From assembly GCF_009712035.1 (NCBI RefSeq), contig NZ_VILB01000013.1, positions 664,426-728,425 on the forward strand: a DNA stretch of 64,000 nucleotides. The letters are read 5' to 3'. Numbering within the stretch: position 1 is the stretch's first letter; each line of letters opens with the position of its first letter. The position numbers were made by a program, and so were the translations under genes. The DNA comes from Anabaena sp. UHCC 0187 (GTDB lineage Bacteria > Cyanobacteriota > Cyanobacteriia > Cyanobacteriales > Nostocaceae). This document shows positions 1-64,000 of the stretch, one piece after another. The notes beneath the pieces are model-generated. The model worked only from the letters and a program-made list of their open reading frames with translations. It was not told the DNA's origin and did no database searches.

Positions 1-161
1 GGTATGATCTTGACTCCATCGTCCATACAGGAGAAGAATATTTACAAGCTTTAGCAGAACATCGTTATAAAGGAGATGTAGAACGGGCAGCCAGACAAAT
101 GATTACTGATTTTCGCAAAGGATTTTTAGGGAATATCTCCTTAGAATTACCAAAAATTTAA
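1..161 (+). CDS. ylqF: Ribosome biogenesis GTPase YlqF/RbgA, C-terminal end only
   Basis: The window opens inside this gene: 52 codons remain, read from base 3 to the TAA at 159-161. The peptide contains GDVERAARQ followed by DFRKG, the conserved C-terminal tail of the YlqF/RbgA family, circularly permuted GTPases that help mature the large ribosomal subunit in the cytoplasm. The GTP-binding motifs lie outside the window, so activity cannot be judged. The gene ends normally, with about 200 bases of non-coding DNA before the next gene. Assignment rests on this short tail alone. Confidence 0.72.
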   Translation, partial: YDLDSIVHTGEEYLQALAEHRYKGDVERAARQMITDFRKGFLGNISLELPKI

Positions 162-368
162 CCGTTAATTTGTATCCGCATTTATCCGCGCTGTGCAGAT
201 TTTCAATATTACCATTGTTATTCCCCAGGAAAAGCGAAATTGCAAATGTCTCTTGTCTCCTTTTATATTCGCCAGGGATACGGATAATCTAGGATTTGGC
301 ATAACATAGCCTTTTTATCTATTTTGTAGCTTTGCGCCCCTAGCTTCCAGTCTGAATGTATAACACTC

Positions 369-2024
369 ATGAATCAACTCACGCTTATCCTCCAACAAGA
401 AGGAACTACCGAAACATTAGTTCCAGTAGATAAAGACATATTTACTATCGGACGGTTGCCAGAATGTAATTTATTATTACCTTTTGGAGGAATTTCCCGC
501 AACCATGCGCGAATCGTCAAAATTGCTGAGAGTGTGTGGACTATTGAGGATCTAGGCAGTAAAAATGGTACACAAGTTAATCAATATATTATTACTAACA
601 CCCAAGAATTAGCTAATAACGATGTGATTTGTTTGGGTAATATCAAATTAGTAGTCAAATTTGTAAAATCTGAAGAAGATGAATATCAAGATGGATTTTC
701 AACCCAAGGACATGATTATCCACAAAGAACAATTTTTCGTAATGTTGAGCAACTACAAAAGCAATGGATAGATGCTAGTGGTATTAATGGTAAAAGCAAT
801 GATAAGGACAAAACTATTGCTCGTCTGAAAGACTTAGTAGATATAGCTAAAAATCTTTGTGCTGCCACATCTATTGAGGAAATTTTCTCTCAAGTACAAC
901 AAGTTGTTTTTCGTTATCTTGATAGTATTGATAGGTTAGCACTATTAGTTCAAATTCATGATTCTGGTAATTTAGAGTTAATAAATTCAGCCACGAGAGA
1001 TGTTTCTGATCAGGAAACTTTAGCCACAGATGGTAGTTGGATTAGTCGGAGTATTTGTCAGAAAGTATTTGCCGAAAAAGTTGCTGTTCAAAGTGCTGAT
1101 ACTCAATCTGATGAACGATTTTCTAGTGAGCAAAGTATTTTATTTAAAGGTATTCGTAGTGCCATGGCAGTGCCATTATGGGATGAACATAATGTCATTG
1201 GCGTTCTCTATGCTGATGCTAGTCTTTCTTCATATCATTGGGAAAGTGAAGGTGAAGAAGAACTGAGCTTTTTTTCGGCTTTAGCAAATCTTGTGGCTTC
1301 TAGTGTGCAACGGTGGTTATTATTAGAAAAGCTGAAAACAGAAGAAGTAATTCGTCATCGCTTAGAACGATATCACTCTCCCGCAGTTGTCCAACAATTA
1401 ATATCTGTGGGTAGTTCACCCGATGGGCGTTTAGCTCCTGCGGAAAATGAAATTAGTATTTTGTTTGCAGATTTAGTAGGTTTTACGGCAATTTCGGAAC
1501 GACTGACTCCTACGGAAATTGCTCAATTATTAAATAATTTATTTGAAGAAATGTTGCAAGAAGTGTTTTTATATAGTGGCACTTTAGATAAATATATTGG
1601 TGACTGTATTATGGCTTTTTTTGGCGCTCCTGAACCAGATCCAGGTCATGCAGATCGGGCAGTTGCATCGGCCAAGGGAATGCTAACTCGGTTACAACAT
1701 TTAAATGCCAATAATTTTTGGCAAGAACCTTTACAACTACGCATTGCTATTAACAGCGGTAAAGCTGTTGTTGGTGATGTTGGTAGTTCTCAACGAGTAG
1801 ATTATACTGCTTTGGGAGCAACAATTAATTTAGCAGCCAGAATGGAAGGAATTTGTTCTCCTGGTGAATGTGTAATTAGTGAAGTTACTTACAATATGTT
1901 GTCACAAAAATCAGATTTTTATGATATAGGCGACTATCGTTTTAAAGGAATTGATCGTTCTGTTAAGCTGTATCAAACCAAAATGTATGAACCATCAGGA
2001 TTAGATGTGCTAGACCATGGGTAA
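369..2024 (+). CDS. Class III adenylate cyclase with FHA and GAF domains
   Basis: Makes cAMP from ATP; 551 aa, no membrane segment, so cytoplasmic. An FHA domain (about 5-100) shows GR at 28-29, SRNH at 43-46 and SKNG at 64-67, the phosphothreonine-binding signature. A GAF domain follows at about 160-315, then a class III cyclase domain at about 360-540. Metal-binding aspartates are D368 (FADLVGF) and D412 (KYIGD). The substrate pair is K408/T480, the lysine-threonine version seen in class IIIb, bicarbonate-responsive type cyclases, and the NLAAR motif supplies N487 and R491. The set predicts an active adenylate rather than guanylate cyclase. Anabaena has several cyclases; an FHA-bearing one (CyaD, from memory) has this layout, but no symbol is assigned. 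A possible cAMP reader lies at 29908-30330. Confidence 0.9.
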   Translation: MNQLTLILQQEGTTETLVPVDKDIFTIGRLPECNLLLPFGGISRNHARIVKIAESVWTIEDLGSKNGTQVNQYIITNTQELANNDVICLGNIKLVVKFVKSEEDEYQDGFSTQGHDYPQRTIFRNVEQLQKQWIDASGINGKSNDKDKTIARLKDLVDIAKNLCAATSIEEIFSQVQQVVFRYLDSIDRLALLVQIHDSGNLELINSATRDVSDQETLATDGSWISRSICQKVFAEKVAVQSADTQSDERFSSEQSILFKGIRSAMAVPLWDEHNVIGVLYADASLSSYHWESEGEEELSFFSALANLVASSVQRWLLLEKLKTEEVIRHRLERYHSPAVVQQLISVGSSPDGRLAPAENEISILFADLVGFTAISERLTPTEIAQLLNNLFEEMLQEVFLYSGTLDKYIGDCIMAFFGAPEPDPGHADRAVASAKGMLTRLQHLNANNFWQEPLQLRIAINSGKAVVGDVGSSQRVDYTALGATINLAARMEGICSPGECVISEVTYNMLSQKSDFYDIGDYRFKGIDRSVKLYQTKMYEPSGLDVLDHG

Positions 2025-2177
2025 CAAGTGAAAAAGAATCGAGGTAATTGTATTTATGACTCCTCTATTCTGCTGAAATTATTTTGTCCCCAATCCAATT
2101 TTTATGGTAGCTTCTATGATGAATATGTGTAACACTAGTAAGCTACCTCAAGCTATTTTTTAATGGGAGGTCAGATC

Positions 2178-3694
<1,517 letters not shown>

Positions 3695-3705
3695 TTACAA
3701 AATTT

Positions 3706-5349
3706 ATGAATACCGCAGAATTGTTAGTACAGTGTTTAGAAAATGAAGGAGTTCAATATGTTTTTGGACTTCCTGGTGAAGAAAATTTGCACGTTTTAGA
3801 AGCTTTAAAAACATCCTCAATTCAGTTTATTACTACCCGTCATGAACAGGGTGCAGCCTTCATGGCTGATGTTTATGGCAGGTTAACGGGAAAAGCGGGA
3901 GTATGTCTTTCTACCCTGGGGCCTGGGGCAACTAATTTAATGACTGGGGTGGCAGATGCTAACTTAGATGGTGCGCCATTAGTAGCAATTACTGGTCAGG
4001 TGGGAACAGATAGAATGCACATTGAATCCCATCAATATTTAGATTTAGTGGCAATGTTTGCGCCAGTTACTAAGTGGAATAAACAGATTGTCAGACCGAG
4101 TATTACACCGGAAGTTGTGAGAAAAGCCTTCAAGCGATCGCAAACAGAAAAACCTGGTGCAGTTCACATTGACTTACCAGAAAATATTGCCGCTATGCCC
4201 GTAGAAGGCAAACCTTTAAATAAGGATAATAGCGAAAAAACCTATGCTTCCTTTGCCAGCATTCGCGCCGCTGCTGGGGCAATTTCCCAAGCCGTTAATC
4301 CCATCATATTAGTCGGAAATGGAGCAATTCGCGCCCAAGCTAGTGATGCAGTTACGCAATTTGCTACCCAAATGAATATTCCTGTTGTGAATACTTTTAT
4401 GGGTAAAGGTGTGATTCCCTATACTCATCCCTTAGCACTTTGGTCTGTGGGATTACAACAACGAGATTTTATTACCTGCGGCTTTGATAATACAGATTTA
4501 GTGATAGCCATTGGCTATGATTTAATTGAATTTTCTCCCAAGAAATGGAATCCTGAAGGGAAAATTCCTATTATTCATGTGGCAGCAACTTCTTCGGAAA
4601 TTGATAGTAGTTATATTCCCCAAGTAGAAATTGTTGGCGATATTTCTGATTCCCTGAATGAAATCTTAAAATTAGCAGACAGACAAAATAAACCCAATCC
4701 CTATTCTATCAGCTTGCGTTCTAACATTCGCGCTGATTACGAAGAATACGCCAAAGATGACGAATTTCCCATTAAACCGCAAAAATTAATTTATGATTTG
4801 CGGCAAGTTATGGGCCCAGATGATATTGTGATTTCTGATGTTGGCGCACATAAAATGTGGATTGCTAGACATTATCATTGTCATAGTCCGAATACTTGCA
4901 TTATTTCCAATGGTTTTGCCGCCATGGGTATTGCTATTCCTGGTGCATTAGCAGCAAAATTAGTCTATCCAAATCGCAAAGTTGTCGCTGCCACTGGTGA
5001 CGGTGGTTTTATGATGAATTGCCAAGAATTAGAAACAGCTTTGCGAGTCGGAACACCATTTGTGACTTTGATTTTTAATGATGGTGGCTATGGCTTAATT
5101 GAGTGGAAACAGGAAAATCAATTTGGTGCTGGTAACTCATCTTTTGTCCATTTTGGTAATCCTGATTTTGTCAAATTTGCCGAAAGTATGGGATTAAAAG
5201 GTTATCGAGTTGAATCTGTGGCAGATTTCGTTCCCTTACTCAAAGAAGCCCTCGCGCAAGATGTTCCAGCAGTCATAGATTGTCGGGTAGATTATCGGGA
5301 AAACCGCCGTTTTACCAAAAAAGCCGGCGAACTAAGTTGCGAAATTTAG
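3706..5349 (+). CDS. ogdA: 2-Oxoglutarate decarboxylase (acetolactate-synthase-like ThDP enzyme)
   Basis: Thiamine-diphosphate enzyme, 547 aa, expected to decarboxylate 2-oxoglutarate to succinic semialdehyde, the first half of the cyanobacterial TCA-cycle bypass. The ThDP-activating glutamate is E47 (RHEQGAAF) and the cofactor/Mg motif starts with GDGG at 431-434 and ends in NDGG. Automatic annotation usually calls this family acetolactate synthase. I prefer OgdA because the gene follows an aldehyde dehydrogenase that would use its product, as in Synechococcus PCC 7002, and because no ilvN-like regulatory subunit is adjacent. No clear Shine-Dalgarno is seen at the ATG, which abuts a heptamer array. 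A true acetolactate synthase remains possible. Confidence 0.8.
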   Translation: MNTAELLVQCLENEGVQYVFGLPGEENLHVLEALKTSSIQFITTRHEQGAAFMADVYGRLTGKAGVCLSTLGPGATNLMTGVADANLDGAPLVAITGQVGTDRMHIESHQYLDLVAMFAPVTKWNKQIVRPSITPEVVRKAFKRSQTEKPGAVHIDLPENIAAMPVEGKPLNKDNSEKTYASFASIRAAAGAISQAVNPIILVGNGAIRAQASDAVTQFATQMNIPVVNTFMGKGVIPYTHPLALWSVGLQQRDFITCGFDNTDLVIAIGYDLIEFSPKKWNPEGKIPIIHVAATSSEIDSSYIPQVEIVGDISDSLNEILKLADRQNKPNPYSISLRSNIRADYEEYAKDDEFPIKPQKLIYDLRQVMGPDDIVISDVGAHKMWIARHYHCHSPNTCIISNGFAAMGIAIPGALAAKLVYPNRKVVAATGDGGFMMNCQELETALRVGTPFVTLIFNDGGYGLIEWKQENQFGAGNSSFVHFGNPDFVKFAESMGLKGYRVESVADFVPLLKEALAQDVPAVIDCRVDYRENRRFTKKAGELSCEI

Positions 5350-5362
5350 ACACTTGATTATG

Positions 5363-5383
5363 GGGTAGACTTTTTGTCTACCC
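5363..5383. terminator. Hairpin between convergent genes
   Basis: GGGTAGAC (5363-5370) pairs perfectly with GTCTACCC (5376-5383) around a five-T loop. It lies 14 bases past the ogdA stop and before the end of the opposing globin gene. There is no T run after the stem, so it is a stem-loop that could protect the 3' end rather than a textbook intrinsic terminator. Confidence 0.45.
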
Positions 5384-5444
5384 TGAGACGGACTAGAAGC
5401 CCATCCCACAAGATTGGATAATTTATTTATTTTTTGGTATTATC

Positions 5445-5996
5445 CTAATTTATTGATGCTGCACCTGTGCTAATTAAACGTTTTAATAAAGCGGATGACC
5501 AACCAGTTTCTTTTAATACTGCCGATGCTGAAACATCTACATAAGACTGTTCAATAAAAGCTAAATCAATCATACAAATTCGCCCTAAAGCATCTTTTAA
5601 TTCTTCTGGTTTGCCCTCAGCTTTCAGCTTTTTTCCAACTTCATGAATAACAGTGGACATCCCTGGAACAATATGCTGGGGTTGAATTCCCACCTTCACA
5701 TGAACAACCCCAATTTGCCAACGTCGTTGGGCATAAACAGCACTCCAATCATCAATTCCTGTAAACATTTCCGCAAACCATTTCACGAATGTATCTTTAA
5801 GCCGCTGCATTCTGCCTTCAGTAGAATTAAGAATGCCATTCATTTCCGCATCACGCCCTAGATATCCATAAAAATGTTCCGCCATTTCCGCTGCAATCTC
5901 CTCACCCCAGGCAGCATTGGCTTTTAAAATAGATTTATCTTCAGCAGTGAAACCAAATCTATTTTCCATTGTCGTCATAAATGCCAGAGTATCCAT
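5445..5996 (-). CDS. Single-domain sensor globin / protoglobin-like protein
   Basis: 183 aa, all within the globin-coupled-sensor/protoglobin fold. The signature around the proximal haem ligand is RRWQIGVVHVKVGI, giving H99 as the likely iron ligand, and the QPQHIVPGM segment follows, as in sensor globins. There is no attached kinase, cyclase or methyl-accepting domain, so it is a stand-alone haem protein that may bind O2, NO or CO in the cytoplasm. The ATG at 5996 is used; M7 and M10 are later in-frame options. It is transcribed towards ogdA and is not part of that operon. Confidence 0.85.
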   Translation of the reverse strand: MDTLAFMTTMENRFGFTAEDKSILKANAAWGEEIAAEMAEHFYGYLGRDAEMNGILNSTEGRMQRLKDTFVKWFAEMFTGIDDWSAVYAQRRWQIGVVHVKVGIQPQHIVPGMSTVIHEVGKKLKAEGKPEELKDALGRICMIDLAFIEQSYVDVSASAVLKETGWSSALLKRLISTGAASIN

Positions 5997-6114
5997 AGCC
6001 CTAAGTTATCCTTAATATCAGTATTTTTTGATCTGCCTGTCTTGTGAATAGTTCCATACTATCTACCTTTAGATTAAATCAAAAGTTTGAGGAAGTTGTG
6101 AGGATAGTTATAAA

Positions 6115-6225
6115 ATGATACATATTTCTGGCAATTATCGGGCAGCTACTCAGTACAGAGTCATAGAGGAAGGGAAAAAGCCAGAATGTGTGCAACAAAC
6201 ATTACAGATTTTTCCAAGTCAATAG
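6115..6225 (+). CDS. Possible 36-aa small protein
   Basis: An ATG at 6115 opens 36 codons ending in TAG at 6223-6225. A GAGGAT element lies about 10 bases upstream and could bind ribosomes weakly. The product is hydrophilic (it includes QYRVIEEGKKPEC) with no recognised motif. It could equally be a chance ORF or a gene remnant in the gap before the kinase gene. Confidence 0.2.
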   Translation: MIHISGNYRAATQYRVIEEGKKPECVQQTLQIFPSQ

Positions 6226-6421
6226 TGTTATTTATAAATAAATCATCTAAACTGTGATTTTTGTGATGAAGATGATTTTTTATGATTACCTATAATTTTA
6301 ATCACAATAATCATTGAAATCAAATAAATCATAGTTTAGACAAATATAGTAATAAATATCATTTTGACAACTTAATAATATTGGGGATGAATTTTGACAA
6401 GATGCTATTTTCCCAAAGTTC
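6226..6421. repeat. AT-rich gap with a 95-bp inverted-repeat element
   Basis: Very AT-rich DNA upstream of the kinase gene. A 15-base arm at 6246-6260 (TCTAAACTGTGATTT) is matched by its reverse complement at 6326-6340 with one mismatch, making a small MITE-like or cruciform unit. No promoter can be named with confidence and no gene is seen. Confidence 0.5.
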
Positions 6422-8260
6422 ATGCAAATTTGCCAAAATCCCAATTGTTCCAACCCCTTCAACCCGAAAACCTCTAAATCTTGCCTGAGTTGCCACGAAA
6501 GTAACTTTGGAGAAATGCTGCGAAACCGCTACCGGGTTTTGAGGTTACTAGGTGAAGGTGGATTTAGCAGAACCTACGCTGCTGAAGATGTAGATAGACT
6601 AAATGCACCTTGCGTAATTAAGCAGTTTTTCCCCCAAGTTCAAGGAACTGGACAACGTGCTAAAGCCGCAGAATTTTTCAAAGAAGAAGCTTTTAGATTG
6701 TATGATTTGGGAGAAAATCATTCCCAAATTCCGCGACTTTTGGCTTACTTTGAACAAGGTTCTAGTTTGTATTTAGTGCAGGAATTTATTATTGGTAAAA
6801 CTCTTCTAGAAGAAGTTCAAAATCAAGCTTATAATGAAGCGGAAGTTCGTCAACTTTTAGCTGATTTATTACCGATTCTAGACTTTGTTCACAAACACAA
6901 TGTGATTCACCGCGATATCAAACCAGAAAACATTATTCGTCGGGATAGTGATCAAAAACCCGTATTAATTGATTTTGGTGGTGCGAAACAAGTTACTCAA
7001 ACCAGTTTAGCTAGACAGGCAACGGCTATTTATACCCTTGGTTATGCACCAACAGAACAAATGGCTGGGTTTGCTTGTCAAGCGAGTGATTTGTATGCTT
7101 TGGGTGTCACTTGTGTACGGTTATTAACTCAAGACTTACCATTACAAGATGATTATGGACAACTTCAAGATCATCTTTATGATGCCATGAATGCTAAATG
7201 GTTATGGCAAGAACGTTTACGACTCAAAGGCATTACTATTAGTGATGAATTAAAACAAATATTAGATAAACTACTTCAACATTTTGCTAGTGATAGATAC
7301 CAGTCAGCAATAGATGTTTTGGATGATTTGAATTTTGCTAAATATCCCGTTGCTATTAAATTTTCTTCTCTTCCCAAACCACCATTAATATCACCACCTC
7401 CCACAAAAAATACTGTTCCCTTACCTCTCTTGTACAACTTTGATTTTTATGTAATTACCGTAGATACTTCCGGGAGAGAAGTTAACCGTGATAGACGTAA
7501 TACCAAATATTTTGCCGAGGAATTAGGCAGAAATACAACTTTAGAAATGGTATCAATTCCTGATGGAACTTTTATCATGGGTTCTTTGAGTTGTGAAGGT
7601 GATGATGATGAACGTCCCCAACATAAAGTTACAGTTTCACCTTTTTTTATGGGGAAATATCCCATTACTCAATTGCAGTGGAGAACAGTAGCAGCTTTAC
7701 CTCAAGTTCAACAATCATTGCACCCTAACCCATCAAAATTTAAAGGTGCAAATCTGCCTGTAGAAAATGTTTCTTGGTATGAAGCTGTGGAATTTTGTGC
7801 GAGATTATCCATGAAAACTGGGAGAAAATATCGTTTACCCAGTGAAGCAGAATGGGAGTATGCTTGTCGTGGGGGAACTACTACCTCTTTTCATTTTGGA
7901 GAAACAATTACTTCTGATTTAATTAACTGTAGTGGTAGTGATACCTATTCTGTAGAACCAAAAAGTAGATTTCGGAAAGAGACAACTAATGTTGGTTATT
8001 TTGAAGTTGCTAATGCTTTTGGTTTATATGATATGCACGGCTTAGTGTGGGAATGGTGTGCAGATCCTTGGCATAATAACTATCATGGCGCACCTACAAA
8101 TGGTAGTATCTGGGAAGATGGTGGTGATCAACATCGTCGGGTATTAAGAGGTGGTGCATGGAATTTTAGTGCGGAACTTTGTCGCAGTGCTAGTAGAAGC
8201 TGGAATGAAGCAGACGGGGGTTTAAGACTGTGCGGTTTTCGGGTAGTATTTTCAGTTTGA
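6422..8260 (+). CDS. Ser/Thr protein kinase fused to FGE/sulfatase-modifying-factor-like domain
   Basis: 612 aa, no membrane segment. The N-terminus is a small zinc ribbon (cysteines at about 4, 9, 20 and 23). A Hanks-type kinase domain follows (about 33-300) with Lys K67, HRDIKPEN (D165), DFGG (D184) and the APTEQ substrate loop typical of cyanobacterial SpkB-like kinases. From residue 374 to the end is an FGE-sulfatase fold: GTFIMGS, LPSEAEWEYACRGG, GLVWEWCADP and VLRGGAWNF. True formylglycine-generating enzymes use a Cys pair in the last block. Here only the second position is Cys (ELCRSAS); the first is replaced by Phe. The domain is therefore more likely a binding module than an oxidase. 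The ATG at 6422 has no obvious ribosome site. Confidence 0.92.
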   Translation: MQICQNPNCSNPFNPKTSKSCLSCHESNFGEMLRNRYRVLRLLGEGGFSRTYAAEDVDRLNAPCVIKQFFPQVQGTGQRAKAAEFFKEEAFRLYDLGENHSQIPRLLAYFEQGSSLYLVQEFIIGKTLLEEVQNQAYNEAEVRQLLADLLPILDFVHKHNVIHRDIKPENIIRRDSDQKPVLIDFGGAKQVTQTSLARQATAIYTLGYAPTEQMAGFACQASDLYALGVTCVRLLTQDLPLQDDYGQLQDHLYDAMNAKWLWQERLRLKGITISDELKQILDKLLQHFASDRYQSAIDVLDDLNFAKYPVAIKFSSLPKPPLISPPPTKNTVPLPLLYNFDFYVITVDTSGREVNRDRRNTKYFAEELGRNTTLEMVSIPDGTFIMGSLSCEGDDDERPQHKVTVSPFFMGKYPITQLQWRTVAALPQVQQSLHPNPSKFKGANLPVENVSWYEAVEFCARLSMKTGRKYRLPSEAEWEYACRGGTTTSFHFGETITSDLINCSGSDTYSVEPKSRFRKETTNVGYFEVANAFGLYDMHGLVWEWCADPWHNNYHGAPTNGSIWEDGGDQHRRVLRGGAWNFSAELCRSASRSWNEADGGLRLCGFRVVFSV

Positions 8261-8265
8261 ACAAC

Positions 8266-9492
8266 TTACGGAGTCAGCTTATAAACATCCTCAGTCTGTC
8301 CAAAGGCAAAACGCATAGATTCGGAGATACTGCGGCTAGACTGGGTCAGGAAAATTATCATTGCTAAGACAGTTAACCCCGTAGTTAAACCAAACATACT
8401 CCGATAACCAAGGGTTTCGGCAAATGTACCAAAAATGGGCCCAGCCATAGCTAAACCAATATCAAATCCCATTAAAGAAGCACCAAAAATTCTGCCCCGT
8501 TCATGGGGTAATGCCCTATCTGTCATTAATACAGAAATCATGGGAATAAGTGTACCAGAAGCCGCGCCTTCCATGAATGCTCCTAATAGGAACATAAAAG
8601 AATTATTTGCTTGCCAAATGCAGATGATAGAGAGTGTGTAAGCTATCAAACTCATGGTGACAAATAAACCCCGTCCGTATTGATCTGAAGCTTTACCAGT
8701 AAATAATCTACAACTAAAACTGGAAACAGCCGCAGCGGTGAAAAAGAAACCTGGATTTAAATCAACTCCCGTTGATTTGATGAATAGGGAGATGAAAGTA
8801 TGTAAACTGCCTAAAGTCAAACCACTTAGGAGTAAAACAATAGCTGGAATCCGCACGCGAGGACTTTTTAATATTTGCCAAAAGTTGTCATTTTTGCTGT
8901 TATTTGGTTTCTTGATAATAGGTGGATTCACAATGGGGATAATACATAATAAACCCAGAGAACATAAAGCCGCAGATGACAGAAATAATGGGGTATAACC
9001 AACAGTTGCTTGCAAAAATCCCCCGATAGCTGGACCTATACCCACACCCAAAGGACTCACCAAACTCATGTAACCGACGACTTCACCGCGACGGTGTTCT
9101 GGTGCTAAATCGCTGACTAAGGCAATGTAAGCTGTAGCAAAGGCAGCAATACTAATGCCATGAAAGGCACGAATTACCATCAAGGGAATAATTGATTTGA
9201 CAAATAAATATCCCAAAGGGGCGATCGCAGCCACGGACATTCCAATCAATAATACTATTTTGCGACCCCGTATATCTGCTAAAGCTCCCATTGACGGTCT
9301 AAATAGTAACATTCCAATGGCAAAGCTACCCATGACAATGCCAATTTCTTGCTTAGTAGCACCAATATGTTCAATATATAAGGGTAAGGTGGGCAATAAT
9401 GATGCCAAACCTGACCAGAAAAACAAACCCGCTGCAAATAACATCAGCAGGTTTTTTCGCAGATTAGCGTCAAAAGTATCAAAGGCTTTCAC
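8266..9492 (-). CDS. Major facilitator superfamily transporter
   Basis: 408 aa with about 12 hydrophobic segments. The loop 2-3 MFS motif GALADIRGRK follows transmembrane helix 2, and a second copy-like GKASDQYGRG is in the C-terminal half, so this is an inner-membrane secondary transporter. The substrate cannot be told; the family resembles multidrug/tetracycline-type exporters. The start is GTG at 9492, giving KAFDTFDANLRKNLL before the first helix. I keep it because the peptide reads like the usual N-terminus of cyanobacterial members and no ATG lies before that helix. It ends 5 bases from the convergent kinase stop. Confidence 0.85.
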   Translation of the reverse strand: MKAFDTFDANLRKNLLMLFAAGLFFWSGLASLLPTLPLYIEHIGATKQEIGIVMGSFAIGMLLFRPSMGALADIRGRKIVLLIGMSVAAIAPLGYLFVKSIIPLMVIRAFHGISIAAFATAYIALVSDLAPEHRRGEVVGYMSLVSPLGVGIGPAIGGFLQATVGYTPLFLSSAALCSLGLLCIIPIVNPPIIKKPNNSKNDNFWQILKSPRVRIPAIVLLLSGLTLGSLHTFISLFIKSTGVDLNPGFFFTAAAVSSFSCRLFTGKASDQYGRGLFVTMSLIAYTLSIICIWQANNSFMFLLGAFMEGAASGTLIPMISVLMTDRALPHERGRIFGASLMGFDIGLAMAGPIFGTFAETLGYRSMFGLTTGLTVLAMIIFLTQSSRSISESMRFAFGQTEDVYKLTP

Positions 9493-9536
9493 GGCAGATG
9501 CAATAATGCGAAAAGTATTATTTCTCTATTGTTACG

Positions 9537-10517
9537 TTACTTAACATTTTTTGCCACAACTTCCCGCACTCGATAAATTGGTCGTCCTTGAGATTCATGA
9601 TAAGTCCGCATCAGTAATTCTGCCAAAAGACCGAAGCAAAATAGTTGAACTCCTGTTACTAACAACAATACCGCCAAAATTAACAAAGGACGGTTGCCAA
9701 TATCTACATGAAAAGCCAATTTGACGAAAGTTAAATATATGCCGATTCCCCCACCAGAAACCATAGAAATTAAGCCTAACAGCCCAAAAACGTGCATGGG
9801 ACGGGTGAGGAATTTTTTCATAAACAGGATAGTTAATAAATCCATCAATACCCGAAAAGTGCGGGAAATACCGTATTTACTTTGTCCAAACCGCCGCGCA
9901 TGATGACGTACAGGTACTTCTGTAATTCTTGCCCCTTCAATATATGCCAAAGCTGGTAAAAAGCGGTGTAATTCCCCGTAAAGATTCATATCTGCCACCA
10001 ACTCAGCCCGATAAGCTTTCAGAGAACAACCATAATCATGAATATAGACGCTAGTAGCCCGACGAATTAACCAATTAGCAATTTTAGAAGGAAGCAACCG
10101 ATTTAATGCCCCATCTTGGCGATTTTGCCGCCAACCACTCACTAAATCATAACCCTCATCTAGCTTTGCTAATAACATAGGAATATCAGCGGGGTCATTT
10201 TGCAAATCAGCGTCTAAGGTAATAATTACCTTAGCTGTAGCATAATTAAAACCCGCAGACATAGCCGCAGTTTGTCCATAGTTACGGCGCAAAATTACCG
10301 CTTTTAAATCAGTGCGCGTTTGGGCTTGTGCTTTGAGAAATTCCGCTGTACCATCGCTAGAACCATCATCTACAAAAATAATTTCATAATTTAATTCACT
10401 AGCTGTGAGAGTAGAAGTAATAGCTTCTAGTAATAAAGGTAAACTTTCTACTTCATCTTTGATTGGGACAACTACGGATACATCTAAAATTGGTGATTCA
10501 TCATTGGTCATGGGCAT
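9537..10517 (-). CDS. Family 2 glycosyltransferase, dolichol-phosphate-mannose-synthase type
   Basis: About 326 aa. The GT-A catalytic domain shows VVVPIKDE near the N-terminus, FVDDGSSDGT and ITLDADLQNDP (metal/nucleotide-sugar aspartates). Two transmembrane helices follow near the C-terminus. This is the ArnC/DPM1/GtrB-like architecture, enzymes that load a sugar onto a polyprenyl phosphate at the membrane. A longer frame to 10586 would start at TTG and read through a dispersed repeat (CGCAAAGGGGCAAAGGCGC), so I place the start at ATG 10517 (or 10511). It lies 44 bases downstream of the MFS gene start on the same strand, so the two may be co-transcribed. Confidence 0.85.
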   Translation of the reverse strand: MPMTNDESPILDVSVVVPIKDEVESLPLLLEAITSTLTASELNYEIIFVDDGSSDGTAEFLKAQAQTRTDLKAVILRRNYGQTAAMSAGFNYATAKVIITLDADLQNDPADIPMLLAKLDEGYDLVSGWRQNRQDGALNRLLPSKIANWLIRRATSVYIHDYGCSLKAYRAELVADMNLYGELHRFLPALAYIEGARITEVPVRHHARRFGQSKYGISRTFRVLMDLLTILFMKKFLTRPMHVFGLLGLISMVSGGGIGIYLTFVKLAFHVDIGNRPLLILAVLLLVTGVQLFCFGLLAELLMRTYHESQGRPIYRVREVVAKNVK

Positions 10518-10659
10518 ATTACAGCGATTTTCGGGTAAATGAACTACATTTTCATGAAGGTTTCGCGCAGAGACGCAAAGGGGCAAAGGCGCAAAGTCAA
10601 GAGTTTTGACTGTTAAGGCAAGAGAATTTTATACCTGAATTTAGCAACATCAATATTTT

Positions 10660-11364
10660 TTATTTGGGACTCCCATTACCAACATAACTTTTCACAACTC
10701 TACCAGCACCGCGTAATTGTTGATAATAAGTCTGACTAACTCTGTCTCCCTGTTCCGAAAGTTGGTCAATGCCAATACCGTTGCGTCCTTGTTCTTTTCC
10801 TGAACTGTGGATATAGCAATTATCACCTAAATATAAACCTACGTGGGTGGCTTTTTGAGGAGTGCCAAAAAAGATTAAATCTCCTGGTTGTAATTCTGTA
10901 ATCTCAATTGATTGGGTAAAAGCTTCTTGTTGATAAGCATCTCTTGGTAGCCACACACCTACAGATTTAAATGCTGCTTGCATTAAACCGGAACAATCAT
11001 AATTTGGTGCAACTGTGCCACCCCAAAGGTAATAATTATCTTGTTGTTTTGCTGCTTGAGTAAAAGCGATAATTGCGGGTATGTGTTGTTGAATTTCTGC
11101 TGTTGAGATGAATTGAGGTTGATATATTGTTTCTGTGGGTTGGAGAAACTGCAAATCTTGAAGTGATAACCATCCTGGATAGTCATCTTCACATAAACAA
11201 ACTTCTATTGCTTTATTTTGATGATTTGATGTGATTTTTAAATGTCGTCCGGTTGCGGCTTGGGTGGATAAACGGACACATTCAGGGGAATCATAGATAT
11301 TTAGGTTAGTTAAACATTGATATTCTGTTGTTGGGGAATGGGGAATTAGTAAGTTTATTGACAT
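10660..11364 (-). CDS. NlpC/P60 gamma-D-glutamyl-diamino-acid endopeptidase with SH3 domain
   Basis: 234 aa: an N-terminal bacterial SH3-like domain (about 10-85) and a C-terminal NlpC/P60 cysteine peptidase (about 100-225) that cuts gamma-D-Glu to diaminopimelate bonds in cell-wall peptides. The catalytic triad is C124 (NYDCSGLM), H174 (THVGLYLG) and H186 (YIHSSG), nearly the numbering I recall for the crystallised Anabaena variabilis AvPCP (126/176/188). That agreement supports the ATG at 11364. The frame is open to 11451, but the extra codons come from an inverted-repeat element. There is no signal peptide, so it may act on recycled wall peptides in the cytoplasm. Confidence 0.9.
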   Translation of the reverse strand: MSINLLIPHSPTTEYQCLTNLNIYDSPECVRLSTQAATGRHLKITSNHQNKAIEVCLCEDDYPGWLSLQDLQFLQPTETIYQPQFISTAEIQQHIPAIIAFTQAAKQQDNYYLWGGTVAPNYDCSGLMQAAFKSVGVWLPRDAYQQEAFTQSIEITELQPGDLIFFGTPQKATHVGLYLGDNCYIHSSGKEQGRNGIGIDQLSEQGDRVSQTYYQQLRGAGRVVKSYVGNGSPK

Positions 11365-11371
11365 AAGTAAT

Positions 11372-11585
11372 ATTGTCTGATAGCGAAGCGTGGCGTTAGC
11401 CATATCAGGATGTCTAGGATTTGAGGATGTACAGGATGGTAATTTTATCATTTTTTTAGGTGAATGTTTAGATTAATTTTCCTATTCTTTAAAAATCCCT
11501 ACTTCCCATCAAAAATCACATCCTGAAAATCCTTAAATCCGGGACATCCTGATATGGCTAACGCCACGCTGCGCTATCAGACAAT
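11372..11585. mobile_element. MITE-like element with about 70-bp inverted ends
   Basis: The left end reads ATTGTCTGATAGCG and continues with GGCGTTAGCCATATCAGGAT. The right end is its reverse complement up to 11585, with only scattered mismatches over roughly 70 bases per arm. The core is short and AT-rich and holds no transposase frame. This fits a non-autonomous miniature inverted-repeat element. No clear target duplication is visible. It ends 7 bases upstream of the peptidase ATG at 11364 and so must carry or interrupt that gene's promoter. Confidence 0.75.
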
Positions 11586-11765
11586 TTCCTATCATTGAAA
11601 AAATTTTGTGAGGATTGCAAGCTTGATAAAATCTTTTTAAATCAATTGTCATAATCAATTACCCAGAACTAGCCTAATCATCATCATTGCCTCAGTAATT
11701 ATACAGGTAATGATAGGATTAAGCCAGAACCTAGACTCCTAATAGCATAAGGAAATTATTTACAA

Positions 11766-12704
11766 ATGGTTTTTTTTAATCAAGATCAACAACTAGAAAA
11801 TATCGGTAATCAAATTTTAGAGGCAACTTGGGCAGAATTTCCGACTTTAGCAGCAAATCAAATTGCTTTAACTTGGGTTGTTTATGATCCTCCTGCACCA
11901 GTCAATACAGGTGGTGCGTTGACTCCCAATGCTTTTTGGGAACACCCAGTGCGGGGTTTTAGCTATCGAGGAGGAGAACGGATTTATCCTGCGAGTGTGG
12001 TGAAATTGTTTTATTTGGTGGTGGTGCAGGAATGGCTAGAAAAAGGCATGAGTCACAATTCGGGAGAATTAAACCGGGCTTTGACTGATATGATTGTTGA
12101 CTCTAGTAATGATGCTACCAGTTTAATTGTTGATATCATCAGTGGGACTACTTCTGGTCCACAATTATCCCCTGGGCCTTTTGAAACCTGGAAATATCAA
12201 CGTAATATTATTAATCGCTATTACCAGTCCTTGGGTTGGGAGGAAATAAACGCGATTAATGTCTGTCAAAAAACCTGGGGTGATGGTCCCTATGGACGGG
12301 AAAAGGCGTTTTATGGGGAGATGTTTGAAAATCGGAATATGTTAACCACCGATGCCACTGCGAGATTGTTACATAGTATCGTGGGTGGGGTGGCGGTGTC
12401 TAGCGGGCGATCGCAAGTTATGATGAATTTACTCAAACGTAACATTAACCCAGAAGAGTTACCCGAAGATGGGGAAGAAGACCAGGTTACAGGCTTCTTA
12501 GGCAGTGGATTGCCGGAAAATAGTCAAATCTGGTCAAAAGCAGGTTGGACAAGCACAGTCCGTCATGATGCCGCTTATATTGAATTACCAGATCAACGTC
12601 CTTATCTGTTAGTGATATTCACAGAAGGGAAAGCCCAAGCTAAGAGTCGGGAAATTTTACCTTTTGTTTCTGGGAAAATTGCGGAAGCGATCGCTAGGCT
12701 ATAA
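11766..12704 (+). CDS. Class A beta-lactamase-like serine hydrolase
   Basis: 312 aa, a penicillin-binding-protein/beta-lactamase fold of the beta-lactamase2 family. The three active-site motifs are in order: S77-x-x-K80 (YPASVVKLF), S113-S114-N115 in place of SDN, and K258-A259-G260 in place of KTG. There is no signal peptide or lipobox, which argues against a classical periplasmic beta-lactamase; a cytoplasmic amidase/esterase or peptidase role is possible. Cyanobacterial members of this group are generally uncharacterised. Upstream DNA holds a MITE-like element and no clear promoter. The gene stands alone. Confidence 0.85.
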   Translation: MVFFNQDQQLENIGNQILEATWAEFPTLAANQIALTWVVYDPPAPVNTGGALTPNAFWEHPVRGFSYRGGERIYPASVVKLFYLVVVQEWLEKGMSHNSGELNRALTDMIVDSSNDATSLIVDIISGTTSGPQLSPGPFETWKYQRNIINRYYQSLGWEEINAINVCQKTWGDGPYGREKAFYGEMFENRNMLTTDATARLLHSIVGGVAVSSGRSQVMMNLLKRNINPEELPEDGEEDQVTGFLGSGLPENSQIWSKAGWTSTVRHDAAYIELPDQRPYLLVIFTEGKAQAKSREILPFVSGKIAEAIARL

Positions 12705-13269
12705 ATATGATATAGGTGGTGCGTTAACAGAGTTTAACGCATCCTGGGCAGCTTCTGACAATCAGCGAGATACCTCATGGGATACCTGTATCAATTTAAA
12801 TAAGTAATTTAGTATTTATACTGTATCCTTTTTAGCTTGAGTTCAGCATAATGACTTAAGTGAATGCGAGGTAGCAATAACTTAATGCTTGCGTATTTAT
12901 ACTACATAAACGCCATTTAAGAACTTGTTTAGGAACAGGATTCTTGCTGATCTATCGGACAACTGTAATCTTATTAACTGCATAAAGTTTTATGTTACTC
13001 CATCAAATTTTTAAAATCTGGGGTTATATCTTTGTGATATTTAAAAGCCAAGAAAGGTTAATATTTGACAAATCAAATAGTACAAAATACTACTTTTTTA
13101 TTATTAAAAATTACTATGTAAAAAATATAAATTATCCTTAAATTATCTTATTTTCTCCTGCCTATTTTATATGAAATAGGATAACTTACACCCACAAAAC
13201 CAAACATAGTTTGATATCAAGGTGCAGATAGAAACGAATGTTTAAATTATGCTATTAAGGAGATTAATC
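12705..13269. other. 565-bp non-coding gap
   Basis: No credible ORF. TGCGTTAAC and TTTAACGCA near 12720-12743 form a short hairpin just after the hydrolase gene. CCTATTT-N6-AAATAGG at 13158-13177 forms another. The sequence GTATTTATACT recurs near 12813 and 12893. The last part is AT-rich and ends in the ribosome site AAGGAG of the next gene. It probably contains that gene's promoter, but I cannot fix its position. Confidence 0.4.
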
Positions 13270-14142
13270 ATGTCTACAACTGGGAATTTTGCCGATTTTT
13301 CCCTGCCAGAACTGCTGCAATTTTTAGATCAAGGGAAGAAAACAGGACTACTTTATATTGAATTTGTACATGAAACACTAGAAAAGAGTAGCCAAAAATC
13401 CTACTATATTTGGCTACATCAAGGTTGTGTAATTGCAGCATCAGAACGTTCAGATCAACAAGGTTTGATGTTAATGATTGCTAAACGCGGTTGGATAAAT
13501 CACAGTGATATGTCTAAAGTGACTCAAACTTCCCCCTGTTTCATTGACTCCCCTATGGGGTTATGTTTGAAATCTCAGGGACTGTTACAAACAGAACAAC
13601 TGAAATTGCTATTTAATAGCCAAGTATTGCGGCCAATATCGGCTTTATTGCAAGTGACGGATGGTTTTTTTAAATTTGAGCCGATCCCATTTTTGCCATT
13701 GGGAGAAATGACAGGTTTGAGTATGTCTGGAATTGAAGTAATATTGATTTGCTTGCGAGCGCTCAAAAACTGGAAAGCTTTTGAACATCAACTTCCAGAT
13801 CCGACCTCAGGATTATCTACTTTAATGGATAAACATCAACAGAAGTTACTTAATCCCCAAGAATTGCAAGTATGGAAATTTGCTAACTCACAAGTTTGTT
13901 TACAGGACATTGCCACTAAACTGAGAATAAGCATAAAAACTGTCCAACAAATTGCCTTTTGCTTAATTGTCATCGGTTTAGTAGAAGAAAATTTTCTGGT
14001 TACTGCTTCTATCCAATCCGATAACTCCCAATTTACTCCTGTACCCAATTTCATCAAAGCATTACCTGATCTAGCTCTTGAGCCAGCTATTAGTCAATCG
14101 TTCCTCAAAAATTTAGTCAGTTTTCTGCGGGTGAAAGTGTGA
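13270..14142 (+). CDS. DUF4388 (PatA N-terminal-like) protein
   Basis: 290 aa, soluble. The N-terminal about 110 residues (GNFADFSLPELLQFLDQGKKTGLL ...) match the DUF4388 domain found at the start of PatA-type response regulators and many cyanobacterial signalling proteins. The rest looks like a winged-helix-like region (LQDIATKLRISIKTVQQIAF) but lacks a receiver domain. The start is set by AAGGAG at 13257-13262, seven bases before ATG 13270; the upstream ATG at 13249 has no such site. Function is unknown; a partner in motility or cell-pattern signalling is a guess from the family. Confidence 0.75.
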   Translation: MSTTGNFADFSLPELLQFLDQGKKTGLLYIEFVHETLEKSSQKSYYIWLHQGCVIAASERSDQQGLMLMIAKRGWINHSDMSKVTQTSPCFIDSPMGLCLKSQGLLQTEQLKLLFNSQVLRPISALLQVTDGFFKFEPIPFLPLGEMTGLSMSGIEVILICLRALKNWKAFEHQLPDPTSGLSTLMDKHQQKLLNPQELQVWKFANSQVCLQDIATKLRISIKTVQQIAFCLIVIGLVEENFLVTASIQSDNSQFTPVPNFIKALPDLALEPAISQSFLKNLVSFLRVKV

Positions 14143-14155
14143 TCATGATTCCGAT

Positions 14156-14500
14156 TTACCCTGGTAAATCTAAAGCAATTAATAATGCTTGCTCCAAATG
14201 TGCCATCACAACCTCAGAAAGTATCCCTCTTAAACGCAAAAAGCGGGTTTTAGATAACACCCGCACCTGATCTGCCATTGCAATCGAGTCTTTCTTCAGT
14301 CCGCCATCTGGTGATAAAATTAAAACTTGAGTAGGGTAAACTCGCTTGCCGTCTTGATAGGTGGTACAGGGTACTGCTAAAACCACTGGGCTGGACAGAT
14401 TAATCACATCACGACTAACAATTATCACTGGGCGAGTTCCTCCCTGCTCCGAGCCTTCAGTCATTTCTAGACGCGCATCATAAACCTCACCCCTTCTCAT
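14156..14500 (-). CDS. MazF/PemK-family mRNA interferase toxin
   Basis: 114 aa from ATG 14500. RRGEVYDARL at the start, GGTRPVIIVSRD and VRVLSKTRF are typical of the PemK/MazF fold, ribonucleases that cut mRNA in the cytoplasm. The longer frame beginning at GTG 14533 would overlap the antitoxin gene by 37 bases. The ATG at 14500 overlaps the antitoxin stop by four bases (ATGA), the classic translational coupling of toxin-antitoxin operons. The conserved R in the RP(V/I)(I/V)VS block is present, so the toxin looks intact. Confidence 0.88.
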   Translation of the reverse strand: MRRGEVYDARLEMTEGSEQGGTRPVIIVSRDVINLSSPVVLAVPCTTYQDGKRVYPTQVLILSPDGGLKKDSIAMADQVRVLSKTRFLRLRGILSEVVMAHLEQALLIALDLPG

Positions 14501-14772
14501 CTTGGCGATTCCCCTAACTGCAACGCCTCCCACTGCGCCGTCGCAAATTCCAACTCCAGTTTTAAGACCTCTGCTTGATAATCTGGATCATTAGCCATTT
14601 CTGCCAATGCGGCATCAATTTCGGATCGCTTTTGTGAGGCTAGTTCTCTTCGTAAAGCCTGAGCGACAAAATCATTGCGATTTTTAGCCTTTCCTTCCAT
14701 AACCGCTTTATCTGTAGCTTCTAGCAGTTCTCTGGGAATGGTTAACGTCGTGCGAACGGTTTCTGTTTTCAT
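14497..14772 (-). CDS. Ribbon-helix-helix antitoxin, partner of the MazF-like toxin
   Basis: 91 aa. The first about 45 residues (RTTLTIPRELLEATDKAV ... NRNDFVAQALRREL) form a CopG/Arc-type ribbon-helix-helix DNA-binding domain. The acidic C-terminal half (DPDYQAEVLKLELEF) would wrap the toxin. It is the first gene of a two-gene operon and overlaps the toxin start by ATGA. Antitoxins of this type normally repress their own promoter, which would lie just above 14772; no operator was resolved. The pair is likely a mobile or stabilising module lodged next to ispG. Confidence 0.85.
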   Translation of the reverse strand: MKTETVRTTLTIPRELLEATDKAVMEGKAKNRNDFVAQALRRELASQKRSEIDAALAEMANDPDYQAEVLKLELEFATAQWEALQLGESPR

Positions 14773-15022
14773 AAAGCGTTCATTATTTGATGACTGAAGT
14801 GATGTCTTATATCATATCGTTTTACGCATCAATTAGTAAATGCAAATTGGCCGTTAAAATTTAAAACTTATTCAGTTGTTCGTCGTCAGTTGTAAAACTC
14901 TGGACTCTTTCTGATCTACTTTTCCAATTTATCACCTAAAATACCCTCAATTGTGGCAATCTGAGAAGTATAAGCCCTGGCAATCTGATATTTTAGCTAC
15001 AGAAAATCTACCTATTTAGATT

Positions 15023-16273
15023 ATGCAAACTCTGCCGACTCTGGAAATTACCAACATTGCATCTAGTCAACCTGCCTTTGATACCACCATCAAACGCCGC
15101 AAAACCCGCGCTGTACAAGTAGGAGATGTCACCATTGGAGGGGGATACCCAGTGGTGGTACAGTCAATGATTAATGAAGATACCCTAGATATTGATGGTT
15201 CTGTGGCGGGTATTCGTCGTCTCCATGAAATAGGCTGTGAAATTGTCCGCGTCACAGTTCCCAGCCTGGGACACGCTAAAGCATTGGCGGAAATTAAACA
15301 AAAATTAATCAAAACCTACCGTGATGTGCCAATTGTGGCCGATGTCCATCACAATGGCATGAAAATCGCCTTGGAAGTCGCCAAACATATCGAAAAAGTG
15401 CGAATTAATCCAGGATTATATGTATTTGAAAAACCGAATACCAGCCGCACCGAATATACAAAAACTGAATTTGACGAAATTGGCGAGAAAATCCGCGAAA
15501 CCCTAGCACCTTTGGTAATTTCCTTGCGTGATCAAGGTAAAGCCATGCGAATCGGCGTAAATCATGGTTCTTTAGCCGAAAGAATGCTATTTACATACGG
15601 TGACACCCCCGAAGGGATGGTGGAATCTGCCGTAGAATTCATTCGTATTTGTGAATCTTTGGATTTTCACAATGTGGTAATTTCCATGAAAGCCTCACGA
15701 GTTCCTGTCATGGTGGCTGCATATCGGCTCATGGCTAAACGCATGGATGATTTGGGTATGGACTATCCTCTACATCTGGGCGTAACAGAAGCTGGTGACG
15801 GTGAATATGGCAGAATCAAATCTACTGCTGGTATTGCTACTCTACTAGCTGACGGCATTGGCGATACAATCCGTGTGTCTTTGACAGAAGCTCCAGAAAA
15901 GGAAATTCCTGTTTGTTACAGCATTCTCCAAGCTTTAGGTTTGCGGAAAACCATGGTTGAGTATGTCGCTTGTCCTTCTTGCGGACGGACTTTATTCAAT
16001 CTCGAAGAAGTGCTGCACGTAGTTAGAGAGGCTACCAAGCATTTAACAGGTTTAGATATCGCTGTCATGGGTTGTATTGTTAACGGGCCCGGAGAAATGG
16101 CTGATGCTGACTATGGCTATGTTGGTAAAACTCCCGGTTACATTTCTTTATATCGTGGTCGGGAAGAAATTAAAAAAGTCCCCGAAACCCAAGGTGTAGA
16201 AGAATTAATTAACCTCATTAAAGCCGACGGACGTTGGGTAGAACCTGAAATAGGAACTGAAGACAGGAAATAG
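15023..16273 (+). CDS. ispG: 4-Hydroxy-3-methylbut-2-enyl diphosphate synthase (IspG/GcpE)
   Basis: 416 aa. Converts methylerythritol cyclodiphosphate to HMBPP, the penultimate step of the MEP isoprenoid pathway; cyanobacteria drive it with ferredoxin. The N-terminal TIM-barrel begins with [14 protein letters not shown]. The C-terminal iron-sulfur domain shows the [4Fe-4S] ligands C317 and C320 (ACPSCGR), C351 (GCIVNGPGE) and the glutamate E358. Length and motifs are normal for the family. The start ATG at 15023 follows an untranslated stretch with no strong ribosome site. The gene precedes a C-terminal protease on the same strand, separated by a heptamer array. Confidence 0.97.
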
Positions 16274-16313
16274 GACTTACAGGGAAATGGGGAGGCTGTG
16301 GGAGAAATTCTTC

Positions 16314-16346
16314 CCAATTACCCATTACCCATTACCCATTACCAAT
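16314..16346. repeat. Short heptamer array (STRR)
   Basis: About four copies of the 7-base unit TTACCCA run from about 16314 to 16346, between ispG and the protease gene. This is the same repeat class as at 3546-3694. Confidence 0.8.
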
Positions 16347-16404
16347 CCCTGTGTTAGATTGAGCATACTTGATATATATTTTTTCCTTTGACACAGCCGT
16401 CATT

Positions 16405-17688
16405 ATGGTAATTACAAAAAGTAAACTGGTTTTGAGTGCTACGGTAGTAACGCTTTCGACAATCGCTGTTACTGGTCTGGGTATTCACTCAATTGGTAAA
16501 GCTTCATTTAAAGATAGTCACAAGGATTTAGTAGATGAAGTTTGGCAAGTTATTTACTACCGATATGTAGATGGCACTTTTAATCAGGTGGATTGGCAAG
16601 CTGTTCGCAAGGAATATTTAAGCAAGTCCTATACTGATGACAAAGCGGCTTATAAGTCCATTCGGGAAATGCTGAAAAAGCTAGAAGATCCTTACACCCG
16701 GTTTATGGACCCAGAGGAATTCAAGAATATGCAGGTTGATACCTCTGGTGAACTGACAGGTATTGGTATCACTATTAGTCAGGATGAGAAAACTAAACAA
16801 CTGGTTGTTATTGCTCCCATTGAAGATACACCAGCATTTAAAGCCGGGATTTTAGCTAAAGATATCATTCTCGAAATTGATGGCAAAAGCACCAAAGGGA
16901 TGGATACTAATGATGCAGTTGCCCTAATTCGCGGAGAAGCAGGCAGCAGAGTGAAGCTGACAATTCTGCGAAATGGTCAGAAAAAACAATTTAATATTCA
17001 ACGGGCGCGCATTGAAATTCATCCTGTCCGCTTTTCAGAAAAGAAAACTCCAGCGGGAAATCTTGGCTATATTCGTCTGAATCAATTCAGCGCCAATGCC
17101 AGTAAAGAAATGAAAAATGCTATTCAGAAATTAGAAGCTAAAAAGGTTTCTGGATATGTTTTAGATTTGCGGGGTAATCCTGGGGGGCTGTTATACGCGA
17201 GTATAGAAATTGCTCAAATGTGGATGAATAAAGGCACAATTGTTTTTACTATTGACCGTCAAGGTACACAAGATAAACAAGTTGCCAATGGCTCGGCTTT
17301 GACTGATAAACCTTTGATGATATTAGTAGATAAAGGTTCAGCTAGTGCTAGTGAAATTCTTTCTGGTGCATTACAAGATAATAAACGGGCAACTTTGGTA
17401 GGAAATCAAACTTTTGGTAAGGGTTTAGTCCAATCGGTACAACCTTTAAAATCTGGTTCTGGTTTGGCTGTAACCATTGCTAAATACCATACTCCTAGCG
17501 GAAAAGATATTAATAAACATGGTATTGATCCAGATGTGAAGGTAGAATTAACTGATGCCCAACGCCAAGAGTTATGGTTAGGTGGACGGGATAAATTAGC
17601 GACTCTTGAAGATCCTCAATTTGCCAAAGCTGTGGAATTATTAGGTAAAAAAGCTGCTCAAAATACCAATACAATCAAGAAAAATTAA
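16405..17688 (+). CDS. C-terminal processing peptidase, S41 family
   Basis: 427 aa from ATG 16405 (a TTG at 16369 is in frame but would add an unlikely leader). An N-terminal signal peptide/anchor (residues about 5-26) sends it to the periplasm or thylakoid lumen. A PDZ domain (about 100-185, GELTGIGI ... VALIRGEAGS) precedes the S41 protease domain. The catalytic serine is S314 in GSASASE, with D325 and K339 (TFGKGLVQ) at the spacing of Tsp/CtpA. Cyanobacterial CtpA trims the D1 protein of photosystem II, but paralogues exist, so which Ctp this is remains open. Confidence 0.92.
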   Translation: MVITKSKLVLSATVVTLSTIAVTGLGIHSIGKASFKDSHKDLVDEVWQVIYYRYVDGTFNQVDWQAVRKEYLSKSYTDDKAAYKSIREMLKKLEDPYTRFMDPEEFKNMQVDTSGELTGIGITISQDEKTKQLVVIAPIEDTPAFKAGILAKDIILEIDGKSTKGMDTNDAVALIRGEAGSRVKLTILRNGQKKQFNIQRARIEIHPVRFSEKKTPAGNLGYIRLNQFSANASKEMKNAIQKLEAKKVSGYVLDLRGNPGGLLYASIEIAQMWMNKGTIVFTIDRQGTQDKQVANGSALTDKPLMILVDKGSASASEILSGALQDNKRATLVGNQTFGKGLVQSVQPLKSGSGLAVTIAKYHTPSGKDINKHGIDPDVKVELTDAQRQELWLGGRDKLATLEDPQFAKAVELLGKKAAQNTNTIKKN

Positions 17689-17702
17689 ATGATTTTCGTT
17701 TA

Positions 17703-17847
17703 TCTCGTTCCCAGTCTCTGACTGGGAATGCCTTCGCAGAGGTTCTACCTCCCATCTTAAGAGTTATTTTTATACTAGTAGAAGGCAGAGCCTTCTAAAC
17801 TGCATTCCCAGGTAGAACCTGGGAACGAGGGAACGAGGGAACGAGAG
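17703..17847. repeat. Inverted-repeat element with CTCGTTCCCAG-type ends
   Basis: TCTCGTTCCCAG at the left is mirrored by CTGGGAACGAG at the right. Inside, CTGGGAATGC and GCATTCCCAG repeat the symmetry, and GTTCTACC/GGTAGAAC extends it. The right end carries a triplicated GAACGAGG heptamer. It fills the gap between two convergent genes. Such elements are dispersed in many cyanobacterial genomes, and no transposase is present. Confidence 0.75.
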
Positions 17848-17853
17848 ATTTGT

Positions 17854-18954
17854 TTAGCTATTACCAAGAAATTTAGCTTTCATTTCTTCTAATTCTTTAT
17901 CTATGGGATTATTGCTAGGAGATTGTGATTGAGAATTAAGGTTTTGAGGCTGAGGTTTACCACCTGTAAATTGAGTTTTCAGTTCTTGTAATTCCCTGTC
18001 TATTTGACTGGAAGTTTTGACTACAGCCGAAGGTTGAGAACTGGGTGGTGTTATTTGTGTGGGGGTTACAGATAATTGTGGAAAATTTAAATCTTTGATT
18101 ACTTCATCAACTGTTTGGTAACGATGACTAGGGATACTTTCGACCATTTTGTCAATCACCCGACTCAATTCTTGACTAATAGGAGTTTTCAGATATTGTC
18201 CCCATACCCAAGCTGCATTATGGGTATCGTAGGAGTCGAAAGGCGATCGCTCTGTTAACAGATTAATACAAGTTACCCCTAAACTATAGATATCACTGGC
18301 AAAAAGTGCCTTCCCGCGCATTTGTTCCGGGGCGACATACTCTGGACTACCTATACTTGTTCCCGTGCGGTTTAGGGCTGTTCCTGTGGCGGATTTGGCT
18401 GCTCCAAAATCAACAATTACTAATTTGTGATCGCTGTTGCGACGAATTATATTTTCTGGTTTAATATCTCGGTGGATAACTTGTTTACTATGACAAAATT
18501 GCAGCACTGTCAATAAATCATTTAGTAATTGTCGAATCTGCGGTTCATTGAAAGCTCCATTTTGTCCTAGTTCTTGGTGTAAATTTAGTCCATCAATAAA
18601 CTCCTGAACTAAATACTGTCTGTCATCTTGGTTACAATATGCCAAAAGTGCAGGAATTTGGGAATGTTGTCCCAATTCATCCAACTGTACAGCCTCTTGA
18701 TTAAATAACTCTACTGCCTTTTGTACCGTATTTGTCCCTTGAGCTTGGGGGTAAAATTGCTTAATTACACAGGGTGGCTTTGAGGGTTTATCCTCATCTA
18801 CAGCAAGAAAGGTTCTGCCAAAACCACCCTGTCCAATGGGCTTAATTGCCCGATAACGTTCTTTGAGAAATAATTTTGTCCCACAAGTTTGACAAAACTT
18901 AAGATCATTAGGGTTTTCTGGGTGGGAACAATGGGGATTAAGACAATAACTCAT
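17854..18954 (-). CDS. Ser/Thr protein kinase with N-terminal zinc ribbon
   Basis: 366 aa. Cysteines at 4, 9, 21 and 24 form a zinc ribbon identical in layout to the kinase at 6422. The kinase domain (about 33-290) has GQGGFGRTF, VIHRDIKPEN and DFGAAK, plus an APEQM substrate loop, so it should be active in the cytoplasm. The C-terminal tail is rich in Gln, Ser and Pro and holds two copies of a charged repeat, IDRELQELKTQF and IDKELEEMKAKF. The second copy is at the very end, possibly a docking motif. The partner protein is unknown. It is convergent with the protease gene. Confidence 0.9.
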   Translation of the reverse strand: MSYCLNPHCSHPENPNDLKFCQTCGTKLFLKERYRAIKPIGQGGFGRTFLAVDEDKPSKPPCVIKQFYPQAQGTNTVQKAVELFNQEAVQLDELGQHSQIPALLAYCNQDDRQYLVQEFIDGLNLHQELGQNGAFNEPQIRQLLNDLLTVLQFCHSKQVIHRDIKPENIIRRNSDHKLVIVDFGAAKSATGTALNRTGTSIGSPEYVAPEQMRGKALFASDIYSLGVTCINLLTERSPFDSYDTHNAAWVWGQYLKTPISQELSRVIDKMVESIPSHRYQTVDEVIKDLNFPQLSVTPTQITPPSSQPSAVVKTSSQIDRELQELKTQFTGGKPQPQNLNSQSQSPSNNPIDKELEEMKAKFLGNS

Positions 18955-19177
18955 AAATATTATTATTGACTAAGTTGGGCATGATGCCCATTTGGTTAAG
19001 TAAATATGAAGTTTGCAAGGGAATTTGATAAAGTTATTAACTATCGTGATTGCAGTTCAATCAAATGAATATAAATTTGTATTATCAAAAGTAACAATCT
19101 TATAAAACTTATCGTTTAAACAGTTACTTGAAAAATGTTTTTTAACACTTTAGTTGCACGTAGAGTTAGACAAACAA

Positions 19178-19384
19178 ATGGAAAATAGAATCGTATCTTT
19201 CATTTTCAATGGTCGCACTGTGGGTATAAACCTCAACCATGTTACCCATTATATCGTAAGGGAGGAACTTGTAGAGTTGTTTGTGATCGGACAAGAACTG
19301 CCTATAGCTGTTCCCTTATGTACGGCTCTTGTTGATCTACTTACAAATATGGCTATATGTCTCTACAGCGATATGGAGTATTAA
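19178..19384 (+). CDS. Small hypothetical protein
   Basis: 68 aa from ATG 19178; an in-frame TTG at 19154 would add eight residues. The product starts MENRIVSFIFNGRTVG and contains a hydrophobic middle (LPIAVPLCTALVDLL). No family is recognised. It sits 220 bases upstream-divergent from the kinase at 18954 and ends shortly before a hairpin at 19412. Coding status is plausible but unproven. Confidence 0.4.
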   Translation: MENRIVSFIFNGRTVGINLNHVTHYIVREELVELFVIGQELPIAVPLCTALVDLLTNMAICLYSDMEY

Positions 19385-19410
19385 TAATGTTCAATAATAT
19401 AAACATCTAA

Positions 19411-19435
19411 AAACCCGATCAAGGTTGACCGGGTT
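19411..19435 (-). terminator. Intrinsic terminator-like hairpin, minus strand
   Basis: On the minus strand AACCCGGTCAA pairs with TTGATCGGGTT with one mismatch, and the stem is followed by a run of Ts. It lies exactly at the end of the minus-strand ORF 19419-19637 and after the plus-strand small gene ending at 19384, so it suits a minus-strand transcript. Confidence 0.55.
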
Positions 19436-19637
19436 CTAGCGAATTTGCAGGTTTCAAATAATTAAACCAAGTAAGTGAATTTAAGTTACTAAGGGTTGAC
19501 TTTCCAAAACGCAAACACAGCATCTCTACGTCTTTCCGCTCTGGGATTTGGCTTCGCCATTCACAACTGGCTATTTGCCACTTCATTACCAATAATGCTG
19601 TAATTTGTTGGGCTGATGACAGGGGACACAATATCAC
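19419..19637 (-). CDS. Possible small protein (or small RNA) ending in a terminator
   Basis: About 72 codons starting at GTG 19637 (TTG shortly after is an alternative, better spaced from AAAGGG). The frame ends inside the terminator hairpin. The peptide (ILCPLSSAQQITALL ... LCLRFGKSTLSN) is not recognised. It could be a genuine short protein, the leftover of a longer gene, or a non-coding transcript with a chance frame. The terminator is the main argument that something is transcribed here. Confidence 0.3.
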   Translation of the reverse strand: MILCPLSSAQQITALLVMKWQIASCEWRSQIPERKDVEMLCLRFGKSTLSNLNSLTWFNYLKPANSLEPGQP

Positions 19638-19772
19638 TTGCCCTTTCTTTTAGTCGGTTTCTTATCGACTTAGTGTCCTATGGATTCAATATATCATTTG
19701 ATTTTGGAGATGGAATCTGTTCTTTACATTTATTAACAAATAGGTGAAAAGGAAGAGGTGAAAAGAAAGTGC

Positions 19773-20612
19773 TTATTTGCGTTTATTGCCTTTTTGCCAA
19801 CTTTGACTATTGGGTTGTTTGCTAAACTCTGCTTGGGGGAAAAGTCGCTGTTCTATTTGTTCATAACTTCCTTCAAAGTCACATTTACCGAAATGGGGAC
19901 ATTGACGACAATAAACACCTTTGCTGTAACGTTCTAAATTCTCGCGGTTGAAAAAATAGGGTTTATGACTAAATGTACTCGCTACCCATTGCCATGACAT
20001 ATTGTTACTTGCTGGATCACCGTCGAGTAAATGTTGCAGAAACCATTTTGCGCCGGCTTGCCATTGAATCCGTCGCCAATGGATAATATAAGCTGCTAAC
20101 CACATTCTGATATGGTTGTGGAGGTAGCCTCTTGCTCGTAATTCCTGACTGAAGCTGTCAATGCAAACTAACCCTGTCGTTCCCGTTGTAATATCTTCGG
20201 GTAGTTGGGCTGCGTAGTCTGTGGATTTATAACCGGTTTTGGATTCTTCCTGATTTTGCCAAATCCCATTTCCTAGTTTGACATATAATCTTTGCCAGTA
20301 ATCGCGCCAAGCTAACTCGTTAATTAGTTTATTAGCATCATCAGAATTTTCAACTCGTTCAAGTATGTATTCTCGAATTTCCCGCAAACTCAAGACACCA
20401 TGACGGATATAAGGTGATAATTTAGTAACGTCACCAGTTAAGAAGTTGCGTGTTTTTGCGTAAGCTATAGGATCAATTTTCTCTAGTGCTTGCTGTGCTG
20501 CTTTTCTTCCTCCTAGAATATCGCTAATCTGATCATCTTGGGCTGCGGCTTCGGGAAACTGTTCCCGGAGATATGTGACTAATTCAGTTCGATTTTTAAA
20601 ATCACGTAACAT
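19773..20612 (-). CDS. Photolyase-like FAD-binding protein lacking the antenna domain, with candidate FeS cysteines
   Basis: 279 aa covering only the helical FAD-binding half of the photolyase/cryptochrome fold. SPYIRHGVLS, ELAWRDYW, NHIRMWLAAY and the NMSWQWVAST block are family motifs of the flavin pocket. The N-terminal alpha/beta antenna domain (about 130-200 residues in normal photolyases) is absent, and the upstream DNA does not encode it. Four cysteines, C150 (GLVCID), C235, C238 (YCRQCPH) and C244, echo the ligand set of FeS-type bacterial cryptochrome/photolyases, including the preceding HKPYF element. It is likely a flavoprotein; DNA-repair activity is uncertain. The start ATG at 20612 is 82 bases from the divergent lipoxygenase gene. 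Confidence 0.82.
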   Translation of the reverse strand: MLRDFKNRTELVTYLREQFPEAAAQDDQISDILGGRKAAQQALEKIDPIAYAKTRNFLTGDVTKLSPYIRHGVLSLREIREYILERVENSDDANKLINELAWRDYWQRLYVKLGNGIWQNQEESKTGYKSTDYAAQLPEDITTGTTGLVCIDSFSQELRARGYLHNHIRMWLAAYIIHWRRIQWQAGAKWFLQHLLDGDPASNNMSWQWVASTFSHKPYFFNRENLERYSKGVYCRQCPHFGKCDFEGSYEQIEQRLFPQAEFSKQPNSQSWQKGNKRK

Positions 20613-20694
20613 AAAATTGGTATTAGTAGTCTACAATCAGATGTGGTTTTATACCGCAAATAATTGATTTATACCCTAACTCATTCTATCTATT

Positions 20695-22605
20695 ATGACA
20701 AAACAGCCATCTTTAAGTGAACAACGAGGTTATTATCGCTATCATCCCAGCGGTTTGGAGCAGAAAGGGGCTGCGCGTTTATTTCCCTATACGGGGGAAG
20801 ATGGGACAATACGCTATATTTTAACTAAATTATCTCACAATTTATTAGCACAAGGGAAATTATCTGCTCCTTGGAGTTTGTTGTTAACGGAGTTAGAAAA
20901 GAAAGTTAGTAAGTTGGAGGAAGATTGGCTAAATATAGCGACTTTGTTGGTAGATTGTGAGGTGTTTCAGTCGGGATGGTTTAATTTTGATTTACCACCT
21001 AATGAACAGTTTAATAGTAGTTATATTCAGGAAAGAAAGAAGTTACTAAAAAGGTTTTGTGCGGCAAAAATAGCAATTTCTAAGTTAGATAAAAATTTAC
21101 CTGTTCGTCAACAAAATGAAGAACAAAGAAAGTTATTTTTTGCGGCTTTCACTAAAGTTGATGGCACGAATCCTCCCGTAATGAGTGTAATTCATGAACG
21201 AGATGGAGGATTAAGTGATCATGAATTTGCTCGACAAAGATTAGCTGGTGCTAACCCGACGGTAATCAGACGAGTACAAGCCACAGATCAAGGTTTAATT
21301 CAATCTTTGGCAACTCAGCTTTATAAATTAGCAAATAATGGGAATATTGATTTAATTAAAGCCGCTGGTGAAAACCGTTTATTTGTTGCTGATTATCCAT
21401 TACTAAAAGATTTACAAGTTACTGATTTACAACCGGGGAAATATGTTGGTAGCCCCACAGCTTTATTTTACCGCACTGATAAAGGACTAGAACCTGTATT
21501 AATTGAAGTTGAAAAAGGTAGGGTTGTTACTCCAGCAATTAGTGGAGGTGCGGCTGATGATTGGATGCGAGCAAAGTTATATGTGCAAACTGCTGATGCT
21601 ACTCATCATCAATTAATTGCTCATGGAACTTATACTCATTTAGCAATGGAAGCTTTAGCTATTGCTACTCCCAGACAGTTACCATATAATCATCCGGTTT
21701 ATCAATTACTTTCTCCCCATTTTCAATTTTTAATTGCGATTAATAACCGAGAAAATAGTATATTATCAGCAATTGATCATCTGATTGCTCCAACTTTACA
21801 AACTTCTAAAAGGTTGATGAGTAAGGCTTATCGAGAAAAGTCTTTTTGGTATTATTCTTTGTTGAATGATATTGAATTACGGGGAATTGAACCGAAGTTT
21901 TTACCAGATTTTCCCTATCGTGACGATGCTTTGTTATTATGGGAAGCGATCGCTAAATATACAACTCGTTTTCTCCAACGTTACTATCCAGATGACAAAG
22001 CTGTACAACAAGATCCCTATTTACAAGCTTGGGCTGAAGAATTAGCCGCACCTTTAAATACTCGCCCCAAATCAGATTTTCCCCAAGTTCCTGCATGGCT
22101 ACCCAAGGAATTAGTTGCAGAATCAGGAATTGAACCCCAAGAATTACCTGCTTATCCACGGATTCCTGGTTTTACTAAAATTGGTAGTTTGCAACAATTA
22201 ATAGATATTGCCACTATTACCATTTTTACCTGTGGTCCCCAACACGCAGCGATGAATTTTAGTCAGTTTGATTATTTGACTTATGTTCCCAATGCACCTT
22301 TTGCTAATTATAGCCGTCCAGAAACACCAGCAAGTTTAGAGGAATTTTTACCCCCAACTGATCAAGATTTACTGCAAATGCAATTAACTTCGGCTTTGAG
22401 TGGGATTAATTGGGGTAATTTAGGAAGTGCTGATTTAATTCAATTTGCTCAAAAAAGTGATTATCAAATCCTTACTCAATTTCAGAATGATTTATCATTA
22501 ATTGAAGCAACAATTAAAGGACGTAACCAACAACGCTTTATAGATAGCGGTGTCGAATATCCCTATCTGTTACCTTCTCGTATTCCCAACAGTATTAATA
22601 TTTAA
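20695..22605 (+). CDS. Lipoxygenase
   Basis: 636 aa. Adds O2 to polyunsaturated fatty acids to give hydroperoxides. The non-haem iron ligands of the family are all visible: H310 and H315 (HQLIAHGTYTHLAME), H517 and N521 (PQHAAMNFSQFDY) and the C-terminal isoleucine I636 (PNSINI). The RQLPYNHPVYQLLSPH stretch follows helix 9 as usual. The length matches catalytic-domain lipoxygenases without the N-terminal PLAT domain of plants. No signal peptide. It is divergent from the photolyase-like gene and is closed by a strong hairpin at 22659. Regiospecificity cannot be read from sequence here. Confidence 0.96.
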   Translation: MTKQPSLSEQRGYYRYHPSGLEQKGAARLFPYTGEDGTIRYILTKLSHNLLAQGKLSAPWSLLLTELEKKVSKLEEDWLNIATLLVDCEVFQSGWFNFDLPPNEQFNSSYIQERKKLLKRFCAAKIAISKLDKNLPVRQQNEEQRKLFFAAFTKVDGTNPPVMSVIHERDGGLSDHEFARQRLAGANPTVIRRVQATDQGLIQSLATQLYKLANNGNIDLIKAAGENRLFVADYPLLKDLQVTDLQPGKYVGSPTALFYRTDKGLEPVLIEVEKGRVVTPAISGGAADDWMRAKLYVQTADATHHQLIAHGTYTHLAMEALAIATPRQLPYNHPVYQLLSPHFQFLIAINNRENSILSAIDHLIAPTLQTSKRLMSKAYREKSFWYYSLLNDIELRGIEPKFLPDFPYRDDALLLWEAIAKYTTRFLQRYYPDDKAVQQDPYLQAWAEELAAPLNTRPKSDFPQVPAWLPKELVAESGIEPQELPAYPRIPGFTKIGSLQQLIDIATITIFTCGPQHAAMNFSQFDYLTYVPNAPFANYSRPETPASLEEFLPPTDQDLLQMQLTSALSGINWGNLGSADLIQFAQKSDYQILTQFQNDLSLIEATIKGRNQQRFIDSGVEYPYLLPSRIPNSINI

Positions 22606-22658
22606 GGAGTCAGGAGTCAGAAGGAAGAAAGAAGGAAGAAGGAAGAAGGAAGAAATTA

Positions 22659-22693
22659 TAGAGACGTTTCATAAAACGTCTCTACATCTTTTT
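22659..22693. terminator. Bidirectional hairpin terminator
   Basis: TAGAGACGTTT (22659-22669) pairs perfectly with AAACGTCTCTA (22674-22684) over a 4-base loop, followed by a T-rich run to 22693. It lies after the lipoxygenase and its short GGAAGAA heptamer array (22606-22655) and overlaps the end of the opposing gene, so it can serve both. Confidence 0.7.
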
Positions 22694-23277
22694 TACTTGG
22701 AAGATACATTAAAAGAACTTAAAAATCCTTCGATACTCTTAGTTAAAAACTTCTGTCTTTTTTTGGTAGTTTCCACACTTATTTGATATAATCGTTTATC
22801 AACCAAATATATTCTTTGTTTGACAATTTTTTCTCCAGGTTTGCTATAGTTAATTTCCCTGCCAGAATAACTACCTAAAGTAATTTTTTGTTCACTAATC
22901 AAAGTTCCTTTCGCTTTTTTTACCACACTATCGCGGCCATTGTCTAAAGCTTTTTCCACAAGATTATTGCGATTTAATAATTCAATATATTCAGATGAAT
23001 AATCAACATAGCCCACGGCATATTTAACTTCCTCTTGTTGGCGTTCAACTGTAAACATATTTAATTCGATGTTTCCAGATTTCGCATTTACTGTTTGTTT
23101 GGCTTCCTCTGGTTTACCTGGCATTAAAATCCGAAAACTACCGTCAGGAGCAGAAAATAACTTCCAGATAGATTGAGCTACTTTGACCGGTTGGTTAGCT
23201 GATACAGGTTGAGTAGTTATGTATCCACCACATAAAACCAATACTGCAAGGGAATAATTTAGAAATCTAGTTTTCAT
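22693..23277 (-). CDS. Exported protein of unknown function
   Basis: 194 aa from ATG 23277. Residues 1-28 are a classic signal peptide (KTRFLNYSLAVLVLCGGY, cleavage after VSA). The mature part contains SAPDGSFRILMPGKPEE, a pattern seen in many uncharacterised cyanobacterial periplasmic proteins, followed by a beta-rich domain (YAVGYVDYSSEY ... GREINYSKPG). Probably periplasmic or lipid-interacting, but no function is known to me. It is convergent with the lipoxygenase. Confidence 0.75.
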   Translation of the reverse strand: MKTRFLNYSLAVLVLCGGYITTQPVSANQPVKVAQSIWKLFSAPDGSFRILMPGKPEEAKQTVNAKSGNIELNMFTVERQQEEVKYAVGYVDYSSEYIELLNRNNLVEKALDNGRDSVVKKAKGTLISEQKITLGSYSGREINYSKPGEKIVKQRIYLVDKRLYQISVETTKKRQKFLTKSIEGFLSSFNVSSK

Positions 23278-23387
23278 AGTTATCAAATTTGATCTAAAAA
23301 AGCCACTGTAATTAAAGCATAATTCAGAATTTAGGAGTAAAATAAGCTTGATATTTGCCTTTATTCAAAATTACAACCTGTTGCAAA

Positions 23388-23630
23388 ATGTCCTCAGAAT
23401 TCCCAATTGGTAGTAAAGTCCGTGTGGTAGCATTACCACCCTATGTGAAAACCGCTGAACCAATGCCTATGTTACGTCCTGCTGATGTCATTCATATTGG
23501 TGAAGAGGGTATAGTTCTTGACCGTCGCCCCGGTGGTTATTGGGGTGTCCGCTTTACTAGAGGTGCTTTTCTCATAGATAGCCAATACATTGAAAGTATC
23601 GAAAAACCACCCGCACCTCAGTCAGATTGA
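23388..23630 (+). CDS. sipA: SipA-type regulator (DUF3148), NblS/Hik33-interacting
   Basis: 80 aa from ATG 23388 (a longer TTG-started frame from 23355 is unlikely). The protein is the small SH3-like barrel known from cyanobacteria: IGSKVRVVALPPYVKT, PMPMLRPADV, GEEGIVLDRRPGGYWGVRF. In Synechococcus and Synechocystis SipA binds the sensor kinase NblS/Hik33, which controls high-light and nutrient-stress genes. The kinase is not in this window. The peroxiredoxin gene follows 57 bases later on the same strand, so the two may be co-expressed stress functions. The family call is from motif memory. Confidence 0.78.
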   Translation: MSSEFPIGSKVRVVALPPYVKTAEPMPMLRPADVIHIGEEGIVLDRRPGGYWGVRFTRGAFLIDSQYIESIEKPPAPQSD

Positions 23631-23687
23631 AAATAGCGGCCAACAAAAATGTAAACTTATATTAAGTTATTTTTTGGGTTTTTGAAA

Positions 23688-24245
23688 ATGGTTTCCCGTC
23701 GCCCTTTTATTAGCATTTTATTTGCCACTTGTTTGGCTGTTATCAGTTGGTTAAATTTTACCCCCCATGCTCAAGCTTTAGGTGGTAAATTACCGACAAT
23801 TAATCAACCTGCACCGATGTTTACTTTACCAACTAATACGGGTAATGGTAAGGTTTCCCTGGCTGATTTTCGGGGTAAATGGGTAGTTCTTTATTTTTAC
23901 CCGAAAGACTTTACTTCTGGTTGTACTATTGAAGCCAGACGGTTTCAGCAAGATCTACCTAAGTACATTGAGAAAAATACTGAAATTATTGGTGTCAGTG
24001 CTGATGATATTGATTCTCATGCAGAATTTTGTGACTCAGAAGGGTTAAAATTTCCTTTGTTAGCTGATATTAAGGGTGATGTTAGTAAGGCTTATGGTTC
24101 TTGGATAGGTGTTGTCTCTATGCGCCATAGTTTTATTATTGATCCTCAAGGGATTTTACGCGCAACTTTTGTTGGTGTTAATCCTAGTATTCACAGTACA
24201 GAAGTTTTAGCAAAGTTAACAAAGTTGCAATCTTCTGTTTCTTAG
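23688..24245 (+). CDS. Exported peroxiredoxin, PrxQ/Bcp type, without the usual resolving cysteine
   Basis: 185 aa from ATG 23688. Residues 1-30 are a signal peptide ending HAQA, so the enzyme works in the periplasm or thylakoid lumen. The AhpC/TSA fold shows FYPKDFTSGCTIEA with peroxidatic C79. Standard PrxQ has a resolving Cys five residues later; here that position is Arg. Another cysteine, C115 (AEFCDSEG), could take the role or the enzyme may be 1-Cys. It removes H2O2 or lipid hydroperoxides, which may matter close to a lipoxygenase gene. Confidence 0.88.
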   Translation: MVSRRPFISILFATCLAVISWLNFTPHAQALGGKLPTINQPAPMFTLPTNTGNGKVSLADFRGKWVVLYFYPKDFTSGCTIEARRFQQDLPKYIEKNTEIIGVSADDIDSHAEFCDSEGLKFPLLADIKGDVSKAYGSWIGVVSMRHSFIIDPQGILRATFVGVNPSIHSTEVLAKLTKLQSSVS

Positions 24246-24259
24246 AAATAAGTTTTCAC

Positions 24260-24312
24260 TCTGTCTCTCTGCGGTTAGAAGGTATTTTTATCTAACCACA
24301 GAGGCACAGAGG
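24260..24312. repeat. Dispersed inverted repeat (CTCTGTGCCTCTG type)
   Basis: CTCTGTCTCTCTGCGGTTAG on the left is mirrored by CTAACCACAGAGGCACAGAG on the right with few mismatches around a short AT loop. Related fragments occur near 40980 and 52755. It could act as a 3' stem-loop for the peroxiredoxin transcript. Confidence 0.6.
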
Positions 24313-24364
24313 ACAAGGAGAAAAGAGGCTAAATTAAATTTTTTTAGGAGTGCTAATTTTTTAT

Positions 24365-25234
24365 ATGAATCATGATCCTTATCTTGTTAAACCAGGTGAT
24401 CAAATTTCTTTGATAAAGGACTATAACCCAAGTTATAGATGTGAGTTTCACCCGAAAACTGATGCGGTGAAAAAATTAAAAACAGGTATTTTACAATTAT
24501 CGAAATATCAAGATGTTCTCTATGCTCAAAATAGTTATTCTTTGTTAATTATTTTTCAAGCTATGGATGCTGCTGGTAAGGATAGCACCATTAAACACGT
24601 GATGTCGGGGGTGAATCCCCAAGGATGTCAGGTATTTAGTTTTAAATCTCCTAGTGAGGAAGAGTTAGATCATGATTATTTATGGCGTTCGATGAAGTCT
24701 CTCCCGGAAAGGGGCAGAATTGGTATTTTCAATCGTTCATATTATGAGGAATTACTCATAGTCCGTGTCCATCCAGAAATTCTTAAAAAACAACAATTGC
24801 CCAATTTTTCTCAAGGTAATCAGATATGGAAACAGCGTTTTGAGGAAATTAATAATTTTGAAAAATACTTAGTCAATAATGGGGTGATTGTCCTCAAGTT
24901 TTTTCTAAATGTCTCAAAATCGGTGCAAAGAAAGCGGTTTTTAGCACGGATTGATTCACCAGAAAAACATTGGAAATTTTCTGCTAGTGATATCCGAGAA
25001 AGGGGTTTTTGGAATGACTATATGGATGCCTATGAGCAAGTTTTTAACCATACAAGTACAGAATTTGCACCTTGGTATATTGTTCCTGCTGATCGTAAAT
25101 GGTTTACACGGTTGGTGGTAGCGGATATTATTTGCACAAAATTACAGGAGTTGAATTTGCAATATCCTCAAATTAGTGATGAATCTAAACAGCAATTGTT
25201 AGCAGCGAAAAAATCTTTAGAAGCAGAAGATTAA
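24365..25234 (+). CDS. ppk2: Polyphosphate kinase 2 family protein
   Basis: 289 aa, transfers phosphate between polyphosphate and nucleotides in the cytoplasm. The P-loop is [13 protein letters not shown] (K72). The [20 protein letters not shown] segment is the PPK2 Walker B/lid region, and [17 protein letters not shown] is a family block. A single PPK2 domain of usual length is present. The ATG at 24365 is chosen; GTG at 24350 is in frame but only two bases after the TAGGAG element. Whether it favours nucleoside mono- or diphosphates cannot be decided by eye. Confidence 0.92.
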
Positions 25235-25340
25235 TATGGTCTTTTCTCCTTCTTTTTTCTTCTTTCTGACTCCTCTTCGATATGTCTATAGGTACAGGGA
25301 ATGAATTGAAAATTTTGATATCTTGAAGGCTGGAGAAACT

Positions 25341-25949
25341 ATGATCTTTAGGATGAATATGTCAAATCTGCCTAATTTTGATATTGTGGCTTTAGCCGCT
25401 TCTGCCGGGGGGTTAACGGCTTTAATTGAGGTGCTGGCAAATTTACCCGCAGATTTCAAAGCAGCAATTGTTGTTGTTCAACATTTAGACCCTCGTCATC
25501 CATCCCTCATGGCAGAAATTCTCAGTCGTCGAACTCCACTGAAAGTATTACAGGCAAAGGAAGGAGATGAACTCATTCCAGGGACTGTTTATATTGCTCC
25601 TCCTAATAATCATTTGTTGGTAAATAGTGATGGTACAGCTTCTTTATCTCAGTCGGAAATGGTGCATTTTCTCCGTCCTTCGGCTGATTTATTGTTTGAA
25701 TCTGTGGCTGGAAGTTATAAAGAAAGAGCGATCGCTGTTGTGCTAACAGGAACTGGCAGTGATGGGGCAATGGGTGTAGAAGCAATTCAAAAAATGGGTG
25801 GGACGGTAATTGTTCAAGATAACAAGAGTGCTGAATTTCCGGGAATGCCGTCCGCAGCCATTAAGACTGGGAATGTGGATTTTGTCCTCCCGTTGGCAGA
25901 AATTTCTTCAGCTTTGATAACTTTAGTCATGCCGCATGGTAGTTCGTAA
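25341..25949 (+). CDS. Stand-alone CheB-type methylesterase domain
   Basis: 202 aa, the C-terminal catalytic domain of CheB without a receiver domain. The serine hydrolase triad is S21 (AASAGG), H48 (VQHLDP) and D140 (GTGSDGAMG). It would remove methyl esters from glutamates of chemoreceptors or related proteins. The start ATG 25341 has GGAG six bases upstream; a TTG at 25323 is in frame. A CheR-PAS gene follows 500 bases later on the same strand. In many bacteria CheB, CheR, PAS and kinase are one polypeptide, so this pair looks like a split version. Confidence 0.9.
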   Translation: MIFRMNMSNLPNFDIVALAASAGGLTALIEVLANLPADFKAAIVVVQHLDPRHPSLMAEILSRRTPLKVLQAKEGDELIPGTVYIAPPNNHLLVNSDGTASLSQSEMVHFLRPSADLLFESVAGSYKERAIAVVLTGTGSDGAMGVEAIQKMGGTVIVQDNKSAEFPGMPSAAIKTGNVDFVLPLAEISSALITLVMPHGSS

Positions 25950-26453
<504 letters not shown>

Positions 26454-28367
26454 ATGCTAACTGATTCTATGAATACTCCACATAAAGACATTGACTTTGA
26501 AAATCTCCTGCAATATTTGAAAATCAACCGAGGTTTTGATTTCACAGGTTACAAACGTTCAACCTTAATGCGTCGTGTTATTAAAGAAATGGAGACTTTA
26601 AATATAGATACTTTTGCAAATTATCAGGATTATTTAGAAGTTCATCCAGATGAGTTTAAAGATTTATTTAATACTATTTTAATTAACGTGACTGCTTTTT
26701 TTAGAGATAGTTCAGCTTGGGAATATTTAGCCAAAGAAGTTATCCCTAATATCATCAAAAATAAACAAAAAGATGAAATGATTCGGGTCTGGAGTGCTGG
26801 TTGTGCTTCTGGACAAGAGGCTTATACTTTATCAATGTTGATAGCAGAAATATTGGGAATAGAAGAGTTTCGTCGTCGGGTAAAAATCTATGCGACAGAT
26901 GTAGATGAAGAAGCTCTCATCCAAGCTCGTCAAGCTAGTTATTCAGCCAAAAATATTAATGAAGTCCCCTTAAAACTACGCGATAAATATTTTGATTTAG
27001 TGAATAAAAATTATGTTTTTCGCCAAGATTTGCGTCGTTGTGTGATTTTTGGTCGTCATGATTTACTTCAAGATGCACCAATTTCTCGGTTAGATCTATT
27101 GGTTTGTCGCAATACCTTAATGTATTTTAATTCGGAAACCCAAGGAAAGATTATCAATCGTTTTCATTTTGCTCTTAATGATCATGGCTATCTGTTTTTA
27201 GGGAAAGCAGAGATGTTAGTCATGCACTCTAATTTATTTATACCTATACATTTAAAAGATCGTGTATTTGCGAAAGTCTCTTTGACAAACATCCGCAATC
27301 GGCAACTAGTTATGACAAATTTACAAAATCAAGAAACAGCTAATCATTTTTCTGCTGAAGAAATACAAATTAGGGAATTGGCTTTTGATACAGCATCTAG
27401 CGCCCAAGTTGTGATTGATAATCACGGAATATTAATCATGATTAATGAACAAGCGCGGAATTTATTTGGTTTAACAATTAGAGATTTAAACCGCCCCTTT
27501 CAGGATTTAGAATTATCCTATAGACCTGTAGAATTGCGATCATTAATTGAACAGGTGTATAATGAACGCCATCCGATTACACTCACAAATGTTGAACGTT
27601 ATCAACCTAATGCGGAAATTCAACATTTAGATGTGCGGATTATTCCTTTACAACATTCTGACCAAACTATTCTTGGTGTGACAATTTCCTTTAATGATGT
27701 CACCCGTTATCTGAAACTTCAGACAGCATTACAACGTTCTCGACAGGAGTTAGAAACAACCAATGAAGAATTACAATCTACCAATGAAGAATTAGAAACA
27801 ACCAATGAAGAACTCCAATCAACAAATGAAGAATTAGAAACAACCAATGAAGAACTCCAATCAACAAATCAAGAAATGGAGACAATGAATGAAGAACTCC
27901 AATCTGCTAATGAAGAGTTACAAACAATTAATCATGAACTAAGTGATCGCACCTGTGAACTTGACCAAAGTAATATTTTTCTTGCTTCTATTTTAGGCTC
28001 TCTGCAAATGGGAATGGTAGTCTTAGATAATAATTTTAATATTTTAATTTGGAATCATACAGTTGAAGATATGTGGGGTTTACGCAGTGACGAAGTAGTT
28101 CATAAATCCTGGTTTAGTTTGGATATCGGTTTACCTGTAGAACAATTGCGGAATCCCATTCGTGATATTATATCTGGTAAGAAGAAATTCCAGGAAATAC
28201 TTCTTAATGTCACTAATCGTCGTGGTAAAAACATCCAATGTTATATTGCCTGTAGTCCCCTAATGAATGAAACAGTCCAAGGCATTATTATGATGATGAC
28301 AGATATTGAAAAAATCAATAGTATGATTTCTCCTACGGAAATTGAATCAAGACAACGGGAAGGATAA
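26454..28367 (+). CDS. CheR methyltransferase - PAS - coiled coil - PAS protein
   Basis: 637 aa. CheR N- and C-terminal domains fill about 10-280, with the SAM site WSAGCASGQEAYTL and the CRNTLMYF motif. A PAS domain lies at about 310-425, a coiled coil at about 430-500 and a second PAS at about 505-625. The coiled coil consists of nine near-perfect heptads (LETTNEE/LQSTNEE) encoded by 21-bp repeats at 27750-27938. Many relatives continue into a histidine kinase; this one stops after PAS-2. With the CheB gene upstream it forms a methylation/demethylation pair for an unknown receptor. Confidence 0.9.
   Translation: MLTDSMNTPHKDIDFENLLQYLKINRGFDFTGYKRSTLMRRVIKEMETLNIDTFANYQDYLEVHPDEFKDLFNTILINVTAFFRDSSAWEYLAKEVIPNIIKNKQKDEMIRVWSAGCASGQEAYTLSMLIAEILGIEEFRRRVKIYATDVDEEALIQARQASYSAKNINEVPLKLRDKYFDLVNKNYVFRQDLRRCVIFGRHDLLQDAPISRLDLLVCRNTLMYFNSETQGKIINRFHFALNDHGYLFLGKAEMLVMHSNLFIPIHLKDRVFAKVSLTNIRNRQLVMTNLQNQETANHFSAEEIQIRELAFDTASSAQVVIDNHGILIMINEQARNLFGLTIRDLNRPFQDLELSYRPVELRSLIEQVYNERHPITLTNVERYQPNAEIQHLDVRIIPLQHSDQTILGVTISFNDVTRYLKLQTALQRSRQELETTNEELQSTNEELETTNEELQSTNEELETTNEELQSTNQEMETMNEELQSANEELQTINHELSDRTCELDQSNIFLASILGSLQMGMVVLDNNFNILIWNHTVEDMWGLRSDEVVHKSWFSLDIGLPVEQLRNPIRDIISGKKKFQEILLNVTNRRGKNIQCYIACSPLMNETVQGIIMMMTDIEKINSMISPTEIESRQREG
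27750..27938 (+). repeat. Nine 21-bp repeats encoding coiled-coil heptads
   Basis: The unit TTAGAAACAACCAATGAAGAA alternates with CTCCAATCAACAAATGAAGAA-type units, nine in all, in frame with the CheR-PAS gene. Some units are identical at the DNA level, so recent slippage or unequal recombination is likely to change the heptad number. Confidence 0.9.
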
Positions 28368-28480
28368 GTAGGTTGGCGTTAAAAATAGTCGTTGGGGCAA
28401 GGCAGGGGGCAGGGGGAAAAAGGGTTTCAGGAATATTTACTTTTCTTCACACATTTTGGTGATCTCACGCCCACCTACTT
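28366..28480. repeat. Inverted-repeat element, AAGTAGGTTGGCGT ends
   Basis: AAGTAGGTTGGCGT at 28366-28379 is mirrored by ACGCCCACCTACTT at 28467-28480 with one mismatch. The core contains G-rich runs and no gene. The element begins at the stop codon of the CheR-PAS gene and is MITE-like in form. Confidence 0.6.
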
Positions 28481-28528
28481 ATAATCTTAGTTTTTAATTG
28501 TTAATTTTGAATTTTTAATTGTTTATCT

Positions 28529-29911
28529 ATGTCTATAATTATTGCTGGAGAACGGAGCGGAGTCGGGAAAACAACAGTTACACTTACCCTATTAGCATCT
28601 TTACGTCGTCGTGGTGTGAAAGTGCAATCTTTTAAAGTTGGGCCAGATTATATTGATCCCATGTTTCATCAATATGTGACTGGTCTTCCCTGTCGAAATT
28701 TAGATACTGTATTAACTTCAGAAAGTTATGTGCAGAAATGTTTTAACCACCATTCTCCCCAGTCTGAATATACTTTAGTTGAGGGGGTAATGGGTTTATT
28801 TGATGGTATTGGCCAATTGTCAAATACAAACGGCAAAACAGATTTTGCGAGTACAGCCCACGTTGCCAGATTATTAGATATACCGATTATATTGGTAATT
28901 GATTGTAGTCGTTTATCCGGTTCAGTAGCTGCAATTGCTCACGGTTATTGTTCTTTAGATAGTAGAATTAAAGTTGCTGGTTTAGTCTTAAATCGAGTCG
29001 GAAGTGATCGCCATTTGTCATTATTAAAAGCCTCCCTTGCCCCTCTACAATTGCCCATACTCGGTGTCTTACGACGACAAGATAATATTACCATTCCTGA
29101 CCGTCATCTGGGCTTAATTCCCACAGCAGAATTAGCAGAATTAGATCAAATAGTTAATCGGTTAGCAGATATAGGTGATGTTTACTTTGATTGGGATCAA
29201 CTTTTACCACTTTTAAAATCACCATCTTCCCCAATTTCCCATTCCCAATTCCCAACTCCCAATTGCTCAGTAAAAATTGCCGTAGCGCGAGATCAAGCCT
29301 TTAATTTTTACTATCAAGATAACTTAGATTTACTAGAACAATTAGGAGCAGAATTAGTATTTTGGAGTCCATTAAATGATGATCAATTACCAAAAGATAT
29401 CCAAGGAATGTATTTTGGTGGTGGTTTTCCCGAAGTATTTGCACCACAATTATCTGCAAATATTAGCTTAATTCAAGCAGTCAAAAACGCGATTTCAGCA
29501 GGAATACCCACAATTGCTGAATGTGGGGGACTAATGTATTTATGTGAGCAAATTATTGACTTTGACGGTAACTCTTGGCCAATGGTGGGAATATTACCCA
29601 CTCATGCACAAATGGATAAAAGATTAACTTTAGGATATCGTCGTGCAGTAGTTTTAGAAAATACCTTTTTAGTTGATAGCAATAAAAATATTTTTGGCCA
29701 TGAATTTCATCGTTCTCATTTAATCACTAATTCTCCACAACCATTATTTAATACCTATCGCTATGATTGTGATGAAAATACAGGTTTTGAAGGTTGGTAT
29801 TTACCTAATGTTCACGCTTCCTATATTCATCAACATTGGGGAGAAAGTAGCGAAATTCCCCAAAGATTTATTCAAGAATGTCTAAAAAATAAACTAACAA
29901 CTGACAACTAA
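28529..29911 (+). CDS. cobB: Cobyrinate a,c-diamide synthase
   Basis: 460 aa (CobB/CbiA). Amidates the a and c side chains of cobyrinate with glutamine and ATP in corrinoid synthesis, in the cytoplasm. The N-terminal dethiobiotin-synthetase-like domain starts SIIIAGERSGVGKTT (P-loop) and has FKVGPDYIDPMFH. The C-terminal glutamine amidotransferase has the nucleophile in AECGGLMYL. The linker at residues about 234-246 (SPISHSQFPTPN) is encoded by a heptamer repeat, an insertion in a region that normally tolerates change. The stop overlaps the opposing gene by four bases. Confidence 0.94.
   Translation: MSIIIAGERSGVGKTTVTLTLLASLRRRGVKVQSFKVGPDYIDPMFHQYVTGLPCRNLDTVLTSESYVQKCFNHHSPQSEYTLVEGVMGLFDGIGQLSNTNGKTDFASTAHVARLLDIPIILVIDCSRLSGSVAAIAHGYCSLDSRIKVAGLVLNRVGSDRHLSLLKASLAPLQLPILGVLRRQDNITIPDRHLGLIPTAELAELDQIVNRLADIGDVYFDWDQLLPLLKSPSSPISHSQFPTPNCSVKIAVARDQAFNFYYQDNLDLLEQLGAELVFWSPLNDDQLPKDIQGMYFGGGFPEVFAPQLSANISLIQAVKNAISAGIPTIAECGGLMYLCEQIIDFDGNSWPMVGILPTHAQMDKRLTLGYRRAVVLENTFLVDSNKNIFGHEFHRSHLITNSPQPLFNTYRYDCDENTGFEGWYLPNVHASYIHQHWGESSEIPQRFIQECLKNKLTTDN
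29229..29263 (+). repeat. Heptamer array inside the cobB coding region
   Basis: Five 7-base units of the TTCCCAA/CCCCAAT type lie in the inter-domain linker of cobB. Thirty-five bases is not a multiple of three, so the surrounding codons must have adjusted, or the insertion included flanking bases. The frame is open. Confidence 0.8.
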
Positions 29912-30330
29912 CTAATATTTTCATTCAGTTTCCGAATTAAACGAGATAATTCACGAATAATATTCACCGCAATTTCTGGAGTTTCCTCAATAGCATCATA
30001 AAGTTGTTCTTGGGTAAGTTCCAAACATTCACAAGATTCTAAAGTAGTGATAGCAGCGGAACGAGGTTGAGTATCAAATACTGCCATTTCACCGAAGTAA
30101 TTTCCCTTTTCAACTTCTGCCAACTTAGTATCACCAATATGGACTTTAACGCGACCTGATACCAGTATATAAAGCGATCGCCCTTCTTGTCCTTGCTGAA
30201 AGATTGTATAATTAGATGGATAGGATAACTCATTCATTACAGAAGCGAGTCTAACAATGAAATCATCCCGCAATTCTTTAAAAATGGGGACTTGTCGAAC
30301 AAACAATAACCGATCAACACTAGTAAGCAT
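29908..30330 (-). CDS. Small cyclic-nucleotide-binding domain protein
   Basis: 140 aa that is essentially one CAP-type cyclic-nucleotide-binding domain. The phosphate-binding cassette GNYFGEMAVFDTQPRSAAI has both the ribose-binding Glu and the phosphate-binding Arg, so it should bind cAMP or cGMP. No DNA-binding helix-turn-helix follows, only a short C-terminal helix. It may be an adaptor or sensor, possibly reading cAMP from cyclases such as the one at 369. Convergent with cobB with a four-base overlap of stop codons. Confidence 0.88.
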   Translation of the reverse strand: MLTSVDRLLFVRQVPIFKELRDDFIVRLASVMNELSYPSNYTIFQQGQEGRSLYILVSGRVKVHIGDTKLAEVEKGNYFGEMAVFDTQPRSAAITTLESCECLELTQEQLYDAIEETPEIAVNIIRELSRLIRKLNENIS

Positions 30331-30597
30331 AATTACTGATTTTTAATAAATCATTTACACAATTAACGAAATGCAGCCTAAGTGCTAATTAAATCAGCAT
30401 CTAGATTTATCTTATACCAAATAATCATAAAAATGATACATATAAGATTTTTCAGCCAAAAGTATCTTCAAGTCAATTACGATTTACTGGGTTGAGTTAG
30501 ATAGTTAGTAATTCATAGTTACTCCTGATTAGCTATTCCCTATTTCTGTAAATAGGATTAGTATAATCACAAATTGATATTAACAAGCATTAAAATT

Positions 30598-33552
30598 ATG
30601 TTTTGGAAACAGTGGTTACGAATATTACTATTAGTTCTTGGACTGTGGCTATTCTTAGATATAGCAACATATCTAGGTGCAGAATTTTTTTGGTTTCAGG
30701 AAGTTGGTTACATAGAAGTATTTCTAGTGAGATTATTAACGCAGGGTAGTTTATGGCTAGTTATTGTAAGTTTGAGTGCTGTTTATCTATTGGGAAATCT
30801 GACTTTAGCCCAAAAGCTGAAATATCCCCAGTCTGCTGATTCCACGTCCGAGAGAGAAATCAAACTAAGTCGCAGATTAACCACTTTTCTTAGTCCCCAG
30901 CATGACAGAATTAATCAAACTTTTAAATGGCATAATTACACCAGCAAAATCAAATTAAAATGGCTTTTACCTTTAATATTAGGATTAAGTTTGTTACTGT
31001 GTATAATGTTAGCACAATATGGAGAAATTACCCTCTCATACTGGCTAAATAAAGGTAATCAGTCCAATTTATCTGTACCATTGCTATTTCGATCAGAGAT
31101 AATTTTGCAATTGGGAAAAAAGATTATTGCTCAAAATTGGTATTGGGGATTAGTGGGGGGATTGTCTATTAGCATATTAATTTATCCCACATTTTTGCTC
31201 AGAGTAATTGCAATAATTTTTAGCCTGAATTTTGGGTGGATGCTATCTCAATTTTGGTCAAAAATTCTCTTGTCTTTTCACACTACTTCCTTTCATAATT
31301 CTGAACCATTATTTGGCAAAGATATTAGTTTTTATATTTTCTCCCTGCCTCTATGGGAACTTTTAGAATTTTGGTTAATAGGATTATGTTTATATGGATT
31401 TATTAGCGTTACTCTCACCTATTTATTATCAGGAAATAGTCTGAGTCAAGCCATCTTTCCAGGATTTTCTTCCTCACAAATGCGCCATTTGTCTGGTTTA
31501 ATGGGCTGCTTAATGTTGGTAGTATCTTTAACCTATGGGCTAAGTCGTTATCAACTTCTTTACTCTGTCCGTGGAGTGAGTTATGGTGCTAGTTATACCG
31601 ATGTTAAAGCACAATTACCAGCAGATACAGGATTATGTATTCTATCAGTAGCTATAGCCATTTATTTATTATGGTTAACCGCATTTTGGCAGCCAAAATC
31701 ATCAAATTATCGGCGGATAAAATTTAGTTTAGCTATTTTTGTAACTTTTATATTTATAGGTAATTTTATTCTACCTGTAGCAGTACAAAACTTAATTGTT
31801 GAACCAAATGAATTACAAAGAGAACAACCTTATATCACCCGAAATATTGCCCTAACTCGTCAAGCTTTTAATTTAGATGTCATTGATTCTCAAATTTTTA
31901 ACCCCACAGGAAAACTCACAGAAGCAGATATTAAAGCCAATGATTTGACAATTCGGAATATTCGGCTTTGGGATCAAGAACCATTATTAAAAACTAACCG
32001 TCAATTACAACAAATTCGCCCTTATTATAAATTTCCTGATGCTGATATTGATAGATATTTAATAAAAAATCAGGGTAATCAAGAAAAACAACAGGTACTA
32101 ATTGCCGCTAGGGAATTAAATTATCAAGATGTTCCTCCCCAAGCACAAACATGGATAAACAAAAATATGATTTATACTCATGGTTATGGCTTTACCATGA
32201 GTCCAGTTAATACCGTTGCTGCGGGTGGATTACCAGAATATTTCATCAAGGATATTAGTCAAAATGGTAGCGTCTTAAATACTTCTAGTTTAGATATCCG
32301 GGAAACTATTCCCATCGGACAACCACGAATTTATTATGGAGAAATTAGTAATACTCACATCATGACCGGGACAAAAGTTAGAGAATTAGACTATCCTAGT
32401 GGCAGTGATAATGTTTATAATACCTATGATGGATTAGGTGGAATTAATATCAAATCTCTATGGAAAAAATGGCTATTTTCTATATATTTAAAAGACTGGA
32501 GAATGGTATTTACAAGGGATTTTTTACCAGAAACTAAAGTATTATTTCGCCGAAATATTAACGAACGTATTCGCACTATTGCCCCCTTTCTAAAATTTGA
32601 TAGTGACCCTTATTTAGTTGCTGCTGATGCCTATACAGACAATCAAAATCAACAATTTTCAGACAAAGAAAATTATCTTTATTGGATAGTAGATGCTTAC
32701 ACAACAAGTGATCGCTATCCCTATTCAGATACAGGCAAAGACGGTATTAACTATATCCGTAACTCTGTGAAAATTGTCATTGATGCTTACAACGGCACAG
32801 TCAGATTTTACATTGCAGATCCCTTAGATCCAATCATTACCGCTTGGTCCAAAATATTTCCGAAAATGTTCCAACCCCTGGAAGATTTACCGCTTAATCT
32901 CCGCAGTCATCTCCGCTATCCAGTAGATTATTTCAAAATTCAATCTGAACGCTTAATGATCTACCATATGACAGATCCCCAAGTGTTTTATAACCGGGAA
33001 GATCAATGGCAAATTCCCAATGAAATCTATGGAAACGAAACCCGGAAAGTTGAACCTTACTATTTAATTACCAGTCTCCCCAATGTCCCCTTTGAAGAAT
33101 TTATTCTCTTACTTCCCTATACACCAAAACAACGCACAAATTTAATTGCTTGGTTAGCAGCACGTTCTGACGGCGAAAATTATGGAAAATTAATATTATA
33201 TAACTTTCCCAAAGAACGCTTAATTTATGGACAAGAACAAATTGAAGCCAGAATTAATCAAGATCCAGTTATTTCTCAACAAATTTCCCTGTGGAATCGG
33301 CAAGGTTCTAGAGTAATTCAAGGTAATCTTTTAATAGTTCCTATTGAGCAATCTTTACTATATGTTGAACCAATTTATTTAGAAGCCACACAGAATAGTT
33401 TACCCACTTTAGTTAGAGTAGTTGTAGCCTATGAAAATCGCATCATTATGGCACATACATTAGAACAGGCACTACAAGGCATTTTTCAGCCACAACTCGT
33501 ACCACCACCAGTAATTATTCGTCCCGTTGAAGAGGAAGTCCCTGGTACATAA
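30598..33552 (+). CDS. UPF0182 family integral membrane protein
   Basis: 984 aa from ATG 30598 (the frame is open from TTG 30574). About seven transmembrane helices occupy residues 1-400, followed by a large soluble domain with [38 protein letters not shown] and [21 protein letters not shown], all signature blocks of UPF0182. The soluble part likely faces outside the cytoplasm. The family is widespread in actinobacteria and cyanobacteria and has no settled function. The gene is alone, with about 270 bases of divergent promoter region shared with the cyclic-nucleotide-binding gene. Confidence 0.93.
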
Positions 33553-33763
33553 ACAAGCTTTTAATTGCAAAGCCAACCATAAGTAATTTCATCACTAAAG
33601 TAACCCATCGTCACAACAGATTTTTTCCAATTACGTAGGATTAAAGGTATAATATCTTCAACTTGAAAATTTACATTAATTACACAATAATTTATCTATT
33701 CTTTATAAAAGAAGTATAGAAATTAACTTATATTGTTGTTATCCAAGATACCTGGTTTTTTTA

Positions 33764-34642
33764 ATGTCTACCTTAAAAACTTTCCTTTGTGCCACAGCAG
33801 CTACCCTTACTCTCCTGTCAGTAGCTGGACAACAAGCAAACGCAGGACAAATTTATCAAGATTGGAACTATGGTATTGACTCCTTTAGCGATGGCTCAGG
33901 TGGCTCTAGCTATGAGATCAAAGGTATAGCCACAAAACAAGTTGGGGATCAAATTTACGTTGCTCTGACTGGTGGTATGCCTTTAGCAGGAGTGGACGAC
34001 GGTGGCACTAATATCGGCTGGAGTGACTTATTTTTGAATTTCTCCGGCAAAGATTTCCAAACTGCTAGTAACGATAAGGATCTGTTTGCAGTTAGATTTG
34101 TCAATAATAACAATACCAGCATTGCCACAGGAGTTTATACAGGAGTAGATGCAAAAAGTATCACCGCATCTCATCATGGTTACGGTAGTTTAAAGCAGTA
34201 TTACAATAGTGGATATGATAGAACTGATACTCAAGGCACAGATTTTTCAACTCAACAATCTGTATATAACTACTATCAACCAAGTGCAGTAGCTAATAAT
34301 CCAACCACCAGCAATACACCTATACTTAACGCCATTAATTCAGGTACTAAGGTAGGTAATATATCTATGTTAAGTGCGCTGAATTTAAGTGCAGCCGGAT
34401 TAGATTTTGGATATTTTAATGCTCTAGGAACTCAAACCATTGGGTTTAGCTTTGATAAAAATTTAATTGCCAATGGTAACTACATTGCCAATATATTCTT
34501 AGACTGTGGTAATGATGCAGTTGCACTGAAAGGTAACGTCAAATCTACACCTGAACCTACTACTACTGCTGGCTTATTTGTTGTAGGGTTAGTTTTTGGC
34601 ATGACTCAAATACGGAAGTCTCGCAAAACAGCCTTGTCTTAA
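33764..34642 (+). CDS. PEP-CTERM surface protein, XDD3-like
   Basis: 292 aa with a signal peptide (1-27, cleavage after ANA) and a C-terminal sorting signal TPEPTTTAGLF + hydrophobic helix + RKSRK, the PEP-CTERM tail cut by exosortase. FLDCGNDAVAL fits the conserved C-(G)ND block of the XDD3 exosortase-dependent family. The central region is rich in Asn, Thr, Gly and Ser, likely beta-structured and glycosylated. It would be anchored or released at the cell surface. The gene is followed by a terminator at 34684. Confidence 0.85.
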   Translation: MSTLKTFLCATAATLTLLSVAGQQANAGQIYQDWNYGIDSFSDGSGGSSYEIKGIATKQVGDQIYVALTGGMPLAGVDDGGTNIGWSDLFLNFSGKDFQTASNDKDLFAVRFVNNNNTSIATGVYTGVDAKSITASHHGYGSLKQYYNSGYDRTDTQGTDFSTQQSVYNYYQPSAVANNPTTSNTPILNAINSGTKVGNISMLSALNLSAAGLDFGYFNALGTQTIGFSFDKNLIANGNYIANIFLDCGNDAVALKGNVKSTPEPTTTAGLFVVGLVFGMTQIRKSRKTALS

Positions 34643-34683
34643 TCACTCCCCTGTGACTTTTAAAATTAAACTTCAATATTATT

Positions 34684-34731
34684 AAGTCCACACTAACTTT
34701 TTTACCAATTAAGTGTGGGCTTATTTTAATT
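34684..34731 (+). terminator. Intrinsic terminator after the PEP-CTERM gene
   Basis: AAGTCCACACT (34684-34694) pairs with AGTGTGGGCTT (34712-34722) with one G-T pair, and the stem is followed by ATTTTAATTT. Confidence 0.75.
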
Positions 34732-35060
34732 TCAGTGAATAAAATTATCTAAGCAATACTCATCTTCCGTACTTTTAATCAGTTCAATAGAACTCAGATA
34801 TACAACTATAACTTTCGGTATATATTTACATCATAAAAATCAAAACTATTGACAGAGATAACCAAGCTTTTCTTTTGCTAAACCTATAATTGGAAACCTA
34901 TCAATATTTAGCTTTACCCAGACATCTCAGAGACTTAAATTAAACGCTCCCAAATCAAACATCAGTCATCATGAAAACAGACCTGATCTTGAGAGGATTA
35001 CAACCTGGTTATGTCACTTTTGTCAATTAAGAACCATTATAGATAACTAAGGGAAATAAG
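34732..35060. other. AT-rich gap of 329 bp
   Basis: Nothing firm is seen. A 19-codon ORF at 34971-35030 is too short to support. The last bases give AAGGGA, a ribosome site for the next gene. Confidence 0.35.
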
Positions 35061-35456
35061 ATGTATATAGAGCAGGTATTGGAAAATACACTCATAGCTG
35101 ACAATACCAACTTTGCCCTTGCACAAAGTGCCATTCAACAAGAAAAAGTACAAGTCGAATATCATAACATCGAAATACCAGATTTAGCCCTATCTTTAGC
35201 ACCTCTGGGATTTATTTTTGTTTGGGCTATTTTTCTGATACTTTTTCATAAGATCCGCACCAATACTGATGATAAGGTATGCTTACAAAGCAAAGTTTTA
35301 CAAAAAGTCCCCTGTAAAAAATGTCAATTTTTTGCGAATAACCATTATTTAAAATGTGCCGTCAAGCCGGATACTGTTCTCACAGAAGCAGCCATGGATT
35401 GTTCTGAATATTCACCTAAAAAAGTCAGTTTTCCCCATAAAAATTTATTTCGCTAA
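35061..35456 (+). CDS. Single-pass membrane protein with cysteine-rich tail, unknown function
   Basis: 131 aa. A hydrophobic helix at about 47-66 (LAPLGFIFVWAIFLILFH) separates a polar N-terminus from a cytoplasmic-type tail with PCKKCQFF, YLKCAVKPD and MDCSEYSP. The four cysteines (CxxC plus two singles) look like a small metal- or redox-binding module of a kind seen in cyanobacteria. AAGGGA lies at suitable distance before the ATG. No gene name known. Confidence 0.7.
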   Translation: MYIEQVLENTLIADNTNFALAQSAIQQEKVQVEYHNIEIPDLALSLAPLGFIFVWAIFLILFHKIRTNTDDKVCLQSKVLQKVPCKKCQFFANNHYLKCAVKPDTVLTEAAMDCSEYSPKKVSFPHKNLFR

Positions 35457-35470
35457 AGACCAAAAGACCA

Positions 35471-35501
35471 GATTCCCGACTTCTTTAAGAAGTCAGGGAT
35501 C
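35471..35501. repeat. Dispersed palindrome, GATTCCCGACTTCTT type
   Basis: A 15-base arm and its imperfect complement around one base, between the convergent ends of two genes. The same unit occurs at 43307 and 44790. It may serve as a 3' stem-loop. Confidence 0.7.
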
Positions 35502-37009
35502 TATTTTCTGAGTTTCAAATCTACCGCAATGCGGTGAGCGCAAGCAAACCCGGAAAAAGCGACTGCATTCAAACCTTGTCCAGGGAATGTACTATCTCCT
35601 ACACAATATAAATCAGGAATAGCAGTGCGATTAAAAGGCATTCCTAACAACCCCCACAACTTGCGTTTAGGTATGGGTCCATAAGTACCATCCATGCGAT
35701 TTAAGAAGCGACGGTGGGTGCGGGGAGTGCCTATTTCTAAATAATCTAACCCTGCATCTAAACCAGGAAAAATTGCGTCTAGTCTGTCAATAATTTGCCC
35801 CGCTGCTATTTCCTTTTTAGCTATATACTCGCTTTCTGAAAGTCCCTGCCAATTACTCATCCAGTCAGGTGTAAAAGCATGAATAATATGATATCCTGTT
35901 GGTGCTAAATCTGGGTCAAGTAAGGTAGGAATAGAAACAAAAATTGTCCCTGTTGGTGCAGTCATTTGTTCCCAATCTGCTAATAAAATATGATGGCATT
36001 CTGTTCCTACTGGCAAAACTGATGCTTTTACGCCTATATGCAAACTTAAAAAACTGGGCGATTTTTCATATCGTTGTTGCCAATTTTTTTCATTAGTTGG
36101 CATATTTTCTGCTGGTAGTAATTTTGTAAAAGTATCCCATCGAGTAGCATTAGATACTATTTTTTTACCATGATAAACTTGACCATTCGCTAATTGTACA
36201 CCTACAGCTTTTCCCTGTTTTGTAATGATTTTTGTTACTCTAGCCTTGTATTGAATCTTACCACCAAATTGTTCTAAACCTGTCACCAATTTTTCGGCAA
36301 TTTGACCAACTCCACCCCGAGGATAATTAACTCCGCCATAGTGTCTATCGGAAAAAACCATGCCAGCATTAATCATGGGGGTCATAGCCGCTGGAACTAC
36401 TGACCAGCAATAACACTCTATATCAATAAACTTTAATAACTGAGGATCTTGAATATAACGTCGTGCTACATCTCCCACGTTTAAGGGTAAATACTTAGCC
36501 AAACCCAGACAAGCTAACGGATTTTGCAGAAATACCCGCAGGAGATATTTAGGTTCTTCTAATGATAATAATTCAATATTATTCAGACAATTAAAAACTC
36601 TTTGACATTCATTATAAAAGCTCCGAATTCCTTTAGCTTCATGGGGAAAATAAGCAATCAGACTTTGGATAAATTTTTCATAATCTCTATCAACTTTCAA
36701 ATCTAAATTATCAGGTAAATGATAATGAATCTGTACAGGGTCAGCAATGGTTTCTAAGTTGACATTGACTGCATCTAAAGCCTTTGTTAGTAGGTTAGTT
36801 GTCCCTTTATTTCCCATGCCAAAAATCATGGATGCACCCACATCAAAGGTGTATCCTTGGCTTTGAAAATAACCTGCACTACCACCAGGAATTAGATAAC
36901 TTTCTAGGACTATAACTTTTGCCCCTTTCGCTGCTAATTGGGTGGCTGTGACTAAACCACCAATACCAGAACCAATAATAATGACATCAAATAATTCGTG
37001 ATTGATCAC
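35501..37009 (-). CDS. crtH: Carotene isomerase (prolycopene isomerase) CrtH
   Basis: 502 aa, FAD-dependent CrtISO/CrtH type. Turns poly-cis lycopene from the zeta-carotene pathway into all-trans lycopene at the membrane. The dinucleotide fold is VIIIGSGIGGLVTATQLA, followed by GGSAGYFQSQGYTFDVGAS, and the C-terminal flavin motif is YCVGDSTFPGQGLNAV. Length is normal. The start appears to be GTG at 37009; no ATG is available before the Rossmann motif. The neighbouring phosphoribosyltransferase is unrelated. Confidence 0.93.
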   Translation of the reverse strand: MINHELFDVIIIGSGIGGLVTATQLAAKGAKVIVLESYLIPGGSAGYFQSQGYTFDVGASMIFGMGNKGTTNLLTKALDAVNVNLETIADPVQIHYHLPDNLDLKVDRDYEKFIQSLIAYFPHEAKGIRSFYNECQRVFNCLNNIELLSLEEPKYLLRVFLQNPLACLGLAKYLPLNVGDVARRYIQDPQLLKFIDIECYCWSVVPAAMTPMINAGMVFSDRHYGGVNYPRGGVGQIAEKLVTGLEQFGGKIQYKARVTKIITKQGKAVGVQLANGQVYHGKKIVSNATRWDTFTKLLPAENMPTNEKNWQQRYEKSPSFLSLHIGVKASVLPVGTECHHILLADWEQMTAPTGTIFVSIPTLLDPDLAPTGYHIIHAFTPDWMSNWQGLSESEYIAKKEIAAGQIIDRLDAIFPGLDAGLDYLEIGTPRTHRRFLNRMDGTYGPIPKRKLWGLLGMPFNRTAIPDLYCVGDSTFPGQGLNAVAFSGFACAHRIAVDLKLRK

Positions 37010-37270
37010 TTGTAATAACTCTCTGTTCTATTTTCCCTATGCCATTATACAAAAAAGAGGGAAAAGCCTGCTGCTGCTGACTAATCCCGCTGCCGATCCT
37101 TTCAAGAGAGGAGAACACTTGAGAATAAATATAACCTTGATTGAGAATAGTTGTCAACTACTAATAAGAATTTTTCTTAATAACTGATTATTGACTTTCA
37201 GCCGAAGCTGGGAAGGAGTATGATGATGTTTCAGTAAAAAGATAATTAATAAAGTCGGCTATTTTTAGTT

Positions 37271-37924
37271 ATGACGCAACAACAACTGCGTGTTTATGTT
37301 CCACCCCATCCCCTAATTCAGCACTGGTTGGGAGTTGCCCGTGATGTAGCTACACCATCAGTATTATTTCGTTCTGCTATCACTGAGTTAGGTAGGTGGC
37401 TAACTTATGAAGCTGCCAGAGAGTGGTTGCCAACCCAAGAAACAACTGTCCAGAGTCCCTTAGCTACTTGCCCAGCCACTTTTATTGATCCTCACATACC
37501 TGTGGCGGTTGTGCCGATTTTGCGGGCTGGTTTAGGCTTATTAGAGGGAGCGCAGGGTGTACTACCTTTAGCATCAATTTACCATTTTGGCTTGGCACGA
37601 AATGAAGAAACTCTCGAACCTACTTGTTATCTGAACAAATTACCAGAAAAATTTGCTCCCGAAACACGGGTGTTAATTACCGAGCCGATGTTAGCTACTG
37701 GAGGTTCTATAATGGCAGCAATGGCGGAATTGACCGCAAGAGGCGTTGATCCTGCCTTAATTCGGATTATTTCTGTAGTTGTTTCCCCCCCAGCTTTGAA
37801 AAAATTGGCTGCTGTCTATCCCGGCTTAATCGTTTACACCGCTACTATTGACGAAACGCTTAATGATCAGGGTTATATTGTCCCAGGATTAGGTGATGCG
37901 GGCGATCGCATCTTTGGGACTTAA
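37271..37924 (+). CDS. upp: Uracil phosphoribosyltransferase
   Basis: 217 aa. Salvages uracil with PRPP to UMP in the cytoplasm. VVPILRAGLGLLEGAQ and the PRPP loop VLITEPMLATGGS are clear, and the C-terminal uracil-binding GLGDAGDRIFGT is intact. The ATG at 37271 gives the usual N-terminus. A standard single-domain UPRT without a uridine kinase fusion. Confidence 0.95.
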   Translation: MTQQQLRVYVPPHPLIQHWLGVARDVATPSVLFRSAITELGRWLTYEAAREWLPTQETTVQSPLATCPATFIDPHIPVAVVPILRAGLGLLEGAQGVLPLASIYHFGLARNEETLEPTCYLNKLPEKFAPETRVLITEPMLATGGSIMAAMAELTARGVDPALIRIISVVVSPPALKKLAAVYPGLIVYTATIDETLNDQGYIVPGLGDAGDRIFGT

Positions 37925-38000
37925 ACTAGGCGTACAGCTAAGAACGGAAAATAGCTGAAGTATTGTCAAGGTTGCTTATTTTCTAGAAGGTGGTAAAAAT

Positions 38001-38327
38001 ATGAGTCAGCAAGATGGTTTTGCGAGTGGGTTGCTATTGGGTTCATTGATTGGCGGTGTCGTTGGTGGTGTTTTAGGGGCGGTGATTACTTCGCGCTTAG
38101 ATGCTAAACTAACAGATGAAGAGAATGAAGGCTTAACTGGTGGTGAAAATGATAGCCAGACGGGAGCTAAAAGACGGCAAATGAGAGCCTCAGTTAATGA
38201 GAATGTGGAAATAGAAGCAACAAGGCGATCGCTTGAAGATAAAATTGCCCAACTCAATGCCACAATTGATGATGTGCGGAAGCAGTTGGGAAATGTCAAT
38301 AGCAACTCATCTGTTGAAAATGAATGA
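38001..38327 (+). CDS. Glycine-zipper membrane protein with coiled-coil tail, unknown function
   Basis: 108 aa. A glycine-rich hydrophobic segment (GLLLGSLIGGVVGGVLGAV, about 9-28) is followed by a charged linker and a helical coiled-coil region (RRSLEDKIAQLNATIDDVRKQL). A ribosome site GAAGGTGG precedes the ATG. The YggT gene lies 112 bases downstream on the same strand, so the two may work together at the membrane. No biochemical role known. Confidence 0.72.
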   Translation: MSQQDGFASGLLLGSLIGGVVGGVLGAVITSRLDAKLTDEENEGLTGGENDSQTGAKRRQMRASVNENVEIEATRRSLEDKIAQLNATIDDVRKQLGNVNSNSSVENE

Positions 38328-38439
38328 GCCATCTTCAGCCTTTCCTTCGTTATATTGACTAGCCACACAATATGACATGAGCTAAATTAAAATCAATGAT
38401 GAATCTATGTTTGACATTTAACAGGAAAGTTACCCATCC

Positions 38440-38718
38440 ATGAATTTACTAATTACAACCCTAGCCACCTTTGTCTCCCTTTACAGCTATTTGCTACTGA
38501 TTCGGGTTTTATTAACTTGGTTTCCCTCTGTTGACTGGTCTAATCAACCATTTGCAGCTTTAAGCCAAATTAGTGATCCCTATTTAAATTTGTTTCGCTC
38601 TATAATTCCCCCTTTGGGTGGGATGGATTTCTCCCCTGTCCTGGCATTTGTAGCTTTGAACATAGTTGGTAGTGTACTGGATAGTTTAGCTCGCGCTACC
38701 TTAGTACAAGGGTTTTAA
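38440..38718 (+). CDS. YggT family membrane protein
   Basis: 92 aa, two hydrophobic helices with the family pattern YLLLIRVLLTWFPSVDW and SDPYLNLFRSIIPPLGGMDFSP. YggT proteins (YlmG in plastids and cyanobacteria) help arrange cell division or nucleoid/thylakoid organisation. Complete and of normal length. Confidence 0.93.
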   Translation: MNLLITTLATFVSLYSYLLLIRVLLTWFPSVDWSNQPFAALSQISDPYLNLFRSIIPPLGGMDFSPVLAFVALNIVGSVLDSLARATLVQGF

Positions 38719-38745
38719 GCCCCAAATTACGATTTTTCATGTAAG

Positions 38746-38763
38746 GACGTTCCTCGGAACGTC
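38746..38763. terminator. Hairpin between convergent genes
   Basis: GACGTTCC pairs perfectly with GGAACGTC around two bases, lying between the YggT gene and the end of the opposing gene. No T run follows on either strand. Confidence 0.45.
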
Positions 38764-38769
38764 TCTACA

Positions 38770-39201
38770 TCATCTTCTGACTCGTCCGCTGAAACCAGAA
38801 GCTTTAAACTGTTTAAGTTGCAATGGTAAGGGCTGATTACTGGGGACAGTAATTCTGAATTCAAAATCACTAACTCCGGGGGGAACTTCCGCTATTAAAC
38901 CCAACCGGGTGCGATTTTGTAAGGTTGAGTCGCCGTTAGCATCATATATGCGCCCAAAAATATCTGCATCATATACAGTTTTATATGTGCTGTTTTCCGC
39001 CTTGCCTGTGACTATAAAGCAAGCAGCAGAATTTGAACCACTACTACCCACTGTTCCCGTTGCTAGTTCTAAGGGACAATCGTGGTAGGAAATATCAAAT
39101 AATTTAATCTGTGTTAAAGCTAAAGCTGTGGGTGTCCATACCCAGGAAAGTAACCCGATTAGTCCAGCTATAATAATTAACTGCATTGAGCGTAACCGCA
39201 T
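38770..39201 (-). CDS. Exported protein of unknown function
   Basis: 143 aa from ATG 39201. A signal peptide (about 1-29, LIIIAGLIGLLSWVWTP ... ALA) precedes a mature domain with cysteines in DCPLEL and AACFIVTG and a beta-rich pattern (VYDADIFGRIYDANGD). Likely periplasmic and possibly disulfide-bonded. No family recognised. It lies downstream of argJ on the same strand with about 100 bases between. Confidence 0.7.
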   Translation of the reverse strand: MRLRSMQLIIIAGLIGLLSWVWTPTALALTQIKLFDISYHDCPLELATGTVGSSGSNSAACFIVTGKAENSTYKTVYDADIFGRIYDANGDSTLQNRTRLGLIAEVPPGVSDFEFRITVPSNQPLPLQLKQFKASGFSGRVRR

Positions 39202-39297
39202 AAAATACACCTTTGATTGGAAATTTACGCTGATTCTGACAGTGTGAGCTATTTTTTTGGCGTTGCGACTCAGAGTAAAGCAGCAACGCCGATTTTC

Positions 39298-40539
39298 CTA
39301 AGTCGTATACTCAGCGTTAATTTTCACATAATCATAACTCAAGTCACAACCCCAAGCCTGACCGCTACCGTGACCATTACCCACACCAACAGAAATTAAC
39401 ACTGTGTCTGATTGCAGATATTCACCATGCGCGGCGGCTTTTAAATATCCACTAGCTGCGGCCTTATCAAAAGCTAAAGGTTGACCATTTTCAAACAGTA
39501 AAATATCCCCTAATTTAACAGAGAGGTTTTCCTGTTCAAATGGAACTCCAGCCCGCCCAGCAGCCGCAGCAATCCGTCCCCAATTGGGGTCATGACCGAA
39601 AATGGCGGCTTTGACTAAAGATGAACCAGCAATGGTTTTAGCGATTTGACGGGCTGATAATTCATCATGAGCGCCACTGACTTGGACTTCTATTAAACAA
39701 GTTGCACCTTCGCCATCACGAGCGATCGCTTTTGCCAAATGCTGACATACGTATGTTAGCATAGCTTCTAGCTTCTGGGCTTCTGCCCCCATTTCGGTAA
39801 TGGCTGGAGTGCGAGATTGACCGTTTGCTAAAGCGATTAAACAATCATTTGTACTTGTATCACCATCAACAGTGATAGAATTAAAACTTCTATCCGCTGC
39901 TCTAGTTAACATTTGTTGCCAAAGCGTAGAAGATACCGCCGCATCACAGGTAACAAAGGCTAACATTGTCGCCATGTTGGGGTGAATCATCCCTGAACCT
40001 TTCGCAATCCCACCAATTCGCACTGGGCGATCATGTATAGTTGTTTCTAAGGCGATGGATTTTGTGACTAAATCTGTAGTCACAATTGCTCCTGCTGCTG
40101 TGTCTGAGCCTGTTTCTGACAGGGCTGCAACCACCTTGGGAATACCACTCCGCAAAATATCCATTTTAATCCGTTGACCAATTACGCCGGTGGAAGCTAA
40201 TAAAATGGATTCGGGATTAATACCTAATTCTTGACCTAATAAGTCTGCACTTTCTTGAGCATCTTTAACACCTTGTTCACCTGTAGCAGCGTTAGCTTGT
40301 CCCGCATTACAAAGGATGGCTCTAGCACTATGTTTCCCTTGTAACACTTGCCGACAATAATCTACACAGGCTGCTTTGACATGGCTAGTGGTAAATACAC
40401 CAGCAGCGATCGCCTCCACATCTGATACTATTAAGGCTAAATCCGGTAATCCTGAAGCTTTCAAACCCGCTGTAATTCCCGCTGCTTTATACCCTCTGGC
40501 TGCTGTCACACCACCAGTTATTATTTGCCAGTCTGCCAT
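39298..40539 (-). CDS. argJ: Glutamate N-acetyltransferase / amino-acid acetyltransferase (ArgJ)
   Basis: 413 aa from ATG 40539. Transfers acetyl from N-acetylornithine to glutamate in arginine synthesis, recycling the acetyl group. The protein self-cleaves into alpha and beta chains at the HPNMATMLAF site, giving T191 as the N-terminal nucleophile. GHDPNWGRIAAAAGRAG is another family block. An in-frame GTG at 40551 is a weaker start. argD of the same pathway is at the window's right edge. Confidence 0.96.
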   Translation of the reverse strand: MADWQIITGGVTAARGYKAAGITAGLKASGLPDLALIVSDVEAIAAGVFTTSHVKAACVDYCRQVLQGKHSARAILCNAGQANAATGEQGVKDAQESADLLGQELGINPESILLASTGVIGQRIKMDILRSGIPKVVAALSETGSDTAAGAIVTTDLVTKSIALETTIHDRPVRIGGIAKGSGMIHPNMATMLAFVTCDAAVSSTLWQQMLTRAADRSFNSITVDGDTSTNDCLIALANGQSRTPAITEMGAEAQKLEAMLTYVCQHLAKAIARDGEGATCLIEVQVSGAHDELSARQIAKTIAGSSLVKAAIFGHDPNWGRIAAAAGRAGVPFEQENLSVKLGDILLFENGQPLAFDKAAASGYLKAAAHGEYLQSDTVLISVGVGNGHGSGQAWGCDLSYDYVKINAEYTT

Positions 40540-40680
40540 AATTTTGCTCACAATTAATATATATGTGTCTACTTTCCCCGACTTATCCCCTTTTGGTTTT
40601 CTGTCAGGGTTCAGTATTGATGTCTATTGTGAGTTTATCTGTTGATGACAATCTTTTTTTTGCTGACGAAAATTAAACTT

Positions 40681-40735
40681 AAAATAAAAGAGAGCCACTT
40701 GGATAGCTCTCTAAAATCATCAGGGTGCATCTACT
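40681..40735 (-). ncRNA. Candidate small RNA, copy A
   Basis: On the minus strand a TATAGT box (40742-40747) is followed, 30 bases later, by a stem AGAGAGC/GCTCTCT (40689-40712) and a T-rich run, a full intrinsic terminator. The implied RNA is about 55 nt. A second unit with the same spacing lies 360 bp away (copy B). From the -10 box onward 24 of 32 positions agree without gaps. No ORF is present. Confidence 0.45.
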
Positions 40736-40810
40736 TAGCACACTATATCATTCTAGCACCAAGGGGTCACACCCCTTATTTAAATTTTGTGTAAATAAAT
40801 TAATAAGTTT

Positions 40811-40946
40811 TGACTTGTTATACTAAACACGGTTGGGAAATGGACTTTTACGAAATCATGAAAAACCTAGATTTGTAGGGGTTTAGCAGTGCTAAACCCC
40901 TACCCACAGAATCAAATAATTAAGCCGTGTTGAGTATAGCAAGTCA
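40811..40946. mobile_element. 136-bp MITE-like element
   Basis: 22-base ends starting TGACTTG and reading TATACT-AACACGG are inverted with two mismatches. The core holds a perfect 12-base-arm hairpin GTAGGGGTTTAG/CTAAACCCCTAC. There is no transposase, and it sits between the two candidate small RNAs. Confidence 0.65.
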
Positions 40947-41044
40947 AATATAGGATTAGCCTGAAAAATATTTTAACGAACCACAGAGGCACAGAGAACA
41001 CGGAGGGAAGAAGGAAGAGAAGATTTTTTACTCACCCATGGAAG

Positions 41045-41095
41045 GAAGGAGAGCTAATTGAAACTAGCTCTCTTGATAATCAAGTTGCGTCTTAT
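41045..41095 (-). ncRNA. Candidate small RNA, copy B
   Basis: On the minus strand a perfect TATAAT box (41102-41107) is followed at the same 30-base distance by the stem GAGAGCTA/TAGCTCTC (41049-41072). The tail after the stem is CTTCCTTC, pyrimidine-rich but not a T run. It starts just beyond the gatB stop codon, so it may alternatively be the 3' stem-loop of gatB. Confidence 0.4.
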
Positions 41096-41133
41096 TATCA
41101 CATTATAGCGTTATGAGGGTGAGGGGTATTACC

Positions 41134-42615
41134 CTACGCTGGTGCATTGAGTTTCTCTTCTAGCAATTGATTGGTGAGTTTGGGTTCTGCGCGTTTATCG
41201 GTTTTTTTCAGGACTTGTCCCACGAAAAAGCCTTTGAGGTTGGTGTTACCTTTGCGGTATTTTTCGACTTGTTGGGCGTTAGCAGCCATGATTTCATCAA
41301 TGATCGGTTCAAGAATGGTACGATCTGAAATCAGTTCTTGACCTGCAAAGGCTTCTTCAGGTGCAACTCCATTTAATAAATCTGTGAGTTTTTCCTTAGC
41401 TTGAGCGTTACTTATTTTACCATTTTCAATGCGAGTAATCACCTCTGCCAGGTTAACCGCAGTCAGTTTAATTTCGGAGATGGTGAGTTTTTGTTTATTT
41501 AAGTAAGCTGCGATATCTTGAGTAATCCAATTAGCCGCAGATTTGGGATTTGCACCTTTAGCAATCGCACTTTCAAAATAGTCTGCAACTGGTTTATCCT
41601 CAGTTAAGACCCGCGCATCATAAGCCGAAAGTCCCAACTCATTTTCATAATGATGGCGTTTTATCGCAGGTAGTTGGGGTAATTCACTTAACCATGAATC
41701 TAATTCTGTTTGGGTGACTTCAATCGGTGCTAAATCTGGTTCTGGGAAGTAACGATAATCACTAGAACCTTCTTTAATCCGCATACTGCTGGTGCGTTGT
41801 GAACCTTCTTCCCACAGCCGGGTTTCTTGAACAATCTTTTCTCCTGATTCAATGGCTGCAATTTGGCGTTCAATTTCATAATCAATCGCTTTTTGAATTG
41901 CACTAAAGGAGTTCATATTCTTGATTTCTACCTTAGTGCCAAATTGCTCTCGTCCCACCGGACGCACAGAAATATTCACATCACAACGCAGAGAACCTTC
42001 TTGCATATTCCCATCACTGACACCAAGATAGCGGACAATCCGCCGCAGTTCTTGGGCATATTCAGCGGCTTCTTGTCCTGTGCGTAAATCAGGTTCAGAA
42101 ACAATTTCTACCAAGGGAATACCAGCCCGGTTATAATCTACAAGGGAATAGGTAGAACCGGAAAGCCTTTCACTCCCCGCATGGACGAGTTTTCCCGCAT
42201 CCTCTTCCATGTGCAAGCGGGTAATACCAATGCGTTTGCGGCTGGGATTTCCCGCATCATCTACCAATTCAATTTCTATCCAACCATGTTCCGCTATGGG
42301 TAAATCATATTGAGAAATTTGGTAATTTTTGGGTAAATCAGGATAAAAATATTGTTTGCGGTCAAATTTACTATACCGAGCGATTTGACAATTGAGAGCC
42401 AAACCAGTTTTAACGGCGTATTCGAGAACTTTGGCGTTAAGTACGGGGAGAACTCCTGGTAAACCCATGCAAACAGGGTCAATATTAGTATTGGGGTCAG
42501 CACCAAAAGCTGTGGAACTGTTGGAGAAAATTTTGGTGTTGGTACTGAGTTGACAATGGGTTTCTAAGCCAATTATCGCTTCGTATTCAGTTTTTACGGG
42601 TGTAGCTGTGGTCAT
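41134..42615 (-). CDS. gatB: Aspartyl/glutamyl-tRNA amidotransferase subunit B
   Basis: 493 aa. Kinase/transamidase subunit that converts Glu-tRNA(Gln) to Gln-tRNA(Gln). YEAIIGLETHCQLSTNTKIF, CMGLPGVLPVLN, KNYQISQYDLPI and YFPEPDLAPI are all GatB signatures, and the C-terminal YqeY-like tRNA-binding region is complete. gatA and gatC are not in the window, as is common in cyanobacteria where these genes are scattered. Confidence 0.97.
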   Translation of the reverse strand: MTTATPVKTEYEAIIGLETHCQLSTNTKIFSNSSTAFGADPNTNIDPVCMGLPGVLPVLNAKVLEYAVKTGLALNCQIARYSKFDRKQYFYPDLPKNYQISQYDLPIAEHGWIEIELVDDAGNPSRKRIGITRLHMEEDAGKLVHAGSERLSGSTYSLVDYNRAGIPLVEIVSEPDLRTGQEAAEYAQELRRIVRYLGVSDGNMQEGSLRCDVNISVRPVGREQFGTKVEIKNMNSFSAIQKAIDYEIERQIAAIESGEKIVQETRLWEEGSQRTSSMRIKEGSSDYRYFPEPDLAPIEVTQTELDSWLSELPQLPAIKRHHYENELGLSAYDARVLTEDKPVADYFESAIAKGANPKSAANWITQDIAAYLNKQKLTISEIKLTAVNLAEVITRIENGKISNAQAKEKLTDLLNGVAPEEAFAGQELISDRTILEPIIDEIMAANAQQVEKYRKGNTNLKGFFVGQVLKKTDKRAEPKLTNQLLEEKLNAPA

Positions 42616-42691
42616 ATCTAGATTTTATTGTTTTTCTGATTTGCTACTATTTTAGCTGTTTTGTTCTGATCTTAAGGGTAGGGCGATCGCG

Positions 42692-42811
42692 CTATTCTGT
42701 GAGATTATCAAGTTTATCTAGTATTCTTAAACCTGCTTCTGGGTTTCCGGTTACAGCCATTGCTTTAAATCGGGTATGAGCATCAAATTCTGCTAAAGCT
42801 ATAGTAGACAT
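42692..42811 (-). CDS. Possible 39-aa small protein or gene remnant
   Basis: ATG at 42811, stop TAG at 42692-42694. The product, STIALAEFDAHTRFKAMAVT and on to LDKLDNLTE, has well-balanced amphipathic composition that reads like real protein. A HIP1 octamer follows the stop. No family recognised; it may be the surviving N-terminus of a larger decayed gene. Confidence 0.3.
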   Translation of the reverse strand: MSTIALAEFDAHTRFKAMAVTGNPEAGLRILDKLDNLTE

Positions 42812-43306
42812 AAATTATAATTAAAACTTATAAAAATATAATAATACTTTTAATATTCATAACTCATCACAATTCAAGTTTAGATTTTCTTAATAATTAA
42901 TTGAGAATAATTTTTATTTAGTAACGAGCTTGCAATACTTTCGGCGATTTGCTATAATCATGGAGATTTTCATAATTGGGTTTATATTGTCAATTTTATA
43001 TCTGTCTGACAAAATGATATTCAAAACCCTTTATTTATAGTTGTTTCAGAAATCAATACCAAAAAACAATACAAAACTTCATAAATTAGCAGGAATTTTT
43101 GAGAGAGGTTTAGACAAAAATTATCCAATAAATTATGTAATTTACGTGGGAGAACAAATGTCCTATTGACAAATAACTTAATTTATGGTATCTGAGGGTA
43201 GTTTTTGGTAGTAGGTAGGGAAAGTGGTGACTAACTAGAGGTTCAGGTAAAACATATACCCCGTAAGGAAATAAATTTCCTTGATAAATAACAAGAAATA
43301 AATAAT
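42812..43306. other. AT-rich gap of about 500 bp
   Basis: No gene found. A short stem AAGGAAATAAATTTCCTT near 43265-43282 is visible. It probably holds the 3' region of the DUF3386 gene, since the next gene ends here. Confidence 0.35.
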
Positions 43307-43341
43307 CATATCCCCGACTTCTTAAAGAAGTCGGGGATATG
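43307..43341. repeat. Perfect 35-bp palindrome
   Basis: CATATCCCCGACTTCTT and its exact complement flank a single A. It is related to the units at 35471 and 44790 and lies 32 bases past the DUF3386 stop codon. Confidence 0.85.
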
Positions 43342-43373
43342 AAGAATTTGGGTTTTATGGACTATTGAAAAAT

Positions 43374-44018
43374 CTAACCTAACAATTCAATGTTAGAAAA
43401 GATAAAATCTTGAATGGAAATATTTCCGGCTATTTCCGTGCGAATTTCTCGACGGTTGAGAATGTAGTAATTTCCTACTTTTTCATATTCATCAGTAAAA
43501 TCGCTTTTACCGCCCTTTTGTGCGCCGGTTTCCGGGTCATGATAGACAGAATCATAAGTGTGAGAAAGATATCCTTCCCCTGTATCGTGACTGCTAAAGG
43601 TGTCAATAGTCACAAAAGTACCGTGAATTAAACGGTGAACGTGGCAAACTTCATTGTTACGCACTTTGTATTTATCTCCTTCTCCCTTACCACCAACAAA
43701 AATCTCTACTGCGCCGCTTGCGTCAGATGCTCCAGGTCTAAAAGTATTTGCGCCGTGAGTCTGTTCAAAAGCCCGACGGACACGGTGAACGGCGATTTCC
43801 CAAGCTTGTCCGTGAATGGCTTTTTTAGCGGCTTCGTCTTCTACGTTCAACACTTCCGCTTTCATATTCGCATCAATCCGCACTTGACCTTTAATCACTT
43901 GGTCATCATACTTATAAGTAATATCTGCGGTATAACCGGGGAAATTTTCATCCCAGGTATAACGGTTTTGATATGCAGCCTGAAAAAGTTCTTGGGCTGA
44001 GATTTGAGTAACTGTCAT
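43374..44018 (-). CDS. DUF3386 family protein
   Basis: 214 aa, soluble, with blocks FQAAYQNRYTWDENFPGY, HRLIHGTFVTIDTFSSHDTGEGYL and YILNRREIRTE that define the cyanobacterial DUF3386 family. No catalytic residues can be named. The strict conservation of this family in cyanobacteria suggests a photosynthesis-linked role, but that is inference. It is divergent from the GAF-LuxR gene, sharing about 90 bases of promoter. Confidence 0.85.
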   Translation of the reverse strand: MTVTQISAQELFQAAYQNRYTWDENFPGYTADITYKYDDQVIKGQVRIDANMKAEVLNVEDEAAKKAIHGQAWEIAVHRVRRAFEQTHGANTFRPGASDASGAVEIFVGGKGEGDKYKVRNNEVCHVHRLIHGTFVTIDTFSSHDTGEGYLSHTYDSVYHDPETGAQKGGKSDFTDEYEKVGNYYILNRREIRTEIAGNISIQDFIFSNIELLG

Positions 44019-44109
44019 AGTGCTTCTCCTCTGGTTACAAGTTAAAATAGCTTTTTATCGTTGCTGGTATTAGCATAGAAGTAATTATCGAGGTTCGCAT
44101 AGACCCCAA

Positions 44110-44790
44110 ATGGGTACACTTATGGCTAAAACTCTCCACGCCATTTTTCAAGCGATCGCTAATGTCCAAAATGAGCCAGAATTAAAACTAGCTCTCATGG
44201 ATACCATTGGCGACCATTTTGCAGTGCAACATTGGGGTATTGATCTCCTAGATGACCAATTAAATACTCAAATTGAAATTCCTGAAATTCCCGCTGTCTG
44301 CTTAGAAGCTAACCCCCTTGGGCGCTATGTTGTGGAACGTCACGCTCCCACCCATGAGCAGTTAATTTTATCACCAGAAGACTGGAAAAACTATTGCACT
44401 CGTCATGAACACGTGATGACTGGCCCCATAGTTTGTAATGGTCAATTAGTGGGGACTTTAAATTTTGCTCGTGACCCCGGAAGTCTACCTTTTGATAGTA
44501 ATGATTTGGCTGATTTAAGTGCTGTCTGTTTGCATTTATCGGCGAAAATGGCCACACTCCAAGCAACACCAAAAACCTTTTCCTCTACTGATAGTTGTCC
44601 CCTCACAGCGCGGGAATTGGAAATTGCCAAGTTAGTTGCTCAAGGTTTAACTAATGGGGAAATTGCGGTTAAATTGTGGATTACTCAAAATTCTGTGAAG
44701 CAAGCTTTGAAAAGAATGTTTCGGAAGTTGGATGTTTCTACTCGTGCGGAAATGGTGGCAAAATTACAAGCTAGGTTGGTTTCAAAATAG
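44110..44790 (+). CDS. GAF - LuxR-type transcription factor
   Basis: 226 aa. A GAF-like domain (about 10-150) is followed by a LuxR/FixJ helix-turn-helix (about 163-222: PLTARELEIAKLVAQGLTNGEIA, then SVKQALKRMFRKLDVSTRAEMV). The HTH matches the cyanobacterial PedR-type regulators, which sense photosynthetic electron transport, though PedR itself is much shorter. The divergent DUF3386 gene is the natural candidate target. ATG 44110 and 44122 are both usable starts. Confidence 0.85.
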   Translation: MGTLMAKTLHAIFQAIANVQNEPELKLALMDTIGDHFAVQHWGIDLLDDQLNTQIEIPEIPAVCLEANPLGRYVVERHAPTHEQLILSPEDWKNYCTRHEHVMTGPIVCNGQLVGTLNFARDPGSLPFDSNDLADLSAVCLHLSAKMATLQATPKTFSSTDSCPLTARELEIAKLVAQGLTNGEIAVKLWITQNSVKQALKRMFRKLDVSTRAEMVAKLQARLVSK

Positions 44791-44820
44791 ATCCGCGACT
44801 TCTTAAAGAGGTCGTGGATC
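44790..44820. repeat. Dispersed palindrome, third copy
   Basis: GATCCGCGACTTCTT is mirrored with G-T type mismatches by AAGAGGTCGTGGATC. It overlaps the last base of the LuxR gene stop codon. Confidence 0.7.
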
Positions 44821-44836
44821 TGAGTCAGGATTCGTT

Positions 44837-47017
44837 ATGAACAATAAAAACACATTTTCTCTCCTTGCACCTTTTATTCAAGAATATATTTATGTTCACA
44901 ATTGGACGGAATTACGACCTGTCCAAGTTGCCGCTTGTGAAGTTATTTTTAACACGAATTCCCATTTACTTGTTACTGCTGCTACTGCTGCGGGAAAAAC
45001 TGAAGCAGCTTTTTTACCTGTTTTAAGTTTATTGCACGAAAATCCGGCAAATACTATTGGCGTTTTATATATTAGTCCGATTAAGGCTTTAATTAATGAC
45101 CAATTTACCCGACTGAATGATTTGTTAAAAACGGCGGATATTCCTGTATATTCTTGGCATGGGGATATTAATCAAAGTCGCAAAAATAAACTTTTGAAAA
45201 ATCCTCAAGGGATTCTGCAAATTACACCAGAATCTCTGGAAAGTTTATTAATTAATAAACATCAAGAGTTAATTCGCTTATTTGGAGATTTGCGATTTAT
45301 CATCATTGATGAAATTCACGCTTTTATGGGTTTAGAACGGGGTGATCAAATTATTTGTCAATTACAAAGATTAGAAAAAATTATCCCAATTCAACCCCGA
45401 CGCATTGGTTTATCTGCAACTCTTGGTGATTATTCAATGGCTGAATCTTGGTTAAGTGCGGGAACAGATAAACCTGTAATTACTCCTAAGCTAGAATCAG
45501 AAAAACGCCAAATTAAATTAGCTATAGAACATTTTTATCTTGACAATGAATCCGAAGAATCAGAATATGATCAATATATTTTTAATATTACTAAATCTCG
45601 AAAATGTTTGATATTTGCTAATAACCGCACACAAACAGAATCTATTATTTCTTCTTTGCGTCAAATAGCTAAAACGACAGGATTTCCAGATATATATCAT
45701 GTTCATCATGGTAGTATATCTGCTAGTTTGCGACAAGCTGCGGAAAATGCCATGCGTGAACCCCAGACTCCCGCTGTCACTGCTGCAACTTTAACTCTAG
45801 AATTAGGAATAGATATTGGTGAGTTACAACGAGTTATTCAATTAGAATCCCCTTTATCTGTTGCCAGTTTTTTACAAAGATTAGGACGCAGTGGGAGACG
45901 AGGTGAATCTGCGGATATGCGGTTTATTTGTGGAGAAGAAAAACCATTATTAGATGCTTCTTTACCGGAACAAATTCCTTGGCAACTTTTACAATCTATT
46001 GCCATTATTCAACTTTATTTAGAAGAACGTTGGCTTGAACCAATAACACCTATTAAATATCCTTTAAGTTTATTATATCATCAAACTATGAGTATTTTAG
46101 CAGCAACGGGAGAAATTTCACCTGCTGCACTTGCGAAAGAAGTTTTGAACCTTGCACCATTTACTAATTTTTATAAAGATGATTATTTGTTATTGCTACG
46201 TTATTTAATTGATATTAATCATCTTCATAAAACAGAACAAGGTAAATTAATTATCGGTTTAGCTGGGGAAAAGGTGGTAAATAAATTCCAGTTTTATGCT
46301 GTTTTTGCTGATAGTCAAGAGTATACAGTTAAAGAAGCAGGAACAGAAATTGGAAGTATTGTTATTCCTCCTGCGGTGGGTAATCAATTTGCTTTAGCAG
46401 GGAAAAGTTGGGAAGTGGTAGAAGTTGACTTTAAAAAAAGAAATATTTTTGTCAAGCAAGTTGAAGGTAAAGCTACTATTTATTGGCGTGGTGGAACTGG
46501 GATTATTCATGGTAGAATTATCCAAAGAATGCGACAGGTTTTATTAGAAGAGACAAATTATCCCTATTTACAAAAAAATGCTCAACAACGACTATCTCAA
46601 GTTCGGGAGTTAGTCAGAAAATCAGAATTAGCTAAAAATAATATTCTGTTATTGGAAAATGGTAAATGTTGTATTTTTCCTTGGTTGGGAACTGTCGCTT
46701 ATCGAACCTTAGAAAGATTACTAAATTCCTGTTGTCGAGAATCTTTAGAAATTAGAAGTATTGGTGGAGTAAATCCCTATTATTTGACTTTAAAATTAGG
46801 AAAGAATAAATTTAAATCTGTTTATCCAGAAATTGCTTCTTTATGTGAACAAAGAATTTCCCCAGAATCTTTAGTTAGTGAAGCAGAAGCACCAGAAATT
46901 AATAAATATGATCAATTTATCCCTCACGCACTTTTAAGAAAAGCCTTTGCTTATGATTATTTAGATATTCAAGAATTGAGACAACAAGTTAAACTTTGGA
47001 ATAATCATAAATTGTAA
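44837..47017 (+). CDS. Lhr-like DEAD/DEAH-box helicase
   Basis: 726 aa, superfamily 2. Motif I TAATAAGKTEA, motif II DEIHAF, motif III SATLGD and motif VI QRLGRSGRRGE are intact, so it should be an ATP-driven nucleic-acid translocase. The C-terminal about 280 residues have a winged-helix/beta-bundle feel (GTGIIHGRIIQRMRQVL) as in Lhr-core proteins, but the chain is shorter than classic Lhr. It may act in DNA repair or RNA handling; defence use is possible but no partner nuclease is fused or in operon. It starts 46 bases after the LuxR gene. Confidence 0.88.
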   Translation: MNNKNTFSLLAPFIQEYIYVHNWTELRPVQVAACEVIFNTNSHLLVTAATAAGKTEAAFLPVLSLLHENPANTIGVLYISPIKALINDQFTRLNDLLKTADIPVYSWHGDINQSRKNKLLKNPQGILQITPESLESLLINKHQELIRLFGDLRFIIIDEIHAFMGLERGDQIICQLQRLEKIIPIQPRRIGLSATLGDYSMAESWLSAGTDKPVITPKLESEKRQIKLAIEHFYLDNESEESEYDQYIFNITKSRKCLIFANNRTQTESIISSLRQIAKTTGFPDIYHVHHGSISASLRQAAENAMREPQTPAVTAATLTLELGIDIGELQRVIQLESPLSVASFLQRLGRSGRRGESADMRFICGEEKPLLDASLPEQIPWQLLQSIAIIQLYLEERWLEPITPIKYPLSLLYHQTMSILAATGEISPAALAKEVLNLAPFTNFYKDDYLLLLRYLIDINHLHKTEQGKLIIGLAGEKVVNKFQFYAVFADSQEYTVKEAGTEIGSIVIPPAVGNQFALAGKSWEVVEVDFKKRNIFVKQVEGKATIYWRGGTGIIHGRIIQRMRQVLLEETNYPYLQKNAQQRLSQVRELVRKSELAKNNILLLENGKCCIFPWLGTVAYRTLERLLNSCCRESLEIRSIGGVNPYYLTLKLGKNKFKSVYPEIASLCEQRISPESLVSEAEAPEINKYDQFIPHALLRKAFAYDYLDIQELRQQVKLWNNHKL

Positions 47018-47095
47018 ATATATTACTGTTTTTATACAGCTAATATCAAAATTTTCTGTTAACGTATAAATAAATACGATTCTATTCTGAAAATC

Positions 47096-47182
47096 GTAGG
47101 TTGGGTTAAGCGACAGCGTAACCCAACAAAAGTCCTAAAATATTGGGAAAATGTTGGGTTTCCTTGCGTCAACCTAACCTAC
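47096..47182. repeat. Inverted-repeat element, GTAGGTTGGGTT ends
   Basis: GTAGGTTGGGTTAAGCGACA on the left and the complement ending AACCTAACCTAC on the right, with inner AACCCAAC/GTTGGGTT. This is a very common dispersed repeat in cyanobacteria and lies between the helicase and phosphoesterase genes. Confidence 0.8.
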
Positions 47183-47236
47183 ACAATTAAATATTTTAGA
47201 ATTAAATGAACTGTATTAACTTATAAACATAATATT

Positions 47237-48067
47237 ATGCACAGGTTATTATCTGGAGATTTGAGGACAGAAAAATTGACAGTAAAAATTCCCAAATTAC
47301 CTCTATCATTAGCAGGATTAAAGCTGGTACAAATGTCAGATTTTCATTATGATGATGGTCTATTATCAGAAAAAATGTTAACAAAAGCAATTGCGGTTAG
47401 TAATGCAGCAAAACCAGATTTAGTAATTTTAACTGGTGACTATGTTAACACAAAAGCCAAACCAATTCATCAACTAGCAACACGACTGAAAAATCTCGAA
47501 AGTCGCTATGGTATTTATGCGATACTTGGGAATCATGATATTTATTATCCCAGTTCAAAATTAGAAATTATAGATGCTTTAACTCAAGTGGGAATTAATG
47601 TACTGTGGAATCAAATTGCTTACCCCTTGGGAGAAAAATTACCCATAGTGGGATTAGCAGATTTTTATTCACGAGAATTTAACCCAGAACCAATTATGAA
47701 TCAACTCGATTCTAGTAAACCTTGTATTGTCTTATCCCATAACCCAGATACAGCCGAAATTCTGAAAAAATGGCGGGTAGATTTACAATTATCTGGTCAT
47801 ACTCACGGGGGACAAATCGTAATTCCTGGTATGGGACCGGCAATTATGTACTATATAAAAATGATGGAAAAAATACCGAATAAAATTCGGCGTAAATTGC
47901 CATTTTTACAGAAAAAGCATCCTATATTAAAACACTGGAAATGGTCACAGGGTTTACACCAAGTGGGAAACAATCAATTATATGTAAATCGGGGTTTAGG
48001 AACTTATTTCCCAGGACGGTTATTTTGTCCACCCGAAATTACTATCATTACCTTAGAAGCCCCTTAA
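47237..48067 (+). CDS. Calcineurin-like metallophosphoesterase, YkuE type
   Basis: 276 aa. Metal-binding motifs of the fold are in order: QMSDFHYD, LTGDYVN, LGNHDIYY, LSHNPD and SGHTHGGQ. The overall pattern is that of YkuE/YaeI-like membrane-associated phosphodiesterases, though no clear signal peptide is seen here. Substrate unknown (possibly lipid A or nucleotides in relatives). An ATG at 47237 starts the frame with no strong ribosome site. Confidence 0.9.
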   Translation: MHRLLSGDLRTEKLTVKIPKLPLSLAGLKLVQMSDFHYDDGLLSEKMLTKAIAVSNAAKPDLVILTGDYVNTKAKPIHQLATRLKNLESRYGIYAILGNHDIYYPSSKLEIIDALTQVGINVLWNQIAYPLGEKLPIVGLADFYSREFNPEPIMNQLDSSKPCIVLSHNPDTAEILKKWRVDLQLSGHTHGGQIVIPGMGPAIMYYIKMMEKIPNKIRRKLPFLQKKHPILKHWKWSQGLHQVGNNQLYVNRGLGTYFPGRLFCPPEITIITLEAP

Positions 48068-48163
48068 TCTATTTCTTCCTTTGCGCCTTTGCTCCTTTGC
48101 CCCTTTGCGCGAAACAAAAACAATATAGTAGAATAGGAAATTAGCATCAACTTGTGATTTTTT

Positions 48164-49234
48164 ATGTCTGCTACCCCGTTTGTATCTCAGGTGGATTCAC
48201 CTAACCCCGTAAAATCTGAACTTCTTCCCCCCCTTCTCGGCGCTTCGGTAACGGAGTTAACTGCTTGGGTACAGCAGCAGGGACAACCTGGATATAGGGG
48301 TAAGCAATTGCATGATTGGATCTATAATAAGGGTGTGCGATCGCTCGCTGATATTTCTGTATTTCCAAAAAACTGGCGTTTAGAAGTTGCAGATATTCCC
48401 ATTGGCCGCTCTTCTCTACATTACCGTTCTGTTGCCCCCGATGGTACAGTTAAATATCTCCTCAAATTAGCTGACGGGGAAATTGTGGAAACTGTGGGTA
48501 TTCCCAGTGATAAACGCTTAACCGTTTGTGTTTCTACTCAAGTTGGTTGTCCCATGGCTTGTGATTTCTGTGCGACTGGGAAAGGTGGTTACAAGCGTAA
48601 TCTTACCCGTGCGGAGATTGTTGATCAAGTGCTGACTGTCCAAGAGGATTTTCAAGAACGGGTGAGTAATGTGGTATTCATGGGCATGGGTGAACCATTA
48701 CTAAATACGGAAAATGTGCTTTTAGCGATTAAATCCATTAATCAAGATGTGGGAATTGGTGCGCGATTCATTACACTATCTACTGTAGGCATCCGCGATC
48801 GCATTTTGCAAGTAGCCGCACACGAATTACAAATTACCTTGGCTGTCAGTCTCCACGCACCCAACCAAGGATTACGGGAACAACTCATTCCCAGTGCTAA
48901 ATTTTACCCCATAGAAGACTTGCTGGCAGAATGTCGAGAGTACGTAGAAATAACGGGACGCAGAGTTAGTTTTGAATACGTTCTTCTGGCTGGAGTTAAC
49001 GATTTACCTGAACACGCTTTGCAACTATCAAAACGTCTGCGAGGATTTCAAAGTCACGTTAACTTGATTCCCTATAATCCCATTCAGGAAGTAGATTATA
49101 AAAGACCAACCCGCGAGAGAATAGAAGCCTTTGTTAACGTTCTTCAAGAACAAAATACTGCGGTTAGTGTGCGTTATTCTCGCGGTTTAGAAGCTGACGC
49201 TGCTTGTGGACAATTAAGAACAACAAAAAGGTAA
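48164..49234 (+). CDS. rlmN: 23S rRNA / tRNA adenine-C2 methyltransferase RlmN
   Basis: 356 aa radical-SAM enzyme that methylates A2503 of 23S rRNA and some tRNAs. The cluster motif is C129-x3-C133-x2-C136 ([12 protein letters not shown]). GMGEPLLN and the C-terminal catalytic Cys (ADAACGQL) needed for the dual-Cys mechanism are present. N-terminal [12 protein letters not shown] is a family block. Complete, with the preceding gap carrying TTTGCGCC-like repeats. Confidence 0.97.
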
Positions 49235-49263
49235 CTAATAACTAATCATTAATCTTAGGGAAC

Positions 49264-49995
49264 TCAACTCAGGACTAGCTCTTTTATCCATTTTCCCCCA
49301 CCGTGAGTAGAGAGATAATCTACCATTTCCAGAAATAAAGTTTTAGGTCCTTGTCCTTCTCTAATATGGGGACTGACAAAATCAAATGTCCATTCTGGCA
49401 GAGGTTTTAGGGGTTTGAGATTTTCATATACATCGAAACTCACATTATTTAAAGTGATATAAGCTGGATGAAAATCAAACACTTTTAAGCCTGGAACATG
49501 AAGTCTTGGGTCAGACCAACTCCAAATAGGTTCTTCTTCAAACATCTCCATATCATCTTCTAAAAAATAGGGAATTCGCCATAAATTTGCTCCCTTCCAT
49601 TTGAGACAAAAAGGTGCTAAATTAGGTACTCTAGGCAATAGTAATGAACTATCAATAGAAATACCATACTCTGAACTAGCTTTTCTTAAAAAGCGTGTAT
49701 GTTGATAGAGAGCATGAGTTCTCATGCTAGTGGCTTCTGGGGCTAAATTTTTGATAAATTGTAATACTTCATCTTCCGTAGAACCCTGACTGCTTTCCGG
49801 TAAACAATTAGGATGAATACCAATTTCAAATAGCTGGTGATGAAATTTTAATTTATCGAGGAGGGGAGAATAATGAGTAATAAACCATGTTGCTTTTACT
49901 TGCTTTTCTATTAAACAATCAGCCACATATTCAATCATCCAATCTGCTGCCCAGTCTACATCAATAGTCAGTAAATAATCATTATTTGCGTGCAT
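49264..49995 (-). CDS. NodB-like polysaccharide deacetylase family protein
   Basis: 243 aa. A split NodB fold: D12/D14 in TIDVDWAADW, H61 in GIHPN and R92/H94 in MRTHALYQH are the likely metal/catalytic residues. No signal peptide, so it would act on a cytoplasmic (lipid- or nucleotide-linked) sugar. It is the last gene of a minus-strand sugar cluster (49264-53274). The substrate is unknown; an N-acetyl sugar of the same pathway is the natural guess. Confidence 0.72.
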   Translation of the reverse strand: MHANNDYLLTIDVDWAADWMIEYVADCLIEKQVKATWFITHYSPLLDKLKFHHQLFEIGIHPNCLPESSQGSTEDEVLQFIKNLAPEATSMRTHALYQHTRFLRKASSEYGISIDSSLLLPRVPNLAPFCLKWKGANLWRIPYFLEDDMEMFEEEPIWSWSDPRLHVPGLKVFDFHPAYITLNNVSFDVYENLKPLKPLPEWTFDFVSPHIREGQGPKTLFLEMVDYLSTHGGGKWIKELVLS

Positions 49996-50051
49996 TTTAT
50001 TATTTGCTAGAGTAGATAAATATTGAATGCTGATTTTCAGATTTTAGATAT

Positions 50052-51005
50052 CTAAGCCCGCTCATTTTGCCACCAGTTGACAAGATTACGTAATCCCTCT
50101 TCCAGAGATATAGATACTTCAAAGCCTAACATCTCTTTTGCTTTCTTTGTATCAGCTAGACGACGCTGCACCGAATTGACTTTCCGTGCTGGACCATATT
50201 CGGGTTTTAAATTCGATTCCATGACTGCTAATAAACTTTGAGCGAGATCGTTGAGACTGGTTTCTACTCCACTAGCAATATTAAATACTTCATCGGTGAT
50301 ATCAGCTTGAGCAGCTAGAATATTGGCTCTAGCAATATCTTCAATATAAACAAAATCCATTGTTTGTGTACCATCACCGAGGATTAGTGGTGGTTTACCT
50401 GAAGCAATTCGTTCCATCCAGCGAATCAAAACTTCAGTATAAATACCATGTATATCCATGCGAGGTCCATAAACATTAAAGTAACGTAAAGCTACATAAT
50501 TAAGACCGTACATTTCATGAAAACTCCGTAGTAATCCTTCATTAAAAGTTTTCGCTGCACCGTAGAGAGTTTGGTTATTGAAAGGATGATGTTTCTCTGA
50601 AGTAGGAAATTCCTCAGCCATACCATATACTGAGGCTGATGAGGCGGCTATCACCTTCTTGACACCAGTTTTAACCGCTGCTGCTAATACATTAAATGTG
50701 CCATCTACTAACACTTCTAATGCTAAACGGGGTTCTTCAGCGCATTGAGTGATGCGAATAGCTGCTTGGTGGAAAACCACATCCACTCCTTCCATGACCT
50801 CAGATAGTAACTTGTTGTCTCGAATATCACCTTCAACTACTGTTACAGAACCATTAGCTAATGCCCAAGCTATGTTTTCTCGCCGTCCACGCACAAAGTT
50901 ATCTAAGATAATAATCTCAGCTATTCCCTGTTTGACTAACTGTTCTGTGATGTGAGAGCCAACTAAACCAGCCCCTCCCGTAATTAATACTCGTTTATTC
51001 TGCAT
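50052..51005 (-). CDS. NAD-dependent epimerase/dehydratase
   Basis: 317 aa short-chain dehydrogenase of the UDP-sugar epimerase type. The Rossmann motif is RVLITGGAGLVGSHI. The catalytic tyrosine is in the YGAAK motif and ASSASVYG supplies the serine. The ATG at 51005 lies inside the end of the upstream gene (11-base overlap), with AGGGGA upstream. The frame stays open to 51092, but those codons are antisense-type noise. Likely product: an epimerised or dehydrated UDP-sugar. Confidence 0.9.
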   Translation of the reverse strand: MQNKRVLITGGAGLVGSHITEQLVKQGIAEIIILDNFVRGRRENIAWALANGSVTVVEGDIRDNKLLSEVMEGVDVVFHQAAIRITQCAEEPRLALEVLVDGTFNVLAAAVKTGVKKVIAASSASVYGMAEEFPTSEKHHPFNNQTLYGAAKTFNEGLLRSFHEMYGLNYVALRYFNVYGPRMDIHGIYTEVLIRWMERIASGKPPLILGDGTQTMDFVYIEDIARANILAAQADITDEVFNIASGVETSLNDLAQSLLAVMESNLKPEYGPARKVNSVQRRLADTKKAKEMLGFEVSISLEEGLRNLVNWWQNERA

Positions 51006-51696
51006 CTTTTGAGTCCCCTTCGATTGTAGATTTTTTTCGCCACCGCAAAAAACGAGCCGGGACACCAGCAACAATTGCAAATGCTGGTACATCTTTGGTG
51101 ACTACTGCTCCAGCACCAATAATACTTCCTTTGCCAACAGTTACACCAGGTAATATGACCGCATTCATGCCAATATCAGCCCCTGTTTCTATCTTGACAG
51201 GCTTAATTTCTAAGTCTGTTTGGATAATTGGTAGTTCAATGGGTAAGCCACTATGAGTCGAACCTAGCACTTTTGCCCCTGGACCCCAACCTACATCAGC
51301 TTCAATTTCTAGGTTACGGGCATCAAAGTAACTCTGGGGTCCAATCCAAACGCGATCGCCGATCACACATTTCCCGTCAAACCGTCCCTGAATATAAGTT
51401 TGCGAACCAATAAATACGTTATTCCCAATTTCCAAGGTTTCTAAGTGTTTAAATCCTACATTACTGCCAATGGATACATTATGCCCAAATTGACGTGTGA
51501 CAGACCGCCAGATAGCTCGTCGCATCATTTGGTCGAAATCTCCCTCACCCATGGCAAAGCGGGCGTATAGCTCGATTAAAGCCTCTTTTGCATACTGATT
51601 GCTGAGATAGCTGGATAGCCCTATTTCAAATTCGGGATCGGCTTTGATTTCTTGTCTACCATGAATAGCTTTAACTACTTGCATTTCGTGAGTCAT
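50995..51696 (-). CDS. Hexapeptide-repeat acyltransferase
   Basis: 233 aa. Left-handed beta-helix repeats (IGNNVFIGSQTYI, IGDRVWIGPQSY, ITGADIGMNAVI, VGKGSIIGAGAVV) and the C-terminal AGVPARFLRWR cap define a transferase that adds an acetyl or other acyl group to a sugar. It overlaps the next gene by 11 bases and the previous one by 4, so these are one operon. Confidence 0.88.
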   Translation of the reverse strand: MTHEMQVVKAIHGRQEIKADPEFEIGLSSYLSNQYAKEALIELYARFAMGEGDFDQMMRRAIWRSVTRQFGHNVSIGSNVGFKHLETLEIGNNVFIGSQTYIQGRFDGKCVIGDRVWIGPQSYFDARNLEIEADVGWGPGAKVLGSTHSGLPIELPIIQTDLEIKPVKIETGADIGMNAVILPGVTVGKGSIIGAGAVVTKDVPAFAIVAGVPARFLRWRKKSTIEGDSKDAE

Positions 51697-52712
51697 GGCT
51701 TTAGTTTTATCAATTTGCCTTGTTGTTGCATTGATTGGTTAGCGGCTTCGAGTATTTGTACTACTTGTAATCCATTTTGACCATCTGTGATGGGAAGGTT
51801 GTTAGTTTTAATGCAGTCAACAAAATGCTGTATTTCTAAATATAAAGGTTCAGTAATATCTAGTTGTGGGGCTAACATATCCCCCAGCCGATAATCAACC
51901 ATCATTTTATAAAAGTTTTCAGGATTATTAGTAAGAGTAATTCCTTTGTCGTAAATTTTGACTTTTTCACTTGGTTCTAAATCATCATAAACAATCATCT
52001 TCATTTCTCCACCAATCAAGGTGCGCCGAATTTTCACAGGTGCTAACCAACTGACGTGAATGTGAGCAATTAAATTGGTATCGAATAATAAGGTTAAATA
52101 GCTAATATTTTCATGTCCTCCAGGAATATGACTCATGCCAAAACATGAAACTGCCACTGGCTTTGAGGGTAAAACGTAGTCCATAATTGCCAAATCATGA
52201 ACTGCTAAATCCCAGATTACGTTCACATCCTGTTGAAACAATCCTAGATTAATCCGCACTGAATCGTAGTAATAAATATTAGCTAATTCTTGGTTGACGA
52301 TCAGTTCTCGGATTTTGCGGACAGCACCTGTATAGATAAAAGTGTGATCTACCATTAATACAAGCTGACGGCGATATGCCTCTTCAATTAGTTGGCGAGC
52401 CTGTGCAGATGTTGCTGTGATCGGCTTTGATACCAAGACGTGTTTACCAGCCCGCAATGCTGCCAAAGCTAAATCAAAGTGGGTTGAGACTGGGGTAGCG
52501 ATCGCAATAGCATCAATTTTAGGGTTTTCAAATAGCTCTTGACAATTTGTTGTTACTTGAATACTAGGATATCGAGCCAGCACCTTAGTTAAGTATTCCG
52601 GTTGGAAATCGCTGACTGCGACAACCTGTGTTTCTGGTACTTCAGCAAAATTCCGCACCAGATTCGGTCCCCAGTAGCCATAACCGATGACACCGATATT
52701 AATTGTTTCCAT
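51693..52712 (-). CDS. Gfo/Idh/MocA family sugar oxidoreductase
   Basis: 339 aa. N-terminal NAD-binding GVIGYGYWGPNLVRNF, the catalytic-region motif LVSKPIT and the C-terminal beta domain with WDLAVHDLAIMDY are typical. It resembles WlbA/WbpB, which oxidises UDP-GlcNAc uronic acid at C3. It overlaps the downstream acyltransferase by four bases. Confidence 0.86.
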   Translation of the reverse strand: METINIGVIGYGYWGPNLVRNFAEVPETQVVAVSDFQPEYLTKVLARYPSIQVTTNCQELFENPKIDAIAIATPVSTHFDLALAALRAGKHVLVSKPITATSAQARQLIEEAYRRQLVLMVDHTFIYTGAVRKIRELIVNQELANIYYYDSVRINLGLFQQDVNVIWDLAVHDLAIMDYVLPSKPVAVSCFGMSHIPGGHENISYLTLLFDTNLIAHIHVSWLAPVKIRRTLIGGEMKMIVYDDLEPSEKVKIYDKGITLTNNPENFYKMMVDYRLGDMLAPQLDITEPLYLEIQHFVDCIKTNNLPITDGQNGLQVVQILEAANQSMQQQGKLIKLKP

Positions 52713-52797
52713 TTTTGATGACTATAGCAATCCCATTTGAGTGAATTAATTTAACCACTTCAGGCACAGAGGAAACAAGAAGCAGAAAATTTTCCGA

Positions 52798-53274
52798 CTA
52801 ACGCTGTCGCACATCACCGATAATCCGAGCGGGTACACCAGCGACGATTGCGTAATCGGGTACATCATGAGTGACCACTGCTCCAGCCCCTACTATGGCA
52901 TTTTCGCCAATTGTGATTCTTGGTAAAATAGTAGCATTACTACCAATGGAAGCTCGACGTTTAACTAGGGTTGTGAGAGTTTCCCAATCGGCATCAGTTT
53001 TTAGGCTACCATCTTCATTAGTGGCGCGGGGGTATAAATCGTTGGTAAACATGACTCCATGAGCGATGATAACTTCATCTTCAATGGTTACGCCCTCACA
53101 AATAAAACTATGAGATGATATTTTGACTCTGGCTCCGACAACGACATTTTTCTGGATTTCCACAAATGTGCCAATTTTAGTTTCATGGCCAATCTTGCAA
53201 CCATAGAGATTAACTAACTCTGGATGAAAAATTTTTACATTCTGACCCAGTTGGACATCTTCAGATATTGGCAT
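52798..53274 (-). CDS. WbpD/WlbB-like N-acetyltransferase
   Basis: 158 aa of left-handed beta-helix ([52 protein letters not shown]) ending [11 protein letters not shown]. Size and repeat layout match the WbpD/WlbB enzyme that acetylates the 3-amino group of UDP-2,3-diamino sugars. Start ATG 53274; it is divergent from the DegT aminotransferase gene. Confidence 0.84.
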
Positions 53275-53313
53275 TAATACTCTTTAATTTATTCATAATT
53301 CAAAAATCTTAAG

Positions 53314-53393
53314 CTAAAGTTGTCTCATAAATCAAACTCTTCACCAGAATATCCTAAAGTTGTCTCATGAATCAAACTCTTCACCAGAATATC
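53314..53393. repeat. 40-bp tandem duplication across the aminotransferase start codon
   Basis: Two 40-base copies (53314-53353 and 53354-53393) differ at one base: the ATG of the second copy is ATA in the first. Thus only the second copy can start the protein. The duplication places a second copy of the leader and first nine codons upstream. Confidence 0.9.
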
Positions 53394-54530
53394 CCTCAAA
53401 TTAGTTTTAGCAAACCCTATTTGTTTGCTGAAGAAGAGGCTGCTGCTGCCGCTGCGATCGCTAGTGGTTGGATTGTCGGCGGTCCCAAGTTGGCAGAACT
53501 AGAACAATTATTTGCTCAAGCTGTAGGGGTTAGTTATGCAGTTGGTGTCTCTTCTTGGACTACAGGTGCTTTTTTGGTACTTCATGCTTGGGGAATTGGT
53601 TCTGGTGATGAAGTGATTGTCCCTTCTTACTCTTTTATTGCTACTGCTAATGTCGTGCGTCATGTTGGTGCTACTCCGGTTTTCTGCGATATTGACTTAG
53701 CAACCCACAATCTAGATGTCAATCATGTTGCTAGTTTAATTACACCCCGTACCCGTGCTATTATTCCTGTTGATCAATTGGGTATGCCCTGTGATATTGA
53801 TGCTATTAACGAGTTAGCAGCCCGTCATAATTTGCACGTTCTTCAAGATGCAGCCTGTGCCATTGGTAGTCAGTCCCAAAATCGCCCCGTGGGAAAGGAT
53901 GCAGAAGTGGCTGTATTTAGTCTCCATGCCCGCAAACTGGTTACTTGTGGGGAAGGGGGTATGGTGGTGACAAATGATGAGCAATTGGCTCATAAGCTGC
54001 GGTTACTGCGTCATCAAGGCATGGATTTAAACGATTTTCAACGACATCAGGCTGATCGCCCGCTAGTGGAATCCTATCCAGTCATTGGTTATAACACCAG
54101 GCTTACGGATATTCAAGCGGGGGTAGCAGTTGTACAAATGGGGCGACTGTCAGAAATCCTCCGTCTGCGTCGTCAAGTTGCTGAACATTATCAACAGCGA
54201 TTGAGTCATTGTTCTCAACTGAGACTACCCCAAGAACCCAAAAACTGTCTCGGTAATTGGCAATCTTATATGGTGGCATTAAGCTCTGATGCGGGAATAA
54301 CTCCTCTGGAATTGATGACAGCTTTGCACAGTCAGGGAATTCCCACCCGTCGGGGGGTGATGGCGGCGCATTTAGAACCTTGTTATCAGGAAGTTAGTAT
54401 TGCTATAATTCCACCCTTACCAAAGACAGAATATGCGATCGCTCACAACTTCCAGTTACCTATCCATCCTACCCTGTCTGAGCAGCAAATTGATTATGTT
54501 TGCGATCGCTTTTTATTATTACTAAATTGA
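53367..54530 (+). CDS. DegT/DnrJ/EryC1-family sugar aminotransferase
   Basis: 387 aa PLP enzyme. The PLP lysine is K190 in SLHARKLVTCGEGG, with PSYSFIATANVV and QDAACAIGS as family blocks. Together with the dehydrogenase and acetyltransferase nearby it would make a 3-acetamido sugar (WlbC/WbpE role). It is divergent from that operon. The 3' end overlaps the opposing GT2 gene by 37 bases. Confidence 0.9.
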   Translation: MNQTLHQNIPQISFSKPYLFAEEEAAAAAAIASGWIVGGPKLAELEQLFAQAVGVSYAVGVSSWTTGAFLVLHAWGIGSGDEVIVPSYSFIATANVVRHVGATPVFCDIDLATHNLDVNHVASLITPRTRAIIPVDQLGMPCDIDAINELAARHNLHVLQDAACAIGSQSQNRPVGKDAEVAVFSLHARKLVTCGEGGMVVTNDEQLAHKLRLLRHQGMDLNDFQRHQADRPLVESYPVIGYNTRLTDIQAGVAVVQMGRLSEILRLRRQVAEHYQQRLSHCSQLRLPQEPKNCLGNWQSYMVALSSDAGITPLELMTALHSQGIPTRRGVMAAHLEPCYQEVSIAIIPPLPKTEYAIAHNFQLPIHPTLSEQQIDYVCDRFLLLLN

Positions 54531-55672
54531 TAAGATATCAAGATGAGAACAATCAAATTCCACAGGATTCGTAACTTAACCACATGAATAAACAGTCGCC
54601 AAACATTTATTTGTTGGGGCTGGAGAAGTAAATATTGCCAAGCAGTCCAAATAGGTAGATTTTCTTGAATGCGAAATAGAAGTGTGAAGTAGGTGTTTTC
54701 TGGTTCTTGTAACCAGCGTCTGATCAAAATTTTTAGAAGTTCGGTTTTTCTTCTTGGTGCTTGCATACCTAATTTGGGAGTGATAAACCAAATTAGCTGC
54801 CCGACAATCAATTGAATAAAAGCATCTGATTCACCAACAAGACACTTTTCAAAAGCAAGAAAAGACTCTTTTAAAAGTTGGGTATCTGAGTGAATAGTTG
54901 CTTCTAAAATATTTAGCATTGGTTTCATGAATGCTAACCGATTTGTTAATTTATCGGTGTCTTGGGGATGAATTTCCAAACGGTAATTCAAAGCATCCTC
55001 GGAAGTAGCGATCGCATCCTGAAAGTAGTTGAGAGTCTGTTGCGATCGCAAATCTATACTCATAGATTGTTCATGCTGACGGTATCCAACCGTAGCTGTT
55101 CGATTCTCGATGAGGGGTTGAGTAACGCTGAGTCTCTGCCAGGTGTAGGTGTCAGTACAACCCCCAAATTGGATAGGCCAACCCCCTAATTTATTCATTT
55201 CAGTGCGTCGAATGACAACCGCTGAGTTGGTGGGAATTTTAGCTACAGGGAAAATCTCCCAGGGATCAAATGGTATTGCATTCAATTTTGGTGGTGGAAA
55301 AACAAGACTATCATCTGATTCAAAAAGTTGGCAAGTTGCGATCGCGGCTGGACATTCGGGATGCTGTTCCAGAATATCATTCATAAGTCGTAGGTGACTA
55401 GGATGCCAGATATCATCATGATCTAAAAAAGTCACTAACTCCGCTTGCGTATGCTGGAAGCCAAAATTACAAGCCGATTGCGCTCCTTTACTAGGATTGC
55501 GAATTAACTTCACTCCTGAAAACGCTCTAACCATCTCTGGAGAATTATCCTCTGAACCATCATCCACAACAACAACTTCGGAGGGAGGATGTTCTTGAGA
55601 TAAAACTGATTCTAGAGTTTGACGAATCCATTTTTCTCCATTGAATAGTGTGATAATAACGGCAACATCCAT
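54494..55672 (-). CDS. Family 2 glycosyltransferase
   Basis: 392 aa from ATG 55672 (the open frame to 55705 starts at TTG). GT-A motifs VAVIITLFNGEKWI, VVVDDGSEDNS and FLDHDDIWHP (DxD-like) are clear. The C-terminal about 170 residues are helical and not recognised. No membrane helix apart from a hydrophobic end, so it likely transfers a sugar at the inner face of the membrane, plausibly the sugar made by the adjoining genes. Confidence 0.87.
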   Translation of the reverse strand: MDVAVIITLFNGEKWIRQTLESVLSQEHPPSEVVVVDDGSEDNSPEMVRAFSGVKLIRNPSKGAQSACNFGFQHTQAELVTFLDHDDIWHPSHLRLMNDILEQHPECPAAIATCQLFESDDSLVFPPPKLNAIPFDPWEIFPVAKIPTNSAVVIRRTEMNKLGGWPIQFGGCTDTYTWQRLSVTQPLIENRTATVGYRQHEQSMSIDLRSQQTLNYFQDAIATSEDALNYRLEIHPQDTDKLTNRLAFMKPMLNILEATIHSDTQLLKESFLAFEKCLVGESDAFIQLIVGQLIWFITPKLGMQAPRRKTELLKILIRRWLQEPENTYFTLLFRIQENLPIWTAWQYLLLQPQQINVWRLFIHVVKLRILWNLIVLILISYQFSNNKKRSQT

Positions 55673-55744
55673 AGATTTATAAACGGTGTTAGTTTTATTC
55701 AGCAAGCCGTGAATACTCTAACATATTTAATTATATCTACTTAC

Positions 55745-56521
55745 TTAACCATGAATAAAAAAGTACGTAGTCATACCAAAAGCTACCACTATCACCAATT
55801 TCCGCACCAAGCTGGGTTCTAGTCTGCGGGCAAAATGAGCGCATAAATAACCACCCAGAGAACCACCAACCGCCATAATAATAACTTGATGCCAGGCGAT
55901 CAAATTAGCGAACATGAAAGGAATAATTGCCACACCATTAATACAACTACCCAACAAGGTTTTAAAAGCATTAATAGAGTGAATATTTTTAATCCCTAAA
56001 AAAGTTAAAGTTGCCAACATTAAGATGCCTACTCCAGCACCGAAAAAGCCACCATATATAGAGATTAGCAATTGAGAAACTAGGAGAATTAATAAAGGTG
56101 GCGGTGCAGAAGCATCGTTTTTACCTTGAAGTTGTAGCCAGCTTTTCAGAGATTCGCTAAATGTAAATATCAATGTTGCTGATAGTAACAAATAGGGCAG
56201 CATCTTTTTAAATACATCCGGTGATGTATATAATAAAGCTACAGAACCTATGACACCACCAACTAAACTTGTACCAGCTAGTAATAATAATTGTCGTTTT
56301 TCGATGTTTAAATCTCGACGATAAGCTCCTGCACTAGCGATCGCAGCTATCCATAAAGCAGTATTATTTGTAGCATTAGCCGCAATTGGTGCGACACCTG
56401 TAAATATCAGGGTAGGAAAGGTAATAAAACTGCCACCACCCGCTACAGCATTGAGTCCACCGGCAATAAATGCGGTGCTGAACAGAAGTAAGCTATGGAT
56501 TAAAGTTAAATTTTGCGGCAT
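55745..56521 (-). CDS. TSUP/TauE-family anion exporter
   Basis: 258 aa with about eight helices and the duplicated family motif (AGGLNAVAGGGSFITFP and YGGFFGAGVGILMLATL). Members move sulfite, sulfoacetate or similar organosulfonates across the inner membrane. No sulfur gene is adjacent, so the substrate is open. Confidence 0.9.
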   Translation of the reverse strand: MPQNLTLIHSLLLFSTAFIAGGLNAVAGGGSFITFPTLIFTGVAPIAANATNNTALWIAAIASAGAYRRDLNIEKRQLLLLAGTSLVGGVIGSVALLYTSPDVFKKMLPYLLLSATLIFTFSESLKSWLQLQGKNDASAPPPLLILLVSQLLISIYGGFFGAGVGILMLATLTFLGIKNIHSINAFKTLLGSCINGVAIIPFMFANLIAWHQVIIMAVGGSLGGYLCAHFARRLEPSLVRKLVIVVAFGMTTYFFIHG

Positions 56522-56599
56522 TTTCTGTAATTAATAAACTCAGTTATACTGTTGTACAATAAAATACTGTAAGTTTATCAAATTATAGTTGATTTAACT

Positions 56600-57316
56600 T
56601 TATCTTCTGGGTGCTGTTAAACCAGGGTAAATTCTCGAAGGTAGTCCAGGAGTTGTTATCAACCCAGGAGAAGCAACTCTTCCATAGTTGGGGTTATTAA
56701 TTAATGTTTGAATAACCTGGGGATTAAAGCCTAGTTGCGGTAAGTTAAACTGCTCTGTAGCTGTTCTTCCTAAATTTGATAATACACCAAGATTTGTCAG
56801 ATTTGTACCCAAATTAACTGCACCAGGTTGGGTTAGATTTGTGAGTAAATTAGTATCAATCTTGCCACCAGTAATTGCAATATTTCCGGCTTGGGTAAAA
56901 TCATTAATCTTCTGAAGAGAAGAGACAACACCATTGATAGTTATAGGAGTATTATTAAAAAGTAGAGAATTACCATCAGCAGTTTGTGATCTTCCAGTTA
57001 TTAAACCAGATAAAATCCCAATTGTCGGTTGACCATTTTGGAGAATACCTGCTAAATTACTAACTTCTTTTAATTGACCAGTCCCTTGAAAATTAGATAT
57101 TCTGCCGATGTCAGTTTCTAAATTAAATGAGTTAATATCTAACCCAGTGAATCTATTAGCAATAGGGACTATGGGATTGTCATAGTTATAATTCAGATTT
57201 CCAGATAGATTACCACCTTGAATCATAATTTGCCCTTGAGCAGGTAAACTAGCAGCTAAAATATAACTACTAAATATTCCCATTCCTAAAATATTGCTAC
57301 TAAATTTAGTCCGCAT
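56600..57316 (-). CDS. Exported protein of unknown function
   Basis: 238 aa from ATG 57316. A signal peptide (about 1-31, ending PAQGQ) is followed by a low-complexity, Asn/Gly/Leu/Thr-rich chain with loosely repeated LTNLGVL and LSNLG motifs, which resembles a surface or outer-membrane-associated protein. No family recognised. It is adjacent to and on the same strand as the porin gene. Confidence 0.65.
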   Translation of the reverse strand: MRTKFSSNILGMGIFSSYILAASLPAQGQIMIQGGNLSGNLNYNYDNPIVPIANRFTGLDINSFNLETDIGRISNFQGTGQLKEVSNLAGILQNGQPTIGILSGLITGRSQTADGNSLLFNNTPITINGVVSSLQKINDFTQAGNIAITGGKIDTNLLTNLTQPGAVNLGTNLTNLGVLSNLGRTATEQFNLPQLGFNPQVIQTLINNPNYGRVASPGLITTPGLPSRIYPGLTAPRR

Positions 57317-57370
57317 TTTTTGCAACTCCCATTATAGAAAATTTGTATCTTAATTGGTAAAAATATAGTT

Positions 57371-58984
57371 TTAGAAACTAAAAGTTGTTCGGAGAACACC
57401 AATGGTAATCATGTCGCTATTCGAGCTATGTCTTGGCTCAAATATTAAAATTACACCAGGAGTAATATTAAGATTATCTGACATTCGATAACGATAGAAA
57501 GCTTCTACATGAGTAGTAGTTCCTGGTTGTCCTCCCGCATTACCAAGAGAATCTTTGAGAATACCCGGCAAATTATTACCTGTTGGTAAATCACTGCTGA
57601 CAATTTTAGGAGGTTGTCCTACATAAATTCCCCCCAAATTTCCTTTTCCCAATAAATCAGGGAAATTGAGAAAAGCCATCCAATTATTAGTTTCTATACT
57701 CCCTGATTGTCCCGGTATGTGAGAAGTCGTAAAACCACCCCAACCACCAATTGTAAACTTTGGATTAACCTGCCAAGATGCAGTAGCACCAAAAGCATCA
57801 GTTGTCAGAGGACTATTACCTGTAGGTGTATAAGCCAATAAATCATCACCAATTCCAGTTCCTAAAAATCCTGTAGTTGAGTAGGAATTAATATAATTTA
57901 GTGCTAAATCAATGTTATTAGTAGGAGCAATATTTAATTGCACTCCGGTGGCATTTCCCCCATTAAATAATCCGGCATTTTGGCTACTATCGGCGGGTTT
58001 ATTTGCTGTATAAACTGCTTGTAAACTAATTCGTTTATTCATTTGCCAATCAAATCCCAAACCACCTGTACCATTACCAATTGCTAAAATTGGGTTACGT
58101 TGAGCAAAGGCAGAAATGGGACCTTTACCTGCACTTTCTATGCGGTTTGCTCCTCGAAAAGTGTTGATAGGATTAACCCCTGCTGGCCCAACTATTACTG
58201 CTACTTTATCACCTACTAAAAACCGATAATTGAGGTCAGTTAAAACTAAGCTATTATCTGTATTACCTTCATAAGCCAATCGGGTATCATTAGTTATTCG
58301 TGGGGCATTGAAACTAGCTGTACCCCCATTACCAGCTTGTAATCCTGTTAGTAAAAAGCTGCGATTTTTAAATTGGGTAAGTAGTGTTAGTTGTAGATTA
58401 CTAATAACGTTGATTTTTGTCCCGTTATCTGTTGTTTCTTTAATGCCATCTTTGGGTGATAAATCTGCACTATTTTCACTCCGTCCCTGAATACCAAAAA
58501 TTGCTTGTCCAAATAGTTTGGTAGTTGTCGAAAATTGATTTGCTTCTAATGTTGTTGTTTTTGCCTCTAAAGTATCTATTCGTCCCCGGAGTGTGGCTAA
58601 TTCGGTTGTAAATTCTTCTGTAAGTTTTTGTAATTTGATAAAATCTTCTTTTGTGACTGCGTTACTGGTGCTTGTAGCTATCAATTCATTAACTCTATCC
58701 AAACAAGCATTTAACCCAGCAGCAAATTCATAGCGCGTTAAAGCTCGATTTCCTCGAAAAGTTCCATTGGGATATCCAGCAATGCAAGCATATCGTTCTA
58801 CTAGAGATTGTAAAGCCTGAAATGCCCAATCTGTGGGTTCTACATCTCTTAATTGAGAAACTGATGTAACTTGTTCTATCTCTAATGAATCAACATTTTC
58901 GGCATTAGCTATAGCATGACTAAATAAGGCATAAGTTAAATTAACTACAGATACCAGTAATATTCTTGTTATTAACGTTATCAT
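57371..58984 (-). CDS. Iron-uptake porin (SLH domain plus OprB-type barrel)
   Basis: 537 aa from ATG 58984. After a signal sequence (about 1-28) comes an SLH domain (DVEPTDWAFQALQSLVERY ... GYPNGTFRGNRALTRYEFA), a short coiled coil (LATLRGRIDTLEAKTTTLEA) and a large C-terminal beta-barrel of the cyanobacterial SomA/SomB porin family. SLH ties the barrel to the wall. The final residue is F, the barrel-assembly signal. These porins pass iron and other inorganic ions. Confidence 0.9.
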   Translation of the reverse strand: MITLITRILLVSVVNLTYALFSHAIANAENVDSLEIEQVTSVSQLRDVEPTDWAFQALQSLVERYACIAGYPNGTFRGNRALTRYEFAAGLNACLDRVNELIATSTSNAVTKEDFIKLQKLTEEFTTELATLRGRIDTLEAKTTTLEANQFSTTTKLFGQAIFGIQGRSENSADLSPKDGIKETTDNGTKINVISNLQLTLLTQFKNRSFLLTGLQAGNGGTASFNAPRITNDTRLAYEGNTDNSLVLTDLNYRFLVGDKVAVIVGPAGVNPINTFRGANRIESAGKGPISAFAQRNPILAIGNGTGGLGFDWQMNKRISLQAVYTANKPADSSQNAGLFNGGNATGVQLNIAPTNNIDLALNYINSYSTTGFLGTGIGDDLLAYTPTGNSPLTTDAFGATASWQVNPKFTIGGWGGFTTSHIPGQSGSIETNNWMAFLNFPDLLGKGNLGGIYVGQPPKIVSSDLPTGNNLPGILKDSLGNAGGQPGTTTHVEAFYRYRMSDNLNITPGVILIFEPRHSSNSDMITIGVLRTTFSF

Positions 58985-59156
58985 CTTTGCTTGCACACCA
59001 CATATTAATAAGTGATGATATATTGATATTTTTATTTTCGCAATATCTATGCAATATCAGAGACAAAATAGATAACTTTGGTTGTTTTTGCCTTGAAGCA
59101 ACCAGAAACAATTAAGCTATGATGAAGTTAATTTATATTATTTTTGTATACTTTTT

Positions 59157-59173
59157 GCGGGCATTATGCCCGC
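59157..59173 (-). terminator. GCGGGC palindrome, terminator-like
   Basis: GCGGGCATTATGCCCGC is a perfect palindrome. On the minus strand it is followed by AAAAAG and on the plus strand preceded by CTTTTT, so it could end transcription of the broken gene just to its right or act as a bidirectional stop. Confidence 0.45.
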
Positions 59174-59184
59174 ATTACATATTT

Positions 59185-59571
59185 TTACTGATGAGATTCT
59201 AACCAGTTCAACAAATCCTCAATAGCTGTAAAATCTAGCAATGCTTCACCGAGGGATTCTAACTGATTTAAAGAAAGAGTTTGAATTTTTTTCCTAATTT
59301 CTTCTGGTAAATTTCCTACCCGTTTTTGTAGTTGTCGAACCACAAGATTTTGCTCACCTTCTTGTTTACCTTCTTGTTTACCTTCTGCTATTCCTCGCTC
59401 GTAGCCAATGCGCTCACCTGTAGTAATATAAGTCATAGTTCGCTCCTGTTCAAATTGTTTAAAATCTTGCCAAAAGTCCGCTTCTAATGCCTTTGGTAAC
59501 ATCATAACCCAGTCTATAAAGCGGTAAAGGTTACGAATATCCTTTTCTTGCAATCCTTGTTCATAAAATGC
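59185..59571 (-). pseudogene. C-terminal remnant of a Rpn/PD-(D/E)XK family gene
   Basis: Only the last about 125 codons resemble the cyanobacterial Rpn-type/DUF4351 proteins: EKDIRNLYRFIDWVMMLP, TYITTGERIGYERG, a GKQEGKQEGEQ stretch and a C-terminal LPEEIRKKIQTLSLNQLESLGEALLDF. The nuclease-containing N-terminus is missing. The frame continues upstream to 59706 but as unrelated residues that overlap the methyltransferase start. So the gene is truncated at 5' and probably dead, with the restriction-modification module sitting at the break. Confidence 0.72.
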
Positions 59572-59692
59572 CGTGCCGTCAATGGCACAATCTTTCACTA
59601 TGTGTAGGCCTTTACAAGAACTGATACCAAAAATATGTCGTTTTGATATTTTAGGATTATAGTTATAGAAGCAACTCTTAGTGCGTCTGACA

Positions 59693-60679
59693 ATGGTTCT
59701 TCCCAATCCACTATATACTACAGACTGCGGTGCGGCTTATCTTGGTGATTCCCTACAATTGCTGGATCAATTGGAATCTGACTCAATAGATTTAGTGCTG
59801 ACATCACCACCTTTTGCCTTGCAACGCAAAAAGGCTTATGGCAATGTAGAGCAGGAAGATTATGTTGATTGGTTGCTTGAGTTTTCCAAAAAAGTTTATC
59901 GAGTTCTGAATTCAACTGGTAGTTTCGTACTTGATTTAGGTGGAGCTTATGAAAGTAAACGTCCAGTTCGCTCTCTCTATAACTATCGGGTTTTAATTAA
60001 ACTTTGTGATGAATTGGGATTTAGACTGGCTGAAGAATTTTTTTGGTATAACCCAGCTAAACTACCTTCACCAATTGAGTGGGTTAATAAGCGAAAAATT
60101 CGAGCAAAGGACTCTGTAAATACCGTCTGGTGGCTCTCAAAAACTGATCATCCTAAAGCAAATGTTAGTAATGTTTTAGTACCTTACTCTGAGCGAATGA
60201 AGAAGCTACAGGCAGATCCTCAAAAATACTATACACCGAAAGAAAGACCTTCAGGACATGATATCAGTAAGAATTTTGCTACTGATAATGGTGGTGCTAT
60301 ACCATCAAATTTATTAGAGATTGCAAATACTGAAAGTAATTCTAGTTATATTCAATTATGTAAATCTATTTCCATACCCCCTCATCCAGCGAGATTTCCT
60401 CAAAAGTTGCCAATGTTTTTCATTAAATTTTTGACTGATCCTGGAGATAAAGTTGTAGATATATTTGCAGGCTCAAATACTACAGGTTTTGTAGCTGAAC
60501 AGCTAGAAAGAAGTTGGATGGCTTTTGAAAAAGAAGCATCTTATTTAGCATCTTCAGCTTTCCGGTTTCTAGATAAATCTCAAAGCTCGAAGGAGGCTCT
60601 GACTCTTTATGAATGTCTTGTTACTCAAAAAGAATCTGTTTGTTTAACTACTTCAAAGCAATTAGCTCTGAAATTATGA
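59693..60679 (+). CDS. N4-cytosine methyltransferase, M.PvuII-like
   Basis: 328 aa from ATG 59693 (a GTG at 59681 is also in frame). Motif IV TSPPF (37-41) comes before motif I (DIFAGSNTTG, from D256), the beta-class order. From SPPFALQRKKAYGN through NPAKLPSPIEWVNKRKIRAKD to the HPARFPQKLP region the chain matches what I recall of M.PvuII closely. It should methylate cytosine N4 in CAGCTG and so protect against the adjoining nuclease. The two genes are convergent with 35 bases between. In PvuII itself they are divergent. Confidence 0.92.
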   Translation: MVLPNPLYTTDCGAAYLGDSLQLLDQLESDSIDLVLTSPPFALQRKKAYGNVEQEDYVDWLLEFSKKVYRVLNSTGSFVLDLGGAYESKRPVRSLYNYRVLIKLCDELGFRLAEEFFWYNPAKLPSPIEWVNKRKIRAKDSVNTVWWLSKTDHPKANVSNVLVPYSERMKKLQADPQKYYTPKERPSGHDISKNFATDNGGAIPSNLLEIANTESNSSYIQLCKSISIPPHPARFPQKLPMFFIKFLTDPGDKVVDIFAGSNTTGFVAEQLERSWMAFEKEASYLASSAFRFLDKSQSSKEALTLYECLVTQKESVCLTTSKQLALKL

Positions 60680-60714
60680 AGGTTACTTCAAATTGGCAAA
60701 TTTCCTGGGATTGT

Positions 60715-61530
60715 TTATTCATTCTGTTTAGGATAAACCAACTCACCTTCTTTTTCTATTAAACTTAAAGGGATTTTAGGGTTATTAATAGATTCCATTC
60801 CTCCACGTATTCTAGATTCCCAGTAACTGAACTTAGTCTCAAGTGAAGTAGGGTCAACTCTGTATATAGCTTTTAATACTATTCCTTCATACACAGCAAT
60901 GTACCAAGCTTTTACAGCACGATATTTGGCGAGGATATCAAGGTTAAGATGATGATTGGTGGTGACACTTTTACTTAAAAGTTTATTAATTGTTTTTAAT
61001 TCATATTCATTTTTTTCTGCATCAATTGCATCATTGCCTTCACGTCCAGGTGATATCCGCAAACCAAGCAAGATTAAAACTTGAAGAACTTTCCCTCCAT
61101 TGTCTTGAAAAACATCATTAATACCATACTCGTTTGCCAGACTCTGTAATTCCTGAATAGCCCCAAGTGCTGTCTGTAATCGTTCTAAATCTGAACGGCG
61201 CTCTTTAGTTGTATTAACTGCTTCCCTAACAGGTTCAACAAGAGAAGGAAGAACTACCGGAGTTTGTAATTCAGTGAGAAAGTTTGTACTGGTATCTGTT
61301 TGGGGTGTGACATTCATTAAGTATGCTACTGACACTTTCAGGGCTTCAGCAATATCTAAAATTGTTTCAAAAGACGGAGCGCGTTCACCTCGTTCTATGT
61401 AGCTAATATGCTCAACGGATTTATCAATATCCTCTGCCAACTGCTCTTGTGTAATACCTCTTTCTTTGCGAAGGGCTTGGACTCTATCACCAAAAAGCTG
61501 TTTAGCTTCTTTATACCTTTCAAAACTCAT
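60715..61530 (-). CDS. Fusion of Xre-type controller domain and PvuII-like restriction endonuclease
   Basis: 271 aa. Residues about 13-72 are an Xre/Cro helix-turn-helix (RVQALRKERGITQEQLAEDI, HISYIERGERAPS), as in C proteins of restriction systems. A linker (75-120) leads to a PvuII domain (121-268). D143 (QDNGGK), D167 (GREGND), E177 and K179 (EYELK) have exactly the spacing of PvuII D34/D58/E68/K70. H193/H194 and N249/N250 align with the PvuII residues that read CAGCTG (H84/H85, N140/N141, from memory). It should be a self-regulating CAGCTG endonuclease. ATG 61530 is well placed, and two operator-like repeats lie upstream. Confidence 0.92.
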   Translation of the reverse strand: MSFERYKEAKQLFGDRVQALRKERGITQEQLAEDIDKSVEHISYIERGERAPSFETILDIAEALKVSVAYLMNVTPQTDTSTNFLTELQTPVVLPSLVEPVREAVNTTKERRSDLERLQTALGAIQELQSLANEYGINDVFQDNGGKVLQVLILLGLRISPGREGNDAIDAEKNEYELKTINKLLSKSVTTNHHLNLDILAKYRAVKAWYIAVYEGIVLKAIYRVDPTSLETKFSYWESRIRGGMESINNPKIPLSLIEKEGELVYPKQNE

Positions 61531-61538
61531 AAAAAATC

Positions 61539-61608
61539 AAAACGAACTAAAAGTACGTCTTGAATCTTATACAAAGCATCAAAATATAAAAACGAACTAA
61601 AAGTACGT
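61539..61608 (-). promoter_or_regulatory. Two C-box-like operators upstream of the controller-endonuclease gene
   Basis: The 20-base sequence AAAACGAACTAAAAGTACGT is present at 61539-61558 and, identically, at 61589-61608. Each contains a near-palindrome ACGAACT-AAA-AGTACGT, whose ACT-N3-AGT core matches the C-box half-site rule of controller proteins. Between them, on the minus strand, is TATAAG (a -10 candidate near 61568). The far box overlaps the -35 zone and the near box lies between the -10 and the gene, the layout for activation and repression by one protein. Confidence 0.7.
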
Positions 61609-61756
61609 TTATGCTTAGAGTTCAATTAACTACCTAAATTGGGTTAGTATTTGAACAAATTTTATTTACTACTTCCTTAATTCTGAAAGTTACAGAATAA
61701 GTATCTCAGATAATATTAGGTTTATTTAATCCTAGAAAAGCCTAATTTACCTAATT

Positions 61757-62812
61757 TCAACAACAAGCATAGGTGTACAAAATCTTAGAAAAATCCAACA
61801 GTTTCAGTGCAGAAGGCTGAATAAAAAAGTTACCAACTCCCTCATCTCCCCACATAATTGAATTCTCATCATCTGAGTTCATTTGCAATAGCAGAAAATC
61901 ATAACCTTCCTCCTCCTGCAAATCTGCACGATCATCATTTTGCACAAATGCCGGATATCCTCCTAAACAGTGTCCTCCTAATAATTCCTCATATTTTTCT
62001 TCATACTCATTGAGAAAATCATCTACAAGTTCTTCTAAAGAATTTTCCTGTGCTTTAGTGAGATTACTTTGTTGAAAGATGGTAAAATGGCTTTTAACTA
62101 AGGATCTAAACCGATAATCTGATGCACTCATAGGAGTTGATTTAATAGCGAAATTTAAAGCCAGACAGTCTACTAATGGTAAACCTATTCCTGGAGGTAA
62201 AAAATCAAAATCATCTAAGAGATTATCAATATTCAAATCTGGTTCAGGAAAGTAAAGAACTCGAAAAGTTGTTTGTTTTAATTGCGGATATTCTTCAATT
62301 CCAAAGGCTGTTTCACCTGATGCTTCAATATAAAACTGAAGTATGCCTTTTTCTGGTAAATCTTCTAATTTAGGAGTTTCTGAAAAGTTGATTTGCGCTA
62401 AAAGATGCAAAGGAGTACCATCTGGTGCTTCAGGATAGGTCGTATTTTTAGGAAGGTAAGGTAAACCACCAAATTTACTTTGCCATAAGGTAGTTTCTGT
62501 TGTTAAAGATGGGGTAATTTCTATAGAAGGTTTGATAATTGCATTGGCAAATTCATCTATCTGATTTTTTAATTCTAAGAACATTCCATACAATTCATCT
62601 GGAGTAAAATCTTTGTTATTTTCATCTACGGTCACAGATTCGATATCATACCAACCATGTGTGAGTAATTCTTGAATACTTTCATTAAAAAAAGCTTCGG
62701 CTTCTGCTTCAGAAGAGAATTTATGCAGTTCTTGATAATGGGTAACATTGCAGCCGTCTAGATGAATGGACGTTCTCAGGGAACTTAATCTAAATATTTT
62801 ATTGGATTTCAT
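61757..62812 (-). CDS. YwqG-like DUF1963 protein
   Basis: 351 aa, soluble. A short WGR-like N-terminal stretch (RTSIHLDGCNVTHYQELHKF) is followed by the DUF1963 core: SKFGGLPYLPKNTTYP, LHLLAQINFSE, GILQFYIE and LGGYPAFVQND. The family has no defined activity. It lies beyond the operator region of the restriction system on the same strand. A functional link with that system is not supported. Confidence 0.85.
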   Translation of the reverse strand: MKSNKIFRLSSLRTSIHLDGCNVTHYQELHKFSSEAEAEAFFNESIQELLTHGWYDIESVTVDENNKDFTPDELYGMFLELKNQIDEFANAIIKPSIEITPSLTTETTLWQSKFGGLPYLPKNTTYPEAPDGTPLHLLAQINFSETPKLEDLPEKGILQFYIEASGETAFGIEEYPQLKQTTFRVLYFPEPDLNIDNLLDDFDFLPPGIGLPLVDCLALNFAIKSTPMSASDYRFRSLVKSHFTIFQQSNLTKAQENSLEELVDDFLNEYEEKYEELLGGHCLGGYPAFVQNDDRADLQEEEGYDFLLLQMNSDDENSIMWGDEGVGNFFIQPSALKLLDFSKILYTYACC

Positions 62813-62881
62813 GATAATTAACCTTAGATGTGATAATGAATGATAGAAATATAAGCTAAAAAAAATTCGTAATTGATAATT

Positions 62882-62919
62882 CTTAAATGAGGAATTACAA
62901 ATTACGAATTATGAATTAT
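62882..62919. repeat. Short degenerate heptamer run
   Basis: Units GGAATTACAAATTACGAATT and so on, period 7, lie between the argD stop codon and the DUF1963 gene. Same class as the other STRR arrays. Confidence 0.6.
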
Positions 62920-64000
62920 GCTGTAACCTTAGCTAATGCTTTTTCTACAGCTTCTAATGCTTGTTTGATTTCTGCCTCTGTGACAATAAGAGGAGGAACA
63001 AACCGCACGACTTTAGGCCCTGCGGGAACAAGTAATAAACCTTCTTCCATAGCAGCTTTCACAACTTCAGCAGCAGTTAAAGGAATATCGGCTTTGATTT
63101 CCATACCGCTGATTAAACCCCAACCGCGCACTTCTGAGATATGCTGAGGATATTGACGAGCGATCGCTCTTAATCCTTCTCTCAAATGTGCGCCCTGTTC
63201 TGTGACATTCTCTAAAATATTCTCTTTTTCCAAAGTCTCACAAACACTCAGCGCCACACCACAGACAAAGGGATTACCGCCAAATGTACTCGCGTGTTCT
63301 CCTGGTTGGAAAATATCGCAGAATTTCTTACTCATCATCGCACCGATGGGAATACCACCGCCCAAACCTTTCGCACTGGTGAAAATATCTGGTTCTACTC
63401 CCAAATGTTCATAACCCCATAATTTGCCACTGCGTCCCATACCCACTTGCACTTCGTCGAAAATCAACAAAATGCCGGTTTCGTCGCAAATTTCCCGTAA
63501 TCGCTTAAAGTAGGCAACATTCCCAGGACGAACTCCACCTTCTCCCTGCAATGGTTCAATTAAAATTGCCCCGACCCGATAATTACCTTCATCTAACTCA
63601 GTAACAGCGGCTTCCACTGCCCTAATATCGTTGTAATTGACATAGTGGAAACCAGGAACTAAAGGATCAAAATGCTTTTGATATTTTGGTTGTCCAGTCG
63701 CAGTCACCGTGGCTAAAGTCCGTCCGTGAAAACTGGCATGGGCAGTTAAAATGATCGGGTGGGCAATTTCTAGGACAGTGTGGGCATATTTCCGCGCTAG
63801 TTTAATTGCTGCTTCGTTGGCTTCAGCACCAGAATTACAGAAAAATACTCTATCTGCACAGGAATGATTAACAATCCATTTAGCTAATTCACCCTGTTCA
63901 GGAATATAGTACAAATTAGAAACATGATGCAATTTCTGGATTTGTCTAGTTACAGCCTCTACCATTGCTGGATGGGCGTGTCCTAGAGTACAAGTGGCAA
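62916..64000 (-). CDS. argD: Acetylornithine aminotransferase (5' end beyond the window)
   Basis: The reading frame runs off the right edge; 361 codons are visible, continuous from ATCTLGHAHPAMVEAV at the edge. Class III PLP transaminase: FFCNSGAEANEAAIKLARKY, LLIFDEVQVGMGRSGKLW and the PLP lysine in TSAKGLGGGIPIGAMM. It makes N-acetylornithine in arginine synthesis, the step before ArgJ (also in this window). The C-terminus is normal. Confidence 0.95.
   Translation of the reverse strand, partial: ATCTLGHAHPAMVEAVTRQIQKLHHVSNLYYIPEQGELAKWIVNHSCADRVFFCNSGAEANEAAIKLARKYAHTVLEIAHPIILTAHASFHGRTLATVTATGQPKYQKHFDPLVPGFHYVNYNDIRAVEAAVTELDEGNYRVGAILIEPLQGEGGVRPGNVAYFKRLREICDETGILLIFDEVQVGMGRSGKLWGYEHLGVEPDIFTSAKGLGGGIPIGAMMSKKFCDIFQPGEHASTFGGNPFVCGVALSVCETLEKENILENVTEQGAHLREGLRAIARQYPQHISEVRGWGLISGMEIKADIPLTAAEVVKAAMEEGLLLVPAGPKVVRFVPPLIVTEAEIKQALEAVEKALAKVTA

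Follow-up and report, generated by a model that had tools for sequence, protein, structure and literature searches.

The 64,000-nucleotide stretch of the Anabaena sp. UHCC 0187 genome analysed here (the window) encodes, with a probability of about 0.8, a chromosomal type II restriction-modification (R-M) system of the PvuII kind in which the C-type regulator (C) and the endonuclease (R) are joined in one chain, and in which start-up activation would be followed by repression through two predicted operators. The fusion and its cyanobacterial branch are not new; they were published in 2013 by Liang & Blumenthal, whose account covers five PvuII-type C-REase fusions, three of them cyanobacterial and carrying an extra linker (PMC3850674), and bears out the preliminary description of this DNA, which stated that controller-endonuclease fusions had been reported. 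C-REase fusions are also mentioned in passages of a 2015 paper (PMC4824078) and a 2025 review (PMC12707154). Added here are an order-wide census of the fusions and a conserved layout of two palindromes, which is specific and testable.

The fusion gene and its protein

The CR fusion gene is located on the minus strand (60715..61530), where a single frame of 271 residues runs from an ATG at 61530 to a stop codon ending at 60715. The preliminary description had an Xre helix-turn-helix (HTH) continuing in frame into a PvuII domain; its coordinates proved exact, no stop codon lies between the two domains, and both are matched by Pfam. The HTH_3 domain occupies residues 18-71 (61318..61479, minus strand; Pfam 6e-18, PADLOC Control_protein 6.1e-11), and the endonuclease domain residues 113-266 (60733..61194, minus strand; Endonuc-PvuII, PF09225, 3.7e-81), with a score of 271.1 bits against a curated cut-off of 25 and all 155 profile positions covered (1-155). 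A linker separates them as described, although its extent of residues 75-120 was too generous, the domain edges restricting it to the 38 residues 75-112 (61195..61308, minus strand). When the protein was compared with the PDB using phmmer, the best matches were to R.PvuII (3ksk, 3.5e-90; 1eyu, 4.5e-44), and the HTH matched C.BclI, C.AhdI and C.Csp231I weakly, among general Xre domains. Residues D143, E164, D167, E177, K179, H193, H194 and Y203 of the fusion correspond to D34, E55, D58, E68, K70, H84, H85 and Y94 of R.PvuII, and all eight are identical in the 20 aligned fusions. Catalytic roles belong to these R.PvuII positions, including D58, E68, K70, H84 and H85. The position of H83 of R.PvuII is taken by Asn in the window fusion and in two others. 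By homology, the predicted target of the endonuclease is CAGCTG.

A sequence error is an unlikely source of the joined frame: of the 31 genomes of the order that are positive for PvuII, 16 have C and R in an uninterrupted frame, linker length varies only between 37 and 38 residues among all 20 aligned fusions, and the Ka/Ks ratio of the linker lies below 1 in each of 11 pairs. The ratios for these pairs range from 0.07 to 0.31 for C, from 0.07 to 0.71 for the linker and from 0.02 to 0.16 for R, and all three parts of the fusions are under purifying selection. Across 18 rows (the 20 without L050, which has a frameshift in C, and L013), the linker is the least conserved part with a mean identity of 0.58, as compared to 0.66 for C and 0.77 for R, and 20 of the 67 HTH positions are invariant.

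The identity of the HTH as a controller is less evident from its closest models. Against PADLOC, HTH_VI (1.1e-13) and capH (2.4e-13) score higher than Control_protein, and the C-protein model PDLC03665 gives 40.4 bits for the fusion C domain versus 88.7 for C.PvuII. Compared directly, the C domain scores 29.5 bits against C.PvuII and 45.0, 37.5 and 37.3 bits against three other regulators of the genus. That the fused HTH is an ordinary Xre domain was considered, and this view is weakened by the surroundings of its three best non-fused matches in the genus, which adjoin methyltransferase or ScaI-type R-M genes: L021 lies beside a C5-methyltransferase fragment, and L022 and L031 lie in ScaI-type R-M loci. 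The fused HTH is classed here as C-like on the basis of its context, operator core and expected function, and not as a close relative of C.PvuII. The first part of the PADLOC model PDLC03536 (237 positions) aligns with C.PvuII (7-68) and its last part with the R domain of the window (66-231), so that the fusion seems to be represented in a defence database already.

The partner methyltransferase and the probable insertion site

An N4-cytosine methyltransferase of 332 aa resembling M.PvuII is encoded on the plus strand (59681..60679; GTG at 59681, with ATG at 59693 also possible). It matches M.PvuII (1boo) over residues 9-314 with an E value of 2.1e-132, as well as the Pfam family N6_N4_Mtase, and would probably share the specificity of the fusion. 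The two genes are convergent, with their stop codons ending at 60679 and 60715. In L054, L056-L061 and L050 the methyltransferase gene is instead divergent and upstream of the fusion, as opposed to convergent and downstream in the branch of the window; the linker and the palindrome pair are the same in both arrangements.

On the minus strand at 59185-59706 the window retains the C-terminal part only of an Rpn-like DUF4351 gene. Two other genomes of the genus (G064 and G048) encode an intact 315-aa DUF4351 protein between the same neighbours, at the place of the R-M system in the window, and because the gene is kept intact there the R-M system seems to have entered at this gene.

Distribution and origin of the fusions

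A single fusion copy is present in the genome of UHCC 0187, and intact fusions occur in 3 of 16 genomes of the genus, with a remnant in one further genome (G151). PvuII-domain matches were found in 7 of 386 genomes sampled across the phylum and in 31 of 388 sampled across the order. The search for HTH-PvuII fusions among cyanobacterial genomes, with the 31 positive genomes of the order sorted by their reading frames, yielded 16 intact fusions (L013 among them, although an ATG is missing there from the expected start), seven separate R genes (L047, L048, L049, L051, L053, L055 and L062) and eight damaged or fragmentary copies (L015, L050, L063, L064, L065, L066 and L067, plus a match of 27 positions in G444). 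In G151 the remnant (L094, 3146-3598) has lost the C part and the start of R, and the methyltransferase frame beside it is intact; this locus is possibly an orphan methyltransferase in the making.

In a tree of R domains, built without L074, the near-duplicate L045 and the broken rows (L015, L016 and L063-L067), the 20 fusions from cyanobacteria fall into a single clade (100/100). PvuII clusters with the seven cyanobacterial genes that encode R separately, and on that side also lie L068 and L069, the two fusions from Acinetobacter plasmids; a long-branch warning applies to L072 and L073. Because the Acinetobacter fusions fall outside the cyanobacterial fusion clade, the fusion appears to have arisen at least twice in this set. 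A similar inference of repeated origin was drawn from other members in the 2013 account (PMC3850674). The C-like and R parts on an Aeromonas veronii plasmid (L070, 2947-3300) share a frame but have stop codons between them. Relatives were absent from viral contigs in the search made. Five phage records (H30-H34) associated with Roseobacter/Rhodobacter-type hosts encode PvuII-type nuclease domains of 41-45% identity, the fused HTH region being absent from these matches.

Candidate operator palindromes and promoter layout

The region upstream of the fusion gene at 61539-61608, which the preliminary description had named as the fragment to test for binding, contains two identical 17-bp palindromes. 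The distal one, ACGAACTAAAAGTACGT (61592..61608), is the proposed activating operator, and its centre lies 31 bp before a proposed -10 hexamer, TAAGAT (61564..61569, minus strand). The proximal one (61542..61558), 50 bp away, is the proposed repressing operator at the transcription start, which is estimated to lie near 61557. A symmetrical pair of candidate operators is thus present upstream of the gene, but the classical 15-bp adjacency is absent, the sites being 50 bp apart instead. For the palindrome pattern with at most one mismatch, 0.37 matches are expected, and two matches arose in 6 of 100 shuffles. The exact pattern occurs at three places in the 5.1-Mb genome, two of which are the proposed fusion operators, compared to two occurrences of a reversed control pattern (one strand). 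No RNA family reached the Rfam gathering thresholds in 58500-63500.

The palindromes share an ACTnnnAGT core, and their arrangement recurs with the fusion gene. A free search of 23 fused loci, in which a site had to match 9 or all 10 of the specified bases, recovered pairs in 19, with a spacing of 50-52 bp in every case, and such a pair appeared in 0 of 11500 shuffled upstream regions. Among the remaining four loci, L050 and L059 have one site each, L063 has none, and in L065 ACTnnnAGT cores occur 52 bp apart. In the 21 aligned loci (without L063 and L065), which are related and whose counts are therefore not independent events, the best pair 40-62 bp apart carries 17-20 of 20 specified bases and is spaced by 50 bp in eight, 51 bp in five and 52 bp in eight. 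All but two of these 21 related loci (19, the exceptions being L005 and L064) have a TANNAT hexamer that begins 22 nt beyond the distal palindrome; base composition gives such a hexamer a chance of 0.0135 per position. The centre of the distal palindrome is therefore 31 bp away from the -10 hexamer in these loci, a distance measured directly in the window. The spacing differences of 1-2 bp fall between the -10 hexamer and the proximal palindrome, as would be expected if activation requires a rigid geometry and repression does not.

Among the loci with separate genes, the 15-bp C-box pair is one of the three best pairs in 9 of 12 (with ties in L047, L071 and L073), under a score that slightly favoured GTAG between the boxes; it is not among the three best in L055, L062 and L070.

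The layout in the fused loci is read here as a predicted activating site kept in the O_L place and a predicted repressing site moved from the O_R place onto the transcription start, an arrangement which would fit class II-type activation and repression by roadblock or occlusion. A tentative explanation, to which slightly less than even odds are given, is that joining the nuclease to the regulator made a new design of the switch necessary. In classical C systems O_L and O_R, 15 bp apart, are occupied by two adjacent C dimers; in the cyanobacterial fusions the activating site would have stayed fixed relative to the -10 hexamer, and the repressing site would have been relocated to 50-52 bp from the activating one (approximately five helical turns), over the start, since two fusion dimers bearing nuclease domains could not sit side by side. 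A bolder form of this proposal would place both predicted sites on one face of the helix, where a fusion oligomer could bridge them. A literature search of limited depth turned up no subsequent publication that deals with operators of cyanobacterial fusions.

Proposed working of the system and alternative explanations

In the proposed scheme, the little fusion protein made early would bind the distal palindrome, in the place of the C.PvuII O_L, and activate the promoter. As the fusion accumulates, it would also fill the proximal palindrome over the transcription start and shut the promoter down, and the delay would let the methyltransferase protect the chromosome first. The R domains would form a homodimer as in PvuII. 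Every regulator molecule would also be a nuclease, and hence the C:R ratio would be fixed at 1:1. The suggestion that each fusion molecule also controls the gene encoding it finds support in the precedent of the NsoJS138I fusion and in the conserved layout of palindromes and -10 hexamer. The further suggestion of the preliminary description, that cutting may be coupled to a DNA-bound state, is a conjecture towards which these data are neutral. As reported in the 2013 account, the NsoJS138I fusion has REase activity with PvuII specificity and raised a promoter reporter 23-fold, and a single polypeptide with both activities is there demonstrated for NsoJS138I only (PMC3850674).

Fusion removes the separate tuning of regulator and nuclease, and with such tuning impossible these systems would show, as a natural experiment, to what extent the timing switch of C proteins can persist when the ratio is fixed at 1:1. 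How the domains of a fusion pair, with C and R dimerising together, in turn or in chains, was a question raised by the authors of the 2013 account (PMC3850674), and the palindrome layout may offer a concrete answer as to how DNA is engaged by a single chain that combines a dimeric regulator with a dimeric nuclease.

The endonuclease might also, or mainly, be produced as a separate polypeptide by internal initiation or proteolysis in the linker, the fusion being only a precursor. The low conservation of the linker would be compatible with this, as would the ATG codons within the frame: an ATG at position 72, inside the C domain, is found in 12 of the 20 fusions, and seven of the eight rows lacking it (one of which has TTG there) carry one at position 122, within the R domain. 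However, the 20 rows do not share any single start codon, which speaks against the internal start that the preliminary description had named as evidence against a single chain, and the linker is fixed in length and under purifying selection. Among the 14 bases preceding ATG72 in the window there is no site of the AGGA/GGAG type, a weak indication in cyanobacteria. According to the 2013 account, western blots of NsoJS138I showed no sign of a product other than the full-length protein under the conditions tested (PMC3850674). Separate production of the endonuclease is considered improbable here. It is even more doubtful that the N-terminal HTH has ceased to regulate and merely adds DNA binding or stability, with the palindromes bound by another protein or by none. 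Its score below C.PvuII on the C-protein models would be in keeping with such a loss, but the invariant positions and the low Ka/Ks of the HTH argue against it, as does the palindrome pair, which accompanies the fusion gene in different families and keeps a constant distance to a -10-like hexamer.

The damaged or fragmentary copies in eight of the 31 positive genomes, and the locus of G151 with its intact methyltransferase and truncated fusion, raise the prospect of a decaying system that preserves the methyltransferase alone, next to a fusion without activity. Within the window, however, the frame, the catalytic positions, the operators and the partner gene are all intact, and decay is given very little credence for this locus. 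The frequency of the predicted target bears weakly on activity. CAGCTG is absent from the window (0 versus 9.75 expected) and occurs 13 times in the 5.1-Mb genome, and the three genomes with intact fusions rank 1, 2 and 5 of 16 in CAGCTG per Mb, a result equalled or undercut by 4 of 560 sets of three genomes when the close kinship of the three is ignored; for the control CTGCAG the same genomes have a rank sum of 26, and 308 of 560 sets are as low. The depletion is nevertheless a weak sign of activity, because few copies of the site occur anywhere in the genus (13-145 per genome, whether or not the fusion is present), the three genomes are related and many palindromes are avoided, both within the window, where many others are absent, and in the genus. 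The absence of CAGCTG as strong proof of activity was accordingly rejected. All 16 genomes of the genus are also strongly depleted in the non-palindromic GAGCTG, which occurs 11-72 times per strand, versus 275-452 times for the reversed control.

Comparison with known systems

A single-chain regulator-endonuclease under self-control, the reading preferred here, has its nearest counterparts in Asp90I (Anabaena sp.), Gsp7428I (Gloeocapsa) and Oni7112I (Oscillatoria nigro-viridis), for which the 2013 account gives the same C-linker-R chain, with approximately 25 more linker residues than in the Mru and Nso fusions, and, for the Asp and Gsp fusions, a convergent methyltransferase as in the window (PMC3850674). 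An upstream-shifted C box is noted there (PMC3850674); anchored on the -10 hexamer, as done here, the distal box instead takes the usual O_L place and the proximal box is the displaced one. CR.NsoJS138I of Niabella soli is likewise a C-REase fusion with a PvuII-type domain, but is described without the cyanobacterial linker (PMC3850674).

The Acinetobacter plasmid fusions L068 and L069 also have an HTH in frame with a PvuII domain. They differ from the window fusion in having no cyanobacterial-type linker and in the grouping of their R domains with the separate-gene set, the methyltransferase of L068 being divergent, and on the R tree they represent a separate fusion event. Upstream of both, C-box-like sequences are repeated directly at a distance of 56-57 bp, together with an inverted repeat, a hint that wide operator spacing may recur with fusion; these copies were not counted as support for the spacing idea, as their regulator may have another specificity.

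PvuII itself, from plasmid pPvu1 of Proteus vulgaris (L071), is approximately 50% identical in its R domain and 60% in its methyltransferase. The distance from the O_L centre to the -10 hexamer is 31 bp, as for the distal palindrome in the window, and the PvuII -10 hexamer, CATTAT, sits 13-8 bp before the start codon; by count on the sequence, the arrangement in L048 and L049 is the same. In PvuII the O_L and O_R sites are 15 bp apart, the methyltransferase gene is divergent and the C-dependent transcript is leaderless, beginning at the C start codon as described in PMC2997769. The contrast drawn in the preliminary description with the separate, overlapping pvuIIC and pvuIIR genes stands, the two functions being encoded in the window by one uninterrupted frame.
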